Shown: in pieces, positions 1 through 64,000 of the stretch
How the letters are laid out: every line of letters starts with the position of its first letter
Position numbering within the stretch: the stretch's first letter is position 1
From: Myxococcota bacterium
GTDB taxonomy: Bacteria; Myxococcota; B64-G9
Direction: 5' to 3'
DNA length: 64,000 nt
Assembly (NCBI GenBank): GCA_022710975.1
Contig: JAKLGA010000005.1
Coordinates: 186,001 to 250,000 of the forward strand
Position numbers and translations under genes: made by a program
Notes under the pieces: generated by a model
What the model saw: the letters and a program-made list of their open reading frames with translations, nothing else
Database searches by the model: none
Told to the model about the DNA's origin: nothing

Positions 1-389
1 TGCTCGGCCTCGGGGCGCGCCTGGTTGTACTGCTTGAGCAGGCGCTGCATGGCCACCGAGCAGTCGATGGCCTTGGCCACGCTCCGGAAGATGACCAGGA
101 AGCTGTCGCCCTCGACCTTGAGCAGGATGCCGTCGTGCTGGTCGATGCAGGGGATGAGCAGCCGCTGGGACTCGAAGATGACCTGCAGGAAGTGGATGAT
201 GCCGAACTCGGCCACCTTGCGCGAGAAGCCTGAGAGATCGGTGAACATGACCGCCCAGGTCTCGCCGAAGAGATCCCAGATGCGCTGGTCGATCTTGTGT
301 TGATCGGCGCCGGGCTGCAGGCGCTCCTCGATCAGCTTCTCCAGGCGATCCAGCGAGGCGCTGGAGCCGACGCGGAAGGCGTAGGGCAT
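1..389 (-). CDS. Class III adenylate/guanylate cyclase domain protein (N-terminal part, runs off window)
   Basis: This gene reads leftward off the start of the window; only about 129 N-terminal residues are present. After about 45 residues the chain shows the start of a class III nucleotidyl cyclase fold: MFTDLSGFS carries the first metal-binding Asp, and [13 protein letters not shown] matches the second metal-binding loop, which in this family is usually K-x-x-G-D. Such domains make cyclic AMP or, less often, cyclic GMP. The domain begins almost at the N-terminus, so there is no N-terminal sensor or membrane segment; anything C-terminal is outside the window. The ATG is at 387-389. The gene is divergent from the ABM-fold gene that starts 91 bases away. 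Substrate choice cannot be judged, because the specificity residues lie beyond the visible part. Confidence 0.8.
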
Positions 390-480
390 GCGGGTCCTCC
401 CTCGGTCAGCCGGCGGTTGCCGGGTTGGGCGAAGTATACTACGACAGGCGAGGGAGCGCACCACGCCCAGGAGGTCCGCC

Positions 481-789
481 ATGCTCGTGGTCCTGGTCCA
501 GGTCCAGGTGAAGCCCGAACACGTCGAGGCCTTCCGCCAGGAGAGCCTGGCGAACGCCCGCGCGAGCCTCCAGGAGCCGGGCATCGCCCGCTTCGACGTG
601 CTCCAGCAGCAGGACGACCCCGGCCGCTTCGTGCTGGTCGAGGCCTACCGCACGCCCGAGGCCCCGGCCGCGCACAAGGCGACCGCCCACTACGCCCGCT
701 GGCGGGACGCGGTGGCCGGCATGCTGGCCGCCCCGCGCACGAGCCTCAGGTACGCGAACGTCCATCCGGACGACGCGGGCCGCTGGTGA
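481..789 (+). CDS. ABM-fold putative quinol monooxygenase (LsrG-like)
   Basis: A 102-residue cytoplasmic protein with the antibiotic biosynthesis monooxygenase ferredoxin-like fold. It opens with the beta strand [14 protein letters not shown]. It continues with [18 protein letters not shown] and with [16 protein letters not shown] before an [10 protein letters not shown] helix. That order is typical of the LsrG/YgiN group, whose members act on quinols, on the autoinducer-2 phosphate product, or on unknown small molecules without a cofactor. The ATG at 481 follows CAGGAGG at 469-475, a good ribosome binding site. The gene ends 5 bases before the alcohol dehydrogenase gene, so the two are almost surely cotranscribed. 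The pairing suggests oxidation and reduction of the same small carbonyl or quinone compound, but the substrate is unknown. Confidence 0.8.
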
Positions 790-794
790 GGACG

Positions 795-1949
795 ATGGCC
801 TGGGAGTTCGCCAGCGCGGGCCGGGTGTTGTTCGGTCCGGGCGTGTCCGCCGAGGTGCCGCGCCTGGCGGCCGGGCTGGGGCGCAGGGCGCTCCTGGTCC
901 ACGGACGCCGGGCGGCCCCGGCCGAGCCGCTGGCCGCGGGGCTCGCGGCCGAGGGCCTGGCGGTCGAGCGCCTGGCCGTGCCCGGCGAGCCGGAGGTGGC
1001 CTGGGTGGACCAGGCCGCGGAGCGCGCCCGGGCGGCGGGAGTGGAGCTGGTGGTCTCACTGGGCGGGGGCAGCGTGCTGGACGCCGGCAAGGCGATCGCC
1101 GGCCTGGTGGCCAACGGCGGCCAGGCGCTCGACTACCTGGAGGGCCTCGGCCGCGGCCAGGCGCTCGGGCGGCCGGCCCTGCCGCAGGTGGCCGTGCCCA
1201 CCACGGCCGGCACCGGCAGCGAGGTCACGCGCAACGCGGTGCTGGGCTCCCCGTCCCACCGGCGCAAGGCGAGCCTGCGCAGCCACCACCTGCTGCCGCG
1301 CCTGGCGGTGGTCGATCCGGCGCTCGGCCTGTCGCTGCCCCCGGAGATCACCGCCGCCTCGGGCCTGGACGCGCTCACCCAGCTCCTGGAGGCCTTCGTC
1401 TGCGCGCGCGCGAACCCGCTGGTCGACGCCCTGTGCCGCGAGGGCCTGGCGCGCTCGGCTCGCTCGCTGCGCCGGGCCTGCCAGGCGCCCGGCGACCTGG
1501 CCGCCAGGACCGACCTCAGCCTGGCCGCCCTGCTGTCCGGGCTGGCGCTGGCCAACGCCGGGCTGGGCGCGGTGCACGGGCTGGCCGGCGTGCTGGGGGG
1601 GCTGCTCGGAGCGCCGCACGGTGCGCTGTGCGCCGCGCTGCTGCCGCACGCGCTGCGGGTGAACACCCGGGCGCTCCGGGCGCGCGACCCGCAGGCGCCG
1701 GCGCTGGCGAAGCTCCGCGAGGCGGCCGGCCTGCTCACCGGTCAGGCCGGGGCCGGGCCCGAGGACCTGGCCGACTGGGCCGAGCGCCTGACCACCGATC
1801 TCGAGGTGCCGCGCCTGCGGCGCCTGGGCCTGGCCCCGGAGGCCCACGCCGAGGTGGCCGCCCAGGCCGCCACGGCCAGCTCCATGAAGGCGAACCCGGT
1901 GGCGCTGGACCTGGCCGAGCTGGTCGAGATCCTGCGCGCGGCCGGCTAG
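795..1949 (+). CDS. Iron-containing alcohol dehydrogenase family protein
   Basis: A 384-residue cytoplasmic NAD(P)-dependent oxidoreductase of the iron-type (group III) alcohol dehydrogenase family; the length is normal. The nucleotide-binding part has the GGGS turn at residues 90-93, followed by VLDAGKA, and the PTTAGTGSEVT loop near 136-145. Candidate metal ligands are D192, H261 and H275 (in GAVHG and APHGA). The residue that is His in the classical DALTHxxE motif is Gln here (Q196 in DALTQLLEAF); related subgroups share this, so loss of activity need not follow, but the metal site may differ. The ATG is at 795-797, just after the stop of the ABM-fold gene. The gene converges on glgB with a 13-base gap and no visible terminator hairpin. 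Substrate is not predictable; maleylacetate reductase-like and butanol dehydrogenase-like enzymes share the fold. Confidence 0.88.
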   Translation: MAWEFASAGRVLFGPGVSAEVPRLAAGLGRRALLVHGRRAAPAEPLAAGLAAEGLAVERLAVPGEPEVAWVDQAAERARAAGVELVVSLGGGSVLDAGKAIAGLVANGGQALDYLEGLGRGQALGRPALPQVAVPTTAGTGSEVTRNAVLGSPSHRRKASLRSHHLLPRLAVVDPALGLSLPPEITAASGLDALTQLLEAFVCARANPLVDALCREGLARSARSLRRACQAPGDLAARTDLSLAALLSGLALANAGLGAVHGLAGVLGGLLGAPHGALCAALLPHALRVNTRALRARDPQAPALAKLREAAGLLTGQAGAGPEDLADWAERLTTDLEVPRLRRLGLAPEAHAEVAAQAATASSMKANPVALDLAELVEILRAAG

Positions 1950-1962
1950 ATCATGGTCCGGG

Positions 1963-4179
1963 TCAAGCGGGTTTCAAGATGAGCGCCCCGAGCGGCGGCA
2001 GGGTGAGCTCCAGGCTCTGCAGGTGGCCGTGGCACCGCGCCCACTGGGTCTCGATCTGGCCGCCGTTGCCCACGTTGGAGCCGCCGTAGGCCGAGGCGTC
2101 GGAGTTCAAGAGCTCGCGCCAGCGGCCGGGCCGGGGCACGCCCACGCGGTAGTTGCGGCGCACCACCGGGGTGACGTTCATCACCACCACCAGCTCCTCC
2201 CCGTCGCCCCAGCGGCCGAAGCTCAGCACGCCCGTGTCCGAGTCGTTGCAGTCGATCCAGAAGAAGCCCTCGGGATCGCACTCCCGCGCCCACAGGGCCC
2301 GCTCGCGCTGGTAGAGCTGGCCGAGATCGCGCGCGAAGCGCTGCAGCCCGCTCCGCTCGGGCTCGGCCGCCTCGTGCCAGTCGAGCGAGCGGTCGAAGTT
2401 CCACTCCCGCCCCTGGCCGAACTCGGCCCCCATGAACAGCAGCTTCTTGCCGGGGTGGGTGAACTGGTAGGCGAGCAGCAGCCGCAGGTTGGCCAGCCGC
2501 TGCCAGTGATCACCGGGCATCTTGTCGTACAGCGAGCCCTTGCCCTGGGCCACCTCGTCGTGGCTCAGCGGCAGGATGAAGGTCTCCGTGTAGGCGTACA
2601 GCAGCCCGAAGGTCAGATCGTTGTGGTGGAACTTGCGGTGCACCGGGTCCTTGCGGAAGTAGCGCAGGCTGTCGTTCATCCAGCCCATGTCCCACTTGAA
2701 GCCGAAGCCCAGGCCGCCCAGGTGCACCGGCCGCGTCACCCCGGCGAAGGCGGTCGACTCCTCGGCCACGGTGAAGGCGCCCGGGAAGTTGGCGTACACC
2801 TCGCGGTTGAACTCGCGCAGGAAGTCGATGGCCGCCAGGTTCTCCCGGCCGCCGAACTTGTTGGGCAGCCACTCGCCGGGCTTGCGGCTGTAGTCCAGGT
2901 ACAGCATGGAGGCCACCGCGTCCACCCGCAGCCCGTCGATGTGGAAGCGATCCAGCCAGTAGAGCGCGTTGGACAGCAGGAAGTTGCGGACCTCGTGCCG
3001 GCCGTAGTTGAAGATCAGCGTGCCCCAGTCCATGTGCTCGCCCAGGCGCGGGTCCTCGTGCTCGTAGAGCGCGGTGCCGTCGAAGCGCCGGAGCGCCCAG
3101 TCGTCCTTGGGGAAGTGGCCGGGCACCCAGTCCATCACCACCCCGATGCCGGCCTGGTGCAGGCTGTCGATCAGGAAGCGTAGATCGTCGGGGCCGCCGA
3201 ACCGGCAGGTGGGCGCGTAGTAGCCGGTCACCTGGTAACCCCAGGAGGGGTCGTAGGCGTACTCGGCCACCGGCAGGAGCTCCACGAAGTTGAAGCCGTG
3301 GGAGCGCAGGTGATCCACCAGCCGCGGGGCCAGCTCGCGGTAGCCCAGCCAGCGGTTGCCCTGATCCGGGGCCCGCATCCAGGAGCCGAGGTGCACCTCG
3401 TAGATGGCCATCGGGTTGCGCCGCAGATCGCGCTGGCGGCGGGCCTCCATCCAGCCGGCGTCGCCCCAGGCGTAGTCGCCCAGCCCCTGCACCACGGAGG
3501 CCGTGCCGGGGCGGAGCTCCATGGCGAAGGCGAACGGATCGGTCTTCACCCGCAGGTGACCCTCCGCGGTCTTCACCTCGAACTTGTACAGCGCGCCGCG
3601 TTCGACGCCGGGCACGAACAGCTCCCAGATGCCCGAGGCGCCCATGCGCCGCATGGGCAGCTGCCGCCCGTCCCAGCCGTTGAACTGGCCCACCAGGCTG
3701 ACCCGCCGGGCGTTCGGCGCCCAGACCGAGAACGACACGCCCGCCACGCCGTCCACCTCGCGCGGGTGGGCGCCCAGCTTCTCGTACAGCCGCAGGTGGC
3801 GGCCCTCTCCGGCCAGGTACAGATCCAGGTCCCCCAGCGTGGGGGGGAAGCGGTAGGGGTCCACCCGCCGCAGGCTCTGGCCGTCGGCGAAGGAGAAGCG
3901 CACCTCGTAGATCGGCGCGGGGAAGCCGCGTCCGGGCAGGCAGGCGGCGAACAGCCCGCCGCCCAGGGGGGTCATGGGGACCTCCCGCCCCTCGAGCAGC
4001 AGGCTGGCCGCTTGGGCGTCCGGGTGGTGGGCCCGCAGGCACAGGCCGCCCCGGTCGTCGGCGTGGGCGCCCAGCACGGCGTGGGGGTCGGCGCAGTCCC
4101 CGGCCAGGAGCGCCTCGACGAGCTCGGCGCCCACGCCCTCCAGCAGGGCGGCGCGCTCACGGCCTTCGGGCTGACTCAT
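1963..4179 (-). CDS. glgB: 1,4-alpha-glucan branching enzyme
   Basis: A 738-residue glycogen branching enzyme of GH13. It cuts alpha-1,4 glucan chains and rejoins them through alpha-1,6 bonds. The order is canonical: an N-terminal N1 module (residues ~1-120 with PHAVLGAH), a CBM48 module (VSFSVWAPNARRVSLVGQFNGWDG), the catalytic barrel, and a C-terminal beta domain. Within the barrel, GLRVDAVASMLYLDYSR carries the nucleophile Asp, FTVAEESTAF the acid/base Glu, and LPLSHDEV the third carboxylate; WGYQVTGYYAPT is also typical. Its ATG overlaps the stop of larC (TCAT at 4176-4179), so the two are translationally linked. No other glycogen genes lie in the window, so glgB appears to be the last gene of the chemotaxis/lar transcription unit rather than of a glg operon. 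Confidence 0.97.
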   Translation of the reverse strand: MSQPEGRERAALLEGVGAELVEALLAGDCADPHAVLGAHADDRGGLCLRAHHPDAQAASLLLEGREVPMTPLGGGLFAACLPGRGFPAPIYEVRFSFADGQSLRRVDPYRFPPTLGDLDLYLAGEGRHLRLYEKLGAHPREVDGVAGVSFSVWAPNARRVSLVGQFNGWDGRQLPMRRMGASGIWELFVPGVERGALYKFEVKTAEGHLRVKTDPFAFAMELRPGTASVVQGLGDYAWGDAGWMEARRQRDLRRNPMAIYEVHLGSWMRAPDQGNRWLGYRELAPRLVDHLRSHGFNFVELLPVAEYAYDPSWGYQVTGYYAPTCRFGGPDDLRFLIDSLHQAGIGVVMDWVPGHFPKDDWALRRFDGTALYEHEDPRLGEHMDWGTLIFNYGRHEVRNFLLSNALYWLDRFHIDGLRVDAVASMLYLDYSRKPGEWLPNKFGGRENLAAIDFLREFNREVYANFPGAFTVAEESTAFAGVTRPVHLGGLGFGFKWDMGWMNDSLRYFRKDPVHRKFHHNDLTFGLLYAYTETFILPLSHDEVAQGKGSLYDKMPGDHWQRLANLRLLLAYQFTHPGKKLLFMGAEFGQGREWNFDRSLDWHEAAEPERSGLQRFARDLGQLYQRERALWARECDPEGFFWIDCNDSDTGVLSFGRWGDGEELVVVMNVTPVVRRNYRVGVPRPGRWRELLNSDASAYGGSNVGNGGQIETQWARCHGHLQSLELTLPPLGALILKPA

Positions 4180-5357
4180 GGCTCACGCTCCTCCACGCGC
4201 CAGGCCGCGCGCGCGGCCTGATCGACGCTCAGCAGGGGCACACCGGCCCGCTCGGCCAGCGCGCGACAGTCCTCGTACTCGGGGGTGAGGTGCAGCAGGC
4301 GCTCGCCCTCGAGGGCCAGCTTGACCCGCACTGGACCCCAGGGGGTCTCCACCGTGGCGGCCCGCCGGGCGAGCTTCCGCCGCTCCACGGCCCGGCGCCT
4401 GAGCCCCAGGCTGGTGGACTCCCGCAGCAGCACGCCCTCGAGCGCGGCCAGCCGGTCGCCCGCGCACAGGCAGGCGACCACCACCGCCGGCCGGGATCTC
4501 TTCATCACCACCGGCTGCAGCCAGGCCTCGAAGGCCCCGGCGGCCAGCAGCCGCTCCAGCAGGTGCTCGAGCAGCGTGGGCGGCATGTCATCGAGGTTGG
4601 CCTCGAGCAGGTAGTCCTCGGCCGGGGTCTCGGGCCCCTCCCCCAGCAGCACCCGCAGCACGTTCGGGCGCCCCGGCAGGCTGCGCGTGCCCGCCCCGTG
4701 GCCCAGCGCGCTGGGCGCCAGGGCCGGGGCGGCGGTGAAGTGGTGCACCTGGCTGGCCAGGATGGCGGCCCCGGTCGGGGTCGTGAGCTCCCCCTCCACG
4801 TCCAGCCCGCGCAGCTGGATGCCCTTGAGCAGCTCGAGGGTGGCTGGCGCGGGCAGCGGCAGCGGGCCGTGCTGGCACTGCACCACGCCGTGCCCGACGA
4901 CCGGTGGGCTGGCCGTCACCCGCGCGGGCGCCAGGTGCTCCAGCGCCAGGGCCACCCCCAGCAGATCGGCGATCGAGTCCACCGCGCCGACCTCGTGGAA
5001 GGTCACCTCGTCCGCGGGCCGGCCGTGCACCCGGCCCTCGGCCGCGGCCAGGCGGGCGAACATGTCCTCGGCCCGCGCCCGCGCGCCGGCCGGCAGCCCG
5101 GCCCGGCCGAGCAGCGCGCGGATGTCGCGGTAGCTGCGGTGGTCGTGCGGGTGGTGCGGCCCGGGCTCCTCGACCCGCAGGCGCAGGGCGGCGATGCCGC
5201 TCACCTCGGCCGGCTCCACCCCGACCCGCACCCCGGCCAGGCCCATGGCCTGCAGCGCGGCCTGGAGCGGCTCGAGCGGCGCGCCGAGCTGGGTGAGCGC
5301 CGCCAGGGCCATGTCGCCGGCGATGCCGCTGGGCATATCGAAGTGCAGGACCCTCAT
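4176..5357 (-). CDS. larC: Nickel insertion protein for the nickel-pincer cofactor
   Basis: A 393-residue LarC (DUF111) protein. LarC inserts nickel into pyridinium-3,5-bisthiocarboxylic acid mononucleotide, the last step in making the nickel-pincer cofactor of lactate racemase and other LarA-type racemases and epimerases. The family start is clear in [21 protein letters not shown], and a His-rich stretch [14 protein letters not shown] follows near residue 75. ATG 5355-5357 was chosen because it opens exactly at this conserved beginning; an upstream in-frame ATG would add ten unlikely residues. In Lactiplantibacillus, LarC is made by a frameshift between two reading frames; here it is one continuous frame. 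larB lies just upstream (47-base gap). larA and larE are not in the window. Confidence 0.93.
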
Positions 5358-5403
5358 GCGGGCTGCTCCGGGGCTGGGCCGCGCCACCCCTGGGCCGGGA
5401 GCA

Positions 5404-6159
5404 TCACGGGGTGCGGCGATTCATGCGGGCGGCAGCATACCCCGCCCCGAACCCGTTGTCGATGTTGACCACCACGACCCCTGGCGCGCAGGAGCTGAGC
5501 ATGCCCAGCAGCGCCGCCAGCCCCTCGAAGGAGGCGCCGTAGCCCGCGCTGGTCGGCACGGCGATGACCGGGCAGGCCACCAGCCCGCCCACGACCGAGG
5601 GCAGCGCGCCCTCCATGCCGGCCACCACCACCAGCACCGAGGCCGTCTCCAGCGCCTGGCGGTGGTGCAGCAGCCGGTGCAGGCCGGCCACCCCCACGTC
5701 GTGGACGCGCTCGACGCGGTGGCCCATCAGCCGGGCGGTGAGCGCGGCCTCCTCGGCCACCGGCAGATCGGAGGTGCCCGCGGAGATCACCCGGATGACC
5801 CCCCGGCCCACGTCGGCCGGCTCCTCGCGCTGCCAGTGGAAGCAGCGCGCGTGGGGATCGTGCACCCCGTCGGGGAAGCGCGCGGCCAGCGCCGCGCCCA
5901 TCTCGGGCGAGACGCGGGTGACCAGCAGCGGACCGCCGGCCGCCACCAGGCGCTCGGCGATGGCCAGCGCCTGCTCGGGGGTCTTGCCCTGGCCGTAGAT
6001 CACCTCGGGGAAGCCGGTGCGCAGCCCGCGGTGCAGATCCACGGTGGCGAAGCCCAGCTCCTCGAAGGGTTGCCCGCGCAGGCTCGCGAGCGCCTGCTCG
6101 GGCGTGCGCCGGCCCGCGGCCACGTCCGCCAGCAGGGCGCGAAGCTGATCGGTCTGCAT
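5404..6159 (-). CDS. larB: Pyridinium-3,5-biscarboxylic acid mononucleotide synthase
   Basis: A 251-residue LarB. The enzyme carboxylates the pyridine ring of nicotinic acid adenine dinucleotide and hydrolyses it, giving the dicarboxylated precursor of the nickel-pincer cofactor. The C-terminal two thirds resemble the PurE (AIR carboxylase) fold: [15 protein letters not shown] holds the PurE-like signature, and [19 protein letters not shown] follows. The N-terminal [27 protein letters not shown] is typical of LarB. Length is normal. The gene stops 47 bases before larC and starts 6 bases after the cheA stop, which places cofactor synthesis in the same transcript as a chemotaxis-type kinase. 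Why the two are linked is not evident. Confidence 0.93.
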
Positions 6160-6165
6160 GCGTCC

Positions 6166-8175
6166 TCAGGCCTCCCCGGGGCGCTCGGGCGCTGCCCGCG
6201 CGGCCCGCGCGATGAGCGCGTCGACGTCCAGGATGAGCACCGGCCGGCCGTCGCCCAGCACGGTGCTGCCGCCGTAGGGGCCCAGGCGGCCGAGCAGCGC
6301 CCCCGCCGCGCGCAGGGCGGCCTCGCGGTGCCCGGTCACCCGGTCGACCCCCAGCGCCAGGCTGGCCTCGCCCTCCGGGGGCCCGACCAGGATGGCCTCC
6401 TGGGCTGCAGGCGGCGGCCCCAGCCGCTCGCCGAGCAGCGCGAGCAGGGGCGTGAAGGGCAGGCGCCGCGAGCCCACCAGCACCTCGGGCCCGCCCGGAC
6501 CCTGGCTGAGCTGGGAGGGCCGCACGGTGAGCGCGCGCAGGACCCGCGCCGAGGGCAGCGCCAGCAGGTGCTCACCGGCCTGCACCAGGAGCACGTGCAG
6601 GATGGCCAGCGTCAGCGGCAGATCGAGCACGAAGCGCGTGCCCCGCCCCGGGGTGCTCTCGAGCTCGATGCGCCCGCCCAGGCGCTGCAGCGCCGTGCGC
6701 ACCACGTCCAGGCCCACGCCGCGGCCGGCGCTCTCGCTGGCCTCGGTGCGGATCGAGAACCCGGGCAGGAAGACCAGCTCCTGGGCGGCGCGCTCGCCGA
6801 GCACGGCACCCGGAGGCAGCAGCCCGACGGCCTCGGCCCGCGCCAGCACCAGGGCCGGGTCGATGCCGCGGCCGTCGTCCTCCAGGCTGAGCTGCACCCG
6901 GTCCTGGCGCCGCTCGAGGTGGAGCCGCAGCCGCCCGACCGGCTCCTTGCCCCAGGCGCGCCGCTCGGCGGGGGTCTCCAGGCCGTGATCGAGGGCGTTG
7001 CGCACCAGGTGCAGCAGCGGGGTGTCGAGCGCCTCCACCAGGCCGCGGTCCAGCTCGACCTCCTCGCCCGAGACCTGCAGCTCCACCTCCAGCCCGCGCG
7101 CCCGGGCCAGATCGCGCACCAGCCGCGGCAGCCGGCCGGTCAGGGTCGCGGCCGGCACCATGCGCACCTGCATGACCCGGTCCTGCAGCCGGCGCGCGAG
7201 CGTGCCGAGCTGGCGCACGCCCTCCTGCAGCGCCGGATCGTCCCGCTGCTCGGCCAGGGCCTCCAGGTGCGAGCGCAGGCCCAGGAGCTCCGCCACCGCG
7301 TCGACGAAGAAGTCCAGGAGCTCCGCGCGCACCCGCACGCTGCTGCCCGGGGTCGGGGCCGGGAGCGGTCCCGGCTCGGGCGGGCTGGGCCCGGCCGGGG
7401 CGGACGCGGCCGGTGCCGGTTGCGGGCTGCGCGGCGAGCCGCCCTCCGCGGCCGGGGCCACCCGCTGGGCGGCCAGCTCCGGCACGCCCTCGACCGCCCG
7501 CCGGAGCTCGTCCGCCCCGCGCTGACTGCGGACCCGCAGGCGCACGCGCCGCTCGGGCAGGTTCCCCAGCCGGAGCTCCTCCAGGCTGGGCTCGCAGCCC
7601 ACCACCTCGCCCAGCGCGGCCAGGCGCTGGAACAGGACCAGGGCGCGCGCGCCCGGCAGCGAGCACTCCGCGATCACCTGCGCCTCCACGGTGTACAGCG
7701 CACCCGCGACCGGCGCCTGGGCCGAGGGCTCGACCGGCGCAGCCGGGGCGGCGGGCCCGGGGGAGGCCGGTGACGATCGGGCGCGGACCCGCGCCGGGCC
7801 CGCGGCGCGCAGGCGGGTGTCGAGATCGGCCATCAGCCCCGCGGGCAGCTCCGGCTCGGGCTGGTCGGCCGCCACGCAGCGCAGGCTCGCGCGCAGGGCG
7901 TCCAGCCCGGCCAGCAGCAGATCGATCTCCTCGGCCGCGAACGGCGCGCCGGTGTCGCGGTGGGGGCTGACCAGGTCCTCGAGGCGGTGCGCCAGGTGGG
8001 CCAGGTGCTCGTAGTCCATCGAGGCGGCCATGCTCTTGACCGAGTGCAGGTGGCGAAACGCCTCGTGGATGCGCTCCTGCTCGCCCGGGGCGCGCTCAAG
8101 CGCCACCAGCTCGGTCTCCAGGCCGTCCAGGTGCTCGCCCGCCTCGCTCAGGAAGAGCGGCTTGTACTTCGACAT
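6166..8175 (-). CDS. CheA-type histidine kinase
   Basis: A 669-residue cytoplasmic CheA. It begins with an HPt domain in which HLHSVKSMAASM carries the phospho-accepting His near residue 45. A proline/alanine linker leads to a P2-like response-regulator docking domain (ALYTVEAQVIAECSLPGARAL). A dimerisation segment and the ATPase domain follow, with LVRNALDHGLETPAER as N box, LSLEDDGRGIDP as G1 and SAGRGVGLDVV as G2. A CheW-like domain ends the protein (LALPSARVLRALTVRPSQ). ATG 8173-8175 was chosen; an upstream TTG two codons earlier is also in frame. The cheY-like gene is just upstream. No MCP, cheW, cheR or cheB is in the window, so this may serve a non-flagellar chemosensory-like pathway. 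Confidence 0.93.
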   Translation of the reverse strand: MSKYKPLFLSEAGEHLDGLETELVALERAPGEQERIHEAFRHLHSVKSMAASMDYEHLAHLAHRLEDLVSPHRDTGAPFAAEEIDLLLAGLDALRASLRCVAADQPEPELPAGLMADLDTRLRAAGPARVRARSSPASPGPAAPAAPVEPSAQAPVAGALYTVEAQVIAECSLPGARALVLFQRLAALGEVVGCEPSLEELRLGNLPERRVRLRVRSQRGADELRRAVEGVPELAAQRVAPAAEGGSPRSPQPAPAASAPAGPSPPEPGPLPAPTPGSSVRVRAELLDFFVDAVAELLGLRSHLEALAEQRDDPALQEGVRQLGTLARRLQDRVMQVRMVPAATLTGRLPRLVRDLARARGLEVELQVSGEEVELDRGLVEALDTPLLHLVRNALDHGLETPAERRAWGKEPVGRLRLHLERRQDRVQLSLEDDGRGIDPALVLARAEAVGLLPPGAVLGERAAQELVFLPGFSIRTEASESAGRGVGLDVVRTALQRLGGRIELESTPGRGTRFVLDLPLTLAILHVLLVQAGEHLLALPSARVLRALTVRPSQLSQGPGGPEVLVGSRRLPFTPLLALLGERLGPPPAAQEAILVGPPEGEASLALGVDRVTGHREAALRAAGALLGRLGPYGGSTVLGDGRPVLILDVDALIARAARAAPERPGEA

Positions 8176-8233
8176 GTCCAAGGGGGGGGCTCCACCTGCC
8201 TCCCGGGGCGCGGGGGACGACGGGGCGGGGCGC

Positions 8234-8614
8234 TCACCCGGGCTGGCGCCGCGCGAGCAAGGACTTCTTCACCACCTGCAGCACGTTCTCGGGCCGGAAG
8301 GGCTTGACGATGAAGTCCGTGGCGCCGGCCTCGATGGCCTCGGTCACCAGGGACTCGTGGCCGAGCGCGCTGCAGATGATGATCAGCGCGCCGGAGTCGA
8401 GGGCCAGGATGTCGCGGGTGGCCTGGATGCCGTTCTTGTACGGCATGACGATGTCCATGGTGATCAGATCAGGCTTGAGATCCTTGTACTTCTCCACCGC
8501 CTCGACGCCGTTGGAGGCCTCACCCGCCACCTCGAAGCCCTGGGCGACGAAGATCTCCTTCAGGTTCTGGCGCATGAAAGGCGCGTCGTCGACGATGAGC
8601 ACCCGGGTCGCCAT
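8234..8614 (-). CDS. CheY-like single-domain response regulator
   Basis: A 126-residue stand-alone receiver domain. MATRVLIVDD gives the acidic pocket, D54 in LITMDIVMPYKNG is the phosphorylation site, and IICSALGHE and DFIVKPFRPENV hold the conserved Ser/Thr and Lys. It has no output domain and presumably receives phosphate from the CheA encoded 58 bases downstream. ATG 8612-8614 follows AAGGAGGCGAGG, an excellent ribosome binding site; a longer frame upstream would run through the promoter and is rejected. It is the first gene of the run cheY-cheA-larB-larC-glgB. Confidence 0.93.
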   Translation of the reverse strand: MATRVLIVDDAPFMRQNLKEIFVAQGFEVAGEASNGVEAVEKYKDLKPDLITMDIVMPYKNGIQATRDILALDSGALIIICSALGHESLVTEAIEAGATDFIVKPFRPENVLQVVKKSLLARRQPG

Positions 8615-8643
8615 CCTCGCCTCCTTGGGTCCGGTCGCAGGCA

Positions 8644-8673
8644 TTAGTACACCGGCCCCCGCCCGGGGGTCAA
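8644..8673 (-). promoter_or_regulatory. Sigma-70 type promoter of the cheY-cheA-lar-glgB run
   Basis: Read on the minus strand, TTGACC (8673-8668) and TACTAA (8649-8644) are separated by 18 bases. The -10 lies about 30 bases before the cheY start codon, leaving room for the strong AAGGAGG ribosome binding site. It sits in the 109-base gap between cheY and the divergent radical SAM gene. The call rests on sequence match only. Confidence 0.6.
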
Positions 8674-8723
8674 GGCCGCCGGACCATGACCGAGCCATGA
8701 CATGGGCAGGCTATCGGAGGAGA

Positions 8724-10358
8724 ATGAAAGACAGAAAGCTCCTGCTCAGCAGCGTCTGCCAGCCCTTCGGGACCCAGCACGGCGACGGAGAGGGGGTGTC
8801 CTACGAGGGCAGCCACCAGATCATGTGGGCCCAGGGCGTGTTCCGGAGCCGGGCCACCACCACCCAGTGGGGCATCGACTTCATCGCGGCCAACCTCGAG
8901 ATCCCGACGGTCACACTGCACTACCCGACCATGGAGCGGTTCATCGCCGAGATCCGCAAGGGCTACGACTACGTCGGCATCGCCTTCGTGGTCCCGACCT
9001 TCCACAAGCTGCTGCCGATGATCGCCGCCATCCGCGAGCACGCCCCAGGCTCGAAGATCATCCTGGGCGGCTACGGCACCACCATGGGCGAGGAGCTCGC
9101 GCCGCTGGCCGACCACATCTGCCGGGGGGAGGGCGTGGCCTTCATGCGCCAGCTCCTGGGCGAGCCGGTCGACGCGCCCATCGTCCAGCCGGACATCACC
9201 CAGACCCAGTCGCTTTTCTCGCTGCCGATCCTCGGGCAGGTCGGCTACGTCTTCGCCGGCCTGGGCTGTCCCAACGGCTGCGACTTCTGCGCCACGTCGC
9301 ACTACTACAAGCAGCAGCACATCCGCTTCCTGCCCGACGGGCCCTCGATCCTGCGCGCGATCCAGGATCTGCGGGGGATCCACCCCGGGATGACCGACTT
9401 CTGGATCAGCGACGAGGACTTCCTGCTGGACGAGGCGCGCGGGCGGGGCTTCCTGGAGGCCATCCGCGAGTCGGATCTGCCCCCGCTGGCGCTGAGCATC
9501 TTCGGCAGCGTCAAGGCCCTGTCCCAGTACACCGCCAGCGAGCTGGTGGAGATGGGCATCGACTGGGTGTGGATCGGCTACGAGGGGCAGCGGGCCGGCT
9601 ACGCCAAGATGAAGGGCCGGCCCTACCGCGAGCTGTTCGCCGACCTGCACCGGCACGGCATCAGCGTGCTGGCCTCCATGATCATCGGCTTCGACTACCA
9701 GACCCCGGACATCATCCAGGCGGAGTTCGAGGAGCTGATGAGCCTGCGCCCGACCATGTCCCAGTTCCTGATCTACGGCCCGGCCCGGGGCACGCCGGGC
9801 CACGCCCGCCTGGTGGCCGAGGGCCGGCTGCTGCCCGAGGTGGCCAGAGACACGACCAGGCACGACGGGTTCTACTCGGCCTTCAAGCACCCGACCATGC
9901 GGCGGGCCGAGCTGGAGGCGATCCACCGCCGGCTCTACCGCGAGGAGTTCGAGCGCCTGGGCCCCTCGGTGTTCCGGGTGGTGGACGACTACCTGGCGGG
10001 CTACCTGCACCTGCGCGATCACCAGGATCCGCGCGTCCGCGGCAAGGCCGAGAAGTACCGGCAGATCGCGCGCCGCTCGATGGTGCTGCTGCCCGCCAGC
10101 CAGCGACACCTGTCGGCCGCGTCCGCGCAGCGGGTGGGTGAGCTGTTCCAGCGTCTGGTCCAGGAGACCGGGCCGCTGAGCCTCAAGGAGAAGCTGCTGT
10201 CCAGGCTCACGGCCGGGATGATCCGCTACACCGCCTTCAAGCTGCGCCACGGCATCGGCCAGCAGCCCGAGTTCAGCCGGCGCTCGTTCCGCATGGACGA
10301 GCCGCTGTGGATGCCGGCCCCCCTGCAGAGCCCCACCGTCGCCCGGCCCGAGCTGTAG
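8724..10358 (+). CDS. B12-binding domain/radical SAM protein
   Basis: A 544-residue protein with a likely cobalamin-binding N-terminal domain (residues ~1-160, with KIILGGYGTTMGEE in the usual GG position) and a radical SAM domain. The [4Fe-4S] motif CxxxCxxC is C182, C186 and C189 in LGCPNGCDFCATSHYY. Such enzymes use a 5'-deoxyadenosyl radical with cobalamin for methylations, ring changes or related steps. The alpha-helical C-terminal ~150 residues are not recognised. ATG 8724-8726 follows CGGAGGAGA; the open frame extends far upstream but overlaps cheY on the other strand. The gene stands alone between divergent and unrelated neighbours, so the substrate cannot be inferred. Confidence 0.85.
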   Translation: MKDRKLLLSSVCQPFGTQHGDGEGVSYEGSHQIMWAQGVFRSRATTTQWGIDFIAANLEIPTVTLHYPTMERFIAEIRKGYDYVGIAFVVPTFHKLLPMIAAIREHAPGSKIILGGYGTTMGEELAPLADHICRGEGVAFMRQLLGEPVDAPIVQPDITQTQSLFSLPILGQVGYVFAGLGCPNGCDFCATSHYYKQQHIRFLPDGPSILRAIQDLRGIHPGMTDFWISDEDFLLDEARGRGFLEAIRESDLPPLALSIFGSVKALSQYTASELVEMGIDWVWIGYEGQRAGYAKMKGRPYRELFADLHRHGISVLASMIIGFDYQTPDIIQAEFEELMSLRPTMSQFLIYGPARGTPGHARLVAEGRLLPEVARDTTRHDGFYSAFKHPTMRRAELEAIHRRLYREEFERLGPSVFRVVDDYLAGYLHLRDHQDPRVRGKAEKYRQIARRSMVLLPASQRHLSAASAQRVGELFQRLVQETGPLSLKEKLLSRLTAGMIRYTAFKLRHGIGQQPEFSRRSFRMDEPLWMPAPLQSPTVARPEL

Positions 10359-10419
10359 ACCGGCCGGCGGGTCCTGTCCGCCTTGTGGTCGGGTCGGCCG
10401 GGGTGCTAGCATCCGGCGC

Positions 10420-12009
10420 GTGGCCCCACGTCTGCCAAGCGCGCGCCCCCGGGTGCTGGTCATCGACGACAACCCGGACTCCCGGGAGTACCTCGAGGCC
10501 TGCCTGGAGGCCGATCCGTACGACGTGCACTCGGCCGCGGGCGGCAAGGCCGGCCTGGAGGCGTTGCGGGCCGATCGCCCGGACGCGGTGCTGCTCGATC
10601 TCGGCCTGACCGACATGCCGGGCATCGAGGTGCTGCGCGCCATCAAGACCGATCCGCTCACCCGGCGCATCCCGGTCCTGGCGCTGACCGTCGCCAGCGA
10701 CGAGCGCTACCTGGCCGCCACCTTCGAGGCCGGCGCGGACGATTACCTGCTGAAGCCCTTCCGGCGCATGGAGCTGGTGGCCCGCCTGCGGGCGCGCATC
10801 GCCGCCAGCCGCGGGCTGTCCCCGGACGCCTCCAGCCACGAGGCGCTGCTCGAGCTCACCCGGCTGCTGGCCTCGTCGCTCGAGATGAGCGAGCTGCTGC
10901 ACCTGGTGGCCGCGCGGACCGCCGAGGCCCTGCAGGTGGACCGCTGCGCGGTGGTGTTCCTGGAGCCGGACGGCGAGCGGGCCGTGGTGGCCGCGGCCAG
11001 CGAGGACGCCACGGTGCACGGGCTGCCCATCCACCTCAAGGACTACCCCGAGATCCGCGAGGTGGTGCGCACCGGCCGTCCGCTGGTGGTCGGCCGGGTG
11101 GAGGAGCACGAGTCGCTGCAGGGCATCCTGCCGCTGCTGGCCACCAAGCGCATCGGCTCGCTGGCGCTGTTCCCCATGTCGCGCGGCCAGGCAGTGGACG
11201 GGGTGCTGTTCCTGCGCTCGGAGCGGTTCCAGCGCCCGCTCGAAGGGCCGGATCTGTTCTTCGCCGACGCGGTGGCCTCGGCGGTGGCGCTGGCGGTGCG
11301 CAACGTCCGGGTGGCCGAGGAGCTCCGCCGCACCAAGCAGTTCATGGAGCTGCTGATCGACAGTTCGACCGACGCCATCCTGGCCACCGACCCGCGCGGC
11401 GTGATGCTGATCTTCAACCAGGGCGCCGAGCGCCTGCTGGGCTGGCAGGCGGCCGAGGTGATCGGCAAGCTCGGCGTGGCCCAGTTCTTCCCCTCCGGGC
11501 CGGGCCAGCCCCTGACCCGGCTGCTGCCCGGAGACAGCGCGGAGGGCTCGGTCGCCGCCACCACCCGCCGCCAGGACGTGGTCGCCAAGAACGGGGAGGT
11601 GATCCCCGTGCAGCTCACCGCCTGGAGCGTGACGGACTCGGGCCGCGAGGTGGCCACCGCCGCCATCCTGGTCGATCTGCGCGAGCGGCTGCGCATCGAG
11701 CGCAAGCTCAGCCAGGCCCAGGACAAGATCATGCGCTCCGAGCAGCAGGCCGTGCTGGCCGAGCTGGCCGGGGCCATGGCCCACGAGCTGAACCAGCCGC
11801 TGACCTCCATCCTGGGCTACGCCGAGATGGCCAAGCGCAAGCGCGGGGACGTGGGCGAGGTCGGCCGCATCGTGGACATCGTCATCGCCGAGGCCGAGCG
11901 CATGGCGGACCTGGTGCGCAAGATCGGGCGCATCACCAAGTACGAGACCAAGTCCTACGTCGGCGAGCAACGCATCGTCGACCTGGAGAAGTCGTCCGAG
12001 CCGGACTGA
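10420..12009 (+). CDS. Receiver-GAF-PAS-HisKA signalling protein lacking an ATPase domain
   Basis: A 529-residue cytoplasmic protein. It starts with a receiver domain (RVLVIDDNPDSREYL; phospho-acceptor D60 in LLDLGLTDMPG; YLLKPFRRMEL). A GAF domain (~145-300), a PAS domain (~310-425; LIDSSTDAILATDPRGVMLIFNQG) and a HisKA dimerisation domain follow. The HisKA box is LAGAMAHELNQPLTSILGYAEM, with its His near 454. The chain then stops: no N, G1 or G2 box follows, and the 100 bases before the next gene hold no remnant of one. The frame is intact, so this looks like a designed short form and not a frameshift. It cannot bind ATP in the usual way. The next gene encodes a complete kinase that could phosphorylate it or form mixed dimers with it. 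Translation starts at GTG 10420. Confidence 0.88.
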   Translation: MAPRLPSARPRVLVIDDNPDSREYLEACLEADPYDVHSAAGGKAGLEALRADRPDAVLLDLGLTDMPGIEVLRAIKTDPLTRRIPVLALTVASDERYLAATFEAGADDYLLKPFRRMELVARLRARIAASRGLSPDASSHEALLELTRLLASSLEMSELLHLVAARTAEALQVDRCAVVFLEPDGERAVVAAASEDATVHGLPIHLKDYPEIREVVRTGRPLVVGRVEEHESLQGILPLLATKRIGSLALFPMSRGQAVDGVLFLRSERFQRPLEGPDLFFADAVASAVALAVRNVRVAEELRRTKQFMELLIDSSTDAILATDPRGVMLIFNQGAERLLGWQAAEVIGKLGVAQFFPSGPGQPLTRLLPGDSAEGSVAATTRRQDVVAKNGEVIPVQLTAWSVTDSGREVATAAILVDLRERLRIERKLSQAQDKIMRSEQQAVLAELAGAMAHELNQPLTSILGYAEMAKRKRGDVGEVGRIVDIVIAEAERMADLVRKIGRITKYETKSYVGEQRIVDLEKSSEPD

Positions 12010-12109
12010 GACGGTGGACCCACCCCGCCCCCGGCGCGCCAGGCCGGCGGCGGGCAGGACAGGAAGGAGGCATCCGCGGAATCCGGGGGGGCAAACCGGA
12101 TGCGCGAGG

Positions 12110-13789
12110 ATGCTGGAGCCCGGATACGACCCCATCGACGAGGCCAACGAGCGGCTGCGCAACGCGCTGACGCAGTTGAAGCAGGCCCGCTTGGTGCAGA
12201 AGGTGTTCATGGGCCTGGGCAAGGCGCTCACCCTGGGCGCCAGCCAGGAGGACATCCTGGGCACCATCGTGGAGGCGGTGCGATCCTTGTTCCCGGAAGC
12301 CTACTACCTGGTGCAGCTCGCGGACCCCAAGAGCCTGCTGCCCACCCTGGTGGAGCACCACGGCCCGCTGGCCGAGGGCGCGGCCCAGCACATCCACCTC
12401 AGCCGCTCGGCGGTGGCCAAGACCCAGCTCGACGACGCGCACCCCGAGTTCCGCAACATCGTCTGCTGGGAGCGCCTGGAGCGGCTGTTCGAGGGCACCA
12501 GCCACGCCATCCACGTTCCGCTGGCGGCCGACAACCAGCTCTTCGGTGCGGTGCAGGTCGAGGGCACCGAGGCTGCCCCGCTGGGTGACGACGACGAGGT
12601 GCTGCTGATCTCGCTCGCCAACCAGCTCGCGCTCTCGCTCCGCAACCAGCGCCTGCTGGAGGAGACCGCCTTCCTCAAGGACTACCTGGCCAGCATCCTG
12701 GAGCAGGCCAACGCGCTGATCGTGGTGACCGACATCAACCGCCAGATCCTGGTGTTCAACCAGGCCCTGGAGCGGCTGCTGGGCTTCCCCAAGGAGGAGG
12801 TGCTGGGCACCGACGTCTTCCTGTGGATCCCGGCCGAGGATCAGGCCCGCTTCGCCGAGGCCATCTCGGCCACCCTGTCCGGCCAGGCGGACGGCGGCGC
12901 GGTCGAGAGCCGTATGCGCGGGCGGGGCGGGGAGCCGATCCAGATCCAGTGGAGCCTGTCGGCGCTGCGCGACCAGCAGGGCGAGGTGGACAGCCTCATC
13001 CTGGTCGGGCGCGACATGACCCAGGTGCGCGCGCTCGAGCGCCAGATCATCGAGGCCGAGAAGATGGCCTCCCTCGGCAAGCTGGCCGCCGGGGTGGTGC
13101 ACGAGCTGAACAACCCGCTCACCTCCATCAGCGTGTACTCCGAGTACATCCTCAAGAAGATGCGCAGCGGCCAGGTGGGCCCCGGAGACGACGACAAGCT
13201 GGAGAAGGTGCTGGAGGGCGCGCACCGCATCCAGAAGCTGACCCGGGATCTGGTGTCCTACGGCCGGCCCTCGTCGGAGGAGCCAGAGCCGCTGCAGCTC
13301 AACGACCTGGTGGCCCAGGGCCTGAGCTTCTGCGAGCACATCATCCGCAAGCACGACGTGGAGGTCAGCCAGGATCTGTGCCGCGAGCTGCCGCTCATCC
13401 AGGGCAACCGCAACCAGCTCCTGCAGGTGCTCATCAACCTGGTGACCAACGCCTGCCAGGCCATGGAGGGCGGCGGTCAGCTCGGCCTGACCACCCGCCC
13501 CGGCCCGGGCGAGACCGTCGAGTTCCTGGTGGCCGACACCGGCGTGGGCATCCCGGCCAAGGACCTGCAACGCATCTTCGAGCCGTTCTTCACCACCAAG
13601 TCCGCCGGGGTGGGTACGGGGCTCGGGCTGAGCATCGTCAGCCGCATCGTCGAGCACCACCGGGGAACGATCTGCGTGGACAGCGAGCCCGGCGCGGGCG
13701 CCACATTCAGCGTGCGCTTGCCGGCCCGACCCTCGCCGCCCGAGGCGCCGCCGCCGGCGGGCGAGACGGACGGCCAGGAGACGCTGTGA
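12110..13789 (+). CDS. GAF-PAS sensor histidine kinase
   Basis: A 559-residue cytoplasmic histidine kinase with no membrane segment. A GAF domain (~40-190) is followed by a PAS domain (~200-315; ILEQANALIVVTDINRQILVFNQ). The HisKA box is GKLAAGVVHELNNPLTSIS, with its His near 333, and the HATPase domain carries N box LVTNACQAMEGGG, G1 VADTGVGIP and G2 GVGTGLGLS. ATG 12110-12112 was chosen because the GAF-associated helix starts shortly after it; a 5' extension to 12014 in the same frame has no recognisable content. The TGA overlaps the GTG start of the sigma-54 activator (GTGA at 13786-13789), so the two are made together. It is a likely signalling partner of the ATPase-less protein encoded before it. 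Confidence 0.92.
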   Translation: MLEPGYDPIDEANERLRNALTQLKQARLVQKVFMGLGKALTLGASQEDILGTIVEAVRSLFPEAYYLVQLADPKSLLPTLVEHHGPLAEGAAQHIHLSRSAVAKTQLDDAHPEFRNIVCWERLERLFEGTSHAIHVPLAADNQLFGAVQVEGTEAAPLGDDDEVLLISLANQLALSLRNQRLLEETAFLKDYLASILEQANALIVVTDINRQILVFNQALERLLGFPKEEVLGTDVFLWIPAEDQARFAEAISATLSGQADGGAVESRMRGRGGEPIQIQWSLSALRDQQGEVDSLILVGRDMTQVRALERQIIEAEKMASLGKLAAGVVHELNNPLTSISVYSEYILKKMRSGQVGPGDDDKLEKVLEGAHRIQKLTRDLVSYGRPSSEEPEPLQLNDLVAQGLSFCEHIIRKHDVEVSQDLCRELPLIQGNRNQLLQVLINLVTNACQAMEGGGQLGLTTRPGPGETVEFLVADTGVGIPAKDLQRIFEPFFTTKSAGVGTGLGLSIVSRIVEHHRGTICVDSEPGAGATFSVRLPARPSPPEAPPPAGETDGQETL

Positions 13790-16557
13790 GCGAGCCCGCC
13801 CCCAGCGCCGACCCGCGCGGTCGGCACTCGCTGTTCTGGCGGTTCCTGGGGGCCTTCCTGCTGGTGTCCGTGCTGCCGCTGGCCGGCGTGCAGGTGCTGG
13901 TCGGCCTGCAGCTCGAGGGCATCCGCGAGGCGGTCGACCAGGGCAGCCGGGCCTACGAGCTGAAGGCCGAGCGGCTGGCCGGACGCGTGGCCGCCTTCCT
14001 GCGCGCCTGCGAGGCGGACCTGCGCGCCCTGGCCGCGCTGCCGCGCAGCGATGAGGCCTACCAGCGCTTCGCCCGCGAGCGCACCCGCGAGGTGTGGGTG
14101 CGCTCCGGCACCGACGACAACCCGCGCGAGGAGCGCGGGACCTCACCGCTGTACCGCGAGGTGGCCTTCGCCGACGCCACGGGCCAGGAGCAGGTGCTCA
14201 TCGCGCGCGGCCGCCCCATGGGGCCCGCCCAGCGGCGGCTGGTGAGCGACCCCGCCCAGACCACCTACCGCTCCGAGACCTACTTCCAGGACGCGCTCGA
14301 CCAGCCGCCGGGCGAGATCTGGGTCAGCCACCTGACCGGCTTCCAGCTCACCAAGGTGCAGCAGCTCGGGCTGGAGCGGCTGCTGGCCCAGATGAAGGGC
14401 AAGGACCCGCAGACCCGGGCCATGTACCGCTACCTGCTGTACGAGCTCCTGCGGGCCGGCGGGGCGCTGGAGTACTCCAGCTCCTTCCAGGAGAAGGACC
14501 GCACCATGCTGGTCTACCGGGTGCCCGGGGAGGACTCGCGGGTGCTGGTGGAGGAGCCCCAGGGCGTCACCCCGGCCCAGATCCAGGCCCGCGAGCTGGA
14601 GCTGAAGGAGTTCATCAAGCGCCTGGAACCCGAGGACGTGGTGGAGGGCGAGCGCTACGACGGGGTGATCCGCTTCGCGCTGGCGGTGCGCGGGCCGGAC
14701 GGCAAGCCCGAGGGCGTGGTCAGCCTGGCGCTCGACCACGTGCACCTCATGCAGCTCACCCAGCACTTCAAGGCCATGGAGGAGGACGTCACCGTCTTCG
14801 CCGGCTACCGGGACGCCGACTACACCTACCTGTTCGACGACGAGGGCTGGATCATCACGCACCCCAAGCAGTACGAGATCCGCGGGCTCGACCACCTGGG
14901 CCAGCCGGTCCCGCCCTACACGCCCCGCTCGCTCAAGGCCGAGGTGCTCATCGGCCGGACGCCGGTCAACCTGCTCGAGCTCGACTGGAAGATGGGCGAG
15001 GGCTACCACGCGCTGGTGCTGGAGACCCGCGCCGGGCGCACCGGCATCGCCACCAGCAACAACCTGGGCGGCGTGCTGCGCACCCGCGTCTACAGCCCGA
15101 TCTTCTACGACCGCGGGGTCTACAAGAAGTACGGCATCTTCGGCGGCGTGATGATGGGCACCCGGGTGGACAAGTTCATCGAGGTGCTGCGCCAGATCAA
15201 CGGCGCCATCGGCACCCGCACCCTGCAGGCCCGGCGCGCGACCCTCGGCCCCATGCTGGCCGTGCTGGTCCTGGTGCTGCTGCTGTCGGTGGCGCTCGCC
15301 CGCAGCCTGGTGCGGCCCATCCGCGCCCTGGGGGAGGTGGCCCAGCGCATCGGCGCGGGGGAGCTCGCCACGCCCATCCCGGCCACAGAGCGTACCGACG
15401 AGCTGGGGGAGCTGGCCCAGGCCTTCGGCGGCATGACCCGCTCGCTGCAGGCCACCATCCAGGAGCTCGAGGCCCGGGCCGGCGAGCTCAAGCAGGCGCA
15501 GCAGAAGCTGCTCGAGTCCGAGCGCGACAAGCAGCGCGCGCTGGAGCGCGAGCTGGCCGAGCTGCAGCAGGAGGTGGCCCGGGCCACCTTCGCCAACATG
15601 CTGGGCGACAGCCCTGGCATGCGGCGCGTGCGGGAGGAGATCGTGCGGGTGGCCCCCAGCACCGCGACGGTGCTGGTGCTGGGAGAGAACGGCACCGGCA
15701 AGGAGCTGGTGGCCGAGGCCATCCACCGCAACAGCCCGCGCCGGGACAGGCGCTTCCTCAAGGTGAACTGCGCCGCCTTCAACGACAACCTGCTGGAGAG
15801 CGAGCTGTTCGGCCACATGAAGGGCGCCTACACCGGGGCCAGCGCCAGCCGCAAGGGCCTGTTCGAGATGGCCGACGGCGGCACGCTGCTGCTCGACGAG
15901 GTGGGCGACATGTCGCTCGAGATGCAGAAGAAGCTGCTGCGCACGCTCCAGGAGGGAGAGATCGTGCCGGTCGGCTCCACCCGCGTGCTCAGGGTGGACG
16001 TGCGCCTCCTCGCCGCCACCAACCGCGATCTGGCCCAGCGCATGCGCGAGGGCGCGTTCCGCGAGGATCTCTACCACCGGCTCAACGTGATCCAGATCCG
16101 GGTGCCGCCGCTCCGGGAGCGGCGCGAGGACATCCCGCTGCTCGCCCGCTTCTTCATCCAGAAGTACGCCGACAAGGAGGGCCGCACCCCGCCGCTGCTG
16201 GATGCCGAGGCCGAGCGCTTCCTGCTCGAGTACGCCTGGCCTGGCAACGTGCGGGAGCTGGAGAACGCCATGGAGCGGGCCGTCATCCGCGCCATCGGAG
16301 CGGTGCTGCGGGTGGCCGACTTCCAGCTCGAGGCAGGTGAGAGCGCCGGCCCGGGAGCCGGAGAGCTCGACAAGGCCCTGGCCGAGGAGCTGAGCCTCGA
16401 TCAGCTCGAGCAGCGCTACATCGAACGGGTCCTGACGCGCTGCGGCGGAAACAAGCGCGCGGCCGCCAGGTTGCTGGGCATCGGCTACAATACCCTCTGG
16501 CGCAAGCTCAAAAAGATGAAGGGCGAGGGCTCGTCCGACCCGCCCGAGATGGAATGA
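13786..16557 (+). CDS. Membrane-anchored sigma-54-dependent activator with periplasmic sensor
   Basis: A 923-residue one-chain sensor and transcription activator. A transmembrane helix (residues ~17-40) leads to a periplasmic region of about 440 residues that resembles a double Cache sensor. A second transmembrane helix (~486-508; [16 protein letters not shown]) is followed by a HAMP domain ([15 protein letters not shown]), a coiled coil and a sigma-54 AAA+ domain. The AAA+ domain has Walker A GENGTGKE, a GAYTGA loop in place of GAFTGA, Walker [10 protein letters not shown] and the R-finger region. A Fis-type HTH ends the chain ([23 protein letters not shown]). There is no receiver domain, so signal input seems direct through the membrane. 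GTG 13786 overlaps the kinase stop. A sigma-54 promoter lies 115 bases after the gene, in front of the DUF6600-like gene. Confidence 0.9.
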
Positions 16558-16579
16558 GTCCCTATTCCCAAATGGAATG
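16549..16579. promoter_or_regulatory. Candidate enhancer site for the membrane sigma-54 activator
   Basis: ATGGAATG occurs twice (16549-16556 and 16572-16579), and ATTCC at 16564-16568 with GGAAT at 16574-16578 forms an inverted repeat around five bases. The site overlaps the end of the activator gene and lies about 100 bases upstream of the -24 element at 16672, the usual place for a dimeric Fis-type activator to bind. Supported by position and symmetry only. Confidence 0.4.
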
Positions 16580-16671
16580 CCACCGCGTCGCCTTGCTCGA
16601 GGATGTTCCCGGACGATCCATAACCGGCTGATTCAATATCTGATTTCTCCACGGGACGCACCTCGCGAGTG

Positions 16672-16687
16672 CGGCACGGCGGTTGCA
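16672..16687 (+). promoter_or_regulatory. Sigma-54 promoter (-24/-12) of the DUF6600-like gene
   Basis: CGGCACG, four bases, then TTGCA: the only departure from the core consensus TGGCACG-N4-TTGCW is the first base. The invariant GG (16673-16674) and GC (16685-16686) have the correct 12-base step. Transcription would start near 16697, and a GGAGG ribosome binding site precedes the ATG at 16728. It sits directly downstream of a sigma-54 activator gene. Confidence 0.75.
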
Positions 16688-16727
16688 GCGCAACGGGGTG
16701 GATGGTTCGCAAGCCACGGAGGCGAAC

Positions 16728-18257
16728 ATGAACGCTCGAAAGATGCCTTTCCTGGCCGTCCCGGCTCTCCTGGCCCTGGGATTGCTGCCCGCGCAAGGGG
16801 CGCTGGCCCAGACCGAACCGGACGAGTTCCTGGACGATCAGGCTGCGCCTCCGGACAGCGGCTCGGGCGGCGCGGTGTGGGCCGAGGAGGGCGATCGGGT
16901 GGCCTACGACGACGGCGCCGTGGCCGAGGACATGCCCCAGGATCGCCCACCGGTCGAGGGCGAGGTGGACGCGACCTTCTTCTTCGACTACTTGGCTCCC
17001 TACGGCGACTGGATGTGGACCCCCGAGCACGGCTGGGTCTGGCATCCGACCGGCGTGGACACCGACTGGCGGCCCTACTCCACCGGCTACTGGATCAACA
17101 CCGAGTACGGCTGGACCTGGGTGGCCGACGAGCCCTGGGGCTGGGCGCCGTTCCACTACGGGCGCTGGTCCTGGATGGATCCGGTCGGCTGGATCTGGGT
17201 GCCGGGCACCACCTGGGGCCCGGGCTGGGTGATGTGGCGCTACTCGGACACCTACATCGGCTGGGCGCCGCTGCTGGCGGGCTACGACTGGTGGTTCGGC
17301 TGGGCCTTCTACCCGGTGTTCTACTCCCACTGGCTGTTCGAGGAGTGGGGGCACTTCGGCCGGCACCACCACGGCCACCGCCACCACTACAGCGGCCGGG
17401 ATGAGGCCCGCGACCACTTCCGGCACACCTACTTCCCGCGCGGCTGCCGGGACGCCTCGAACCCCGCCTGCCAGCGCGGCCCGGCCAGCCGGCTGGTGGA
17501 GAAGCGCTCGGGCTTCCCGGTCGAGAGGATGCCGGTGCGCAACCTGGCCGCGGAGCCCCGCAAGGTCAGCCGCTCGGAGCTGTCCAGGCTCGGCCTGAAG
17601 GGCAACGAGCTGACCATCTACAAGCCCTCGGTGGGCAAGTCCGGGCTCGGCACCCTGGGTGGCAACCCCTCGAAGCCGGGTGCCCGCCCGCGGGTGATCG
17701 ACTTCGGGATCGCGCCGGACAACTCGCGCGCGCTGCGGCCGGCCGACTCCGACGGGAGCGGGAGCTACGACGGGCTGCGCCGCCGGCCCACCCCCGGCGC
17801 GGACATCGAGCCCAACCGGCCGCCCAAGGTCAGCCGCGACCGTCCGGCCGGGAACCGCATGCCTGGCTCGATCGTCTCCGGTCCCGACGGCATGCGCCCG
17901 GCGCCGAGCAACAACCGCCCGGGCTTCGCGCCCAGCAACAGCCGCCCGGGCTTCGCGCCCAGCAACAACCGCCCGGGCTTCGCGCCCAGCAACAACCGCC
18001 CGGGCTTCGCGCCCAGCAACAACCGCCCGAGCTACTCGCCCGGCCACAACAGCAAGCCCGGCTTCGCCCCCAGCCACAACAAGCCCTCCGGCTCGGGTGA
18101 CCGGCCGTCCTTCAAGCCCTCGAGCAGCGGCTCGCGCGACAGCGGCCACCGCTCGTCCTCGGGCGGCGGGGGCGGCGGCCACCGGTCGTCGTCCGGCGGC
18201 GGCGGCAGCAAGGGCTCGTCCTCCGGCGGCCACTCCTCCGGCGGCAAGCGCAAGTAG
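16728..18257 (+). CDS. Secreted Trp/Tyr-rich DUF6600-like protein with Asn-Pro repeat tail
   Basis: A 509-residue exported protein. A signal peptide (MNARKMPFLAVPALLALG, cut near ALAQ) leads to an acidic stretch. Residues ~85-205 are a DUF6600-like domain made of repeated aromatic strands such as YGDWMWTPEHGWVW, PWGWAPFHYGRW and GWIWVPGTTWGPGWV. A His-rich patch (RHHHGHRHHYS) follows. The C-terminal half is low in complexity: five near copies of a nine-residue FAPSNNRPG unit, then Ser/Gly-rich sequence ending in basic residues. DUF6600 proteins have no proven biochemical role that I know of; the composition suggests a cell-surface or periplasmic structural protein. The upstream sigma-54 promoter suggests inducible expression under the membrane activator encoded just before it. 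ATG 16728 follows ACGGAGG. Confidence 0.8.
   Translation: MNARKMPFLAVPALLALGLLPAQGALAQTEPDEFLDDQAAPPDSGSGGAVWAEEGDRVAYDDGAVAEDMPQDRPPVEGEVDATFFFDYLAPYGDWMWTPEHGWVWHPTGVDTDWRPYSTGYWINTEYGWTWVADEPWGWAPFHYGRWSWMDPVGWIWVPGTTWGPGWVMWRYSDTYIGWAPLLAGYDWWFGWAFYPVFYSHWLFEEWGHFGRHHHGHRHHYSGRDEARDHFRHTYFPRGCRDASNPACQRGPASRLVEKRSGFPVERMPVRNLAAEPRKVSRSELSRLGLKGNELTIYKPSVGKSGLGTLGGNPSKPGARPRVIDFGIAPDNSRALRPADSDGSGSYDGLRRRPTPGADIEPNRPPKVSRDRPAGNRMPGSIVSGPDGMRPAPSNNRPGFAPSNSRPGFAPSNNRPGFAPSNNRPGFAPSNNRPSYSPGHNSKPGFAPSHNKPSGSGDRPSFKPSSSGSRDSGHRSSSGGGGGGHRSSSGGGGSKGSSSGGHSSGGKRK
17907..18041 (+). repeat. 27-base in-frame tandem repeat (FAPSNNRPG units)
   Basis: About five near-identical 27-base units (CGCCCGGGCTTCGCGCCCAG core) encode FAPSNNRPG or close variants in the tail of the DUF6600-like protein. 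The copies differ at few bases, so the array is recent or kept alike by recombination; copy number may vary between strains. Edges are approximate. Confidence 0.8.
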
Positions 18258-18317
18258 GCCCTCCCCGAGTTCCCTCACCTCGCGCGGTCGAGGTCGGCCC
18301 TGCCCGCTTGCGGTACA

Positions 18318-19181
18318 ATGAAGCCGCGGGAAGGGGACGAGCCGCGAGCCATGGCTGGGAAACCGATCTACGTCGGACGTGACACAAGACCAGGTATGAG
18401 CAAGGTCTCTGCCTCCCTCCTGGCTCTAACGGTCGTGGCTTGCACCCTGGCGCTGCCTCCTCTTCTGAACCTGGTCTATTGGAAGTTCGGGGAAGGCGCG
18501 GAGATTCTGGATCTAGAGAAGCTCGTCACCAGTAGAGAATCGATGTGGGCGGAGAGATCGACGAGAAAGGAGGAGATGAGGAAGGTCATTGGAATGATGA
18601 CCTCTCTCCCTCGAGGTGACGCCGCTGCACACGCTGTCTGGAAAATGTGTTCGAAGGTGCACCATCCAGAGTGCTTCAGCGATTTTCTAGAATCACTTGC
18701 CGAGGCCGGGAAATACGATGTCATCGAGAGTCTGGTGAGGCGTTCTGGAAAGCAGTACGGTAGTGCAAAGGACTATTGGGAACTACTGAAGCGGCACGAC
18801 AAGGAACCCAAGGCGCGGGGAGTGCTCGAAAAAAACGCATCGGGAAAAACACAGGTTTGCATGGAACTCCTCGAGTACAGCGAGGACCCTGATGGGTGTC
18901 TACGAAAATGCATGGAATACCAAAGCCATTTTCTCTGCCATGGAAGGGAAGCAGATTGGTTCGCCAGGTACGCAAGGCTGAAGGGCAGAGATGCCATCCC
19001 TGTCCTGGAAGAGTACTTGGACAGTGACAACACAATCCAACTCGATTCGTGGATGGAAGATCCTGGCGGCCCCAGGAAGCGCACAGATGTCAGATTGAGC
19101 GACTACCTCAAGAAGATCCTCTGGATCATCGACTACTGCTGGCAGTGGAACGGTGTGCCTCTCCTGCCTATCCCTAATTGA
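18318..19181 (+). CDS. Unknown membrane-anchored helical protein
   Basis: I do not recognise this protein (287 residues as drawn). A hydrophobic helix near the N-terminus (SASLLALTVVACTLALPPLL) probably serves as signal anchor. The rest is soluble, mostly helical and rich in charged residues and Cys (MCSKVHHPECF, CLRKCMEYQ), a little like HEAT or Sel1-type helical repeats but with no clear repeat. The start is uncertain: ATG at 18318, 18351 and 18396 are all possible, and none has a strong ribosome binding site. Base composition is clearly more A+T-rich than both sides and codon choice is less biased (many AAA, GAA, TCT codons), which suggests recent transfer. It converges on the YhcG-type nuclease gene 106 bases away, which shares part of this composition shift. 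Confidence 0.6.
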   Translation: MKPREGDEPRAMAGKPIYVGRDTRPGMSKVSASLLALTVVACTLALPPLLNLVYWKFGEGAEILDLEKLVTSRESMWAERSTRKEEMRKVIGMMTSLPRGDAAAHAVWKMCSKVHHPECFSDFLESLAEAGKYDVIESLVRRSGKQYGSAKDYWELLKRHDKEPKARGVLEKNASGKTQVCMELLEYSEDPDGCLRKCMEYQSHFLCHGREADWFARYARLKGRDAIPVLEEYLDSDNTIQLDSWMEDPGGPRKRTDVRLSDYLKKILWIIDYCWQWNGVPLLPIPN

Positions 19182-19287
19182 CCATTGTCCGATTCCATGT
19201 CTGCCCCGCAGGATGGTGCCACTCAACCCACCCATACGGGCGGGTGGCGCTTGCGGAAGGGGGGCGGACGGTCACCCAGGAGCGGGC

Positions 19288-20346
19288 TCACCCCGGGTGA
19301 CCATTCACGGTCAGCGCGTAGAGCTCATGCAGCTTGGCCTGGAGCAGCTTCTTGTCCGGCAAGTGTGTCTGGTACTCGGCGATCAGCGCCGGCGACTGCG
19401 CGCGGCTGAGGGCATACTCCACCACCTCGTCGTCCTTGCCAGCGCACAGCAGCACCCCGATGGAAGGCCCCTCGTGCGCCTTGCGGACATCCCGGTCCAG
19501 CGCCTCCAGGTAGAACTCCAGCTTGCCCAGGTGCTCGGGTTGGAACTCGCAGAGCTTGAGCTCGATGGCGACCAGGCTGTTCAGGCCGCGGTGGAAGAAG
19601 AGCAGGTCGAGGGCGAAGTCCTTCCCGCCGACCTGGAGCGGCACCTCGCTCCCGACGAAGCAGAAGTCGCGACCCAGCTCGGCCAGGAAGCGGCGCAGGT
19701 GCCGCAGCAAGCCCGAGTGCAGGTCCACTTCGCGGTGTCCCTCGGTCAGGTCCAGGAACTCGAGCAGGTAGGCGTCGCGGAGGATGGACGGAGATCCTGG
19801 GTGGAGTGCCTTAAGGGCCTTCGAGACCTTGGGAGGGTTCAGCAAAACTCTCTCGAAAAGGGCGCCGTCGATCTGTCGGGCGAGCTCCCGCACGGGCCAA
19901 CGCTGTTCGACGGCCATCCGCAGGTAGAACTCTCTCTCCTCGGGGCGCTTGCACTTGCTGAGAATGTGCAGGTTCGATGACCACGGCAATTGTCTCAACA
20001 GCGTTGAGACTTTCTTGTCGTCCCGATACACCTCGAAGAACATGCGCATTCTGAAGAGGTTGGGTCTAGAGAATCCTCGCAGGCCAGGCCGGCGACGAGC
20101 GAGGTAGGCTGCCAGGGCTTCGACCGACCCGTCACCCCAGGTCGCGGACTCCAGCTTGCGCGAGATGTACTCACCCACTTGCCAGTACAGGTCGATCAGC
20201 GCGGTGTTGACGAGGGACAGGGTCCGCCACTTGGCCTTCTGGATCAGTTCGAGGACCTCGGCAAAGGAAGGCTCCTCCGCACTGCCCTCGAACCCTGGTC
20301 GAGTCATTGGCCCTTGGGCCTTCTGCCTGGATGGCTTGCGCGGCAT
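19288..20346 (-). CDS. YhcG-type PD-(D/E)xK nuclease domain protein (DUF1016)
   Basis: A 352-residue protein of the YhcG/DUF1016 family. The N-terminal domain is helical (ALIDLYWQVGEYISRKL; FSRPNLFRMRMFFEVY; LPWSSNLHIL). The C-terminal PD-(D/E)xK nuclease domain has FALDLLFFHRGLNSLVAIELK, giving the catalytic Asp and E-x-K, then FQPEHLGKLEFYLEALD. Members are found near restriction-modification and other defence or mobile loci, but the function is not settled. ATG 20344-20346 follows GGGAGGGAACCG; an ATG eight codons upstream lacks such a site. Next to it lie an unknown A+T-richer gene and a 402-base region without genes. No methylase, integrase or repeat flanks it here. Confidence 0.88.
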   Translation of the reverse strand: MPRKPSRQKAQGPMTRPGFEGSAEEPSFAEVLELIQKAKWRTLSLVNTALIDLYWQVGEYISRKLESATWGDGSVEALAAYLARRRPGLRGFSRPNLFRMRMFFEVYRDDKKVSTLLRQLPWSSNLHILSKCKRPEEREFYLRMAVEQRWPVRELARQIDGALFERVLLNPPKVSKALKALHPGSPSILRDAYLLEFLDLTEGHREVDLHSGLLRHLRRFLAELGRDFCFVGSEVPLQVGGKDFALDLLFFHRGLNSLVAIELKLCEFQPEHLGKLEFYLEALDRDVRKAHEGPSIGVLLCAGKDDEVVEYALSRAQSPALIAEYQTHLPDKKLLQAKLHELYALTVNGHPG

Positions 20347-20748
20347 CGGTTCCCTCCCGGCCCGCATCAAAGCAAGCCGCGGGCCAGGGGGACGCCGTCA
20401 AGCCATGAGAACTCCAGTGGCTTGAATTTCCGGAGTGTTCCATTGCCGGACGGGGGACCTGCAGTGCGGTCTTGGCGAACTGCGGCCCTTGACGTGTCCG
20501 GATTCCGGTCACCCCTACGGCACGGAGGAGGTCCAGCTGTGGGTCGATGTTCCTCCTCCCAACCTGTGGAGCCAGGCGCCACCTGCTCGCCGAGGCCGCG
20601 GCGTGCAGGCCGAGCCGTCGTGCCCTCACCTGCATTCGGCTGGCACCGGCGAAAGGGCTGGCCTGATAGACCGTGTGTCCCGGATCACCGCGCAGGCCCG
20701 GCGCGGGGTGTAGCTGACCTGCACGGCCCAGCCCACACGAGGAGCGCC
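20347..20748. other. Intergenic region without recognisable genes
   Basis: About 400 bases between the divergent nuclease and lipoprotein genes. Short open frames exist on both strands (for example plus-strand 20435-20713), but they lack ribosome binding sites and recognisable domains. I see no tRNA, repeat or convincing promoter. It may be a remnant of the event that brought in the neighbouring nuclease. Confidence 0.5.
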
Positions 20749-21900
20749 ATGACACCCCATGCCCGCCCGCTCGCCCTGCCCTGCCTGCTCGCAGCCGGCG
20801 CCGCCCTGCTGCTCGGCCCCGGTTGCCTCTTCGGCCCGGACGAGAGCGACTGCTGGGACTCCTCGGACGAGATGCTGGCGGAGGACGGCAGCACCATCGC
20901 GGTGGACGGCCAGGCGCTGCGGGCGGACGGCACGCCGCTCTCCGGCCACGTGCTGCTCGAGGATCCGCCCACCCTCGAGGATCTGTTCGGCGCCGTGCTG
21001 ACCCTGGGGCTCACCTGCCTGAAGGAGGACCTGTCGGGGCTCGACTGCAGCGAGTACCAGCGGCTGGCCCTGGACGGGGGCGGGCGTTTCTCCTTCTCGG
21101 TGCAGGAGCAGGACACCGTCGGCACCCTGGGCTTCGACCGGACCTTCCTGCTGTTCGCCGGGCTGCCGGCCGGACCGGACGGGCTGGCCCGGCCCTCGCT
21201 GGTGGCCTTCGCCCGCCTCCGCAAGCAGCACGTGGCGCTGCCCACCCTCAGGCTGTGGGAGCCCGCGCTGGCGCTCTCGGAGGAGGGCGGCGCGATCCGG
21301 ATCCAGCTCGAGGACCCGCCGACACTCGCGTGCACCACCCGCCAGGAGCTCGCGCTCGAGTTCACCGATCCGCAGGGCCGCGCCTCCTGGAGCCAGGCCG
21401 CCGGGGCGCTCGACCTCCGGGTGCTCGAGGACGCCCAGGGCACGCTGCTCGCCCGCGCACGCTTCGAGAACACCGCCTGGGACCGGCAGGTGGACACGCT
21501 CGAGCTCTACTCGGGCGCGGTGCCCTTCGCCGGCACGGCCGGCGCCCCGCCCTCCCGCGGCGCGGCCTGCACCCTGGCCGGGCAGTCGTACCCCGGTGGC
21601 TGCCCGCTGACCGACGGAGGGATGGAGCTCAGCACCAGCCCGGACGGGCTGGCGCAGATCGATCTGGGCGCGGTCCGCGCGGTCGAGCTCGTGGTGCTGC
21701 GCGGCTCCTTCTCCGCGCTCGAGCTGTCCGCCTCGCTCGACGGGCAGAGCTGGACCCCGCTGGCCTCGGGCCTGACGGGCGACTCCCTCCAGGTGACCCC
21801 GCCCCAGCCTGTCCAGCTCCGCCACCTGAAGCTCCGGGAGGGCCTGGACGACTACGGCCAGCAGCGTTCCCTGCTGCTCGCCGAGGTGTCTGCCTGGTGA
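20749..21900 (+). CDS. Lipoprotein with discoidin-like C-terminal domain
   Basis: A 383-residue lipoprotein. The signal peptide ends in a lipobox-like LLGPGC near residue 25, then an acidic stretch rich in Asp/Glu/Ser. The middle has beta-strand character and no family I recognise. The last ~110 residues look like an F5/8 type C (discoidin) fold, with MELSTSPDGLAQIDLGAVRAVELVVL, LELSASLDGQSWTPLASG and a final LRHLKLREGLDD strand; such domains often bind sugars or surfaces. ATG 20749-20751 follows ACGAGGAGCGCC. It precedes the hydrogenase operon by 101 bases but has its own leader, and a promoter for the operon lies between them. Role unknown; probably surface-exposed or periplasmic. Confidence 0.7.
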   Translation: MTPHARPLALPCLLAAGAALLLGPGCLFGPDESDCWDSSDEMLAEDGSTIAVDGQALRADGTPLSGHVLLEDPPTLEDLFGAVLTLGLTCLKEDLSGLDCSEYQRLALDGGGRFSFSVQEQDTVGTLGFDRTFLLFAGLPAGPDGLARPSLVAFARLRKQHVALPTLRLWEPALALSEEGGAIRIQLEDPPTLACTTRQELALEFTDPQGRASWSQAAGALDLRVLEDAQGTLLARARFENTAWDRQVDTLELYSGAVPFAGTAGAPPSRGAACTLAGQSYPGGCPLTDGGMELSTSPDGLAQIDLGAVRAVELVVLRGSFSALELSASLDGQSWTPLASGLTGDSLQVTPPQPVQLRHLKLREGLDDYGQQRSLLLAEVSAW

Positions 21901-21921
21901 GCTCCTGAGGCCAGACGGGCC

Positions 21922-21949
21922 TTGACTTTCCCCTCCATCACGCTATGAC
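21922..21949 (+). promoter_or_regulatory. Sigma-70 type promoter of the hydrogenase operon
   Basis: TTGACT (21922-21927) and TATGAC (21944-21949) are 16 bases apart, about 50 bases before the mvhD start. A short G+C-rich palindrome-like stretch (CCCCGGGGG) follows the -10. Sequence match only. Confidence 0.55.
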
Positions 21950-22001
21950 CTACCCCGGGGGTCCACCCGCGGCGGAGCGGCCGACAAGGAGCGGACAGAC
22001 G

Positions 22002-22433
22002 ATGAGCTTCGAACCCAAGATCGTCGGTTTCCTGTGCAACTGGTGCTCCTACACCGGCGCGGATCTGGCCGGCACCTCGCGCATGAAGTACCTGCCCAAC
22101 GTGCGCGTGGTGCGCATCATGTGCAGCGGCCGGCTGGACCCGACCTTCGTGCTCAAGGCCTTCCACGAGGGCGCCGACGGGGTGCTGGTGGCGGGCTGCC
22201 ACCCCGGCGATTGCCACTACCAGAACGGCAACATGAAGACGCTGCGGCGCATCCCGCTGCTCCAGCGCATGCTGGAGCAGCTCGGCATCGAGCGCGACCG
22301 GCTGCGGCTGGAGTGGGTGTCCGCCTCCGAGGGCGAACGCTACCAGCACGTGGTCAACGACTTCGTCGAGCAGATCCGCAAGCTCGGTCCCCTGCAGCTC
22401 GCGGTGGGCAAGGACAAGACCGCCACGGCCTGA
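22002..22433 (+). CDS. mvhD: F420-non-reducing hydrogenase-type iron-sulfur subunit D
   Basis: A 143-residue MvhD/HdrA-linker protein carrying a [2Fe-2S] cluster. Candidate ligands are C12 and C15 in [15 protein letters not shown], the Cys in RIMCSGR, and those in [15 protein letters not shown]. In methanogens and many bacteria MvhD passes electrons from the [NiFe]-hydrogenase MvhAG to heterodisulfide reductase HdrA, where flavin-based bifurcation takes place. The gene is first in the order mvhD-mvhG-mvhA-protease with short gaps. No hdrA, hdrB or hdrC lies in the window, so its electron partner must be encoded elsewhere. ATG 22002 opens at the conserved start; an upstream in-frame ATG would add 19 unlikely residues. 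Confidence 0.9.
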
Positions 22434-22465
22434 GAGCCAGCGAACGGGAGCGGAGGTAGGCAGAC

Positions 22466-23440
22466 ATGGCAGCGGACAAGCTCAAGGTGGCGATGTACTG
22501 GGGCGGCGCCTGCGGCGGCTGTGACGTGGCGTTGCTCGACATCCACGAGATGATCCTCGACGTGGTGGCGGTGGCCGACCTCCTGTTCTGGCCGTGCGCC
22601 ATGGACTTCAAGTACACGGACGTCGAGAAGATGCCCGACCAGCACCTGGACGTCACCTTCTTCAGCGGCGCCATCCGCAACAGCGAGAACGAGCACGTCG
22701 CCCAGCTGCTGCGCAGGAAGTCGAAGGTCATGGTGGCCTTCGGGGCCTGCGCCCACATGGGCGGCATCCCGGGCCTGGCCAACTTCTACACCCGCGACGA
22801 GGTGTTCCAGGCCGCCTACCTCGACAGCCCGTCCACCCCCAACCCGGACCGGCGGCTGCCGCAGCGCGAGACCAAGGTGCCCGAGGGCACGCTGCAGCTG
22901 CCCGAGATCTTCGACACCGTGCGCACGCTGGCGCAGGCCGTGCCGGTGGACTTCTACCTGCCGGGCTGCCCGCCCAACCCGAAGCAGATCGGGCTGGTGA
23001 TCCAGGCCGCCGCCACCGGCGCCCTGCCGCCGCGCGGGGCCGTGGTCGGGGCCTCCGACAAGGCCATGTGCGAGGAGTGCCCGCGCAAGAAGAAGGAGCT
23101 CAAGTTCAAGGAGTTCAAGCGCCGGCACCTGGTGCACCCGGATCCCGAGCAGTGCTTCATGGAGCAGGGCATCATCTGCATCGGCGCGGCCACGCGCGCC
23201 GGCTGCGGCTGGCGCTGCATCGGCTCCAACATGCCCTGCCGCGGCTGCTACGGCCCGCTGCCGCACGCCACCGACCAGGGCGCCAAGATCCTGTCGGCCA
23301 TCGCCAGCCACATCGACAGCGAGGACCCGGCCGAGATCGATCGCATCCTGGACAGCATCCCGGACCCGGCGGGCTACTTCTACCGCTTCGGCCTGCCCAT
23401 GTCGCTGCTGCACTGCAAGCAGCGCCGCCAGGCGCCCTGA
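22466..23440 (+). CDS. mvhG: Group 3c [NiFe]-hydrogenase small subunit
   Basis: A 324-residue cytoplasmic small subunit without a Tat signal. The proximal cluster motif CxxC is C16 and C19 in WGGACGGCDVALLD; FGACAHMGG and YLPGCPPNPKQI provide the remaining Cys ligands. The C-terminal third has more Cys (MCEECPRKKK, GCGWRCIGSNMPCRGCYG) for two further [4Fe-4S] clusters, as usual in MvhG. It relays electrons from the NiFe site in MvhA to MvhD. The ATG follows GGAGGTAGGCAGAC and is separated from mvhD by 32 bases. Confidence 0.93.
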   Translation: MAADKLKVAMYWGGACGGCDVALLDIHEMILDVVAVADLLFWPCAMDFKYTDVEKMPDQHLDVTFFSGAIRNSENEHVAQLLRRKSKVMVAFGACAHMGGIPGLANFYTRDEVFQAAYLDSPSTPNPDRRLPQRETKVPEGTLQLPEIFDTVRTLAQAVPVDFYLPGCPPNPKQIGLVIQAAATGALPPRGAVVGASDKAMCEECPRKKKELKFKEFKRRHLVHPDPEQCFMEQGIICIGAATRAGCGWRCIGSNMPCRGCYGPLPHATDQGAKILSAIASHIDSEDPAEIDRILDSIPDPAGYFYRFGLPMSLLHCKQRRQAP

Positions 23441-23465
23441 GCGTCAGCGAGGAGGCAAGAGGGCG

Positions 23466-24929
23466 ATGAACAAGATCAGCATCGATCCCGTCACCCGGCT
23501 CGAGGGCCACGGCAAGATCGAGATCTTCATGGACGAGCAGAACGACGTGGCCAACGTCTACCTCCAGATCCCGGAGCTGCGCGGCTTCGAGAAGTTCTGC
23601 GTGGGCCGACCGGTCGAGGAGGTCCCGCGCATCGTCACCCGCATCTGCGGCGTGTGCCCGCTGGCCCACCACATGGCCTCCGCCAAGGCCGTGGACGCGG
23701 TCTACCACGTGGAGATCCCCTCCGCGGCCAGGAAGCTGCGGGAGCTGATGTACAGCGTCTACTACGTCTACGACCACACCCTGCACTTCTACTACCTGGG
23801 CGCCCCGGACTTCGTGGTCGGCCCGACCGCGCCGGCCGCCAAGCGCAACGTGCTGGGGGTGATCGAGAAGGTCGGCCTGGAGATCGGCAAGGCGGTCATC
23901 GAGCACCGCCGCCTGGCGCAGGACATGCAGATCCTCATCGCCGGCCGCTCAACCCACCCGGTCTGGTGCATCGCCGGCGGCGTGTCCAAGGGCCTGAAGA
24001 AGGAGGACCTGGTCCCGCTGCGGGAGAACGCCAAGAAGTGCCTGGAGTTCGCCAAGTTCACCCTCAAGGTCTTCGACGACGTGGTGCTGAAGAACAAGGC
24101 TTACGTGGACCTCATCCTGTCCGCGGGTTACCGCCTGGAAGTGGGCGACATGGGCCTGGTGGACGCCGACAACAAGGTCAACTTCTACGACGGCCTGGTG
24201 CGGGTGAAGGACGCCAAGGGCCGCGAGGTGGCCAAGTACAAGGCGGCCGACTACGTCCAGAACGTGGCCGAGCACATCGAGCCCCACTCCTACCTCAAGT
24301 ACCCCTACCTGAAGGCCCGCGGCTGGCAGGGCATGGTCGAGGGGCCGGAGTCCAGCATCTACCGGGCCATCCCGCTCTCGCGCCTGAACGCGGCCGACGG
24401 CATGGCCACCCCGCTGGCCCAGGAGCACTACGAGAAGATGTACTCGGTGCTGGGCGGCAAGCCAGCCCACCAGACCCTGGCCATCCACTGGGCCCGGGTC
24501 ATCGAGCTGCTGTACGCGGCCGAGCGCTGGAACGAGCTGCTCGAGGATCCCGAGATCCTGTCCCCGGACGTGCACACCCTCCCGACCGAGAAGCCGACCG
24601 AGGGCGTGGGCATCGTGGAGGCGCCGCGCGGCACCCTCACCCACCACTACGCCACCGACGAGAACGGCATCGTGGTGAAGGCCAACCTGATCGTGGGCAC
24701 CACCAACAACAACGCGCCCATCTCCATGTCGGTCAAGAAGGCCGCCCAGCAGGTGCTCAAGGGCAAGCGCGACCCCGAGGAGGGCCTGCTGAACATGGTC
24801 GAGATGGCCTTCCGCGCCTATGACCCGTGCTTCTCCTGCGCCACCCACAGCCTGCCCGGCCAGATGCCGCTGGAGGTCACGGTGCGCGAGCCGGATGGCA
24901 CCGTCCGCCACCACCTGAAGCGCGGCTGA
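23466..24929 (+). CDS. mvhA: Group 3c [NiFe]-hydrogenase large subunit
   Basis: A 487-residue catalytic subunit that splits H2 at a NiFe(CN)2CO site. The L1 motif RICGVCPLAHH supplies C61 and C64; the L2 motif DPCFSCATH supplies C455 and C458 and ends at H461. All four nickel ligands are therefore present. A 26-residue tail after H461 is the expected propeptide, cut off after nickel insertion by the protease encoded next. Residues 1-20 (ISIDPVTRLEGHGKIEI) are typical. ATG 23466 follows GGAGGCAAGAGGGCG. No membrane or twin-arginine signal is present, so the enzyme is cytoplasmic. The hyp genes for cofactor assembly are not in the window. Confidence 0.95.
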   Translation: MNKISIDPVTRLEGHGKIEIFMDEQNDVANVYLQIPELRGFEKFCVGRPVEEVPRIVTRICGVCPLAHHMASAKAVDAVYHVEIPSAARKLRELMYSVYYVYDHTLHFYYLGAPDFVVGPTAPAAKRNVLGVIEKVGLEIGKAVIEHRRLAQDMQILIAGRSTHPVWCIAGGVSKGLKKEDLVPLRENAKKCLEFAKFTLKVFDDVVLKNKAYVDLILSAGYRLEVGDMGLVDADNKVNFYDGLVRVKDAKGREVAKYKAADYVQNVAEHIEPHSYLKYPYLKARGWQGMVEGPESSIYRAIPLSRLNAADGMATPLAQEHYEKMYSVLGGKPAHQTLAIHWARVIELLYAAERWNELLEDPEILSPDVHTLPTEKPTEGVGIVEAPRGTLTHHYATDENGIVVKANLIVGTTNNNAPISMSVKKAAQQVLKGKRDPEEGLLNMVEMAFRAYDPCFSCATHSLPGQMPLEVTVREPDGTVRHHLKRG

Positions 24930-24944
24930 GCCGGCCTCCACGGC

Positions 24945-25445
24945 ATGCGCCCTGCCCGTCCGGACGTCCCCCTCGTCCTCGGCCTGGGCAACCCCATCCT
25001 GACCGACGACCGGGTCGGGTTGCTGGTGGCCGAGCGGCTGCACGCCCGCCTCCCGGAGGGAGCCGCCGCGCTGCAGCTCGTCCACGTGGGCGGGCTCGAG
25101 CTGCTGCACGTGCTGGAAGGGTACCGCCGGGTCGTGCTCATCGATTCGATCGAGCCCGGCAAGGCCGCTCCGGGCGAGCTGCGCCGCATCGCGTTGGAGG
25201 ACATCGCCTCGACCTACGCGCCGATCACCCCGCACAACGCCGGCCTGGCGCACTGCCTGGGGCTGGGGCGGGCCTGCGGCCTGGAAATGCCAGAGGATCT
25301 GAGGATCTACGCCGTGGGCGTGTGCGATCCGTACACCTTCTCCGAGACCTGCAGCCAGGCGGTGGAGGCGGCCGTGCCCAGGGTCGTCGAGACCGTGTGG
25401 CGCGAGCTGTTCGGCCCAGGCGGCGCCTGGATTCTTCAGGCTTGA
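24945..25445 (+). CDS. Hydrogenase maturation protease
   Basis: A 166-residue endopeptidase of the HyaD/HycI/FrcD family (M52). The family start reads VPLVLGLGNPILTDDRVGLL, with a metal-binding acidic residue in the DD; VHVGGLELLHVLEGYRRVVLID holds the second conserved acid, and PHNAGLAHCLGL the His-containing region. It should remove the 26-residue tail of the large subunit encoded 15 bases upstream once nickel is in place. The stop codon overlaps the -35 element of the rpsU promoter, so the hydrogenase operon ends here. Confidence 0.9.
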   Translation: MRPARPDVPLVLGLGNPILTDDRVGLLVAERLHARLPEGAAALQLVHVGGLELLHVLEGYRRVVLIDSIEPGKAAPGELRRIALEDIASTYAPITPHNAGLAHCLGLGRACGLEMPEDLRIYAVGVCDPYTFSETCSQAVEAAVPRVVETVWRELFGPGGAWILQA

Positions 25446-25469
25446 CAGCCCCCCTCGCCTGCCTATAAT
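25442..25469 (+). promoter_or_regulatory. Strong sigma-70 promoter of rpsU-dnaG-rpoD
   Basis: A full-consensus TTGACA (25442-25447) and full-consensus TATAAT (25464-25469) with a 16-base spacer. The start would be near 25476, giving a leader of about 65 bases with a small hairpin (CCGT/ACGG around 25504-25517) and the ribosome binding site GGAGGTGG before rpsU. Confidence 0.85.
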
Positions 25470-25541
25470 GGGGCGCTTTCCTGGCAGGGGAGACGTGTAG
25501 TTTCCCGTGGTACAACGGTTGTCTCCGGAGGTGGTGTTCGC

Positions 25542-25736
25542 ATGGCGGGTGTCAAGGTCCGTGAAGGCGAGTCCTTCGAGAGCGCCCTCAAGCGCTTCAA
25601 GAAGCAGTGCGAGAAGGCTGGGATCCTGTCCGAGATCCGCAAGCGCGAGCACTACGAGAAACCCAGTGTGCGCAAGAAGAAGAAGGCCCTGGCCGCCAAG
25701 AAGCGCATGATGAAGAAGATGCGCAAGAAGACCTGA
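25542..25736 (+). CDS. rpsU: 30S ribosomal protein S21
   Basis: A 64-residue, strongly basic S21. It starts [20 protein letters not shown], has [15 protein letters not shown] in the centre and ends in a Lys/Arg-rich tail. S21 sits near the anti-Shine-Dalgarno helix of the small subunit and helps initiation. It is the first gene of the classical macromolecular synthesis operon (rpsU-dnaG-rpoD), here with a full-consensus promoter directly upstream. Codon use is highly biased, as expected for a strongly expressed gene. Confidence 0.97.
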
Positions 25737-25842
25737 GCCGCACGCTCGACGGCAACACGCCGAGAGTTCGAATCGCGAGACGAGAGCCCCTGGACTCGTT
25801 GAGAGACGGAGCGAGGCGCCGGCGCGCAGGCGGGAGGTCGCC

Positions 25843-27650
25843 GTGAGCTCGAACCGTCGTGACGACGTGGTCGAGACCGTCAGATCGCGCATCGACATGC
25901 TCGAGCTGGTCGGTCGATTTCTCAAGCTGAAAAAGGTAGGGAGCCGGTACGTGGGTCTCTGCCCCTTCCACTCCGAGAAGACCCCCTCTTTCCACGTCAA
26001 CCCCCAGCGCGGGTTCTACCACTGCTTCGGCTGCCAGGAGTCCGGCGACGCGTTCAGCTTCCTGATGCGCATGGAGGGCAAGACCTTCCCCGAGGCGCTC
26101 GAGGAGCTGGCCGCGCGCGCGGGGGTCGAGCTGCCCGCCCGGCGCCGGGTGACGCCCGGCGTGCGCGAGCTGAAGGCGCGCCTGCTGGAGCTGAACGAAC
26201 AGGCCAGCGCGTACTACGAGGCCCAGCTCTGGAGCGGCGAGCCCGGCCGGGTCGGCCGCGAGTACCTCCAGGAGCGCAAGCTGCCCGAGGCCGTGGCGCG
26301 CCGCTTCCACCTGGGCTTCGCCCCGCCCGGCTGGGACAACCTGGGCGCCCACCTGCGGCGCCTGGGCGCCAGCGCGGACGACGCGCTGGCGGCCGGCCTG
26401 GTGGTGCAGGGACCGCACGGCACCTACGACGCCTTCCGCTTCCGCCTGGTGTTCCCCATCCTCGGGCTGGACGGCAAGGTGTGCGGCTTCGGCGCCCGGA
26501 AGCTCGATCCCGAGGACCGCGGCGGCAAGTACATCAACTCCTCCCAGGGCCCGGTGTTCGACAAGGGCGAGCTGCTCTACGGCCTCGAGCAGGCCAGGGG
26601 CGCCATCCAGAAGAGCGGCCGGGCCGTGCTGGTCGAGGGCTACTTCGACGCCCTGGGTCTGGTGGCCGCGGGCATCGAGAACAGCGTGGCCGGTTGCGGC
26701 ACCGCGCTCACCGAGGGCCACGCGCGCCTGCTCCGGCGTTTCTGCGACCGCGTGGTGACCGTGTACGACGGCGACGCCGCCGGCCAGAAGGCCAGCCTGC
26801 GCTCGGCCGAGGTGCTGCTCGGGGCCGACGTCGCGCCCTACGCGGTCGAGCTGCCCGAGGGGCACGATCCGGACACGTTCGTGCTGGCGCACGGGCAGGC
26901 CGAAGCCCAGCGGCTGATCGACGAGGCCCGGCCGACCGTCGAGGTGGCGGCGCTGCGGGCGCTCTCCCAGGCCGGCGACGACATCGAGGCCCGCACCCGC
27001 GGCCTGCGCGGGCTGCTGCCCATGCTGCAGGCCTGCCAGGACGGGGTGCGACGGGCCGGCTACCTGCGCTGGCTGGCCGAGCGCTTCCGGGTGGGCGAGG
27101 CCGATCTCAAGGCGGCGCTGGCCGCGGCGCGCGAGCGGCGTCCGGCCCCCCCGCTGGCCGCCCCGCCCGGCCCCAGGCCCCTGGCCGGGGACGAGGAGGG
27201 CCCGCCGCCACGGCATGAGCTGGACGCCGCGCTGCGGCTGCTCCAGACGCCCGAGGCCGCGCGCGCGCTGGACGTGCGCCGCGCGCTGGACGACTTCCAG
27301 AGCCTGTCGCTGCGCGAAGCGCTGTCGAGCTTCGTGGACGACCTGGCCCGGGGCGAGGTGCTCTCCCAGGTGGACTTCCTCAAGCTGCTGCCCGAGCCCA
27401 CCCGGCTGGCGCTGGCCGAGCGCCTCGTCAAGGCGCCCGAGCTGACGCCGGAGGAGGCCCTCGAGGAGTTGAGAGAGCTGCTCCGGAGGATCCGGGCGAC
27501 CTGGCTCCGCGTCGAGGAGGGCAGGCTGCTGGAGTGCATCCGCGCGGCCGAGCAGCGCGGGGCGCAGGACGAGATGCGGCAGCTCCAGTCGCTGAAGAAG
27601 CAGGTGGCCGATGAGTTCGCGGCTCTGGGTGTGGCGATCAAGGGGGCCCG

Positions 27651-27654
<4 letters not shown>
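25843..27654 (+). CDS. dnaG: DNA primase
   Basis: A 603-residue DnaG, which makes RNA primers for replication. The CHC2-type zinc-binding domain has C40, H43, C61 and C64 ([12 protein letters not shown] and [12 protein letters not shown]). The catalytic core follows, with VCGFGARKL, then the Toprim domain: [12 protein letters not shown] carries the Glu and [14 protein letters not shown] the D-x-D type acids. The C-terminal ~150 residues form the helical DnaB-binding part. The start is GTG 25843, preceded by GGGAGGTCGCC. The stop overlaps the rpoD start (ATGA at 27651-27654), so the sigma factor is translated by coupling. Confidence 0.97.
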
Positions 27655-30041
<2,387 letters not shown>

Positions 30042-30051
30042 TCCCGCCGGG

Positions 30052-30124
30052 GGGCCCATAGCTCAGTGGCCAGAGCCGCCGGCTCATAACCGGCAAGTCC
30101 CAGGTTCGAATCCTGGTGGGCCCA
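30052..30124 (+). tRNA. tRNA with CAU anticodon (tRNA-Met, possibly tRNA-Ile2)
   Basis: A complete 73-base cloverleaf without encoded CCA. The acceptor stem is GGGCCCA with TGGGCCC. The D arm is GCTC/GAGC, the anticodon stem GCCGG/CCGGC with loop CTCATAA (anticodon CAT), and the T arm CCAGG/CCTGG with loop TTCGAAT. The discriminator is A. CAU is shared by elongator Met and by Ile2, whose C34 becomes lysidine; I favour Met weakly. It lies 10 bases after rpoD, so it may be processed from the same transcript, and a T-run follows directly (30126-30130). Confidence 0.93.
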
Positions 30125-30133
30125 CTTTTTCCG

Positions 30134-30162
30134 TTGACAGCCCTGGGGGCCGGGGATAGGTT
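30134..30162 (+). promoter_or_regulatory. Sigma-70 type promoter upstream of the structured leader
   Basis: TTGACA (30134-30139), 17 bases, then TAGGTT (30157-30162). The -35 is perfect, the -10 is weaker. The start would be near 30169, about 150 bases before the zinc-ribbon gene. Confidence 0.55.
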
Positions 30163-30168
30163 GCGCGC

Positions 30169-30284
30169 ATGTTGCTCGCAGGCAGGCCCACGGGACCTGG
30201 CGAAAATCTCATCTTGGGTCCAGGACAGCGCGTCTTGCCTGCGCGTCCAGGTGAAAGCGTCCGGGTTCGTCCGGGCGCTTTTTC
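30169..30284 (+). ncRNA. Candidate structured leader or small RNA with intrinsic terminator
   Basis: Between a sigma-70 promoter and the zinc-ribbon gene lies about 115 bases that fold well. CGCAGGCA (30178-30185) pairs exactly with TGCCTGCG (30237-30244). Inside that stem GGACC can pair with GGTCC. The stretch ends in a terminator hairpin. It could be a free small RNA or an attenuator of the downstream gene. It is not SRP RNA (the GGAAGG...AGCAGCC loop is absent) and matches no riboswitch that I recognise. Confidence 0.45.
30256..30284 (+). terminator. Intrinsic terminator or attenuator before the zinc-ribbon gene
   Basis: AGCGTCCGG (30256-30264) pairs with CCGGGCGCT (30271-30279) through one G-U pair around a six-base loop, and five T residues follow at 30279-30283. 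It lies 33 bases before the GTG start of the next gene and downstream of the promoter at 30134, so it would end a short RNA or regulate read-through. Confidence 0.65.
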
Positions 30285-30317
30285 AATTTTGGGGGGTCGG
30301 CCGAGGAGGCGCACACC

Positions 30318-31061
30318 GTGTCCACCCTGGAAATCCTGAAGGCCCTAGTCGACTTGCAGGCCATCGATCTCCGCATCCGGGACCTCGAGAAGGACCGCCA
30401 GCAGATCCCTTCCCGCCTCGAGACATTCACCTCCTCCCTGACCAGCAAGCGCGCTGAGCTCAACGAGGCGAAGAACCAGATGGACGAGGCCGAGATGAGC
30501 CGGCGCATGCTGGAGAGCGACCTCAAGGCCGAGAAGGAGAAGATCAAGAAGTGGGAGGCCCGCCTCAACGAGCTCAAGAACAACCGGGACTACCAGGCGC
30601 TCTCGCGCGAGATCGAGGGCGCGCGCAAGGCCAACCTGGGCATCGAGGACGAGATCCTCAAGAAGATGCAGGAGATCGAGGATCTCAAGGTGGTCATCAC
30701 CCAGCGCCAGGGCGATCTGGACGCGCTCGACAAGCAGTACCAGGCCGAGAAGGTCGGCCTGGACGAGCGCCTGGCCAGCCTCAACGCCAAGGTGGCCGAG
30801 GAGCAGAAACTCCGGGACGTGGCCAAGGCCGTGGTCAGCGAGCGCTGGCTGAACGGCTACGACAACATTCGCAAGCGCCGGGACGGGATGGCGGTGGTGG
30901 CGGTGCTGGACGAGCACTGCCAGGGTTGCCACATGGGTATCCCCCCGCAGCTCTACAACCGCGTGCTGGTGGGCGAGGAGATCGAGACCTGCCCCTTCTG
31001 CCACCGCATCCTGTACTACGCGCAGGCGCTGGAGCAGCTCCCCGCCGCGCACGCGCAGTGA
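30318..31061 (+). CDS. Coiled-coil protein with C4-type zinc ribbon (DUF164 family)
   Basis: A 247-residue cytoplasmic protein. Residues ~10-180 form one long antiparallel coiled coil (LEKDRQQIPSRLETFTSSL; KNNRDYQALSREIEGARKA). The end is a four-cysteine zinc ribbon: HCQGCHMGIPP and ETCPFCHRILYY. This pairing defines the DUF164/CT398/CdsZ family, whose members bind RpoN in Chlamydia or nucleic-acid-related partners; the role here is open. The start is GTG 30318 after GAGGAGGC. It is preceded by its own promoter and a terminator-like hairpin, suggesting controlled read-through. The downstream cytochrome-like gene is convergent. Confidence 0.88.
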   Translation: MSTLEILKALVDLQAIDLRIRDLEKDRQQIPSRLETFTSSLTSKRAELNEAKNQMDEAEMSRRMLESDLKAEKEKIKKWEARLNELKNNRDYQALSREIEGARKANLGIEDEILKKMQEIEDLKVVITQRQGDLDALDKQYQAEKVGLDERLASLNAKVAEEQKLRDVAKAVVSERWLNGYDNIRKRRDGMAVVAVLDEHCQGCHMGIPPQLYNRVLVGEEIETCPFCHRILYYAQALEQLPAAHAQ

Positions 31062-31086
31062 GCCCCGCCTGCGCGCGGTGGGCTCA
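31059..31086. terminator. Hairpin shared by two convergent genes and containing both stop codons
   Basis: TGAGCCC (31059-31065) and GGGCTCA (31080-31086) are a perfect inverted repeat around 14 bases. The first TGA is the stop of the plus-strand zinc-ribbon gene and the final TCA is the stop of the minus-strand lipoprotein gene. There is no T-tract, so termination by this alone is uncertain. Confidence 0.4.
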
Positions 31087-32283
31087 GTCCGCGCGGACCC
31101 CGAAGCCATACACCAGCAGCTGGGCAGCGTCGACGTAGGCCCAGCCACCATTGCGGTAGTCGAAGTCCTCGACGCCCGCCGGCAGGGGGTTCACCCGGAT
31201 GGCGATCACCCCGCGCACCATGGCCCCGGCGTTGTGGTCCTTGGCGGGATCGTAGTCCCAGCCGTCGTTGCACCGGCTGGGGGAGCGCTGGGAGCCGCGG
31301 TCCAGGGAGCCCGGCTTGGCCAGGGGCACGACCAGCCGGAAGGGGCCCTCGCCGCCGAACTTGCTCGAGCTGGGGTCGAGCCTGGCCGCGTCCAGGGGGC
31401 CGCCGTCGCGCTGGTAGGCGAGCAGCAGCCACTGCTCCCCGGGCACGGGCTGACCGTCGCTCACCCCGGCGGGTAGGGTGCCCGGATAGCGCACGAACCC
31501 GCAGTCCGGACCCAGGGTGGCCGTGTCCAGCCCGGCGTGGAACTCTCCGGCCGGGTAGGTCTGGTTGATCTCCTCGGCGGGGATGTCCTTCAGGTAGCCG
31601 TCCGGGGCGATCACGGTGATGCCGGTGAAGCCGGCGGCCGTGGTGTCCACGCCGGCGGCCGCCAGCAGGTCCTTGATCTTCACCCCCCGGTAGCTGACGT
31701 ACTCGTCGAACTGCTGCTTGCTGGCGTTGCACAGCTGGAACTGCTCGTGCGCCGCCAGGGCGCGCAGCCCGGCCAGATCGAAGGTGCGCAGGGGCGCAGC
31801 GCGCTGGCCCGGCTTGCTGGCCGGATCGCCCGGGTACTTGAGGTCGGCGATCTCGCCCCCGTTCGAGGCCCCGTCCCCGTCGCTGTCCGCGTCGAGGATG
31901 CTCGCCAGCGCGGCCTGGGTGCGGCCAGCGACCAGGTAGGCCGCGCCGTAGGGGTTGAGCACCTGAGAGAAGGCCGTGGGCTGAGGCTCGTTGAAGCCCG
32001 GCTCCGCGGGCCAGCGGATCAGGTGGCAGTGGTCGCAGGCGTTCTTGGTCACGGTACGCACGTCGGGGCCGGAGCCGTAGGTGAACGTGGCGCTGGCGTG
32101 GCAGGTCTGGCAGTCATCCAGGCGCGTGCCCGCGGTGTGCCGGTGGGCGTTGACGAAGTGGCTCATGTCGAGGTCGCTCTCGTGGCCCTTGTAGGCCCGG
32201 GACGAGATCACCGCCTCCTCCACGCCGGAGCAGGCCGCGACCAGCGGCAGGACGCACAGGCACAGCACCAAGGGACGACGCAT
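31084..32283 (-). CDS. Diheme cytochrome c-like lipoprotein with GEGP motif
   Basis: A 399-residue exported protein. A short signal peptide with lipobox-like LVAAC (Cys near 18) leads to two CXXCH heme motifs, DCQTCHASATF and ACDHCHLIRW. DADSDGDGASNGGE follows, a calcium-binding type Asp-rich loop as in thrombospondin type 3 repeats. The next part, FQLCNASKQQFDEYVSYRGVKIKDLLAAAGV, resembles the molybdopterin-binding fold of sulfite-oxidase-like proteins, though no cofactor ligand can be assigned. GGEGPFRLVVP fits the GEGP family of extracytoplasmic proteins known from Geobacter and relatives. Likely an electron-transfer or sensor lipoprotein at the periplasmic face. Stop codon shared with a hairpin; rnpB lies upstream on the same strand. 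Confidence 0.75.
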   Translation of the reverse strand: MRRPLVLCLCVLPLVAACSGVEEAVISSRAYKGHESDLDMSHFVNAHRHTAGTRLDDCQTCHASATFTYGSGPDVRTVTKNACDHCHLIRWPAEPGFNEPQPTAFSQVLNPYGAAYLVAGRTQAALASILDADSDGDGASNGGEIADLKYPGDPASKPGQRAAPLRTFDLAGLRALAAHEQFQLCNASKQQFDEYVSYRGVKIKDLLAAAGVDTTAAGFTGITVIAPDGYLKDIPAEEINQTYPAGEFHAGLDTATLGPDCGFVRYPGTLPAGVSDGQPVPGEQWLLLAYQRDGGPLDAARLDPSSSKFGGEGPFRLVVPLAKPGSLDRGSQRSPSRCNDGWDYDPAKDHNAGAMVRGVIAIRVNPLPAGVEDFDYRNGGWAYVDAAQLLVYGFGVRAD

Positions 32284-32324
32284 GGGGGCTCCTCCAGGGT
32301 CGAGCTCGATGAGGACCAGGCACG

Positions 32325-32345
32325 AAAAAAGCGGCTTCGCCGGTC
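32325..32345 (-). terminator. rnpB terminator
   Basis: On the minus strand the 3' strand of helix P1 (GCGAAGCCGC) runs straight into TTTTTT at 32330-32325, so transcription is expected to stop just past the mature 3' end. Confidence 0.6.
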
Positions 32346-32853
32346 TGGGCCGTAAGCCGGGTTCTGTCCCCCGCCTTCGTTACCTCCGGCGGGGTGGCGC
32401 CCATTCATCTAGGACGGCCGTTGCCAGCCGCCTCGAGCGGTCGACCCAGGGACACCGGGCGGGCAACCCGTCCCCGCCCCGCGGACGAACCGCGTGGGCA
32501 GGGGCCCTTGCGAGACCTTGCTCCGGGTGGGGTTTACCGTGCCCGGGGTGTCACCACCCCAGCGGTGCGCTCTTACCGCACCGTTTCACCCTTGCCCCCC
32601 GGCCGGCCGAGGCCGGCCAGGGTGAGGGGGAAGACCCCGAGGGGCGTCCCCCATGCGCACGCCCTCGCGCGCCGAAGCGCTCGGGGGCGGGCGGGCGGTC
32701 TGTTCTCTGTGGCACTTTCCTTGGAGTCGCCTCCACTGGCCGTTGGCCAGCACCCTTGCCCTACGGAGCCCGGACTTTCCTCTCGCCTCCCCGCTCCCCC
32801 CGGAGGGGGCGCGGGATTGCCAGCGGACGCCTGGACCACACCGACGAAGCCGC
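32331..32853 (-). ncRNA. rnpB: RNase P RNA, bacterial class A
   Basis: The minus strand carries the conserved cores in order: GAGGAAAGTCCGGGCTCC, then AGAACAGACCGCC, then GGTGAAACGGTGCGGTAAGA, then AAACCCCACCCGGAGCAAG, then TAGATGAATG and ACAGAACCCGGCTTA. The ends pair as helix P1 (GGCTTCG with CGAAGCC), and six T residues at 32330-32325 directly after it complete an intrinsic terminator. At about 520 bases it is longer than the usual 350-450; the extra length is in G+C-rich hairpins around the P12 region. Ends are set by P1 and are accurate to a few bases. Confidence 0.96.
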
Positions 32854-32928
32854 AACCTGACAAAGAGCTGGAACGTCCAAGAGCATGGCAGATGCCCACG
32901 CCAAAAGAAAGCGCGAACTGCCCTGGAC

Positions 32929-32958
32929 TTGGCATTTGCTCGGAGATCGGATTATGAT
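32929..32958 (+). promoter_or_regulatory. Sigma-70 type promoter of the repeat-containing envelope gene
   Basis: TTGGCA (32929-32934) and TATGAT (32953-32958) are 18 bases apart, 31 bases before the ATG at 32990, with CTGGAGG as ribosome binding site in between. It is divergent from rnpB, whose own promoter I could not define. Confidence 0.65.
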
Positions 32959-32989
32959 GGTCTGGCTCGCGAGACCCCTGGAGGATGCC

Positions 32990-34420
32990 ATGAAGAGGGC
33001 CCCCTTCCTTGCCGCGTGGGTGTCGTGCCTCGCCGTGCTCGTGGGTGCGCCGGTCGCCTGGGCCGCCCCCCTGACCCCGACGCCCAAGACCACCCACGCG
33101 GCGCTCACCTTGAACACGGACGGGAGCTTCGGCTTCCAGGTCATGCCGGGGAAGCCGCTGAGCGTGGATCTGGTCGGCCCGGGCTCGCTGGTGCTGACCG
33201 TGCGCCTCAACAGCGCGAAGAAGCTGCCCTCCTTCACTGGCGAACTGGAGATCCGGCGGGCGGGCAAGGTCCTCAAGAAGGACAGGCTCAACCTGTTCCG
33301 CTCCAGGGTCGGCGCCTACAAGGAGGACCGGCGCCTCCAGCCCTCCAATCCCAAGTCGTTCAAGCTCAAGGTCCCTGACGGGCTGCAGCACTACACCGTC
33401 TCCCTGAAGGCGGCCAGGGGCGTCAGCATGACCCTGGGGATCAGCTACGACTCCAGCGCCGACCAGTCCGCGGCCATGCCCGCGGACGACATGGCCCTGG
33501 TCCCGCTGGTGGCGCCCGGCGGGGAAGGGCCCGGCATGGACGACATCCCCCTGGTGCCCCTGGCTCCGGTCGACAGCGGCAAGCCGCCGGCCGACGCCGT
33601 GGCCATCGCGGACAAGCCGGCGGACAAACCCGTGGTCAAGCCCGCGGACAAGCCCGTGGTCAAGCCCGCGGACAAGCCCGTGGTCAAGCCCGCGGACAAG
33701 CCCGTGGTCAAGCCCGCGGACAAGCCGGCGGACAAGCCGGCGGACAAGCCCGCCGTGGTCGCGGTGGCTCCGGTGGACAAGCCGGCTGCCCCCGGAGGAC
33801 CGGAAACTGCCAAAGACGCCGATAAGCCCGTCGAGGCGAAGCCCGGAGTCGAGACCATCGAGGGTCAGGCAGCCCAGCCGCCCGAGGTGACCGGCGAGGC
33901 CACGGAGGTGCCCGCGGTCGTGTCCCTGGGGCTCAAGCTCGGGCAGATCAGCCCCTTCCAGGCGATCGGCACGACCTCCTTCACCGGCGTCTTCGACCTG
34001 CGCTGGATCATCCCCGCCACCGACGGCAACCTGCACCTGGGCGTGGAGGTGGGCTACCACCAGTACGCGCTCGCGGTCACCGGTCGCGATCTCGAGGCCG
34101 AGCTCAAGGTGATCCCGGTGGCCCTGCAGCTCTTCTACGCCATCCCGCTGGCCAGCATCTTCCAGCTCTTCTTCGGCGCCGGCGGCGACATGTACGTGGT
34201 CATGAGCGAGACGCGCTACACGAACGATCCGGGCTCGGCGCTGTCGGGCACGTCGTTCGCCTTCGGCGGCCACGTCTGCGCCGGCGGGGAGCTCGAGCTG
34301 GGCCCCGGCTTCCTCGGCCTGGAGATTCGCGCCGGCTTCACCAGCGCGGACGTGACGGGCATGTCCAACGTGAACGTGGCCGGGCTGTCCAGCGTGCTGG
34401 GCTACCGCCTCGAGTTCTGA
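32990..34420 (+). CDS. Exported protein with KPADKPVV repeats and likely C-terminal beta-barrel
   Basis: A 476-residue exported protein. The signal peptide MKRAPFLAAWVSCLAVLVGAP is cut near AWA-AP. Residues ~30-155 form a beta-rich domain (KPLSVDLVGPGSLVLTVRL). A flexible Pro/Lys/Asp-rich linker (~205-260) carries about five copies of KPADKPVV and then KPADKPAD units. The last ~170 residues alternate short amphipathic strands (GVEVGYHQYALAVTGRDL; FFGAGGDMYVVMSE) and end in LGYRLEF, the terminal Phe typical of outer-membrane beta-barrels. The linker could span periplasm or peptidoglycan. ATG 32990 is supported by the signal peptide, the ribosome binding site and the promoter; the frame upstream overlaps the promoter. 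Function unknown. Confidence 0.75.
   Translation: MKRAPFLAAWVSCLAVLVGAPVAWAAPLTPTPKTTHAALTLNTDGSFGFQVMPGKPLSVDLVGPGSLVLTVRLNSAKKLPSFTGELEIRRAGKVLKKDRLNLFRSRVGAYKEDRRLQPSNPKSFKLKVPDGLQHYTVSLKAARGVSMTLGISYDSSADQSAAMPADDMALVPLVAPGGEGPGMDDIPLVPLAPVDSGKPPADAVAIADKPADKPVVKPADKPVVKPADKPVVKPADKPVVKPADKPADKPADKPAVVAVAPVDKPAAPGGPETAKDADKPVEAKPGVETIEGQAAQPPEVTGEATEVPAVVSLGLKLGQISPFQAIGTTSFTGVFDLRWIIPATDGNLHLGVEVGYHQYALAVTGRDLEAELKVIPVALQLFYAIPLASIFQLFFGAGGDMYVVMSETRYTNDPGSALSGTSFAFGGHVCAGGELELGPGFLGLEIRAGFTSADVTGMSNVNVAGLSSVLGYRLEF
33613..33752 (+). repeat. 24-base tandem repeat (KPADKPVV units)
   Basis: Units of AAGCCCGCGGACAAGCCC plus GTGGTC repeat about four times nearly identically, then decay into KPADKPAD units. 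Location is in the linker of the envelope protein; edges are approximate. Confidence 0.85.
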
Positions 34421-34424
34421 GGCA

Positions 34425-35630
34425 CTAGACCCGGATCAAGCCCTCCTCACGCCAGCGCAGGATGCGGGCGCCGATGCGCTGGTGCTTGCGCCAGTCGCCC
34501 TCCAGGCGGCCCGTGCGGGTGTGGGCCTCGAGCGCGGCCCACACCCGGTCCTCCACCGGTTCGGGCGCCGCGGGCCAGGCCGCCGAGCCCGGCAGCGGCA
34601 TGTACACGTGGGCGTGGATCAGGGCGCGTGTCTCGCGCAGGCACTCCTCGATGAACGCCAGGCTCGCCTGGCGGTCCTCGGGCGCCTCGCCGGGGAAGCC
34701 GAACATCACGTCCACCAGCGGGACCAGGTCCGCCTCGTGGGCCAGGCGCACCGCCCGGCGGGACGCCTCGACCGTGTGACCGCGGTGCATGAGGCCGAGC
34801 ACCCGATCGCTGCCGGCCTGGGCGCCGATCACCACGGTGCGGTTCAGGCAGCGCGCGCGCAGCAGCGCGAGCAGCTCGGGCTCCACGCGATCGGGCCGCA
34901 CCTCGGAGGGGAAGCAGCCCAGCATGAGCTGGCTGGCGCCTGCCTCGAAGCAACGCACGAGCAGCTCCTCGAGCGCGGCCCGGCGCTCGAGCGTGTCGCG
35001 GCCCAGGTAGGAGAAGGCGTCCGGGCTGAGGAAGCGGAACCGGTGGTAGCCCGCCCGCGCCGCCAGGGCCACGCCCGCGGCCACCACCTGCGGGCTGCGG
35101 TGTCGCATGCGCCGGCCGAACAGGCGGGTGGCCACGCAGAAGGCGCACCCGCAGGGGCAGCCGCGGGAGATCTCGGCGAAGGGGAAGAGGCCCAGGCGTG
35201 GCTCGACGTGCAGGCTCTGGTCGAGCTCGAGCAGCGCCTCGCTGCGCCACACGCCCGTGGGGGGCGGCCCCCCGGCGGCCAGCGCGCCGCACAGGCGTTG
35301 CGCGGCCTGCTCGCCCTCCCCGGCCACCACCGCGTCGAAGCCCAGCGCCAGGGTGCCCTCGGGATCCGCGCTGGCGTGGGCGCCGCCGGCCAGCAGCCAC
35401 AGGCCGGGGTGGCTCGCGCGCAGGGCGCGCACCTCCCGGGCCACGCCCTCCAGCTCCGGCGTGACGAAGGAGAAGGCCAGCGCGCGGGTGCCGTCGGGCA
35501 GCTCTCCCGGCCGCTCGAGCACGCGGAAGTCGAGGGCCTGGGCGGCCTCGGCGCCGAGCAGCGCGGTCGCCACGCTGGGCCACGAGTTGCGGTTTCGCGG
35601 GGTGACACGGAGAGCGAACACCGGCCGCAT
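34425..35630 (-). CDS. B12-binding domain/radical SAM protein (MJ_1487-type)
   Basis: A 401-residue protein. The N-terminal ~125 residues look like a cobalamin-binding domain ([31 protein letters not shown]). The radical SAM motif C158-xxx-C162-xx-C165 lies in [51 protein letters not shown] and [13 protein letters not shown] complete the usual barrel. The arrangement fits the TIGR04013-like family typified by MJ_1487, whose reaction is unknown to me. The gene converges on the repeat-containing envelope gene with a 4-base gap and is divergent from the kinase gene at 35726. Confidence 0.82.
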
Positions 35631-35725
35631 GGGAACACCCTTAGCACGGCCCGGGCGCCGGTGGTACTGGCGCGGCGGCGTGGGGCCGGTTTGCGCTGCC
35701 CAGCGGCCCGCGGTAGGTTCGGGGG

Positions 35726-37182
35726 GTGTTCACCCACGGAGCCAAGCTGTGGCTCAAGCTGCTGGTCGCCTTCCTGGCGTCCACCGCCCTCATCCTGGCC
35801 GGCATCGGCTACCTGGCCTTTCGCGCGGCGGCCCAGGCCATGGAGGCCCAGCTGGGCGACAGCCTGATCGCCGTGGCGCGCGTGTCCGCCGGGCAGGTGG
35901 GCAAGCCGCGCGCGCTCAGGCTGGAGCCGGGCGACGAGCAGAGCCGCACCTACAAGAACCTCCAGGAGCGCCTCGAGGCGCTGCGCGCGGCCACCGAGGT
36001 CGAGCGCATCTACCTGTTCGACCCCCGGGGCCGGGCCCTGGTGGACTCGGCCGGCGAGCTCCGCGTGGGCGAGGAGATCGTCCGGCTGTCGGCCGACCGG
36101 GCCGAGCTGCACGGCGTGTTCGCCGGCCAGCCGCGCTCCAGCCTGCTGTTCACCGGCCGGGACGGCGCGCGCTTCAAGTCGGGCTTCGCGCCCGTGCGGC
36201 TCGAGGGCAGCCCGGAGGTCGTGGCCGCGGTGGGCGTGGACGGCTCGGCCCGCTTCTTCGAGCCCCTGGCCGACCTCGGCCGGGTGCTGGGCCTGGTGGG
36301 GGGGCTGGCGCTCCTCCTGGTGGGGCTGATGAGCGTGCTGCTCGCGCGCCGCATCACCCAGCCGCTCCAGCGGCTGGTCGAGGCCGCCCGGGCCATCGGC
36401 CGCGGAGAGCTGGAGGGCGAGATCGGGGTCGAGACGCGCGACGAGATCGGCGTGCTGGCCTGGACGCTCAACGACATGCGGCGCTCCATCCTGGCCCGCG
36501 ATCAGCAGCTCCAGATGATGCTGGCCGGCATCGCCCACGAGGTGCGGAACCCCCTGGGTGGCATGGCGCTGTTCGTCGGGCTGCTGCGCGAGGAGGTGGC
36601 CGATCGCCCCGAGGCGCAGAAGCAGCTCGAGCGCGTGGCCACCGAGCTCGGCTACCTGGAGCGCGTGGTGCGGGACTTCCTGGAGTTCGCCCGCAAGCGC
36701 CCCCCCGCGCTCGAGGTCGTCGACGCCCGCGAGGAGCTGCAGGCCGTGGCCACGCTGATGTCCGCCGAGGTGGCGCAGGCGGGCCTCGTCCTGGAGGTGG
36801 CGCTCGAGGGCGACGCGCGCGGCGCGCGCTGGGATCGGGAGCGCGTGCGGGGCGCGCTGCTCAACCTGCTGCGCAACGCCGTGCAGGCTTCCAGCCCGGG
36901 CGGCCGGGTGACGCTCGCGTGCCGCGTGGACGGCGCGGGCGGGCCCCTGGCGCTCGAGGTGCGCGACCAGGGGGTCGGCATCCCGCCCGAGCTCCGCGAC
37001 AAGGTGTTCGATCCCTTCTTCACCACCCGGCAGAAGGGCACCGGCCTGGGCCTGGCCCTGGTGAAGAAGGTGGCCGAGGCCCACCGCGGCCGGCTCGAGC
37101 TCCAGTCGGAGGTGGGCCGCGGGACCACCGTGCGCATCCTGTTGCCCCGGGACGAGCTCCCGGGCTCTGGGGAGGCAGGCTG

Positions 37183-37183
<1 letters not shown>
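35726..37183 (+). CDS. Membrane sensor histidine kinase (partner of the sigma-54 response regulator)
   Basis: A 485-residue kinase. Two transmembrane helices (~10-30 and ~190-212) flank a periplasmic sensor of about 160 residues with Cache-like or PAS-like character ([22 protein letters not shown]). HAMP follows ([22 protein letters not shown]). The HisKA box is [19 protein letters not shown], with its His near 271, and the HATPase domain has [23 protein letters not shown] and [12 protein letters not shown]. The start is GTG 35726. The TGA overlaps the ATG of the sigma-54 regulator (ATGATGG region at 37181-37185), which marks them as a cognate pair of the NtrB/NtrC or ZraS/ZraR type. Confidence 0.93.
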
Positions 37184-38583
<1,400 letters not shown>

Positions 38584-38616
38584 CGGTTTTCTGAGGCGGC
38601 TTGGGGATTTCCGCGA

Positions 38617-38640
38617 GGTCCGCGGACCGGAGGGTCCGTC
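38617..38640. promoter_or_regulatory. Candidate enhancer site for the NtrC-type regulator
   Basis: GGTCCGCGGACC (38617-38628) is a perfect 12-base palindrome; it continues into GGACC-GGAG-GGTCC (38624-38637), a second, overlapping inverted repeat. It lies about 90-110 bases upstream of the -24 element at 38728. Symmetry and position fit an enhancer for a Fis-type HTH dimer. Confidence 0.45.
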
Positions 38641-38727
38641 CGCGAAGTGAGGCGCCGGAGGGTTGCTCCAACCTGCTGCAATCTCATCACAAAACGAAAG
38701 CCCCCGCCGCGACCCTCGGCGCGGGAG

Positions 38728-38743
38728 TGGCACGCTCCTTGCG
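38728..38743 (+). promoter_or_regulatory. Sigma-54 promoter (-24/-12) of the coiled-coil/beta-barrel operon
   Basis: TGGCACG, four bases (CTCC), then TTGCG: the -24 block matches perfectly and only the last base differs from TTGCW. The invariant GG (38729-38730) and GC (38741-38742) have the correct step. The start would be near 38754, 16 bases before the ATG at 38770, with GAGAGG between them. Confidence 0.85.
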
Positions 38744-38769
38744 AAACACCCCGTGCGAGAGGTGCTCCG

Positions 38770-39870
38770 ATGAGCTGGCTCCGCGCCTTTGTGTTTGGCT
38801 TGACCCTGCTCCTGGCCGCTCCGGCCCTGGGGCAGGCGCCCGGCCCGCGGAGCCGCATCGACGAGATCTCCTCCCTGCGCCTCGACCTCGAGCGGCTCTC
38901 GGAGGGGCGGCGGCAGGTGCTCGCGCAGCGCGACGCCCTGGCCGGGCGCCTGGAGGCGCTGGCGCGCGACATCGAACGCCGCAAGTCCTCCGGCGCGGGC
39001 GAGCGCCTGCTGCCCGACTTCCAGCTGCTGGCGGATCTTCGCTCGAGCCAGGAGCTGAGCGAGGCGGTCAGCGCGCTGAACCGCGAGATCGGCCAGCTCG
39101 AGCGCACCTACCGCGAGCGCCTGGAGCGTCTGGGCGCGCTGTACGACGAGGCGGTCGCGGGCACGGTCGGCGCGCTGCGCGCGGCGGGTGCGGACGAACG
39201 GGCGGACCTGACCCGGGTGCTCGCGCGGCTGCGCTCCGAGCGGGAGACCCTGCGCCAGGAGCTCGCGCCGGACCGGGAGCCCGCGGGCGCCGGCGGCCCG
39301 GAGTCCGGCGTGAACCTGCTGGCCTCCGACGATCCCGAGGAGCTGGGCGAGCGGGCGGACGCGGTGCGGGATGATCAGGACAAGCTGCGCCGCCAGCTCG
39401 CCTCGCTGGACGGGCGCATCGCCTCCCTGGAGCGCGAGCTGCGGCTCGAGCGCGAGATGCGCGACTTCCTCAGCGACCAGGATCTGTTCAACGAGGGTTC
39501 GCGCGTGCTGCGCGTGCCGCGGGGCGCGGAGGCCGGCAAGACCGACTTCACCAACGACGGCCGCACGGACGACGCTCTGCCCGCCGAGGGCGACGTGGAC
39601 GGGGCCTACGAGGGCGGCGGGGATCCGTCCCCGGGGGCCGGCGGGTGGGGCGGCGGGGAGGGACAGACGGCCATGCCCGACCAGCCCGGCGGCGAAGGCC
39701 GCCTGCCCGTGGGCGTGGAGCAGGGCGCAGCCGCCACGCCGGGCGGCGACCGGCAGCGCGGCCTGCCCGCCCTGCGGCTCCAGCGCGACGCCCTGATCGA
39801 GCAGCTCAAGCGCCTGCAAGTGCTGCACGACCGCCTGCGCGAGAAGGCCGAGGAACTCACCCAGGAGTGA
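38770..39870 (+). CDS. Exported coiled-coil protein of unknown function
   Basis: A 366-residue exported protein with signal peptide MSWLRAFVFGLTLLLAAPAL, cut near LGQA. Three coiled-coil segments (~25-75, ~90-150, ~185-245) contain heptads such as IDEISSLRLDLERLSEGRR and QLASLDGRIASLERELRLE. A Gly/Pro/Asp-rich stretch (~260-325) and a short final helix follow. I recognise no family; it resembles periplasmic scaffold proteins paired with outer-membrane barrels. ATG 38770 is fixed by the signal peptide and the sigma-54 promoter upstream. The next gene, a likely beta-barrel, starts 39 bases later and is probably cotranscribed. Confidence 0.75.
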   Translation: MSWLRAFVFGLTLLLAAPALGQAPGPRSRIDEISSLRLDLERLSEGRRQVLAQRDALAGRLEALARDIERRKSSGAGERLLPDFQLLADLRSSQELSEAVSALNREIGQLERTYRERLERLGALYDEAVAGTVGALRAAGADERADLTRVLARLRSERETLRQELAPDREPAGAGGPESGVNLLASDDPEELGERADAVRDDQDKLRRQLASLDGRIASLERELRLEREMRDFLSDQDLFNEGSRVLRVPRGAEAGKTDFTNDGRTDDALPAEGDVDGAYEGGGDPSPGAGGWGGGEGQTAMPDQPGGEGRLPVGVEQGAAATPGGDRQRGLPALRLQRDALIEQLKRLQVLHDRLREKAEELTQE

Positions 39871-39909
39871 GCCCTGGCCCGCACCGGGCCGTCGTGCTAG
39901 GAATCTCCC

Positions 39910-41079
39910 GTGCTCCCCCGCGACAGGCGACCCTGGTCCGCTGGCCTGCTCGCCGGCCTCCTGGTCGGCGGCCTGGCCGCCCCCGCGGTCCAGGCGGAGG
40001 GCTGGACGCTCAGGCTGCGCGCGCAGGCCGGGGAGGAGTACGACTCCAACGCCCAGCGGGTCCAGCGCGTGACCGGCGCGACGGGCAGCGAGGACGGCGC
40101 GGAGACGCCGGGCGACTTCCTGACGCGCCTGCTGCTGCAGGCCGCGGCCGGGTACACCGGGCCGGAGCTCGACTTCCACGCCGACTACGCCTGCGGCGCC
40201 AAGCTGTTCTACCGCGAGACCAGCGAGCACCTGGTGGCCAACCAGCTCGAGCTCAGCCTGCTGCACCGGCCGCAGCCCACGCGGCAGATCGGCCTGCGCG
40301 TCGGGTTGCGGGACGCCACCCAGGCCACCCACGGCAGGGACTACCTGCTCGGCCACCTGGACGCCGTCGGGCGCCTGCGCCTGCTCGCGCCCCTCGTCCT
40401 TGAGGTCAGCGCGGGCGGACGCGGGTTCTACTTCAAGCCGGACGACGACGGGGAGCGCGAGCCCGGCGCGCCGCGCTTCAGCCACGCCGGCCCCAGCGCG
40501 GGCCTGTCGCTGCAGGCCAGCCTGGGGGAGGGCTGGAGCGCCTGGCTGGGCTACGCCTTCGATGTGCGCTTCTTCGACGATCTCGCCCGGGTGGCCAGCC
40601 CCGGGGGGGAGGGCACGCTGCCGGGCAGCCGCGACCGCCAGGACGCTCGCCACGCGCTGGGCGCCCACGTGCGCTACCGCTCCACCTGGTGGGACGAGCG
40701 CCAGCTCATCGCCCAGCTCGGCTACACCTTCACCGCCAACGGCTCCAACAGCCTGGGCTCCACCGCTCGCTGGCACAAGCTCGAGGCGGTGGTGTCGCTG
40801 GAGCTTCCGGCGGAACTCACCCTGCACCTGATGGGCTCGGTGCAGCTCACCGACTTCCCGGACGGGCTGTACCTGGATCAGTCGTCCTACCAGCCGGACG
40901 CGGACGAGAACGAGAACGTCTTCGTCAGCCGCCTGGCCTGGCGCTTCTGGGAGTCGCTCCAGCTCGTGGCCCAGGTGGCCGTGTACCGCAACACCTTCGC
41001 CGTGGAGGACGCGGAGCAGCCCGCCTTCGCCCGCGAGACCTACCAGCTGGGGCTGGCCTGGGACTGGTCCGCCTGGTGA
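39910..41079 (+). CDS. Likely outer-membrane beta-barrel protein
   Basis: A 389-residue exported protein with signal peptide (WSAGLLAGLLVGGLAAP, cut near VQA-EG). The mature part is made of alternating amphipathic strands throughout, for example GWTLRLRAQAGEEYDSNAQ, ELDFHADYACGAKLFYRE and WSAWLGYAFDVRFFDDL, and ends in LGLAWDWSAW with an aromatic last residue. YDSNAQR at the start of the barrel is common in long-barrel proteins of the BBP2/OMP_b-brl type. The start is GTG 39910. It is the second gene of the sigma-54-driven pair and converges on the Yip1-like gene. Confidence 0.78.
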   Translation: MLPRDRRPWSAGLLAGLLVGGLAAPAVQAEGWTLRLRAQAGEEYDSNAQRVQRVTGATGSEDGAETPGDFLTRLLLQAAAGYTGPELDFHADYACGAKLFYRETSEHLVANQLELSLLHRPQPTRQIGLRVGLRDATQATHGRDYLLGHLDAVGRLRLLAPLVLEVSAGGRGFYFKPDDDGEREPGAPRFSHAGPSAGLSLQASLGEGWSAWLGYAFDVRFFDDLARVASPGGEGTLPGSRDRQDARHALGAHVRYRSTWWDERQLIAQLGYTFTANGSNSLGSTARWHKLEAVVSLELPAELTLHLMGSVQLTDFPDGLYLDQSSYQPDADENENVFVSRLAWRFWESLQLVAQVAVYRNTFAVEDAEQPAFARETYQLGLAWDWSAW

Positions 41080-41089
41080 GCGGCCCCGG

Positions 41090-42085
41090 CTACCACAGCA
41101 TCAGCAGCAGGCCGAGCAGGCCGGCGAGCGGCAGGAGGACTGCCAGCGCCGCCCGGCCCGGGCCCAGGCGGTGCACGAAGGCGATGGCCAGCACCTGGAG
41201 CACGATCGACCACAGGCTGCCGATGAGCTGCCCGACCACGGGCACCACCACCAGCAGCAGCGGAGCGAAGCCGTAGGCGGTGGCGCGGAAGGTCGCACGG
41301 AAGCCGCGATGCTCGAGGCCGAACAGCTTGCCGACCGCCATCACGCCCAGGTGGTAGAGCCCGGCCGTGACCCACGCGTTCGCCAGGCCGAGCAGCGGCG
41401 CGCCCCAGGCGCCGAAGGTCAGCAGGCCTCGCAGCGTCGAGACCACCTCCTCCGGCTTCACCCCGGGCTCGGCCCGCAGCGCGTCGAGCAGGGCGGCCTC
41501 GTTGCGGTCCAGGTTCCACAGGCCGTAGAGCGAGGCGAACAGGGCGGCCAGGCTGCACAGGAGCCAGGCGAAGGTCCAGGAACGGTCCAGCCGGTCCACC
41601 TTGAGCCCGTAGAAGAAGCGCGGCGGGTTGGTCAGGATCTGCCGGAAGGTGTCGTAGAAGCGGTGCGCGGGTCCCCCGGCGCGCGCCTCCCAGGCCGGCA
41701 CCACCACCTCGGGCTCGCGCAGGCGGACACCGGCCTCCGCGAGCTTGCGTGCGAACAGGGCCTGGGGGTCCGGGGCGGGCGCGTCCTCCTCCGCCGCTTC
41801 CGGGTCGGGCGCAGCCGGCGGCTCCCCCGGGGGCCTCTCGGACGCGGGCTCCTCGGGCGAGCCTTCCCTGTCGGGATCGGGCCCGTCGGCGGGGTGCACC
41901 GGAGCGGCGGGCACGGGCGGCGCGGGCGGGGGGGCGTCCTCGGCGCGATCCGGGGCCAGCCCGGCCGGCGGCTCGAGCCACACCTCCGCGCGGCAGACCG
42001 GGCAGCGGATCCTGCCCGTCAGCCGGGACTCGAAGTTGTGCGCGCACCCGGCGCAGCGCACCAGGACCGGGAGTTCCAGCGGCAT
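41090..42085 (-). CDS. Yip1-family membrane protein with N-terminal zinc ribbon
   Basis: A 331-residue integral membrane protein. The N-terminus is a zinc ribbon of two CxxC pairs (VRCAGCAHNFES and RIRCPVCRAEVW). A Pro/Ala/Asp-rich linker (~45-115) follows. The rest is a Yip1 domain with FYDTFRQILTNPPRFFYGL and five or so transmembrane helices (WLLCSLAALFASLYGLW; GAWGAPLLGLANAWVTAGLY; LVVVPVVGQLIGSLWSI). Yip1-domain proteins sit in membranes, and their role in bacteria is unknown. It starts 14 bases after the terminator that ends the rsmB-rpe-tRNA transcript. Confidence 0.85.
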   Translation of the reverse strand: MPLELPVLVRCAGCAHNFESRLTGRIRCPVCRAEVWLEPPAGLAPDRAEDAPPPAPPVPAAPVHPADGPDPDREGSPEEPASERPPGEPPAAPDPEAAEEDAPAPDPQALFARKLAEAGVRLREPEVVVPAWEARAGGPAHRFYDTFRQILTNPPRFFYGLKVDRLDRSWTFAWLLCSLAALFASLYGLWNLDRNEAALLDALRAEPGVKPEEVVSTLRGLLTFGAWGAPLLGLANAWVTAGLYHLGVMAVGKLFGLEHRGFRATFRATAYGFAPLLLVVVPVVGQLIGSLWSIVLQVLAIAFVHRLGPGRAALAVLLPLAGLLGLLLMLW

Positions 42086-42098
42086 CTCTCCCTACCCG

Positions 42099-42130
42099 AA
42101 AAAAAAAGCCGCGCAGCGGATCTGCGCGGC
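42099..42130 (-). terminator. Intrinsic terminator after tRNA-Pro
   Basis: On the minus strand, GCCGCGCAG pairs perfectly with CTGCGCGGC around a five-base loop, and nine T residues follow (42107-42099). It ends the rsmB-rpe-tRNA-Pro transcript 49 bases after the tRNA. Confidence 0.92.
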
Positions 42131-42178
42131 CTCCCAGGACTTTCAAGCGCCGAGGGCGCGCAGAAAGTCGCGAACCGA

Positions 42179-42252
42179 TCGGGAAGACAGGATTTGAACC
42201 TGCGACCCCCTGGTCCCGAACCAGGTGCTCTACCAGACTGAGCCACTTCCCG
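42179..42252 (-). tRNA. tRNA-Pro (CGG anticodon)
   Basis: A 74-base cloverleaf. The acceptor stem is CGGGAAG with CTTCCCG. The D arm is GCTC/GAGC, the anticodon stem CCTGG/CCAGG with loop TTCGGGA (anticodon CGG, reading CCG), and the T arm GCAGG/CCTGT with loop TTCAAAT. The discriminator is A, and CCA is not encoded. It starts 6 bases after the rpe stop, so it is probably cut out of the rsmB-rpe transcript, and a strong terminator follows. Confidence 0.95.
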
Positions 42253-42258
42253 GTCTTG

Positions 42259-42933
42259 TCAACGATCCACCGACTCCAGCTCCGCCCGCAGGGCCCGGAT
42301 GGCCACGGCCGCGTCAGGCGGCCCGAAGACGCTGGTGCCGGCCACGAACACGTTGGCGCCGGCCCTGGCCGCCTGCCCGACGGTCCCCCCTTTTATCCCT
42401 CCATCCACCTGGATGTCAACATCCAACTGCCGCTCCCGCAACAGCTCCGCCAGCCTGGAGATCTTGGGCAGCATGGCCGGGATGAAGGCCTGGCCCCCGA
42501 AGCCCGGCTCCACGGTCATCACCAGCACGAGCTCGACCAGCCCCAGGACGTGCTCGATGGCCGACAGCGGCGTGGCCGGGTTGAGCGCCACCCCGGGCCG
42601 GGCGCCGGCCTCGCGGATGGCCTCGAGGGTGCGGTGCAGGTGCAGGGTGGCCTCGGCGTGGACGGTCAGCCAGGCCGCCCCGGCCCGCGCGAAGTCGGCG
42701 ACGTAGCGCTCGGGCTCGGCGATCATGAGGTGAACGTCCAGCGGCAGGCCGCCCCGGCGCTTGAGCGCGGCCACCACCGGGACGCCGATGGTGAGGTTGG
42801 GTACGAAACGCCCGTCCATCACGTCCACGTGGATCCAGTCCGCGCCGGCCCGGGTCACGCGCTCGATCTCCGAGCCCAGGGCGGCCATGTCCGCGGACAG
42901 GATCGAGGGGGCGATGAGGTAGGGGCGAGCCAC
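42259..42933 (-). CDS. rpe: Ribulose-phosphate 3-epimerase
   Basis: A 224-residue cytoplasmic TIM-barrel enzyme that interconverts ribulose 5-phosphate and xylulose 5-phosphate in the pentose phosphate pathway. Motifs are IAPSILSADMAAL, IHVDVMDGRFVPNLTIG (metal-binding His and Asp), PLDVHLMIAEPERY, VMTVEPGFGGQ and IQVDGGIKGGT with the second catalytic Asp. The start is GTG 42931-42933 after CCGGAGGATCGC; the frame continues far upstream but overlaps rsmB. It follows rsmB by 14 bases; this rsmB-rpe order is common in bacteria. Confidence 0.96.
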   Translation of the reverse strand: MARPYLIAPSILSADMAALGSEIERVTRAGADWIHVDVMDGRFVPNLTIGVPVVAALKRRGGLPLDVHLMIAEPERYVADFARAGAAWLTVHAEATLHLHRTLEAIREAGARPGVALNPATPLSAIEHVLGLVELVLVMTVEPGFGGQAFIPAMLPKISRLAELLRERQLDVDIQVDGGIKGGTVGQAARAGANVFVAGTSVFGPPDAAVAIRALRAELESVDR

Positions 42934-42947
42934 GCGATCCTCCGGGC

Positions 42948-44321
42948 TCAGGGCCGGCGGCGCAGACGCACGGCGAAGAAGGCGTCCGTGTCGTGCTCCT
43001 GGGGCCAGGTGCGCAGGTGGCGCTGGGCGTCCACGAGCGCGTGCCAGGGCAGCCGCTTGCCCTCGCGCGGATCGGTGAGCTCGAGCTCCGGGTGATCCTG
43101 GAGCAGGCCGGCGATCTGCACCGCCCCCTCCTCCTCGGTGAACGTGCACACGCTGTAGACCAGGTGCCCGCCCGGCTTCAGCAGCAGCACCGCGCGCTCG
43201 AGCAAGCCGCGCTGGATCCCGGCCATGCGCTCGACGTCCGCCTGGTCGAGGCGCCACTTGCCCTCCGGGTGGCGCCGCAGCACCCCCAGCGCGGTGCACG
43301 GCGCGTCCAGCAGGATGCGGTCGAAGGTGCCGAGCTGCGCCTCGCCGAGGTCGGACAGATCCCCGGCCTGGCACCTGATGCAGGTCGCGCCCAGGCGCTC
43401 GGCGAGCTTCCGCACCAGGCCCAGCCGGGCCGGGTGCACGTCCACGGCCACCAGCTCGCCCTGGTTCTGCATCAGCTCGGCCAGCGTGGCGGTCTTGCCG
43501 CCCGGGGCCGCGCACGCGTCCAGCACGCGTTCGCCGGGCCGCGGGGCCAGCAGGTGGCAGACCGCCTGGGCCGCGGCGTCCTGGACGTGGAACAGGCCGG
43601 CCTCGTGGGCCGCCAGCGCGCGGATGTCGCCCGGATCGGTGAACTGCAAGGCGTCGGGCACCTGCCTGGAGGCGCGCGCCTGCATGCCCGAGGCGGTCAG
43701 CAGCTCCAGCAGCGCGTCGCTCTTGGTGCGCAGCGTGTTGGCGCGCACCCACATGGCCGCGGGCTGGTTGCAGGCCGCGAGGAACGCCTCCAGCCGCTCC
43801 GGCCCGAGCAGCCGGTCCCACCACTGCACCATCCAGTCGGGGAAGGAGTGCCGCACGCCCAGGGCGTGCACGCGATCCTGCAGGGGGTCGGGCCACTCGA
43901 TGCCCTCGGCGTTCTGCGCGAGCTGCCTGAGCACCGCGTTGACGAAGCCGCTGGCGTGCTTGCCGCGCTGCACGAGCGCGAGCTCGGTGGCCTCGTCCAC
44001 CGCGGCGTAGTCGGGCACGCGCTCGAGGAACAGCAGCTGGAACGCGGTCATGCGCAGGATGCGGAGCAGCACCGGCTCGATGCGCTCGAGCGGCCGGTGG
44101 CAGTGGGCCGCGAGCGCGAAGTCGAGCCGCCGGCGCCAGCGCAGGCTGCCATACACGAGCTGGGAGATGAGCCCGCGATCCTCGGTGCCGAGCTGGGGGT
44201 GCCGCTCCAGGGCGTGATCGATGGCCAGGGTAGCGAAGGCCCCCTCGGCCTCCACCCGACGCAGGATCTCCAGCGCCAGGCGCCGCGCGGGGCTGATCAC
44301 CTTCTGCTTGCCGAGCAGCAT
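42948..44321 (-). CDS. rsmB: 16S rRNA (cytosine-967-C5)-methyltransferase
   Basis: A 457-residue RsmB. The N-terminal ~150 residues are a NusB-like RNA-binding domain (RRLALEILRRVEAEGAFATL; GLISQLVYGSLRW). A PUA-like linker follows. The methyltransferase domain carries LDACAAPGGKTATLAEL for SAM, DRILLDAPCTALGVLRRHPE with one conserved Cys and HLVYSVCTFTEEEG with the catalytic Cys. ATG 44319-44321 begins at MLLGKQKVISPARRLA; an ATG 64 codons upstream lies in a stretch with no homology. It is the first gene of rsmB-rpe-tRNA-Pro and divergent from the EFR1 gene. Confidence 0.95.
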   Translation of the reverse strand: MLLGKQKVISPARRLALEILRRVEAEGAFATLAIDHALERHPQLGTEDRGLISQLVYGSLRWRRRLDFALAAHCHRPLERIEPVLLRILRMTAFQLLFLERVPDYAAVDEATELALVQRGKHASGFVNAVLRQLAQNAEGIEWPDPLQDRVHALGVRHSFPDWMVQWWDRLLGPERLEAFLAACNQPAAMWVRANTLRTKSDALLELLTASGMQARASRQVPDALQFTDPGDIRALAAHEAGLFHVQDAAAQAVCHLLAPRPGERVLDACAAPGGKTATLAELMQNQGELVAVDVHPARLGLVRKLAERLGATCIRCQAGDLSDLGEAQLGTFDRILLDAPCTALGVLRRHPEGKWRLDQADVERMAGIQRGLLERAVLLLKPGGHLVYSVCTFTEEEGAVQIAGLLQDHPELELTDPREGKRLPWHALVDAQRHLRTWPQEHDTDAFFAVRLRRRP

Positions 44322-44472
44322 GGCACACACATACCCCGAAGGCGCCGGGTACGCAAGTCGGGCGCCCGGTGAGCGGCGCGCCCGCGGGGCCCGGTGGCGC
44401 GGCCCGTCTTGCGCGGCCAGGCAGGTCCACGTATCTTGCAGAGGAACCCTCTCCTCGACGAGGTCCGCCCCG

Positions 44473-45387
44473 ATGAAGATCCTTCTGCTGTGCCACTCGA
44501 GCACCGGGAACACGCGCCTGGTCGCGCGCTTCGCCGCCCGTCACCTCGCGCGGCTGGGGCACGAGGTCGCGTTCCACGAGCTCGGCCGCGGCACTCCGCC
44601 CGACCCTGTGGGCTTCGAGCTGATCGGGGTGGCCAGCCCGACCATGTACTTCCGGCCCATGTTCGCGGTGGAGGCCTGGATCGACGGCCTGGCTGCGCTG
44701 CCGGGGGCGACCCTGCGGCCGGCCTTCTTGCTTTGCACCTGCGCCGGCGAGCCGGGCGCCCACTTCGAGCTGCAGGCCCGCCAGCTACGGCAGAAGGGCC
44801 TGCAGGTCCTGGGTGCCCACTGGGTCGCCATGCCCAGCAACTGGCCGCCCCACCGGGTGCTGTCCCGCGCGGTCGAGCCGGGCCTGCCGCTGGGCCGGCT
44901 GCTCATCCGGGGCCCGCTCCGGCCCCTGCGCGTGGGGCTCGGGTTCGTGTGGGCCGAGCTCACCGAGCCGGACGCGCGCGACCGGCGGGAGCTCGAGGAC
45001 TTCCTCGCGGCCATGCCTGCGGCCGCCGCGCGCAGGCCCTGGGCGCCGCCCGCGCCGGAGGCGCTCTACCGCGCCTGGTTGCCGGGGGCCCGGCTGGCCG
45101 GCCGCAAGCTGGGCCCCCGGGAGGCGCGCAAGTCCACCCAGGTGCGCATCGATCCTGGGATCTGCGAGCGCTGCGGCACGTGCGTCCGGGCCTGCCCCTC
45201 GGGCTGCCTGACCTGGCCGGACGAATCCGCCCCTCCCCGCATGGGCTCGGGCTGCACCGGCTGCTGGGCCTGCTACAACCACTGCCCGCACAAGGCCATC
45301 GCGGGCTGGGGCAGCCCGCCCGGTCTCGGCCGCTACCCGGGTCCGAGCGCCCCCACCCGGGCGCTGTTCGCCGACGAACCCCGCTGA
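44473..45387 (+). CDS. EFR1-type ferredoxin with flavodoxin-like domain
   Basis: A 304-residue cytoplasmic protein of the EFR1 family. The N-terminal ~170 residues have a flavodoxin-like fold: MKILLLCHSSTGNTRLVARFA has the phosphate-loop position, and IGVASPTMYFRPMFAVEAWI and LCTCAGEPG follow. The C-terminal ~60 residues carry two [4Fe-4S] motifs, CERCGTCVRACPSGC and CTGCWACYNHCPHKAI. It most likely transfers electrons between flavin and iron-sulfur centres; the partner is unknown. ATG 44473 is placed at the flavodoxin start. It converges on the 45416 gene. Confidence 0.85.
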   Translation: MKILLLCHSSTGNTRLVARFAARHLARLGHEVAFHELGRGTPPDPVGFELIGVASPTMYFRPMFAVEAWIDGLAALPGATLRPAFLLCTCAGEPGAHFELQARQLRQKGLQVLGAHWVAMPSNWPPHRVLSRAVEPGLPLGRLLIRGPLRPLRVGLGFVWAELTEPDARDRRELEDFLAAMPAAAARRPWAPPAPEALYRAWLPGARLAGRKLGPREARKSTQVRIDPGICERCGTCVRACPSGCLTWPDESAPPRMGSGCTGCWACYNHCPHKAIAGWGSPPGLGRYPGPSAPTRALFADEPR

Positions 45388-45415
45388 TCGAGCGCCGCGG
45401 GAGCAGCGGGCAGGG

Positions 45416-46048
45416 TCACAGGAACAGCAGGAACATGGCCGAGACCACGACCACCAGGGTCAGCAGCATGCGCGCCAGCAGGCTGCGCGGGCCGCCGGCC
45501 GGGAGGGTCGGCCAGATCATCGGCGCCGCCACCAGGTTCAGCAGGAAGGCGCCCAGGAAGGCGTTGAGCCCGAGGCCCGCCGCCCCGGACGCGGCCAGGC
45601 CCAGGCAGGCCCCCAGGCCGGAGTAGCGGAAGCGGTGCACGGAATCATCCCGGCCGGCCTGGCTCCACAGCGTCCAGGCAGAGCCCAGGCAGCCGCCCAG
45701 CGGCAGGGCCAGCGCCACCCCGGCCGCCACGCTCGTCCAGCCGTGGAAGCCGAAGGTGAACTCCTCGAGCATGTCCGGGTAGGCCGGGATGACCGCCAGC
45801 GGTAGCGCCAAGCAGCCGCACAGGATCGGCAGACGGAAGTCGGCCTCGGCCCGGGGCCGGCCCGCCAGCCAGCGGCCGAAGGGCAGCCCGCCCAGCGCCC
45901 CCAGCGCCAGCCCCATCAGCGACAGGGTGCCGCCGGCCACGCCCTCCCCGCCGGCGGCCAGCCCGGACAGCAGCAGCCCCAGGCAGGCCGAGGGCAAGTA
46001 GCCCTTAAGCACGGCCGCCAGGCGCGACTGGGTCAGCGGGGCGAACAC
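45416..46048 (-). CDS. Integral membrane protein of unknown function
   Basis: A 210-residue, very hydrophobic protein with about six transmembrane helices (LPSACLGLLLSGLAAGGEG; ILCGCLALPLAVIPAYP; MLLTLVVVVSAMFLLFL at the C-terminus). I recognise no family. The proposed start is GTG 46048 with GGGGAGG ten bases upstream; the frame continues upstream antisense to nothing useful and in parallel with the preceding gene, so a longer form is unlikely. It is the last gene of the minus-strand run and lies 26 bases after the DUF3352-like gene. Confidence 0.6.
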   Translation of the reverse strand: MFAPLTQSRLAAVLKGYLPSACLGLLLSGLAAGGEGVAGGTLSLMGLALGALGGLPFGRWLAGRPRAEADFRLPILCGCLALPLAVIPAYPDMLEEFTFGFHGWTSVAAGVALALPLGGCLGSAWTLWSQAGRDDSVHRFRYSGLGACLGLAASGAAGLGLNAFLGAFLLNLVAAPMIWPTLPAGGPRSLLARMLLTLVVVVSAMFLLFL

Positions 46049-46074
46049 GGCCTGAGCACCTCCCCGCGCAGGCG

Positions 46075-47787
46075 TCAGCGGAAGTTCAGGGTCCACCGGG
46101 CCTGGAGCCCGCCGGTCGGCAGCCTGCCCTCCAGCTCCAGGCTGGCCACCTGCCCCAGGACCTGCTGGATCATCGGCCACAGCATGCGGAAGCCCATGCC
46201 CTCCTGGCCGCCGATGTTCTTGGCCACCGCGGAGGAGAGGAGCTCGCTCACCGCGGCCACGTCCACGCGCCCGACCCCGCGCAGGTCGCCCTGGGCGGCG
46301 CCGGCCAGGCCGCCGGGCACCGAGGCCCGGATCAGCTCGGCCAGCGCGTCCTGGCCGAACCCGAGCAGGGCCGCGTCGCCCTTGCGGCCCAGGGCGAACA
46401 CCAACCCAGGCTCGGGCCGGAAGACCTGCAGCTTGGCCCCGTCGAGCTCCACCACCTCGGGCGCCTGACCGGCGGCCGTGGCCTTCTCCGCCACCTTGGC
46501 GATGAGCTGATCCAGCCTGGCGGCGTCGTTCACCCGCGCCACGCAGGCCACCTTGAAGAGGCGCATGATCTGCTGCTGCATGGGCTCGTCGGCCTTCAGG
46601 CCCGAGAGATCGGGGCTCAGGAAGTAGAAGCCCATGGGCTCCTTCAGGTTGCCGAACACGTCCTTCAGCAGGCCCAGGCCCATCTCCTGCTTGAACTCCT
46701 TGTCGGCCTCCGCCAGCCCGTCGCCCAGCGTGCGGTAGCTGCCGTCGGGCAGATCGGCCAGCAGCGCCAGGAAACCCGCGAGCCGCAGCGAGAGCCAGCC
46801 GCTCCACAGGCTGTGGCCGGCCAGCGCGGCGTGGAAGGCGGTCGGGCCCCCGGCCGGGAAGGCGTCCTGCAAGAGCTTCTTTCCCGCCGGCAGCGCCCCC
46901 AGGAACATGTCCGAGGCGAGGATGCGCGGCTCGAGCCGCAGGCTCCAGCCGAACACGTCGAACTTGGCGAGCAGGGCCGCGAACTTCTTGCGCACCGCCT
47001 GCATGCGGGCGACGTCCGCCAGGCGGGCCTTCTTCTGCTCCGCCGGCAGGCTGCCGGCGTACTTCTGCTCGGCCTGGATGCCCTGGTCGAGCTCGGCCAG
47101 CGCGCCCTTGCCGACGCGCGCGAAGTCCATGTACAGCACGGCGTGGGCGCCGGGCTGGAGGCCCGCCAGGGCCTTCTGGAAGAGCTTGCTCGCGGCCAGC
47201 TTCTTCCCGCCGCCCAGCGCCGCCTCGACGCTCTTCGCGGCCTGAGCCTCGCTGTCGAGCTGGTTGAGCAGGAGCGCCTGGCGCGGGCCCACCGCCAGGT
47301 AGCCGCTGCCCGTCTTGAACAGCCTGGCGCCGGCCACGGGCTTGGGCAGCAGCTCGAAGGGCTGCCCGCCCTTCTGCGAGAGGGCGGTCAGCTTGGCGAT
47401 GAACGTCTCGGGGTTGGAGAGCGGCAGCAGCACCGCCGGGTCCTGCTCGAGCTGCTGGCCGTACACGGCGCCGCCGCCTTCGGGATCCAGGCCGAAGGCG
47501 CGCATGCCCTCGGGCGTGAGGATGTTGTCGCCCAGCTCCTTCACCACCTCCTGGCCCAGGCGCTCCCGGCCCAGCTCGGGGTTGATGCCCTTGAAGCGGT
47601 CCAGGAGATCGAGGCAGGCGCCCACGGCCTCCCCCGGCCGCTCCACCAGCAGGGCGAAGGCCACCCCATCCGGGACCTGGGCGGCCGCCGCGGGGCCCTG
47701 CCCGGCCTGCGCGACGAGGCCCAGCGAGCACCAGAGCCCCAGCACCACTCCGCCCACCACCCAGCTCCGCCGACGATCAGCACGCAT
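46075..47787 (-). CDS. Exported DUF3352-like protein
   Basis: A 570-residue exported protein. The signal peptide VVGGVVLGLWCSLGLVAQAG is cut near AQA-GQ. The mature protein has repeated alpha/beta units of the kind seen in DUF3352 and related periplasmic proteins: VPDGVAFALLVERPGEAVG, LFQKALAGLQPGAHAVLYMD, FGWSLRLEPRILASDMFLG and AKLQVFRPEPGLVFALGRKG. The match is by pattern and is not firm. The ATG at 47785-47787 starts the signal peptide after GAGGGAGGTCGC. It follows the GspE-N/HEAT gene by 29 bases in the same operon. Function is unknown; the fold hints at binding of a hydrophobic ligand or a partner protein. Confidence 0.65.
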   Translation of the reverse strand: MRADRRRSWVVGGVVLGLWCSLGLVAQAGQGPAAAAQVPDGVAFALLVERPGEAVGACLDLLDRFKGINPELGRERLGQEVVKELGDNILTPEGMRAFGLDPEGGGAVYGQQLEQDPAVLLPLSNPETFIAKLTALSQKGGQPFELLPKPVAGARLFKTGSGYLAVGPRQALLLNQLDSEAQAAKSVEAALGGGKKLAASKLFQKALAGLQPGAHAVLYMDFARVGKGALAELDQGIQAEQKYAGSLPAEQKKARLADVARMQAVRKKFAALLAKFDVFGWSLRLEPRILASDMFLGALPAGKKLLQDAFPAGGPTAFHAALAGHSLWSGWLSLRLAGFLALLADLPDGSYRTLGDGLAEADKEFKQEMGLGLLKDVFGNLKEPMGFYFLSPDLSGLKADEPMQQQIMRLFKVACVARVNDAARLDQLIAKVAEKATAAGQAPEVVELDGAKLQVFRPEPGLVFALGRKGDAALLGFGQDALAELIRASVPGGLAGAAQGDLRGVGRVDVAAVSELLSSAVAKNIGGQEGMGFRMLWPMIQQVLGQVASLELEGRLPTGGLQARWTLNFR

Positions 47788-47816
47788 GCGACCTCCCTCG
47801 CCTCGCCCCGGGGCCC

Positions 47817-50800
47817 CTAGGCCTCCAGGTGCATCAGCTTGCCCTTCTCGTCCCACCAGCGCTCCCACTGCCGGACCGCGCGCTCGCGGTCCGACCGATC
47901 GGCGTCGAAGTAGTAGCCGAAGGTCTCCTGCGTGAGCCGCTGGAGCTCGTAGGCCGAGGAGAAGCGGATGTCCCGGCTCTTCGAGCGCAGCCCCTCGATC
48001 AGCCACAGCACCCGGCTCTCGCCCTTGTGGGCCCGCCACCACTTGAGCCACTTCCGCTCGCTGGCGCCCAGATCCTGCTTGGTGATGAAGGCCAGCGACT
48101 CGGCCGCCGCCCGCGCCACCACCTTGGCGTTGACCTCCAGCAGCATGACCAGGTCGGGCAGCGACTCGACGTCCCGGAAATTCCCCAGCAGCGCGGCGGC
48201 GATGGCCTGCTGGTCCGGGTCCTCGCCCTTCAGCCGGGCGCGCAGCCCCTTGATCATCGCGTCGTAGCCGGGCGTGCGCCGGTAGCAGCCGAGCACCTCG
48301 ATGGCGGTCAGGCGCACCCGGGCGTCGCGGTCGTACAGCCGGCCCGCCAGCCGTCCGACCGCGCGGGACCACGGCACGACCCCCAGGAACGAGACTGCGT
48401 AGAAGCGCACCAGTGGGTCGGGCGCCTCGAGCTTCTCGACCACCGCCTGGCAGGCCTCGGGTCCCATCTCGATCAGGCAGGCCAGCAGCGCGCCGTGCTC
48501 CTGGAGCGGCGGGACGCGATCGTGCGCGCCGCGCACGTCGAAGACCAGGCGGCCCGGGAAGAACGGCATGATCGCCGGTAGCGCCGGGGGACCGATGCGT
48601 ACCAGCGCGGCGCCAGCCTGGGCCGCCGCCTGCGGGTCGGGCCCGACGAGCTGGGTGACCAGGGCCACCAGCAGCTCGGACGGTGGCAGCGCCGGGACCG
48701 CGGGCGGTGCCGCCTCGAGGGTCTCGAGCGCCATCGCCTCGATGGCCTGGATGGGCTGCGCGGGGGACGGGACGGCGATCTCGGGCGCGGCCTGCTCGAC
48801 GGGCGCGGCCTGCTCGACGGGCGTGGCCTGCTCGACGGGCGCGGCCTGCTCGGCGGGCGCGGCACGGAGGAACGGGTGCGAGGGGGTCAGCGGAGCAGCG
48901 GCCACGGCCGGCGCCACGTCCAGGCCCGAGGGCGGGGCGAACTCGTCCGCGCTGTCGTTCACCACGACCACGTCCGAGTCCGTGTCCACGGTGACCAGGG
49001 CAGCGGCAGGCTCCTCCTCCATGTCCACGATGCGCACCCGCTCCTCGGTCACCGGGCGGCGCGGCGGGGGAGCCGGGGGGACCTCCAGGGCCGAAGAGTC
49101 GATGGCCGGCGGCAGGTCCGCCCCCAGCATGTAGTCGTCCGGGATGTCGGGCTGCGGCACCTCCAGCGGCGGGGTCGAGGGCGGCGACTCGAAGGCGGTG
49201 GAGGCCGGAGCCACCTCGACGAAGGACTCTTCCGCAGACGCTGCGAAGGGGGGCAAGACCGCCGGCAGGTCCGCCGTGATGCGCGGCGAGGCCGGGGCGG
49301 GGCGTGCCTGCTCCGGGGCAGGATCGAGCTCCACGGGAGCCGGACTCTCCACCGCAGGGGCGGGGGCAGGCTCCGCTGGCATCGGGGCCGGCTCTGCAGG
49401 CATCGGGGCCGGCTCTGCAGGCATCGGGGCCGGCTCTGCAGGCATCGGGGCCGGCTCTGCAGGCATCGGGGCCGGCTCCGCTGGGGCCATCGGGGCGAGC
49501 GTCGGTGGATCGGCGAACAACTCCTCGCCCATCCGGACCGCGGGCTCGCGCTCCTCCGCGGCGGCTCCCTCGGTGCCGACCGCGGCCTCCTGCCCGCCCT
49601 CGAGCTCCAGGGGCTCGTCGTCCCCGGCCTCGTAGACCAGCCCCTCTTGGGTGGAGCGCGCGGCGGCCTCGCCCGCGTCGGCGCCTGGAGCGCCGGCCCA
49701 GCCGGCCTGGCCGTCGACCTCGAGGGGCGGCTCCTCCACCACCGGCAGGTCGAGGGTGCGGCTGGCCGCGGCGCGCCAGCGTTCCTCGGGAATGAAGGCG
49801 GAGGGCTCCGGTGCTCCGGGTGAAGGGGTGGCGGTCTCCGGCTCCACGGGGACCGACGGCACGGCGCTCCCCGCCTCGTCGGGCACAGGGGCCGGCGCCA
49901 CGGGCGCGGGCTCCACCCGGGGGAGATCCACGCGGCTCGCCCTGGGCACGGTCCCGGGCTTCAGCCCCTTGCGGCGCAAGATGAGCCGCTCGAAGGCCTC
50001 GGACAGCCGGCTGAGGAAGACCAGCAGATCGCCAATCCGCTGGCCGCGGATGGAGCGCACGCCTGCGTCGCCGTACAGCACCGCCACGATCCGGGAGTGG
50101 ACCAGGATGGGCGCGATGAAGGCGTTCAGCGGACGCGAGCGGCCGAGCGCCTGCAGCAGCTCCTGGTTGTTGCCCGAGGCGGGCACGGGCCCGAGGTAGG
50201 AGGCCCGCGACTGCAGCACGGTGCGCAGCACCGAAGGGGTGCCGGCCGGCAAGCGCACCCGGCGGATGCGCTCGCGGGCGTCCAGGCTGCCCACCGCGTC
50301 CCAGCCGAACAGCGCCTCGTCCTGGGCCACGAACAGGCCCACGAACTCCATGAACTGGCGGCTGTAGCGCAGCAGCACGTCCACGATGGTGTCGCGGTCA
50401 TGGGCGTCCAGGCAGGCCTGGGCGGCCTCGGCCAAGGAGAGCTGGCCCGATCGCGCCAGCTCGCGGCGCGCGCGCTCGACCGCGTCGCGCGCGGCCAGCG
50501 TGCCCAGCGCCTGGGCCACCCGCACGCGGCTCTCGTCGTCCAGCCCGGGCCGCGCCGGGAGAGGCTCCGCCACGGCCGCGGCCGCCAGGGCCTCCTGGGC
50601 GGCCAGGGTCTCCGGCGAGATCCCCGCCTCGAGCTCGGGTTCGGGCTCGGGCGGAGCCGGCGGGGCCGCGCCGAACGGGCCCAGCCTGTCCGCCAGCGCC
50701 GCGAAGCGCGGCTCGATCTCCAGCCCCAGCCAGTCGCGCATCAGGGCCTGCAGGCGCGCCTCGCAAACCACGTGGGTGCGCACGGACAGGCTGAGCATGA

Positions 50801-51146
50801 AGTTGATCTCGTCGACCCACAGCGGATCGATGCGCCCGGCAGCCAGCACCAGCAGCGAGCGCCCGCTCATGACCACCGGCACCACCCTGTACTTCTGGGC
50901 CAGCCGCGCGGGGAAGAGCTTGGGCATGCGCGGATCGCGCTGGGCCAGGAGGTCGGGCGTGGCCACGGGCAGGTGGTGGAACTCGGCCAGGGCGCCGGCC
51001 AGCGCGTCCTCGTCGAGCAGCTCGGCCTCCAGCGCGTTGGTGTCGAGGCTGCCCCCGAACAGCACCTGACGCTGGAGCAGATCGTCCATGCGGCCGGCGT
51101 CCACCAGCCCGCGCTCCACCAGGAATCTCGCCAGTTCGAGGCTCAT
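47817..51146 (-). CDS. GspE N-terminal domain/GAF/HEAT-repeat protein
   Basis: A 1109-residue cytoplasmic protein with an unusual order of domains. Residues ~1-145 resemble the GspE/MshE N-terminal domain (ELARFLVERGLVDAGRMDDL; ELLDEDALAGALAEFHHLPV; FPARLAQKYRVVPVVMSGR), which in MshE binds cyclic di-GMP. No secretion ATPase follows. A GAF-like domain lies near 250-395 (DTIVDVLLRYSRQFMEFVGLF; LNAFIAPILVHSRIVAVLYG). A long acidic Pro-rich region (~400-830) contains PMPAEPA and VEQAAP repeats. Residues ~840-1100 are HEAT repeats (AVGRLAGRLYDRDARVRLTA; LPDLVMLLEVNAKVVARAAA). It may act as a scaffold that senses a nucleotide signal. The ATG is at 51144-51146, 8 bases after the RDD gene. Confidence 0.8.
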   Translation of the reverse strand: MSLELARFLVERGLVDAGRMDDLLQRQVLFGGSLDTNALEAELLDEDALAGALAEFHHLPVATPDLLAQRDPRMPKLFPARLAQKYRVVPVVMSGRSLLVLAAGRIDPLWVDEINFMLSLSVRTHVVCEARLQALMRDWLGLEIEPRFAALADRLGPFGAAPPAPPEPEPELEAGISPETLAAQEALAAAAVAEPLPARPGLDDESRVRVAQALGTLAARDAVERARRELARSGQLSLAEAAQACLDAHDRDTIVDVLLRYSRQFMEFVGLFVAQDEALFGWDAVGSLDARERIRRVRLPAGTPSVLRTVLQSRASYLGPVPASGNNQELLQALGRSRPLNAFIAPILVHSRIVAVLYGDAGVRSIRGQRIGDLLVFLSRLSEAFERLILRRKGLKPGTVPRASRVDLPRVEPAPVAPAPVPDEAGSAVPSVPVEPETATPSPGAPEPSAFIPEERWRAAASRTLDLPVVEEPPLEVDGQAGWAGAPGADAGEAAARSTQEGLVYEAGDDEPLELEGGQEAAVGTEGAAAEEREPAVRMGEELFADPPTLAPMAPAEPAPMPAEPAPMPAEPAPMPAEPAPMPAEPAPMPAEPAPAPAVESPAPVELDPAPEQARPAPASPRITADLPAVLPPFAASAEESFVEVAPASTAFESPPSTPPLEVPQPDIPDDYMLGADLPPAIDSSALEVPPAPPPRRPVTEERVRIVDMEEEPAAALVTVDTDSDVVVVNDSADEFAPPSGLDVAPAVAAAPLTPSHPFLRAAPAEQAAPVEQATPVEQAAPVEQAAPEIAVPSPAQPIQAIEAMALETLEAAPPAVPALPPSELLVALVTQLVGPDPQAAAQAGAALVRIGPPALPAIMPFFPGRLVFDVRGAHDRVPPLQEHGALLACLIEMGPEACQAVVEKLEAPDPLVRFYAVSFLGVVPWSRAVGRLAGRLYDRDARVRLTAIEVLGCYRRTPGYDAMIKGLRARLKGEDPDQQAIAAALLGNFRDVESLPDLVMLLEVNAKVVARAAAESLAFITKQDLGASERKWLKWWRAHKGESRVLWLIEGLRSKSRDIRFSSAYELQRLTQETFGYYFDADRSDRERAVRQWERWWDEKGKLMHLEA
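48786..48862 (-). repeat. 18-base tandem repeat (VEQAAP units)
   Basis: Four near-identical 18-base units read VEQA(A/T)P on the minus strand, inside the low-complexity part of the GspE-N/GAF/HEAT gene. Confidence 0.8.
49371..49490 (-). repeat. 21-base tandem repeat (PMPAEPA units)
   Basis: Five to six near-identical 21-base units (plus-strand core GGCATCGGGGCCGGCTCTGC) encode PMPAEPA in the linker of the GspE-N/GAF/HEAT gene. Likely prone to in-frame copy-number change. Confidence 0.85.
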
Positions 51147-51153
51147 CCCGGTG

Positions 51154-52344
51154 TCAGCCCTCCCCGGCGACAGGCGTGGCCAGGGCCGCGCGCGGCGGCC
51201 TGATGCGCACGACCAGCGTGCCGCCCAGCCGATCGTGCCAGCCGCGACGCTCGAGGTCGAAGGCCGCCCACAGGAAGCCCGCCAGGCCCGGGAGCGCCGC
51301 CAGCAGCATGCCCGCGAGCCGCCGCAGGGCCTGCCCGGTGCCCAGCGAGCGCCCGTCCAGCCGCACCACGCGCAGCCCCAGGAGCATCTTGCCCACGGTC
51401 TGCCCGCCGAAGCGGGCGAAGACCGTCAGGTAGGTCAGCAGCAGCGCCACGAACAGGCCCAGCACCACCCCCAGGTTCACGGGGTCGCCGACCAGGGCCG
51501 TGAGGGCCGCGGCCGGCCCCGGCCCGAGCAGGGCGGAGCCGAGCGCGACCATGGCCAGCTGCAGGCCGAGCAGCAGCACGAAGTCCACCGCCAGGGCCAG
51601 GCCCCGCCGCCAGAACCCGGCGCTGTACACCAGCCGTCCTGCCCCGGCCTGGGTGGACGCGGGGCCGGCCACCGGGAGCGGCGGCGCGGCGACAGGGCGA
51701 GGCGCGCCCGGCGCGGCGGCCGCGGATCCCGCCGGCCCGGGCCTCGGCGGCACGGGCTCCGGAGGCACGGGCTCCGCGGGGGCCGGCTCGGCCACGAGGC
51801 CGATCGACCCAGGCCTGGGCTCCTCGGGGGTCTCGAAGGCGTCGTCCGGCTCGGACGCGGCCGCGGGGGGCGGCGCGGCCGCGGGGGGGGCGGAGGAGGA
51901 CTGGCGCTCGGTCTCGGCCATCAGCTCGGCCAGACCCGCGGCGCCCGGCCGCAGGCTGTGAGCCTTGACCAGGTACTTGCGGGCCCGCTCCCACTTGCCC
52001 TGCCGCAGGCTCACCCTCCCCATGACCAGGTACAGGGCGACCAGGTGCTCTTCCTCCAGGCTGCCGAAGCGGTCGATGACCATGGCCTGGCACGCCAGGA
52101 AGGCCGCGCGCAGATCGCCGCTGGCCTCCTTGATCTCGGCCTCGGCCAGCACCTCGCGCACCTCGGCGTCGGCCGACACCGCGACCGGGGTCTCGGGCGC
52201 CACGGGCCTGGCGGCGGGAGGCGGCACCGGCCCGGGCAGGGTCACCCGGGGCGCGGCCGGCGCGGGATCCTGCATGGGGCGCCGGCACTTGGCGCAGGTG
52301 CTTGACCCGTCCTCGTTGGGGAAGGCGCAGTGGGGGCAGATCAA
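51154..52344 (-). CDS. RDD-family membrane protein with zinc ribbon and TPR-like segment
   Basis: A 396-residue protein. It begins with a zinc ribbon (LICPHCAFPNEDGSSTCAKC: two CxxC pairs). A helical TPR-like part follows (~70-145; AFLACQAMVIDRFGSLEEEH, ARKYLVKAHSLRPGAA), then a Pro/Ala linker. The C-terminal RDD domain has three transmembrane helices (LALAVDFVLLLGLQLAMVAL; VVLGLFVALLLTYLTVFA) and the typical GQTVGKMLLGLRVVRLDGR. TTG 52342-52344 is proposed as start because AAGGAG lies seven bases before it and the ribbon begins at once; an ATG at 52386 is possible but lacks a good site. RDD proteins are transporters or membrane-anchored proteins of mixed function. Confidence 0.8.
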   Translation of the reverse strand: MICPHCAFPNEDGSSTCAKCRRPMQDPAPAAPRVTLPGPVPPPAARPVAPETPVAVSADAEVREVLAEAEIKEASGDLRAAFLACQAMVIDRFGSLEEEHLVALYLVMGRVSLRQGKWERARKYLVKAHSLRPGAAGLAELMAETERQSSSAPPAAAPPPAAASEPDDAFETPEEPRPGSIGLVAEPAPAEPVPPEPVPPRPGPAGSAAAAPGAPRPVAAPPLPVAGPASTQAGAGRLVYSAGFWRRGLALAVDFVLLLGLQLAMVALGSALLGPGPAAALTALVGDPVNLGVVLGLFVALLLTYLTVFARFGGQTVGKMLLGLRVVRLDGRSLGTGQALRRLAGMLLAALPGLAGFLWAAFDLERRGWHDRLGGTLVVRIRPPRAALATPVAGEG

Positions 52345-52419
52345 GACGCGGCTCCTTCCGGTCCCACCCAGGTCCCTTGATAACATGGCGCCGTCTCAAG
52401 GGGTCTTGGGCCTCAAGCG

Positions 52420-53148
52420 TTACTTGAGCGCGCGGGCAGTGTCAAGGCAGGCGAGCCCGGCGGCCATCACCCCGGCCGTCTCGGCGCGCAGCACGTGGGT
52501 GCCCAGGCTACCCACCAGGAAGCCGCGCTCCTCCGCCTGCCCGACCTCCTCGGCGGCGAAGCCTCCCTCCGGCCCCACCAGGACCAGGCAGTCCGAGGCC
52601 TCTCCCAGGAGCTCGGGCAGCAACAGGCCACCGCCGCGCTCGTCGAGGATCACCCTCGCCTCCTCGGGCGCGCCGGCGAGGAGCCGGGCGAAGGGCTGCA
52701 CCTCGTCCACCCGCGGCACGTCCGCGCGACCGCACTGGCGGGCCGCCTCGGCCGCGATGGTGCGCAGGCGCGCGAGGCGCCCTGCCCGACCCTCCTCGGC
52801 CGGCCGGGCCACGCAGTGCAGGCTGACGAAGGGGCTGAGCGCGTCCACCCCGAGCTCCGTGGCCATGCGCGCCACCTCGTCGAGCTTCCGCCCCTTCAAC
52901 AGCGCCACCCCCAGGCGCACCCTCCGGGTGGCCAGCGCGCCCCGGACGACGGGGCCGGTGAGCATGAGCCAGGCCGCGCCGGCCTGGGCCTCCAGCCGGG
53001 CCGGAGCCCGCCCGCCCTGGCCGTCGAACACCTCGAGTGGCTGGCCCGCGGACAACCGCAGCACGTCGAGCAGGTAGTGGCGCTCGCCCGGGCGCAGCTC
53101 GATGCGCGGGCCCAGCCGCGCGGCCGGGATGTGGATGCGGGCGCGCAT
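52420..53148 (-). CDS. rsmE: 16S rRNA (uracil-1498-N3)-methyltransferase
   Basis: A 242-residue RsmE of the SPOUT class. The N-terminal PUA-like domain has RPGERHYLLDVLRLSAGQPL. The knotted C-terminal domain shows KGRKLDEVARMATELGVD, LVGPEGGFAAEEV and LRAETAGVMA, the SAM-binding trefoil knot. ATG 53146-53148 follows GGAGCGGAGC. It comes 12 bases after prmA; prmA-rsmE is a common bacterial pairing. Confidence 0.95.
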   Translation of the reverse strand: MRARIHIPAARLGPRIELRPGERHYLLDVLRLSAGQPLEVFDGQGGRAPARLEAQAGAAWLMLTGPVVRGALATRRVRLGVALLKGRKLDEVARMATELGVDALSPFVSLHCVARPAEEGRAGRLARLRTIAAEAARQCGRADVPRVDEVQPFARLLAGAPEEARVILDERGGGLLLPELLGEASDCLVLVGPEGGFAAEEVGQAEERGFLVGSLGTHVLRAETAGVMAAGLACLDTARALK

Positions 53149-53159
53149 GCTCCGCTCCC

Positions 53160-54095
53160 TCAGGGCGCCTGGAGCCCGACCTGCAGCAGGGCCCAGCCGT
53201 CGTCCAGGCGCTCGTCCTGTACCCGCGCGCCCACGGCCAGGAAGGCCTGGCGCACCTCGTCGCGCTCCTCGGCCAGCAGCCCCGAGAGCAACAGGGCGCC
53301 CCCGGGCTCGAGCCGGGCGCAGAGCGCGGCGGCCTGGGCCATCAGCACCCCCGAGAGGATGTTGGCCAGCACCACCGCGAAACGACCCTCGACCGCGTGG
53401 ATCTCCCCCGCCCGCACCTCGACCCGGCCGGTGAGCCCGTTCAGCACCAGGTTCTCCAGCGCGACCCGGCAGGCCTCGGGATCGTTGTCCACGGCCAGCA
53501 CCCGCGGGACGCCGGCCCGGGCCGCGCCAAGGGCCAGGATGCCCGTGCCGCAGCCGACGTCCAGCACGCTCGCGGCGCGGCCCTGGGCGAGCAGCCGGTC
53601 CAGCCCCAGCAGGCACAGGCGCGTGGTGGGGTGCAGGCCGGTGCCGAAGGCCAGCCCCGGATCGATGCGCAGCGCCCAGGGCGCCGAGGGGTCCGCCTCG
53701 ATCCAGCCCGGGTGGACGAAGAAGCGCCCCAGCCGCACGGGGTGGAAGTGGGCGCGCCAGCTCTCGGTCCAGTCCTCCTCGCGCACGGCCTCCAGCCGGG
53801 GCGCGGAGGCGCCGAGCCCGGGGAACAGGGCGCGCACGCGCTCGACCCAGGCGCCGGCGGCGGCGCGGGCCTGCTCGGGGGACACCGCGGAGGGGAAGTA
53901 GGCCCGCAGCTCCACCTCGTCCGGGCCGAGGTCCGGGGGCGGGGCCAGGTGCTCCCGGTCCACCATCTCCACCCCGGCCGCGCCGGCCGCGCGCAGGGCC
54001 TCGGCCCCGGCGTCCTGGGCCTCGGCGCACACCCGCAGCGCGAGCATGTACCAGGCGCGCGACGCGCCCTGGGCGGCGGCCGCGCCCTCAGCCAT
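53160..54095 (-). CDS. prmA: Ribosomal protein L11 methyltransferase
   Basis: A 311-residue PrmA that trimethylates several amino groups of ribosomal protein L11. The N-terminal substrate-binding domain leads to EEDWTESWRAHFHPVRLGRF, then IDPGLAFGTGLHPTTRLCL, the family signature. VLDVGCGTGILALGAARAG is the SAM-binding loop, and VVLANILSGVL holds the N-x-x catalytic region. The start overlaps the end of the receiver-domain gene by eight bases (54088-54095), so the two are cotranslated. Length is normal. Confidence 0.95.
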   Translation of the reverse strand: MAEGAAAAQGASRAWYMLALRVCAEAQDAGAEALRAAGAAGVEMVDREHLAPPPDLGPDEVELRAYFPSAVSPEQARAAAGAWVERVRALFPGLGASAPRLEAVREEDWTESWRAHFHPVRLGRFFVHPGWIEADPSAPWALRIDPGLAFGTGLHPTTRLCLLGLDRLLAQGRAASVLDVGCGTGILALGAARAGVPRVLAVDNDPEACRVALENLVLNGLTGRVEVRAGEIHAVEGRFAVVLANILSGVLMAQAAALCARLEPGGALLLSGLLAEERDEVRQAFLAVGARVQDERLDDGWALLQVGLQAP

Positions 54096-54477
54096 GTTTG
54101 CCGGAGCGCCTGGCCACGGCCGCTTGCACGACCTGGACCAGCTGCTTCATCTGGAAGGGCTTGCCCACGAACTCCACCGCGCCGGCGGCCACGGCCCGGC
54201 GGCGGGTGTCCTCGTCGTCCCGGGCGGAGACCATGACCACCGGCAGATCCTTGGTCAGGCCCTGGGTCTTCAGGGTGCGCAGCACCTGGAAGCCGTCCAG
54301 GCCGGGCATCATCACGTCGAGCAGCACGCAGTCGAAGCGGCCCTGCATGGCCGCGTCCAGGCCCCGCTCGCCGCCCCACACCGCGTCCACGATGATCCCG
54401 GCCTGCTCCAGCCCGCGCTTGATCAGGATGCGCGTCTCCGCGTCGTCCTCGATGCACAGCACCCGGATGGCTTCCAT
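54088..54477 (-). CDS. Single-domain response regulator
   Basis: A 129-residue stand-alone receiver. MEAIRVLCIEDDAETRILIK gives the acidic pair, D54 in CVLLDVMMPGLDG is the phosphorylation site, and VVMVSARDDEDTRRRAVAAG and EFVGKPFQMKQL complete the fold. There is no output domain and no kinase adjacent. ATG 54475-54477 follows GGAGGAGCGGACC. Its 3' end overlaps prmA, so this signalling protein is bound to the translation-factor operon; the meaning is unclear. Confidence 0.92.
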   Translation of the reverse strand: MEAIRVLCIEDDAETRILIKRGLEQAGIIVDAVWGGERGLDAAMQGRFDCVLLDVMMPGLDGFQVLRTLKTQGLTKDLPVVMVSARDDEDTRRRAVAAGAVEFVGKPFQMKQLVQVVQAAVARRSGKHG

Positions 54478-54539
54478 GGTCCGCTCCTCCCCAGACCAGG
54501 GCATCGTAGCAACCCCTCCCTCCCCGGACAAGCCCCGAT

Positions 54540-57392
54540 TCAGGGCTTGGCCTCGGGGGCAGGAGCGGGAGCGGCGGGCTCGAGCTCGGGGAGCTGGTCC
54601 TGCGGGCCCACCACCGCCAGGGTGTAGGTCCCGAGCTTCAGGTACTCGCGGGCCACCCGGTGCACGTCCCCGGCGGTCACCGCGTGGATCTCCTCGGCGT
54701 ACCTGGTGTGGGCCAGGTGCCCGAGGCCGTACAGCTCCGAGAAGGCCATGGCCGCGGCCCGGGCCGAGGTGCGCTGCAGCGAGATGGCCTGCGTGCCGAT
54801 CAGGTAGCGCTTGGCGCGCTCGATCTCCTCGGCCGGGAGCGGGCCGGCCAGGACGCCCTGGAGCTCCGCCAGCAGCGCGTCGCGGGCCTCCCCGGCGCGC
54901 TTCGGGTCCACGCCCAGGTAGAAGGCCACGTAGCCTGGCTCGATGCCCTCCAGCGAGAAGCCCGACAGCGAGTAGGCCAGCGAGCGCTTGTCCCGCAGCT
55001 CGACGAACAGCCGGCCGCCCTGGCCGGTGAGCACCGCCATGAGCACCTCGAGCGCGTGCCGGTCGCCGCCGGTCAGGCGCGCGCCCATGAACCCGAGCAC
55101 CAGGTGGGCCTGGGCCCGGGCGCGGTGGCGGGTGACCACCCGCACGCCCCCGGCGGGCGGATCGAGCGGCAGCGACGGGGCCGCCGCCGGCTTGGCCCCG
55201 GCCGCCCGCGCGCCGAACAGGGCCTTGGCCTGCTCCACCACCCGGGCCGTGTCCACGTCGCCCACCACCGCCAGCACCATGCGCTCGGGGGTGAACCAGC
55301 GCTCGAGGAGCTCCCGCAGCTGCGCCCGCCGGAAGGCGGCCACGCTCTTGCGGGTGCCCAGGATCGGCAGGCGGTAGGGGTGCTGCGGGTAGAGGCTGGC
55401 GGCGAACAGATCGAAGGCCAGCCCCGACAGGTTGTCGTCGCGAGCGGTGATCTCGTCCAGGGTGAGCTCTCGCTCGCGCTTGATCTCCTTCTCCGGCAGG
55501 GTGGGCTTGCGCAGGCAGTCGGCGAACAGCGCCAGCCCGCGGTCCAGGTGGCGGGCGGGGAACTCGGCTCGCAGGCCGAAGGTGTTGCGCCCGGAGAAGC
55601 CGTCCATGCCACCGGCCAGGGCGTCCACCTCCCGGGCCACGTCCCCGGCCGACAGCGCGCCGCAGCCCTTGGTCAGCAGCCCGGCCAGGAAGCTGTGGAC
55701 GCCGGCGTCCGCCGCGGTCTCGTAGCGCGAGCCACCCAGGAACACGGCCCGCAGCGCCACCAGCGGGATGCTGTGATCCTCCTGCACGATCAGCACCGGC
55801 CCCTGGCGAAGCTTCACCCGGGTGACCCCGCCCTCGGCCGCGCTCTCCTCCACCTCGGCCGCAGGAGCCGCGGCCAGCCCCCGCTCGACCGCCGCGGCCA
55901 GCGCCAGGCGCGTGAGCCGGGGGGGCGGCTCCCCCTCCCCGGCCGGAGCCAGGGCCGCGCTCGGGCGCGGGGCGAGCGCCACCGCGCTCAGGTTGGAGGA
56001 GGTGAGGTACGCGCGGGCCACCCGCTGCAGGTCGGCCGGGGTGACCGCCAGCACCCGGCCGAGGTAGGTGTCGCCGAAGGTCGGATCGCCGGTCAGCGAC
56101 TGGTGGTAACCCACCCGCCGGGCCAACCCCTGCACGGTCTCGCCCTGGTAGAGCGCGTCGCTCTCCACCATGGCCTTCACCTTGGCCAGCTCGGCGGCGC
56201 CCACCGGGCTCGCGGCCAGGCGGGCCACCTCGAGGGCCATGCGCTCGACGGCCTCGAGCGCCTGGGCCGGCCGGCAGGTCAGCCCGGCCACCAGCAGGCC
56301 CGCGTCCTGGGGGCTGTAGGCGTAGGCGTAGGCGTCGCTGACCAGCCCGCGCCCGCGCTTCAGCTCCTGGTTGAAACGCGAGCTCTCGCCCTGGCCGAGC
56401 ACGGTGGCCAGCACGTCGAGCGCGGCGGCGTCCGGGTGGCGCACGTCGGGGATGTGCCAGGCCAGGCCCACGTGGGTCTCCTGGATCTCGTCCTCCAGCA
56501 CCCGGGCGCGGAGTCGGCGCTGGGCCGGCTCGGCCGGGCGCTCCGGCAGCGCGGCGGTCCGGTCCCTGGACCCGGGGAACAGCCGCCGGGCGCGGGCCAC
56601 CACGCCCTCGGGCTGGACGTCGCCGGCCACCACCAGGGTCATGCGCTCGGGCCGGTAGTGCTTGCGGAAGAAGGCCAGGATGGCCGGCCGGTCCACGCCG
56701 GCGACGCTCCTGGCGCTGCCCAGGATGTTGTGCCCGTAGGGGTGCGTCTTGAAGGCGGCCTCGAACAGCAGATCGCCCAGCCAGCGGCCGGGCATGTCGC
56801 GGGTGCGCTTGATCTCCTCGAGCACCACCTTCTTCTCGCGGTCCAGCTCGCCGGCGTCGAAGGCCGAGCGCAGCACCGCGTCGGACAGCACCTCGAGCCC
56901 GAGCTCGAGGTACCGGGAGGCCAGCACCACGTGGTAGACGGTGTGGTCGAAGGAGGTCCAGGCGTTGATCTCCCCGCCAGCCGCCTCGATGGCCTGGGCG
57001 ATCTCGCCCACCCCGCGCTTGTCGGTGCCCTTGAACAGCATGTGCTCGTGGAGGTGGGCCAGACCCGCCTCCTCCGGGCCCTCGTCGGCCGAGCCGACCT
57101 GGACCCAGACCTGGGCCGCCACCACCGGCGCAGAGTGGCTCTCCACCACCAGGATGGTCATGCCGTTCGGCAACCGCGCCCGCGTGATCGCGCCCAAGCG
57201 CTCGAGCTCCACGTCCGCCTCCTCGCCACCGTCCCCGGCCACTCCCTGGGCCTGCGCCGCGGAGGCGCCCGCGGAGGCGCCACCCGCTTCCGGCGCCGGC
57301 CCGCCGGAGGGTCGCACCTCCGGGCTGGCAGCGCAGCCCGCGACGCCCGCCAGGAGCAGTAAAATCATATTGACATTCAAAGGATTACGCAT
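54540..57392 (-). CDS. M16-family zinc peptidase, duplicated, lipoprotein
   Basis: A 950-residue lipoprotein with two M16 (insulinase-like) halves. The signal peptide ends in LAGVAGC (C20), so the mature protein is lipid-anchored. In the first half, HxxEH is H113-x-x-E116-H117 in AGLAHLHEHMLFKGT, with the downstream Glu in KKVVLEEIKRTRD. The second half (~510-945) keeps the fold (VHSFLAGLLTKGCGAL; ERMVLAVVGDVDTARV) but has lost HxxEH, as in the non-catalytic partner subunit of bacterial M16 pairs; here active and inactive halves are fused. It probably degrades peptides at the periplasmic face. ATG 57390-57392 follows CGAGGG. The two small secreted protein genes lie directly upstream. Confidence 0.92.
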   Translation of the reverse strand: MRNPLNVNMILLLLAGVAGCAASPEVRPSGGPAPEAGGASAGASAAQAQGVAGDGGEEADVELERLGAITRARLPNGMTILVVESHSAPVVAAQVWVQVGSADEGPEEAGLAHLHEHMLFKGTDKRGVGEIAQAIEAAGGEINAWTSFDHTVYHVVLASRYLELGLEVLSDAVLRSAFDAGELDREKKVVLEEIKRTRDMPGRWLGDLLFEAAFKTHPYGHNILGSARSVAGVDRPAILAFFRKHYRPERMTLVVAGDVQPEGVVARARRLFPGSRDRTAALPERPAEPAQRRLRARVLEDEIQETHVGLAWHIPDVRHPDAAALDVLATVLGQGESSRFNQELKRGRGLVSDAYAYAYSPQDAGLLVAGLTCRPAQALEAVERMALEVARLAASPVGAAELAKVKAMVESDALYQGETVQGLARRVGYHQSLTGDPTFGDTYLGRVLAVTPADLQRVARAYLTSSNLSAVALAPRPSAALAPAGEGEPPPRLTRLALAAAVERGLAAAPAAEVEESAAEGGVTRVKLRQGPVLIVQEDHSIPLVALRAVFLGGSRYETAADAGVHSFLAGLLTKGCGALSAGDVAREVDALAGGMDGFSGRNTFGLRAEFPARHLDRGLALFADCLRKPTLPEKEIKRERELTLDEITARDDNLSGLAFDLFAASLYPQHPYRLPILGTRKSVAAFRRAQLRELLERWFTPERMVLAVVGDVDTARVVEQAKALFGARAAGAKPAAAPSLPLDPPAGGVRVVTRHRARAQAHLVLGFMGARLTGGDRHALEVLMAVLTGQGGRLFVELRDKRSLAYSLSGFSLEGIEPGYVAFYLGVDPKRAGEARDALLAELQGVLAGPLPAEEIERAKRYLIGTQAISLQRTSARAAAMAFSELYGLGHLAHTRYAEEIHAVTAGDVHRVAREYLKLGTYTLAVVGPQDQLPELEPAAPAPAPEAKP

Positions 57393-57478
57393 CAGTCGGG
57401 CCCTCGCACCAGGGCTCCGACTGTGCCACGGCTCATCCGGGGTGTCAAACGGGTCCGCCGCGGGCCAGGGGGGCAGGA

Positions 57479-57766
57479 TCAGCGCGGGCGCGGCCGGGGC
57501 AGGAGCACGTCCTCGATCACCTCCCCGGGCAGGCTGAGCTCGGCCGCGCGGAGCACCGGTGCCTCGGCGCGCGCGGCGCAGGCGCCCGACTCGAAGGCCA
57601 GGCTCGGGTTGCCCGGCAGGCTGAGCGCGCTGGCCGAGAGCACGCCCGCGCGCGCCAGGCCGGGCTCCAGGCTCAGGCGCGCGTGGCCCGCGCCCGGGGC
57701 GAACAGGGTCAGGCTCGCCACCGCGAGCGCCGCCAGCACCAGGTTCCGGGTCGTGTTCGTCTTCAT
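57479..57766 (-). CDS. Small secreted protein A with LSLPGEVIEDVLL motif
   Basis: A 95-residue exported protein that I do not recognise. The signal peptide (NLVLAALAVASLTLFAPG) is cut near GHA-RL. The mature part is about 65 residues and ends with LRAAELSLPGEVIEDVLL, then a basic Pro/Arg tail. The same motif ends the next paralog, at 57888. The ATG at 57764-57766 follows GGAGGCGGCC, identical to the ribosome binding site of the paralog. The promoter region has four 11-base repeats and a -10-like hexamer, arranged as in the paralog, so the two are probably controlled together by an OmpR-type regulator. No Cys, so no disulfide or lipid anchor apart from one Cys in ESGACAARAE. Confidence 0.7.
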   Translation of the reverse strand: MKTNTTRNLVLAALAVASLTLFAPGAGHARLSLEPGLARAGVLSASALSLPGNPSLAFESGACAARAEAPVLRAAELSLPGEVIEDVLLPRPRPR

Positions 57767-57834
57767 GGCCGCCTCCTCTTCCTCTCCTCGCGATGGCCGT
57801 CTTCCCAGCCTCTCGCGCCCAGGATACCCGCCGG

Positions 57835-57874
57835 ACTTCATCGCTCCTTCACCGGGCGGTCATATTTCGGTCAC
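57835..57874 (-). promoter_or_regulatory. Four tandem 11-base Pho-box-like repeats upstream of small protein A
   Basis: On the plus strand the repeats are ACTTCAT (57835), CCTTCAC (57846), CGGTCAT (57857) and CGGTCAC (57868), each seven bases starting exactly 11 apart. Read in the gene's direction they are GTGACCG, ATGACCG, GTGAAGG and ATGAAGT. TATCCT follows eight bases later as a possible -10, about 68 bases before the ATG. Such 11-base direct repeats are the classical site of PhoB/OmpR-type winged-helix regulators. Confidence 0.75.
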
Positions 57875-57887
57875 CGGCGGATGGGGT

Positions 57888-58214
57888 TCAGCGGTCGGCC
57901 AGGGCCTCGGCGGCGCCGCTCGGGGCCAGGGGGACACGCTCGAGCAGCACGTCCTCGATCACCTCGCCCGGCAGGCTCAGCTCGGCCGCGCGGAGCAGCG
58001 GCGTGCCCGCGGCCTGCGGGTCAGAGGCCCGCGCCGGGCCGACCCAGGCGAGCTCGGCTCCGCCGGTCAGGCTGAGCTCGAACGCGCTCGGCGCGTCGGC
58101 CAGCTCGGGCAGGGGCGCCAGGCTCGTGCGCGCCTGGCCCGTCGCCGGGGAGAGCAGGGCGCAGAGCGCCGCCACCACCACCGCCACCTGGATCCGGGTC
58201 GCACACCGCGTCAT
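57888..58214 (-). CDS. Small secreted protein B, paralog of A
   Basis: A 108-residue exported protein. The signal peptide (IQVAVVVAALCALLSPA) is cut near GQA-RT. It shares with the 57479 protein a similar overall layout and the near-identical end LLRAAELSLPGEVIEDVLLE, but the middle differs. This protein continues with RVPLAPSGAAEALADR. The ATG at 58212-58214 follows GGAGGCGGCC. The upstream region has the same four 11-base repeats at the same distance from a -10-like hexamer. It is not in any family I know. The conserved C-terminal motif in an otherwise divergent pair points to a binding or processing signal. Confidence 0.7.
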   Translation of the reverse strand: MTRCATRIQVAVVVAALCALLSPATGQARTSLAPLPELADAPSAFELSLTGGAELAWVGPARASDPQAAGTPLLRAAELSLPGEVIEDVLLERVPLAPSGAAEALADR

Positions 58215-58263
58215 GGCCGCCTCCTTGGATTCTCGTCTGGCCTGGGCCCAGCATCCCACCGGG

Positions 58264-58303
58264 ACATCACGCTCGCTTCACCGACCGGTCATCTTCCTGT
58301 CAT
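58264..58303 (-). promoter_or_regulatory. Four tandem 11-base Pho-box-like repeats upstream of small protein B
   Basis: Plus-strand repeats are ACATCAC (58264), GCTTCAC (58275), CGGTCAT (58286) and CTGTCAT (58297), at exact 11-base steps. In the gene's direction: ATGACAG, ATGACCG, GTGAAGC, GTGATGT. The two inner units are almost the same as those upstream of protein A. GATGCT lies at the same place as TATCCT there, followed in both by GGGC. The site is about 49 bases before the ATG. Confidence 0.75.
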
Positions 58304-58413
58304 GCGTCCGGCGTCCCGTGTCTCTGCAGGCATGGACCGGCGAGGCGGCCCAGGGGTTGCCTCGCCCCTGCGCGGGCGAGCGCGCTGTCCGGGCAACAAG
58401 GCGGGATCGAGGC

Positions 58414-59742
58414 TCAATGGAGCGAGAGCCGGCCGAGCAGGTCGCGCGGCAGGCGCAGGCGGAAGGACAGCTCGCGCCCCTCGGCCTGGAGCTCGAGGCC
58501 GGCGAGCAGGGCGGCCAGCACGGGCTCGCGGGCCGCCTCGTCGCCCGTGGCCAGGCGCAGGAGCGCCAGGCCGCCGCGAGCCAGGTCGGCCAGGATGCGC
58601 ACCGACTGCGCGTCCTCGGCGAAGGCCAGCGCGTCGAGCTCGAGCTCGGCCCCGAGGCGGGCCTGCAGCAGCAACCCGGCCAGGCCGAGCACGCCGCCTC
58701 GCAGGGAGGGATCGAGTTCGACCTGGCGGACCTGGGCGGCCAGGGCCTGGGGCACGGCCAACAGCCACAGGCCGGCCTCCGGGTGGACGCGCCGGGCGAG
58801 TCCCCACAGCCTCGGGTTGGCCTGGAGGCCGGGCGCCTGCAGGGCGCGCACCTGCAGCGCCCGCCGCAGGCAGCGCTCCTCGCCTACCAGCAGCGTGGCC
58901 GCATCCAGCCGGAGCGCGCCCAGCCGCTCCTCGCGCCCCTCCGCGCCGCGGAGCCCGCTGGGCACGAGGAACAGCTCGAGCTCCCCGAGCCGCTCGCGCA
59001 CGACCGGCCCGGGCTCTTCGGAGGCCTCGCGCAGCGCAGACAGCTCGAGCTCCAGGCTCGCCTTGGTGCCCGGGGAGCCGCGCACGCCGAGCTGCAGCCC
59101 CGGGGCGAGCTCCCGCCAGGCCTGCGCCAGGACGCGGAGCAGGGCCTCGGGTGAGGCGCCGCTGAGCTCGCCCTGCAGGCCGAGCAACCAGCCGTCCAGG
59201 GCGCGCGCGCCGTCGGTGAGATCGAGCGCCAGGGTCAGCCGCCTGAGCTCGCGCAGCCCGAAGCCGAGCCTCGGGCGCAGCTCCCGCTCGAGCTCGGCCG
59301 TCCGGGCGGCGAGCAGCGCCTCGCCCCAGGGGACGCCGCGCAGCCGCTCGAGCTCCACCATCGCCACCACGTCCGCGCCCGCCGGGACGTCCCGCAGCGC
59401 CTCCAGGCCGGGCTGCGTGGCGGCCGAGCGCCGGAGCTCCTCCAGCGCGGCGGCCAGCCCGGGCCCGTCCCCGCGCCAGGCCAGGCACTCGGTCCGCAGG
59501 CCGAGGAGCTCGTCCGTCCCCGCCCCGGGCGCGCGCCCCTCGAGGGCGGCCCCGTAGGCGGCCAGCGCCGCGTCCAGATCGCCGGCCGTGTGCTGCAGAA
59601 ACAGCCCGCGCTGCAGGTCGTCGGGCGCCGGCGCGCGCGCCTCCAGCGGAACGGCCGGGGCCTCACCCCCGGCCGCGGGTGGCCGGGGCAAGCAGAGCAG
59701 GGCGACCGCCAGGGCCACCGCGCCGTGCCGGGCCGCGCTCAT
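58414..59742 (-). CDS. Exported protein of unknown function in the OmpR-type operon
   Basis: A 442-residue exported protein. A signal peptide (AVALAVALLCLPRPPAAGG) leads to a TPR-like helical start (RGLFLQHTAGDLDAALAAYGAAL). Alternating alpha/beta segments rich in Leu and Glu follow (VVAMVELERLRGVPWGEALL; ELRRLTLALDLTDGARALDG; LQLGVRGSPGTKASLELELS). The pattern recalls DUF3352-type proteins such as the one at 46075, but I cannot make a firm match. The ATG overlaps the stop of the response regulator (TCAT at 59739-59742), so it is translated with the regulator. Its place in the kinase-regulator operon suggests a periplasmic accessory to the sensor. Confidence 0.65.
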   Translation of the reverse strand: MSAARHGAVALAVALLCLPRPPAAGGEAPAVPLEARAPAPDDLQRGLFLQHTAGDLDAALAAYGAALEGRAPGAGTDELLGLRTECLAWRGDGPGLAAALEELRRSAATQPGLEALRDVPAGADVVAMVELERLRGVPWGEALLAARTAELERELRPRLGFGLRELRRLTLALDLTDGARALDGWLLGLQGELSGASPEALLRVLAQAWRELAPGLQLGVRGSPGTKASLELELSALREASEEPGPVVRERLGELELFLVPSGLRGAEGREERLGALRLDAATLLVGEERCLRRALQVRALQAPGLQANPRLWGLARRVHPEAGLWLLAVPQALAAQVRQVELDPSLRGGVLGLAGLLLQARLGAELELDALAFAEDAQSVRILADLARGGLALLRLATGDEAAREPVLAALLAGLELQAEGRELSFRLRLPRDLLGRLSLH

Positions 59743-60470
59743 CCGTCCTCGCCTCCCGCCCGTCCTGCGGCCCGGTCCGCCTCGGCCTGGCGCACGAAGC
59801 GGTAGCCCACCCCGCGCACGGTCAGGAAGTGCTCCGGGTGCTCCGGATCGGGCTCGAGCTTCGCGCGCAGCCGGTTGATGAAGTTGTCCACGGTGCGGTC
59901 GGTGCCGAAGTAGTCAAAGCCCCACACCCGATTCAGGATCTCCTGGCGCTCGAGGGCCTCTCCCTCCCGCGACAGGAACAGGTGCAGCAGCCCGAACTCC
60001 TTCTCGGTCATCTCCACCGGTGCGCCGCGCACCAGGACCGTGCGGGCGGTGAAGTCCACCTCCACCTGCCCGAAGGCGACCTGCTCGAGCTTCTGCTCGA
60101 AGCGCCGCTTGCGCCGGAGCACGGCGTGCACCCGGGCGACCAGTTCTTGAAGCCCGAAGGGCTTGGTCATGTAGTCGTCCGCGCCGAGATCCAGCCCGCG
60201 CACCTTGTCGATCTGCTCGCCCTTGGCGGTGAGCACGATCACCGGCACATCCACCTCCCGCCGCCTGAGCTCGCGCAGGACCTCGAAGCCGTTCAGCTTG
60301 GGCATCATCACGTCCAGCAGGATGAGGTCGGGCCGCTTGTCGAGCGCCAGCTCGAGCCCGCGCTCGCCGTCGGCGGCCCGCAGCACCTCGAAGCCCTCGA
60401 AGCGCAGGTTCTTGACCAGCCCCATGGAGATGGCCGGATCGTCCTCGATCACCAGGATGGTCTCCGCCAT
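59739..60470 (-). CDS. OmpR/PhoB-family response regulator
   Basis: A 243-residue regulator. The receiver domain has TILVIEDDPAISMGL, phospho-acceptor D53 (LILLDVMMPKLNG), VIVLTAKGEQIDKVRGLDLG and YMTKPFGLQELV. The C-terminal winged helix has VEMTEKEFGLLHLFLSREGE, the recognition-helix region FGTDRTVDNFINRLRAKLE and the beta-hairpin LTVRGVGYRFV. Regulators of this type bind direct repeats about 11 bases apart, which matches the sites upstream of the two small secreted proteins 1.3-2 kb away. ATG 60468-60470 is chosen because AGGAGAG lies just before it; the ATG five codons upstream overlaps that site. It lies 16 bases after the sensor kinase stop. Confidence 0.94.
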   Translation of the reverse strand: MAETILVIEDDPAISMGLVKNLRFEGFEVLRAADGERGLELALDKRPDLILLDVMMPKLNGFEVLRELRRREVDVPVIVLTAKGEQIDKVRGLDLGADDYMTKPFGLQELVARVHAVLRRKRRFEQKLEQVAFGQVEVDFTARTVLVRGAPVEMTEKEFGLLHLFLSREGEALERQEILNRVWGFDYFGTDRTVDNFINRLRAKLEPDPEHPEHFLTVRGVGYRFVRQAEADRAAGRAGGEDG

Positions 60471-60485
60471 GGACTCTCTCCTCAT

Positions 60486-62603
60486 TCAGGCGCGATCCCC
60501 GGTCGGCGCGAGCGGCAGGCGGACCGTGAAGGTGCTGCCTTCGCCCACCGCGCTCTCCACGCGCACCTCGCCGCCGTGGCCGTGCACGATGTACTGCACC
60601 AGGCTCAGTCCCAGGCCGCTGCCCGACACCTCGGAGGTCAGCGGGGTCTCCACCCGATAGAACTTCTCGAAGATGCGCCCCAGCTCGTGCCGGGGGATGC
60701 CGATGCCGCGGTCGCGCACGTCGAGCTCCAGCTGTCCGTCCGCGACGCGGGCCTCCAGGCCGAGCTCGCGGCGTTCCGTGCTGTACTTGATGGCGTTGGA
60801 GATCAGGTTGATGAGCACCTCGACCAGGGCGTCCCGATCCGCGAGCACCCGCGGCAGCTCCGCGGGCACGCGCACCTCCACCCGGAAGTCGCGCGCGGCG
60901 AGCTCCGAGCGGCAGGCCGCCAGGGCCGCGTCCACCAGCTCACCGAGCGGCTCGGGCGCCAGCCGGTAGGTGCGCCGGCCTGCCTCCATGCGGGAGAAGT
61001 CCAGGATGCGCGCCACCATCCGTGAGAGGCGCTCGCTCTCCTGGGCGATGATCTGCAGGCACTCCTTGCGCTCGGCCTCGTCGCTGGCCCGGTCGAGCAG
61101 CAGCGTCTCGGTGAACATGCGGATCGAGGTGAGCGGGGTGCGTAGCTCGTGGGACACGTTCGAGACGAAGTCCGTCTTGAGCCGGGCCAGGCGGTTCTCC
61201 CGCACCATCAGCCACAGGGTGGCGCTGATGCCGGCCACCAGCACCAGCACCAGGAGCGCCAGCGCCCAGCGGTAGAGCTGGGTGCGGGTGCGGGCCAGGT
61301 CGTCCAGCGTCTCTCCGCCCCGCAGCACCAGGTCGAGCCGCCAGGCGAAACCGCCGTCGCTGATCAGCACCGAGGCGGCCGGCACCTCGCGGTCCAGGTT
61401 GGGCAGGGGCTGGGTGCTCGGCACGAGCTCGGCCTGGGCGGCCTCCACCTCCAGCGCCTCCAGGGTGGCCTGCAGCTCGGGCTCCAGCAGCTCCGGCACC
61501 AGCTCCGCCCCCACCGTCACCTCCCCGCCGCGCAGGAGCACCATGTGCAACGACGGGCCGATGCGCACCGAGCGCAGCTCGGGCAGCTCCGCCAGCGTCC
61601 GGCCGAGCGCGGCGCAGCCCGACAGCAGCTCGGCGCGGTGGGCCTGGGCCGCCAGCAGCCCGGCCAGCGGTCGGACGGCCGGGCGGCTGTCCCCGGTCAG
61701 CAGCCCCGAGAGGCGCGCGGCGACGAAGCGCCGCTGGCCGGCGGAGGCCGGCAGGCCCGGATCGCTCAGCCGGGCGGCCAGCGCCTGGGCCTCCCGCAAG
61801 GCCTCCGCGGGCTGGCCCGCCCACAGGAGCTCCAGCCGCCGGAGCAGCGCGCCCAGCCCCAGGTTGTAGCCGCCGCTGACCACCACCCCGGCGCAGGCCT
61901 CGGCCACGCGAGCCCAGGCGGGCAGCGCCTCCTCCCGCGCGCCGGCCCGATCCAGGCTGCGCGCCAGGCCGTTCAGCCACACGCACCGCTGCGGCCCGAG
62001 GCCGCTCGCCCGCCGGCACTCCTCGCTGGGCGGGACCCCCTGGCCGAAGCTCCGCAGCGCCGCCTGGGCCAGGCAGGCGGCCTCGGCCGGCTCCAGCGCC
62101 TGGCGGGCGAGCAGCGCCTGGTAGTGCGCCGCCGCCGCCCTGGGGTCCGCGGCCTCGAACTCCAGGCGCAGGCCCTCCTCGAGCGGCCCGGCCGGCGCGC
62201 CCTGCCAGGTGGGCAGCGGATCGTCGGGCGCGGGCAGGAGCGGCCGGCCGTCGGCGTCCAGGACGAAGAAGTTGGTCAGCAGGGGGTGCTCGGCCTGCAG
62301 GCGCGCGAAGGCCGCGCCGGGCTCGCGGGCCTGGCGGCGGCCGAGGCGCTCGAGCTGCTCCAGCGCCAGGCCGGACTCCTGGACCAGTCGGCGCAGGCGC
62401 TCCTTGACCTGCCCGGCCAGCTTGTAGGCCACCGGGTAGTACAGCTCGCGGATGCGCTCGAAGGCCGCGTCCCGCTCGTTCTGGATGGCGATCAACCCGA
62501 AGCCGGACAGCAGCAGGCTGGGGATCGAGATGGTGGCGATGACCAGCAGCACCAGCTTGCGCAGCCGGCGGGTGCTGGGGTCGAGGGTACGCTTCGCGCT
62601 CAT
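60486..62603 (-). CDS. Sensor histidine kinase with large periplasmic domain
   Basis: A 705-residue kinase. A transmembrane helix (~17-42; LVLLVIATISIPSLLLSGFG) and a second one (~440-463; ALALLVLVLVAGISATLWL) enclose about 395 periplasmic residues. That region has coiled-coil and TPR-like helical parts (AAHYQALLARQALEPAEAACLAQ) and no domain I recognise. The cytoplasmic part lacks HAMP and goes straight into HisKA (SNVSHELRTPLTSIRMFTE, H485) and HATPase (LINLISNAIKYST; VRDRGIGIPRHE; GSGLGLSLVQYI). The core resembles PhoR-type kinases. It is the first gene of kinase-regulator-exported protein. The ATG at 62601-62603 follows a 84-base gap to the divergent desulfhydrase gene. Confidence 0.93.
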   Translation of the reverse strand: MSAKRTLDPSTRRLRKLVLLVIATISIPSLLLSGFGLIAIQNERDAAFERIRELYYPVAYKLAGQVKERLRRLVQESGLALEQLERLGRRQAREPGAAFARLQAEHPLLTNFFVLDADGRPLLPAPDDPLPTWQGAPAGPLEEGLRLEFEAADPRAAAAHYQALLARQALEPAEAACLAQAALRSFGQGVPPSEECRRASGLGPQRCVWLNGLARSLDRAGAREEALPAWARVAEACAGVVVSGGYNLGLGALLRRLELLWAGQPAEALREAQALAARLSDPGLPASAGQRRFVAARLSGLLTGDSRPAVRPLAGLLAAQAHRAELLSGCAALGRTLAELPELRSVRIGPSLHMVLLRGGEVTVGAELVPELLEPELQATLEALEVEAAQAELVPSTQPLPNLDREVPAASVLISDGGFAWRLDLVLRGGETLDDLARTRTQLYRWALALLVLVLVAGISATLWLMVRENRLARLKTDFVSNVSHELRTPLTSIRMFTETLLLDRASDEAERKECLQIIAQESERLSRMVARILDFSRMEAGRRTYRLAPEPLGELVDAALAACRSELAARDFRVEVRVPAELPRVLADRDALVEVLINLISNAIKYSTERRELGLEARVADGQLELDVRDRGIGIPRHELGRIFEKFYRVETPLTSEVSGSGLGLSLVQYIVHGHGGEVRVESAVGEGSTFTVRLPLAPTGDRA

Positions 62604-62687
62604 CGTCCGGCAGAATAACACGCCCTTGTCACGGATTTCACACGGCCGGCCGGCTCGGTGTACCATGCCGGCCGGAGAGGGTACCGC

Positions 62688-63716
62688 ATGGGAGCCTGGA
62701 ACCGACCGCTGGCCGCGCTCTACCCCAGCCTGGCAACGGCGCTCGGTCCGCTCGAGCTGGCCAGCCTGCCCACGCCTGTGCAGGCGCTCACGCGGCTGGG
62801 CCTGCCGGGCCTGTATGTGAAGCGCGACGACCTCAGCTCGGCGCTCTACGGCGGCAACAAGGTGCGCAAGCTCGAGTTCCTGCTGGGCGCGGCCCGGGCG
62901 AGCGGCGCCCGCACCGTGCTCACCATGGGCGGCGCGGGCTCGAACCACCTGCTGGCCACCGCGCTGCACGGCCTGGGCCTCGGCCTGCGCACGGCCGGGG
63001 TGATCTTCCCGCAGCCGGACAGCCCGGCGGTCAGGCGCCAGCGGTGCGCCTACCGCGGGGCCGGGGTGGAGCTGCTGCCCACGCCCTCGAAGTACCTGCT
63101 GCCCGCCTCGGTGCTGGCCGCGCTCGTCCGCCTGCGCCTGCGCGAGGGGCGCTTCCCGGCCCTGGTGCCCGGGGGAGGATCGTCGCCGCTCGGCTGCCTG
63201 GGCTTCGTCAACGCCGGCCTCGAGCTCGCGGAGCAGGTGCGCGCGCGGGCGCTGCCCGAGCCCGCGGCGGTCTTCGTGCCCTACGGGACCGGGGGCACGG
63301 CCGTCGGGCTGGCGCTCGGGCTGCGGCTGGGGGAGCTCGGCACCCGGGTGGTGGCGGTGCGGGTGATCGACCGGCTGGTGGCCAACCGGCCCCGGCTGGA
63401 GCTGCTGGCCTGGTCGCTCGGCCGGCTCATCCGCCGGCACGCGCCGGGCGCGCGCCTGCCGCGCGAGCTGCTCGGGAACCTCGAGATCCGCCAGGGCCAG
63501 CTCGGGGCGGGCTACGGCCACCCCACCCCGCAGGGTGAGGCCGCCCAGGCCGCCTTCTCCGAGGCAGGCCTGCGGCTGGAGCTGACGTACACGGCCAAGG
63601 CCGCCGCGGCCTTCCTCGAGGAGGCCCGGCGCGGCGCGGGCCCCCTGCTCTTCTGGTTGACCTACTCGTCGGCGGACATCGACCGCTGGGTGACCGGCGG
63701 CGGAGGTGACGCATGA
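62688..63716 (+). CDS. PLP-dependent D-cysteine desulfhydrase/ACC deaminase-like enzyme
   Basis: A 342-residue fold-type II PLP enzyme. The PLP lysine is K58 in LYGGNKVRKLEFLLG, and the phosphate-binding Gly/Ser loop follows in VLTMGGAGSNHLLATALHG. VPYGTGGTAVGLALGLRLG and VAVRVIDRLV are typical of the D-cysteine desulfhydrase/1-aminocyclopropane-1-carboxylate deaminase family, and GYGHPTPQGEAAQ lies near the C-terminus. The family opens with ...LPTPVQALTRL and YVKRDDLS as here. The exact substrate (D-cysteine, other D-amino acids, or ACC) cannot be decided. ATG 62688 follows GGAGAGGGTACCGC. The stop overlaps the start of the phzF-like gene. Confidence 0.88.
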   Translation: MGAWNRPLAALYPSLATALGPLELASLPTPVQALTRLGLPGLYVKRDDLSSALYGGNKVRKLEFLLGAARASGARTVLTMGGAGSNHLLATALHGLGLGLRTAGVIFPQPDSPAVRRQRCAYRGAGVELLPTPSKYLLPASVLAALVRLRLREGRFPALVPGGGSSPLGCLGFVNAGLELAEQVRARALPEPAAVFVPYGTGGTAVGLALGLRLGELGTRVVAVRVIDRLVANRPRLELLAWSLGRLIRRHAPGARLPRELLGNLEIRQGQLGAGYGHPTPQGEAAQAAFSEAGLRLELTYTAKAAAAFLEEARRGAGPLLFWLTYSSADIDRWVTGGGGDA

Positions 63717-64000
63717 GCGCAGAGGACGCAGGGCTCGCCTACCAGATCGTCGACGCCTTCAGCGAGCGCCCCTACGCGGGCAACCCGGCCGGGGTGGTGT
63801 TGGACGCGCAGGGCCTGACCGCGGAGCAGATGCAGCGGGTGGCCCGCGAGCTCAACGCCTCGGAGACCGTGTTCGCTGGGGCCCCGGCCGAGGACGGCCT
63901 CCCGGTGCGCTACTTCACGCCGACCCAGGAGGTCGACTTCTGCGGCCACGCCAGCCTGGCCCTGGGCGTGGCCTGGGCGCTCGACCGGCGCCCCGGGGCC
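63713..64000 (+). CDS. PhzF-family isomerase (N-terminal part, runs off window)
   Basis: The first 96 residues of a PhzF/YddE-type protein. YQIVDAFSERPYAGNPAGVVLD is the canonical start, E51 in LNASETVFA is the catalytic acid known from PhzF, and YFTPTQEVDFCGHASLALG is the second signature. PhzF isomerises a dihydro-anthranilate in phenazine synthesis, but most homologues, such as YddE, have other or unknown substrates; no other phz genes are here. The ATG overlaps the stop of the PLP enzyme (ATGA at 63713-63716), so the pair is translated together. The end lies beyond 64000. Confidence 0.92.
   Translation, partial: MSAEDAGLAYQIVDAFSERPYAGNPAGVVLDAQGLTAEQMQRVARELNASETVFAGAPAEDGLPVRYFTPTQEVDFCGHASLALGVAWALDRRPGA

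Follow-up and report, generated by a model that had tools for sequence, protein, structure and literature searches.

The A-signal of Myxococcus is made up of amino acids and peptides that are released by proteases. A review describes this signal as being detected by SasS, with its genes activated by SasR (PMC4880591). A table in a second paper lists Mxan_1245 as sasR, describes it as an NtrC-like activator and cites the sasN and sasS papers for it; the reference list of that paper includes a 1998 title that calls SasN a regulator preventing gene expression (PMC8570273). A third source places SasN among the developmentally up-regulated regulators of M. xanthus and ties SasS to A-signalling (PMC6791715). 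The literature searched offered no explanation of how SasN holds the A-signal pathway inactive in growing cells.

The window considered here (the whole stretch of DNA that was analysed, 64,000 nt, G000:C25:186001-250000) belongs to a genome of 7.13 Mb whose relatives, according to named records of the same gene family, are Myxococcota. It contains a SasS-like sensor histidine kinase gene at 35726-37183 (+), in which Pfam finds a weak sCache-like sensor, HAMP, HisKA and HATPase_c, and a SasR-like NtrC-type response regulator gene at 37183-38583 (+), in which it finds a receiver, a sigma-54 AAA+ domain with a GSFTGA loop and a Fis HTH. These are followed by a gene for an exported, SasN-like coiled-coil protein of 366 aa (CC, 38770-39870, +), recognized by alignment, synteny and a helical model. 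By tblastn, the kinase is 41-60% identical to its counterparts at related loci (43-47% in the Myxococcaceae) and the regulator 57-73% (58-59% in the Myxococcaceae); the recognition helix of the regulator is near-invariant, with the same 12 residues in 30 of 31 orthologues. Identity and synteny thus make the HAMP-containing kinase and the NtrC-type regulator orthologous to the Myxococcaceae pair. A CC alignment scan placed a CC locus in M. xanthus AM003, and in the single 8.97 Mb contig of genome G049 CC lies at 1.493 Mb, approximately the expected place of gene 1245, with three genes between kinase and regulator, including those for a haem-oxygenase-like protein and a chemotaxis receptor. In M. 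xanthus, sasN presumably follows sasR, and we take sasS to be MXAN_1249 and the SasN protein to have a hydrophobic N-terminus and a leucine zipper. Because gene order, the number of genes from kinase to regulator, genome position and protein character all fit, the kinase, the regulator and CC are probably the orthologues of Myxococcus SasS, SasR and SasN, the last name being one that we infer from synteny and the sasR locus tag. A sequence-only reading of this DNA had called both CC and the protein encoded after it unrecognised, which is wrong for CC, as synteny assigns it to the SasN family of Myxococcus. Upstream of the kinase gene, at 32885-34420, the window also encodes an exported protein that contains PADKPVVK-type repeats and matches OMP_b-brl weakly; several related loci have it in the same place, immediately before the kinase. 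A sigma-54-like string, TGGCACTTTCCTTGGA at 32710-32725, lies 160 nt before the window's 32885 gene and is without the GC dinucleotide.

CC has no Pfam match above the cut-off and no NCBIfam name, and a search of its model against the PDB found nothing with an E of 0.001 or below. The model is helical throughout (pLDDT 78, pTM 0.48), the region at about 250-325 being poorly predicted. In the alignment the start methionine is invariant or near-invariant and is followed by a hydrophobic leader; the start at 38770 is backed by both the alignment and the signal peptide, and CC is accordingly predicted to be exported by way of its N-terminus. The next gene (BB, 39910-41079, +) encodes a protein of 389 aa that matches no Pfam or NCBIfam family; its model is a predicted outer-membrane beta-barrel of 16 long strands (pLDDT 82.5) with a signal-peptide-like N-terminal helix at 9-22, and its PDB matches are to general porins, the best having an E of 1e-8 at 12% identity. 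A Yip1-domain gene follows BB on the opposite strand.

The sequence-only reading had treated CC and BB as one operon for an exported coiled-coil protein and a barrel. The models support both descriptions and the two genes are just 39 nt apart in the window, but the operon is not universal. Among the 40 loci that have both genes the gap is at most 160 nt in 10, 161-900 nt in 24 and more than 900 nt in 6, while no BB was found at nine of the 49, in four of which the available DNA ends less than 700 nt past CC. In the Myxococcaceae the two genes are parted by an antisense lipoprotein gene, seen in the gap of a Myxococcus-type locus, so co-regulation of BB is not general. BB has no sigma-54 site of its own at 9/10 in any of the 40 loci (0/40). 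In three family genomes other genes lie between CC and BB (L043 4929-8860, L044 7857-9671 and L046 8446-9603); these include genes that look RelE-like and DUF1016-like by eye and one for an EGF-like lipoprotein.

The predicted promoter of CC is a -24/-12 sigma-54 site of the form TGGCACG-CTCC-TTGCG, TGGCACGCTCCTTGCG at 38728-38743 (+), identified by motif search and conservation. Compared with the myxobacterial consensus TGGCACG-N4-TTGC(T/A), as given in PMC9765219, it has a single mismatch, at the final base. The stop codon of the regulator gene is at 38581-38583, so that 144 nt separate this gene from the site, and another 26 nt separate the site from the CC ATG at 38770, which is preceded by AGAGG. 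Transcription from sigma-54 promoters starts about 12 nt past the -12 C, and the CC transcript would thus start near 38754 with a leader of about 16 nt, which fits the "16 bases" given by the sequence-only reading. At 35 of 49 loci, among them L055, L100 and other loci of the Myxococcaceae, the distance from the -12 C to the first start codon in frame is 17-18 nt, so the predicted transcript there would begin about 5 nt before that codon, giving a nearly leaderless sasN message.

Motif counts within the window were set aside as proof of a promoter, being too weak alone: TGGCAC-N5-TTGCW with up to 2 mismatches gives 17 matches, against 23.6 expected from the mean of shuffles. The 12-base consensus with up to 1 mismatch gives 3 matches against 0.49 expected (2 of 100 shuffles reach 3), and these include both promoters that had been named from sequence beforehand. 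Genome-wide, the sigma-54 motif with up to 1 mismatch has 203 matches against 71 for the reversed pattern, and the genome has one gene for RpoN (C4:142757, E 8.7e-62).

Relatives of CC occur in 25 of 58 Myxococcota genomes, as a single copy in each. For 17 relatives' loci, taken from the two best CC families, the highest-scoring site ahead of CC reaches 10/10 in seven, 9/10 in nine and 8/10 in one. In 15 of the 17, the regulator gene precedes CC on the same strand; of the remaining two, L051 is cut by the contig end and L045 shows no regulator within its 1.6 kb. A CC alignment scan of one genome per species across 84,980 species gave 49 loci from named records, among which 11 of the 17 recur. 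All 49 have an upstream site, 23 at 10/10, 25 at 9/10 and one at 8/10. Control patterns (spacer one base longer or shorter, reversed, and six shuffles) reach 9/10 in 0-2 of the 49 windows, with 0 and 1 of 49 for a spacer of 4 or 6 in place of 5, respectively, and the background is 17 matches at 9/10 over 968,551 other positions. Many of the Myxococcaceae among the 49 loci are close relatives; the GG (-24) and GC (-12) dinucleotides are nevertheless kept at all 49 while the letters of the spacer vary, which favours selection over mere recent ancestry. Three CC loci are more distant: in L058 and L060 the match is preceded by a 9/10 site, and no 9/10 site was found upstream at L059, where the regulator is in synteny. 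Weak CC matches in G054, G025, G019 and G020 were left out of the promoter survey. A near-consensus sigma-54 site behind an NtrC-type gene, as originally proposed, therefore holds up, with one mismatch here and a score of at least 9/10 at 48 of 49 CC loci. The interpretation of 38728-38743 as a putative sigma-54 promoter with CC as its target is well supported, because it draws on position and conservation, and not on the motif alone. The promoter of CC is universal in the 49-locus set; the CC-BB operon is not. One record, L093 (BNCN01000002.1), titled Comamonas sp. KCTC 72670, seems to be mislabelled: its 969 kb contig carries the Myxococcaceae version of the locus.

Directly after the regulator stop codon, and 114 nt before the promoter, is a predicted activator element, CGGTTTTCTGA-N9-GGGATTTCCG at 38584-38613 (+), found by upstream comparison and genome search. 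It consists of two AT-rich half-sites of the form CRGWWWWCYG, 20 nt apart. In the window's family the half-sites are mostly 19-20 nt apart, as against 30-31 nt in the Myxococcaceae and 18-19 nt at other loci, or about two or three helix turns. Activator sites for sigma-54 promoters are usually 80-150 bp upstream, according to PMC7910581, and the zone of the paired element, 75-145 nt upstream of the site, fits this placement. The element was first seen by eye in upstream sequences and then tested genome-wide. An unbiased motif run on eight family loci had returned TTGTAaTACAA, which is the conserved end of the regulator coding sequence and not the element; a later run was seeded from one half-site spotted by eye.

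A genome-wide search for the strict pair RGWWWWCY-N11/12-RGWWWWCY gave five perfect and 12 one-mismatch copies. Four of the five perfect pairs precede a sigma-54 site of at least 9/10 at a distance of 69-115 nt; one of the four is the window's own, making the independent tally three of four new perfect copies. None of the 12 one-mismatch pairs has a sigma-54 site of 8/10 within 250 nt, searched in both directions. The element is degenerate, as the strict pair scores no better than shuffles at three of eight family loci (L061, L062 and L063). The Myxococcaceae pair (30 nt apart, up to 3 mismatches) finds the sasN site at 0 mismatches in four of five genomes, plus three matches with 3 mismatches, and the 20-nt-spaced pair has no matches in two genomes. 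These searches (the 30-nt form in five genomes, the 20-nt form in two) gave no further Myxococcus target, the A-signal-dependent gene 4521 for example. We regard the pair as a well-supported candidate for a conserved upstream element of the promoter.

The three new perfect pairs with a sigma-54 site suggest additional targets. They precede a gene for a serpin lipoprotein (C27:318117; PF00079, E 1e-99), one on C9 for an exported FecR-domain protein behind a TPR-barrel gene, and one near the end of contig C28 for a small protein that appears ribbon-helix-helix-like by eye. Of the ten serpin loci in the family that are near full length and at least 50% identical, nine have a sigma-54 site scoring 8/10 or better, but only five have the pair at 15-16/16; at ten weaker or partial serpin loci the site reaches 8/10 in three and a pair of 15 was found in none. 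The serpin is thus a probable target of the element in some of its copies only, and the link is a partial one. This genome has three serpin genes (G000 C27:318117, C24:249346 and C23:515537), and a relative has seven matches. At L114, a TPR and barrel protein with a weak TPR_Slam match (1-1482) is encoded directly before a FecR-domain gene with the activator pair.

A second arrangement of the same design had been proposed at 13.8-18.3 kb of the window, and this too is borne out. A gene for a membrane-bound one-component activator (13786-16557, +; by Pfam a weak dCache, HAMP, sigma-54 AAA+ and Fis HTH) is followed by the sigma-54 site CGGCACGGCGGTTGCA at 16672-16687 (+), found by motif search, and then by the envelope gene at 16728-18257 (+), which encodes an exported DUF6600 protein according to Pfam. 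A predicted activator dyad, TGGAAT...TATTCC, read by eye from upstream sequences, lies at 16550-16568 (+); in relatives it takes the form TGGAATC...TATTCCGTTTTGG, unlike the element of the first module. With its site at 8/10 or better in eight of nine family genomes and a different upstream dyad, the second module does appear to be independent of the first.

Since a conserved activator element and a sigma-54 promoter lie directly behind sasR, the simplest circuit is one of negative feedback. The kinase encoded before the regulator would phosphorylate it, and the phosphorylated regulator would bind the pair at 38584-38613 and activate sigma-54 polymerase by looping, so that CC and, in this genome, BB are transcribed from 38728-38743. 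Once exported, CC would be expected to restrain the kinase from the periplasm, as SasN damping SasS, and active SasR would thereby make its own extracytoplasmic inhibitor. BB would be co-induced as an envelope partner and, more speculatively, could be the outer-membrane partner of SasN. We give this overall reading, a SasR-driven sigma-54 promoter of CC (and here of BB) with negative feedback through a SasN-like CC, a probability of about 0.65; control by the adjacent regulator, the feedback and the role of BB are the parts that we infer from sequence.

It is also conceivable, if rather unlikely, that the module is a positive one, with CC and BB serving together as effectors in envelope assembly or transport, and the reported inhibition by SasN an indirect effect. 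CC is a long helical periplasmic protein by prediction, porin-like BB adjoins it in the window and at 10 of 40 other loci, the further predicted targets include exported proteins, and sigma-54 genes lean towards the cell exterior, according to PMC3162934; all of this would suit a pair of effectors. The 1998 title, however, describes SasN as preventing gene expression (as listed in PMC8570273), and the promoter of CC is kept at many loci where BB is separated or not found. We consider it less probable still that the promoter is real and driven mainly by another of the many NtrC-like activators that such genomes encode, the adjacent regulator being there by chance. Another activator is possible since CC keeps its promoter where no regulator was found beside it (L065, L098, L101 and L104, for example), and the developmental up-regulation of SasN in M. 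xanthus, reported in PMC6791715, falls at a time when several activators are active. The same-strand regulator at 15 of the 17 relatives' loci, with its near-invariant recognition helix, argues for the adjacent gene instead, and the element is unlike the Nla28 half-site CT(C/G)CG(C/G)AG. That TGGCAC-N5-TTGC is a meaningless chance string is very improbable, for although the looser motif is not enriched within the window alone, sites at 48 of 49 loci, strict controls and a variable spacer all speak against it.

It is common for a sigma-54 promoter to lie beside an NtrC-type gene, and this locus is related to one already known. A search of the open-licence literature, to which the original sasN and sasS papers do not belong, found no sigma-54 promoter at sasN. 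As far as that literature shows, the new elements are a putative sigma-54 promoter at sasN that is widely conserved together with its activator pair, the barrel gene linked to sasN, and the serpin and FecR genes as candidate targets. For the negative-feedback reading, the conserved promoter and element at sasN predict a loop that can be tested by point mutations in M. xanthus; through the element, genes other than sasN become candidate targets of SasR, and the SasR regulon can be approached in species for which only metagenomic data exist. A broader proposal, which we make tentatively and with some doubt, is that the Sas circuit is an old, phylum-wide means of sensing the envelope and proteolysis, in which SasR and sigma-54 would drive the SasN brake, the barrel and surface serpins that restrain proteases, and from which A-signalling may have grown.

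If the feedback reading is right, the circuit resembles CpxA/CpxR/CpxP, an envelope feedback system in which, as proposed here, a response regulator induces an exported inhibitor of its own kinase; the likeness is one of circuit, with no sequence relation claimed, and the locus differs in its predicted dependence on sigma-54. BB resembles the general porins in its predicted 16-strand outer-membrane barrel, signal peptide and aromatic C-terminus, but it is like them by fold only, with 8-14% identity and TM-scores of about 0.3-0.5. Nla28 and other M. xanthus enhancer-binding proteins likewise use tandem 8-bp half-sites upstream of TGGCACG-N4-TTGC(T/A), typically by 80-150 bp, whereas the half-site given for Nla28 in PMC9765219 differs from the CRGWWWWCYG found here at spacings of 18-20 or 30-31 nt. 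Nearest of all is the Sas locus of the Myxococcaceae. There, three genes intervene between kinase and regulator and CC is parted from BB by an antisense gene, whereas in the window kinase and regulator adjoin and BB follows CC after 39 nt; what the window shares with SasS/SasR/SasN of Myxococcus xanthus is a histidine kinase, an NtrC-type regulator and, directly after the regulator, a predicted exported coiled-coil protein, all apparently single-copy orthologues.

Follow-up and report, generated by a model that had tools for sequence, protein, structure and literature searches.

Which regulator reads the repeated sequence elements in front of two small genes of a Myxococcota bacterium, and which genes does it control? 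The question arises from a 64,000-nucleotide stretch of DNA (hereafter the window), in which an earlier note, made from the letters alone, had described two copies of a four-fold 11-base repeat promoter.

Two four-unit boxes in front of two small genes

Inspection of the sequence confirmed both elements and their coordinates. Box 1 (57835–57874, minus strand), upstream of small protein 1, is composed of the units GTGACCG, ATGACCG, GTGAAGG and ATGAAGT; box 2 (58264–58303, minus strand), upstream of small protein 2, is composed of ATGACAG, ATGACCG, GTGAAGC and GTGATGT. Each box covers 40 bp, within which four 7-mers of the RTGA(C) type follow one another at a period of exactly 11 bp. At 8 bp past the fourth unit stands a −10-like hexamer, TATCCT for box 1 (57821–57826, minus strand) and GATGCT for box 2 (58250–58255, minus strand), in both cases followed by GGGC. 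The window contains two runs of four RTGA units spaced 11 bp apart, and 300 first-order Markov simulations produced none; at periods of 8–10 and 12–15 bp, no such run is present in the window. A classical −35/−10 promoter is absent, and no good −35 element is found at the boxes. The arrangement of seven conserved and four variable bases at an 11-bp period, overlapping the −35 region at a fixed distance to the −10 hexamer and lacking a good −35 of its own, is that of a direct-repeat operator of the OmpR/PhoB family.

In the direction of transcription, the locus runs from the sensor kinase through the response regulator to P442, a conserved secreted protein encoded in the same operon; then come box 2 with small protein 2, box 1 with small protein 1, and next an M16 peptidase (54540–57392, minus strand). 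As the earlier note had proposed, the two genes behind the boxes encode paralogous secreted small proteins: small protein 1 (57479–57766, minus strand; 95 amino acids) and small protein 2 (57888–58214, minus strand; 108 amino acids) display 51% protein identity, and both have a signal-peptide-like N terminus. At the C terminus, the two proteins agree in all 18 residues of the peptide LRAAELSLPGEVIEDVLL. The 54-bp block coding for it differs between the copies at five positions, all of them synonymous third positions, and hence the peptide itself appears to be constrained. By eye, LRAAELSLPGEVIEDVLL is similar to the ends of P442-family proteins (e.g. VTVPGELI, VQLPGKLL). Searching 58 genomes, including that of the window, yielded no relatives of the small proteins in the 57 others, and neither the small proteins nor P442 match a Pfam or NCBIfam family above cut-off.

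The 7-mers of the two boxes are identical at 23 of 28 positions, the spacers at 4 of 12 and the 60 bp upstream at 14 of 60. These figures bear out the claim that the repeats were kept while the remaining intergenic DNA diverged, but the likeness of the boxes is partly a matter of ancestry: the small genes arose by tandem duplication, and hence the agreement between box 1 and box 2 is not independent evidence. Such evidence comes from the genomes of relatives. One may ask whether the likeness is a mere relic of this duplication, devoid of any regulatory role, given that the genes are duplicates with approximately 70% DNA identity from the ribosome binding site to near the 3′ end. This reading is scarcely credible, since spacers and flanks are far less alike than the units, and the four-unit layout recurs at unrelated places of the genome and in relatives that do not have the small genes (see below); on these three grounds it was rejected.

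The neighbouring regulator and its relatives

The proposed binder is an OmpR/PhoB-family response regulator with Response_reg and Trans_reg_C domains (59739–60470, minus strand). Its cognate sensor histidine kinase (60486–62603, minus strand; HisKA and HATPase_c domains) has two transmembrane segments, with some 410 residues of periplasmic domain between them. On the PhoB equivalog model TIGR02154, the regulator scores 217 bits, below the cut-off of 296.2. A better PhoB candidate, located with phoR and phoU at C23:77162–77845, reaches 236.7 bits and is also below the cut-off. The regulator was accordingly rejected as the PhoB of this genome, as it falls short of the model and a separate phoB-phoR-phoU group exists. 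The two regulators are 43% identical, with differing recognition-helix regions, DRTVDNFINRLRAKLE in the regulator of the window and TRTVDTHVKRLREKLG in the PhoB candidate. The regulator of the window is therefore a paralog of PhoB, and in eight genomes the box is linked to its gene by location.

The order kinase, regulator, P442 is conserved in 8/8 relatives of the same family. In seven of these eight (the exception is G004), a four-unit box stands immediately before the P442 ortholog, overlapping the regulator ortholog's stop codon or located behind it; the −10 hexamer keeps the offset seen in the window, with a shift of one base in G002, and the P442-linked boxes of G002 and G007 are weak. 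In G182, a member of another family whose regulator is 67% identical, the box and its −10 are located at the regulator stop, before a lipoprotein-like gene. In 20 further genomes of the phylum (best regulator match ≤62% identity), nothing comparable follows the regulator. P442 in the window (58414–59742, minus strand) overlaps the stop codon of the regulator with its start by 4 bp, and this junction, like that of G004, carries no box, which, like the weakness of the boxes in G002 and G007, counts against the explanation favoured here; in the genome of the window the boxes precede the small genes instead. The P442 protein of G008 ends in a T2SS-T3SS_pil_N domain.

Because the box sits at the stop codon of its gene in relatives, the regulator at 59739–60470 is the likely binder, and the naming of this regulator in the earlier note gains support from seven of the eight family members and from G182. 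We consider it very probable that the boxes are operators of this regulator, a prediction made from layout and gene neighbourhood.

The position of the −10 hexamer provides a further line of evidence. Twelve boxes, found without using the −10, were scanned for A at hexamer position 2 and T at position 6. AnnnT occurs at offset 15 in 11 of the 12 (binomial tail 1.4e-15), and the remaining offsets between 7 and 27 give 0–1 of 12 each. With this fixed register and no good −35, the operator layout covering the −35 region that the earlier note had ascribed to an activator of the PhoB/OmpR type holds up well. It is conceivable that the regulator binds and represses, or that another OmpR-family paralog of the genome binds: seven of its regulators reach 1e-45 or better on the PhoB model, and a box next to the −10 might equally stand in the way of the polymerase. 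However, units replacing the −35 element in fixed phase to the −10, with no good −35, constitute the layout of an activated promoter, and synteny points to the regulator at 59739–60470 alone, which makes both variants very unlikely.

Further sites in the genome and in related genomes

A search of the genome and of related genomes for the 11-base-spaced units, as had been suggested earlier, recovered further sites in both. The pattern RTGACN6RTGACN6RTGA displays seven exact matches at six loci in the whole genome and none for the reversed-pattern control. The full signature (four units plus TAnnnT at +15, ≤2 mismatches) matches four times in the 7.1-Mb genome (control 0), namely at both window boxes, at C28:289247–289300 before a small lipoprotein gene, and at C29:15599–15652 between convergent genes. 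In 512 kb of the genome read directly, known sites included, four RTGA units were found only at those four places. Across the nine family genomes, the full signature yields 18 matches versus 4 for the reversed control (three in G006, one in G005). The small lipoproteins behind the C28 box and in G003:C559 are homologous (33% identity over 106 amino acids) and both have full boxes, that of G003 being perfect; the combination of lipoprotein and box is thus present in two genera. One-mismatch matches to three units in relatives are mostly probably due to chance and were left out of the evidence.

The C29 box (L016:10599–10652, minus strand, corresponding to G000:C29:15599–15652) has four perfect units and TAGCCT at the fixed offset. 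It points into no obvious open reading frame, with convergent genes on either side. The transcript predicted from the roughly 70 bp that follow would fold into a strong hairpin whose loop is rich in C and U (−38 kcal/mol, z −4.7); it may represent a small regulated RNA or else a terminator that both genes share. An Rfam search with this candidate gave no meaningful match.

Three-unit TGAC boxes are located at G000:C24:368951–368976 (L018), before an M16 peptidase gene, and at G000:C25:366336–366361 (L019), before a gene for an outer-membrane-like protein. An M16 peptidase gene also adjoins the small genes of the window. At neither of these boxes does the fixed offset show a clear −10, and both count against the explanation that we favour.

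Elsewhere, many contigs of G194 carry the 11-base unit GTGACCCGGCA in tandem arrays. Since the reversed control matches there just as frequently, these arrays represent a minisatellite and not operators. At L293 (G120:C14), and also in G120:C4 and G121, at least five 11-base ATGACTGG-type units precede a gene, a run that exceeds a two-dimer box in length.

Orientation relative to phosphate promoters

On the opposite strand, box 2 reads ACATCAC-GCTTCAC-CGGTCAT-CTGTCAT and contains CTGTCAT, the core of the E. coli Pho box (PMC4415409, PMC10294691). The latter is likewise built of seven conserved and four variable bases in 11-nt direct repeats, which are bound head to tail (PMC4415409). In contrast to the E. 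coli Pho box, TGAC is in sense here and the core is reversed relative to the −10.

A new observation concerns phosphate genes across the phylum (pstS, nptA, pit accessory genes, phoB), at which this half-site is present but faces the other way relative to the −10. The GTCAC-type core lies in sense upstream of pstS in G002, G008 and four other genomes of the phylum, and also at nptA (G005), at DUF47 pit-accessory genes (G007, G109) and at a phoB-like gene (G095). The genome of the window contributes a DUF47 pit-accessory gene on C11 with a sense core, assigned through 31% identity to the G007 protein. At these phosphate-gene sites the −10, where visible, lies about 10 bp past the last unit, whereas the boxes of the window type have the core in antisense, 8 bp from the −10. 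All 14 window-type sites listed (class R) have TGAC in sense, versus GTCA at the phosphate genes. Read in the GTCA direction, both classes tend to have TTCAC-like units first and GTCAY units last, from which we infer that the box is polar in itself and has the appearance of a genuine inversion.

These data bear on the possibility that the boxes are ordinary Pho boxes, bound in reverse by the true PhoB (C23:77162–77845), so that the genes behind them would belong to the phosphate-starvation response and the neighbouring regulator would be irrelevant. Core (CTGTCAT on the plus strand) and 11-bp period are the same, the distance from core to −10 is within about 1 bp of that at pstS- and nptA-type sites, and the half-site core is common to PhoB-type boxes, such that the true PhoB could bind. 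However, the box is tied by position to a regulator other than PhoB in eight genomes, the identified phosphate genes carry the opposite orientation, and the assigned class-R genes include no known phosphate gene. A classical Pho box has its GTCA core in sense, pointing toward the −10, and controls phosphate acquisition; the window-type boxes display the opposite arrangement, and the genes behind them encode small secreted proteins, lipoproteins and P442. Together with the score of the regulator below the PhoB cut-off, this sets the system apart from that of E. coli PhoB, and binding by the true PhoB appears unlikely.

Known systems offer partial parallels. The E. coli Pho box replaces the −35 element and can stand in tandem, as at pstS. 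The earlier note had seen room for two dimers in place of the usual one; the four units agree with two dimers, but these are not unusual for Pho-type promoters. In B. subtilis, PhoP sites consist of four TTAACA-like repeats with 11-bp spacing just upstream of the −10 and serve phosphate. TTAACA is the reverse complement of TGTTAA, and the orientation may match that of the boxes described here, making this a possible precedent; sequence and phylum differ, however, and a separate PhoB exists here. CreB recognizes TTCACN6TTCAC. This site and the Streptomyces PhoP half-site GTTCACC (PMC4415409) share with our boxes the TTCAC/GTCAC-type half-sites and the 11-bp period, whereas regulators and target genes differ. 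In Salmonella, PhoP boxes occur in direct as well as reverse orientation to the −10, and at any one position only one of the two orientations is functional; activity of reverse boxes was seen at distances of 27, 37 or 48 nt to the −10 (PMC3335776). Unlike those, the inverted-looking boxes described here adjoin the −10. As a Salmonella box at a given position works in one orientation, inversion should matter for the contact with the polymerase.

Returning to the regulator at 59739–60470 as the predicted binder, we hypothesize the following mechanism. The histidine kinase would sense a periplasmic signal and activate the adjacent regulator, presumably by phosphorylation. Layout and family suggest that two phosphorylated dimers occupy the four half-sites in head-to-tail order along the same helix face, with units at about −60, −49, −38 and −27 in place of a −35 element. 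A sigma-70-type polymerase would then be recruited to the −10, whose first base lies 15 bp past that of unit 4; the fixed position of this hexamer points to activation rather than repression. Predicted to be switched on are the genes for the two small secreted proteins, genes for small lipoproteins at other loci of this genome and in a related one, and, among the relatives, P442, the secreted protein encoded in the operon itself. Given the signal-peptide-like N termini of the products, the target set may be an envelope or secreted-protein regulon.

We assign the phosphate promoters of the lineage to the true PhoB paralog. It is a tentative, rather doubtful extension of this assignment that the two PhoB-family paralogs share half-site and position, and that the orientation of the box would decide to which of them a promoter belongs, with GTCA in sense for PhoB and phosphate, and TGAC in sense for the envelope-type system.

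For an uncharacterised two-component system, these results predict the operator, the geometry of the promoter and a small number of target genes. If the extension is true, mirror-image operators would insulate two pathways by geometry and not by sequence. Should orientation alone separate the regulator from PhoB, this would bear on how OmpR-family paralogs with nearly the same DNA core avoid cross-activation.
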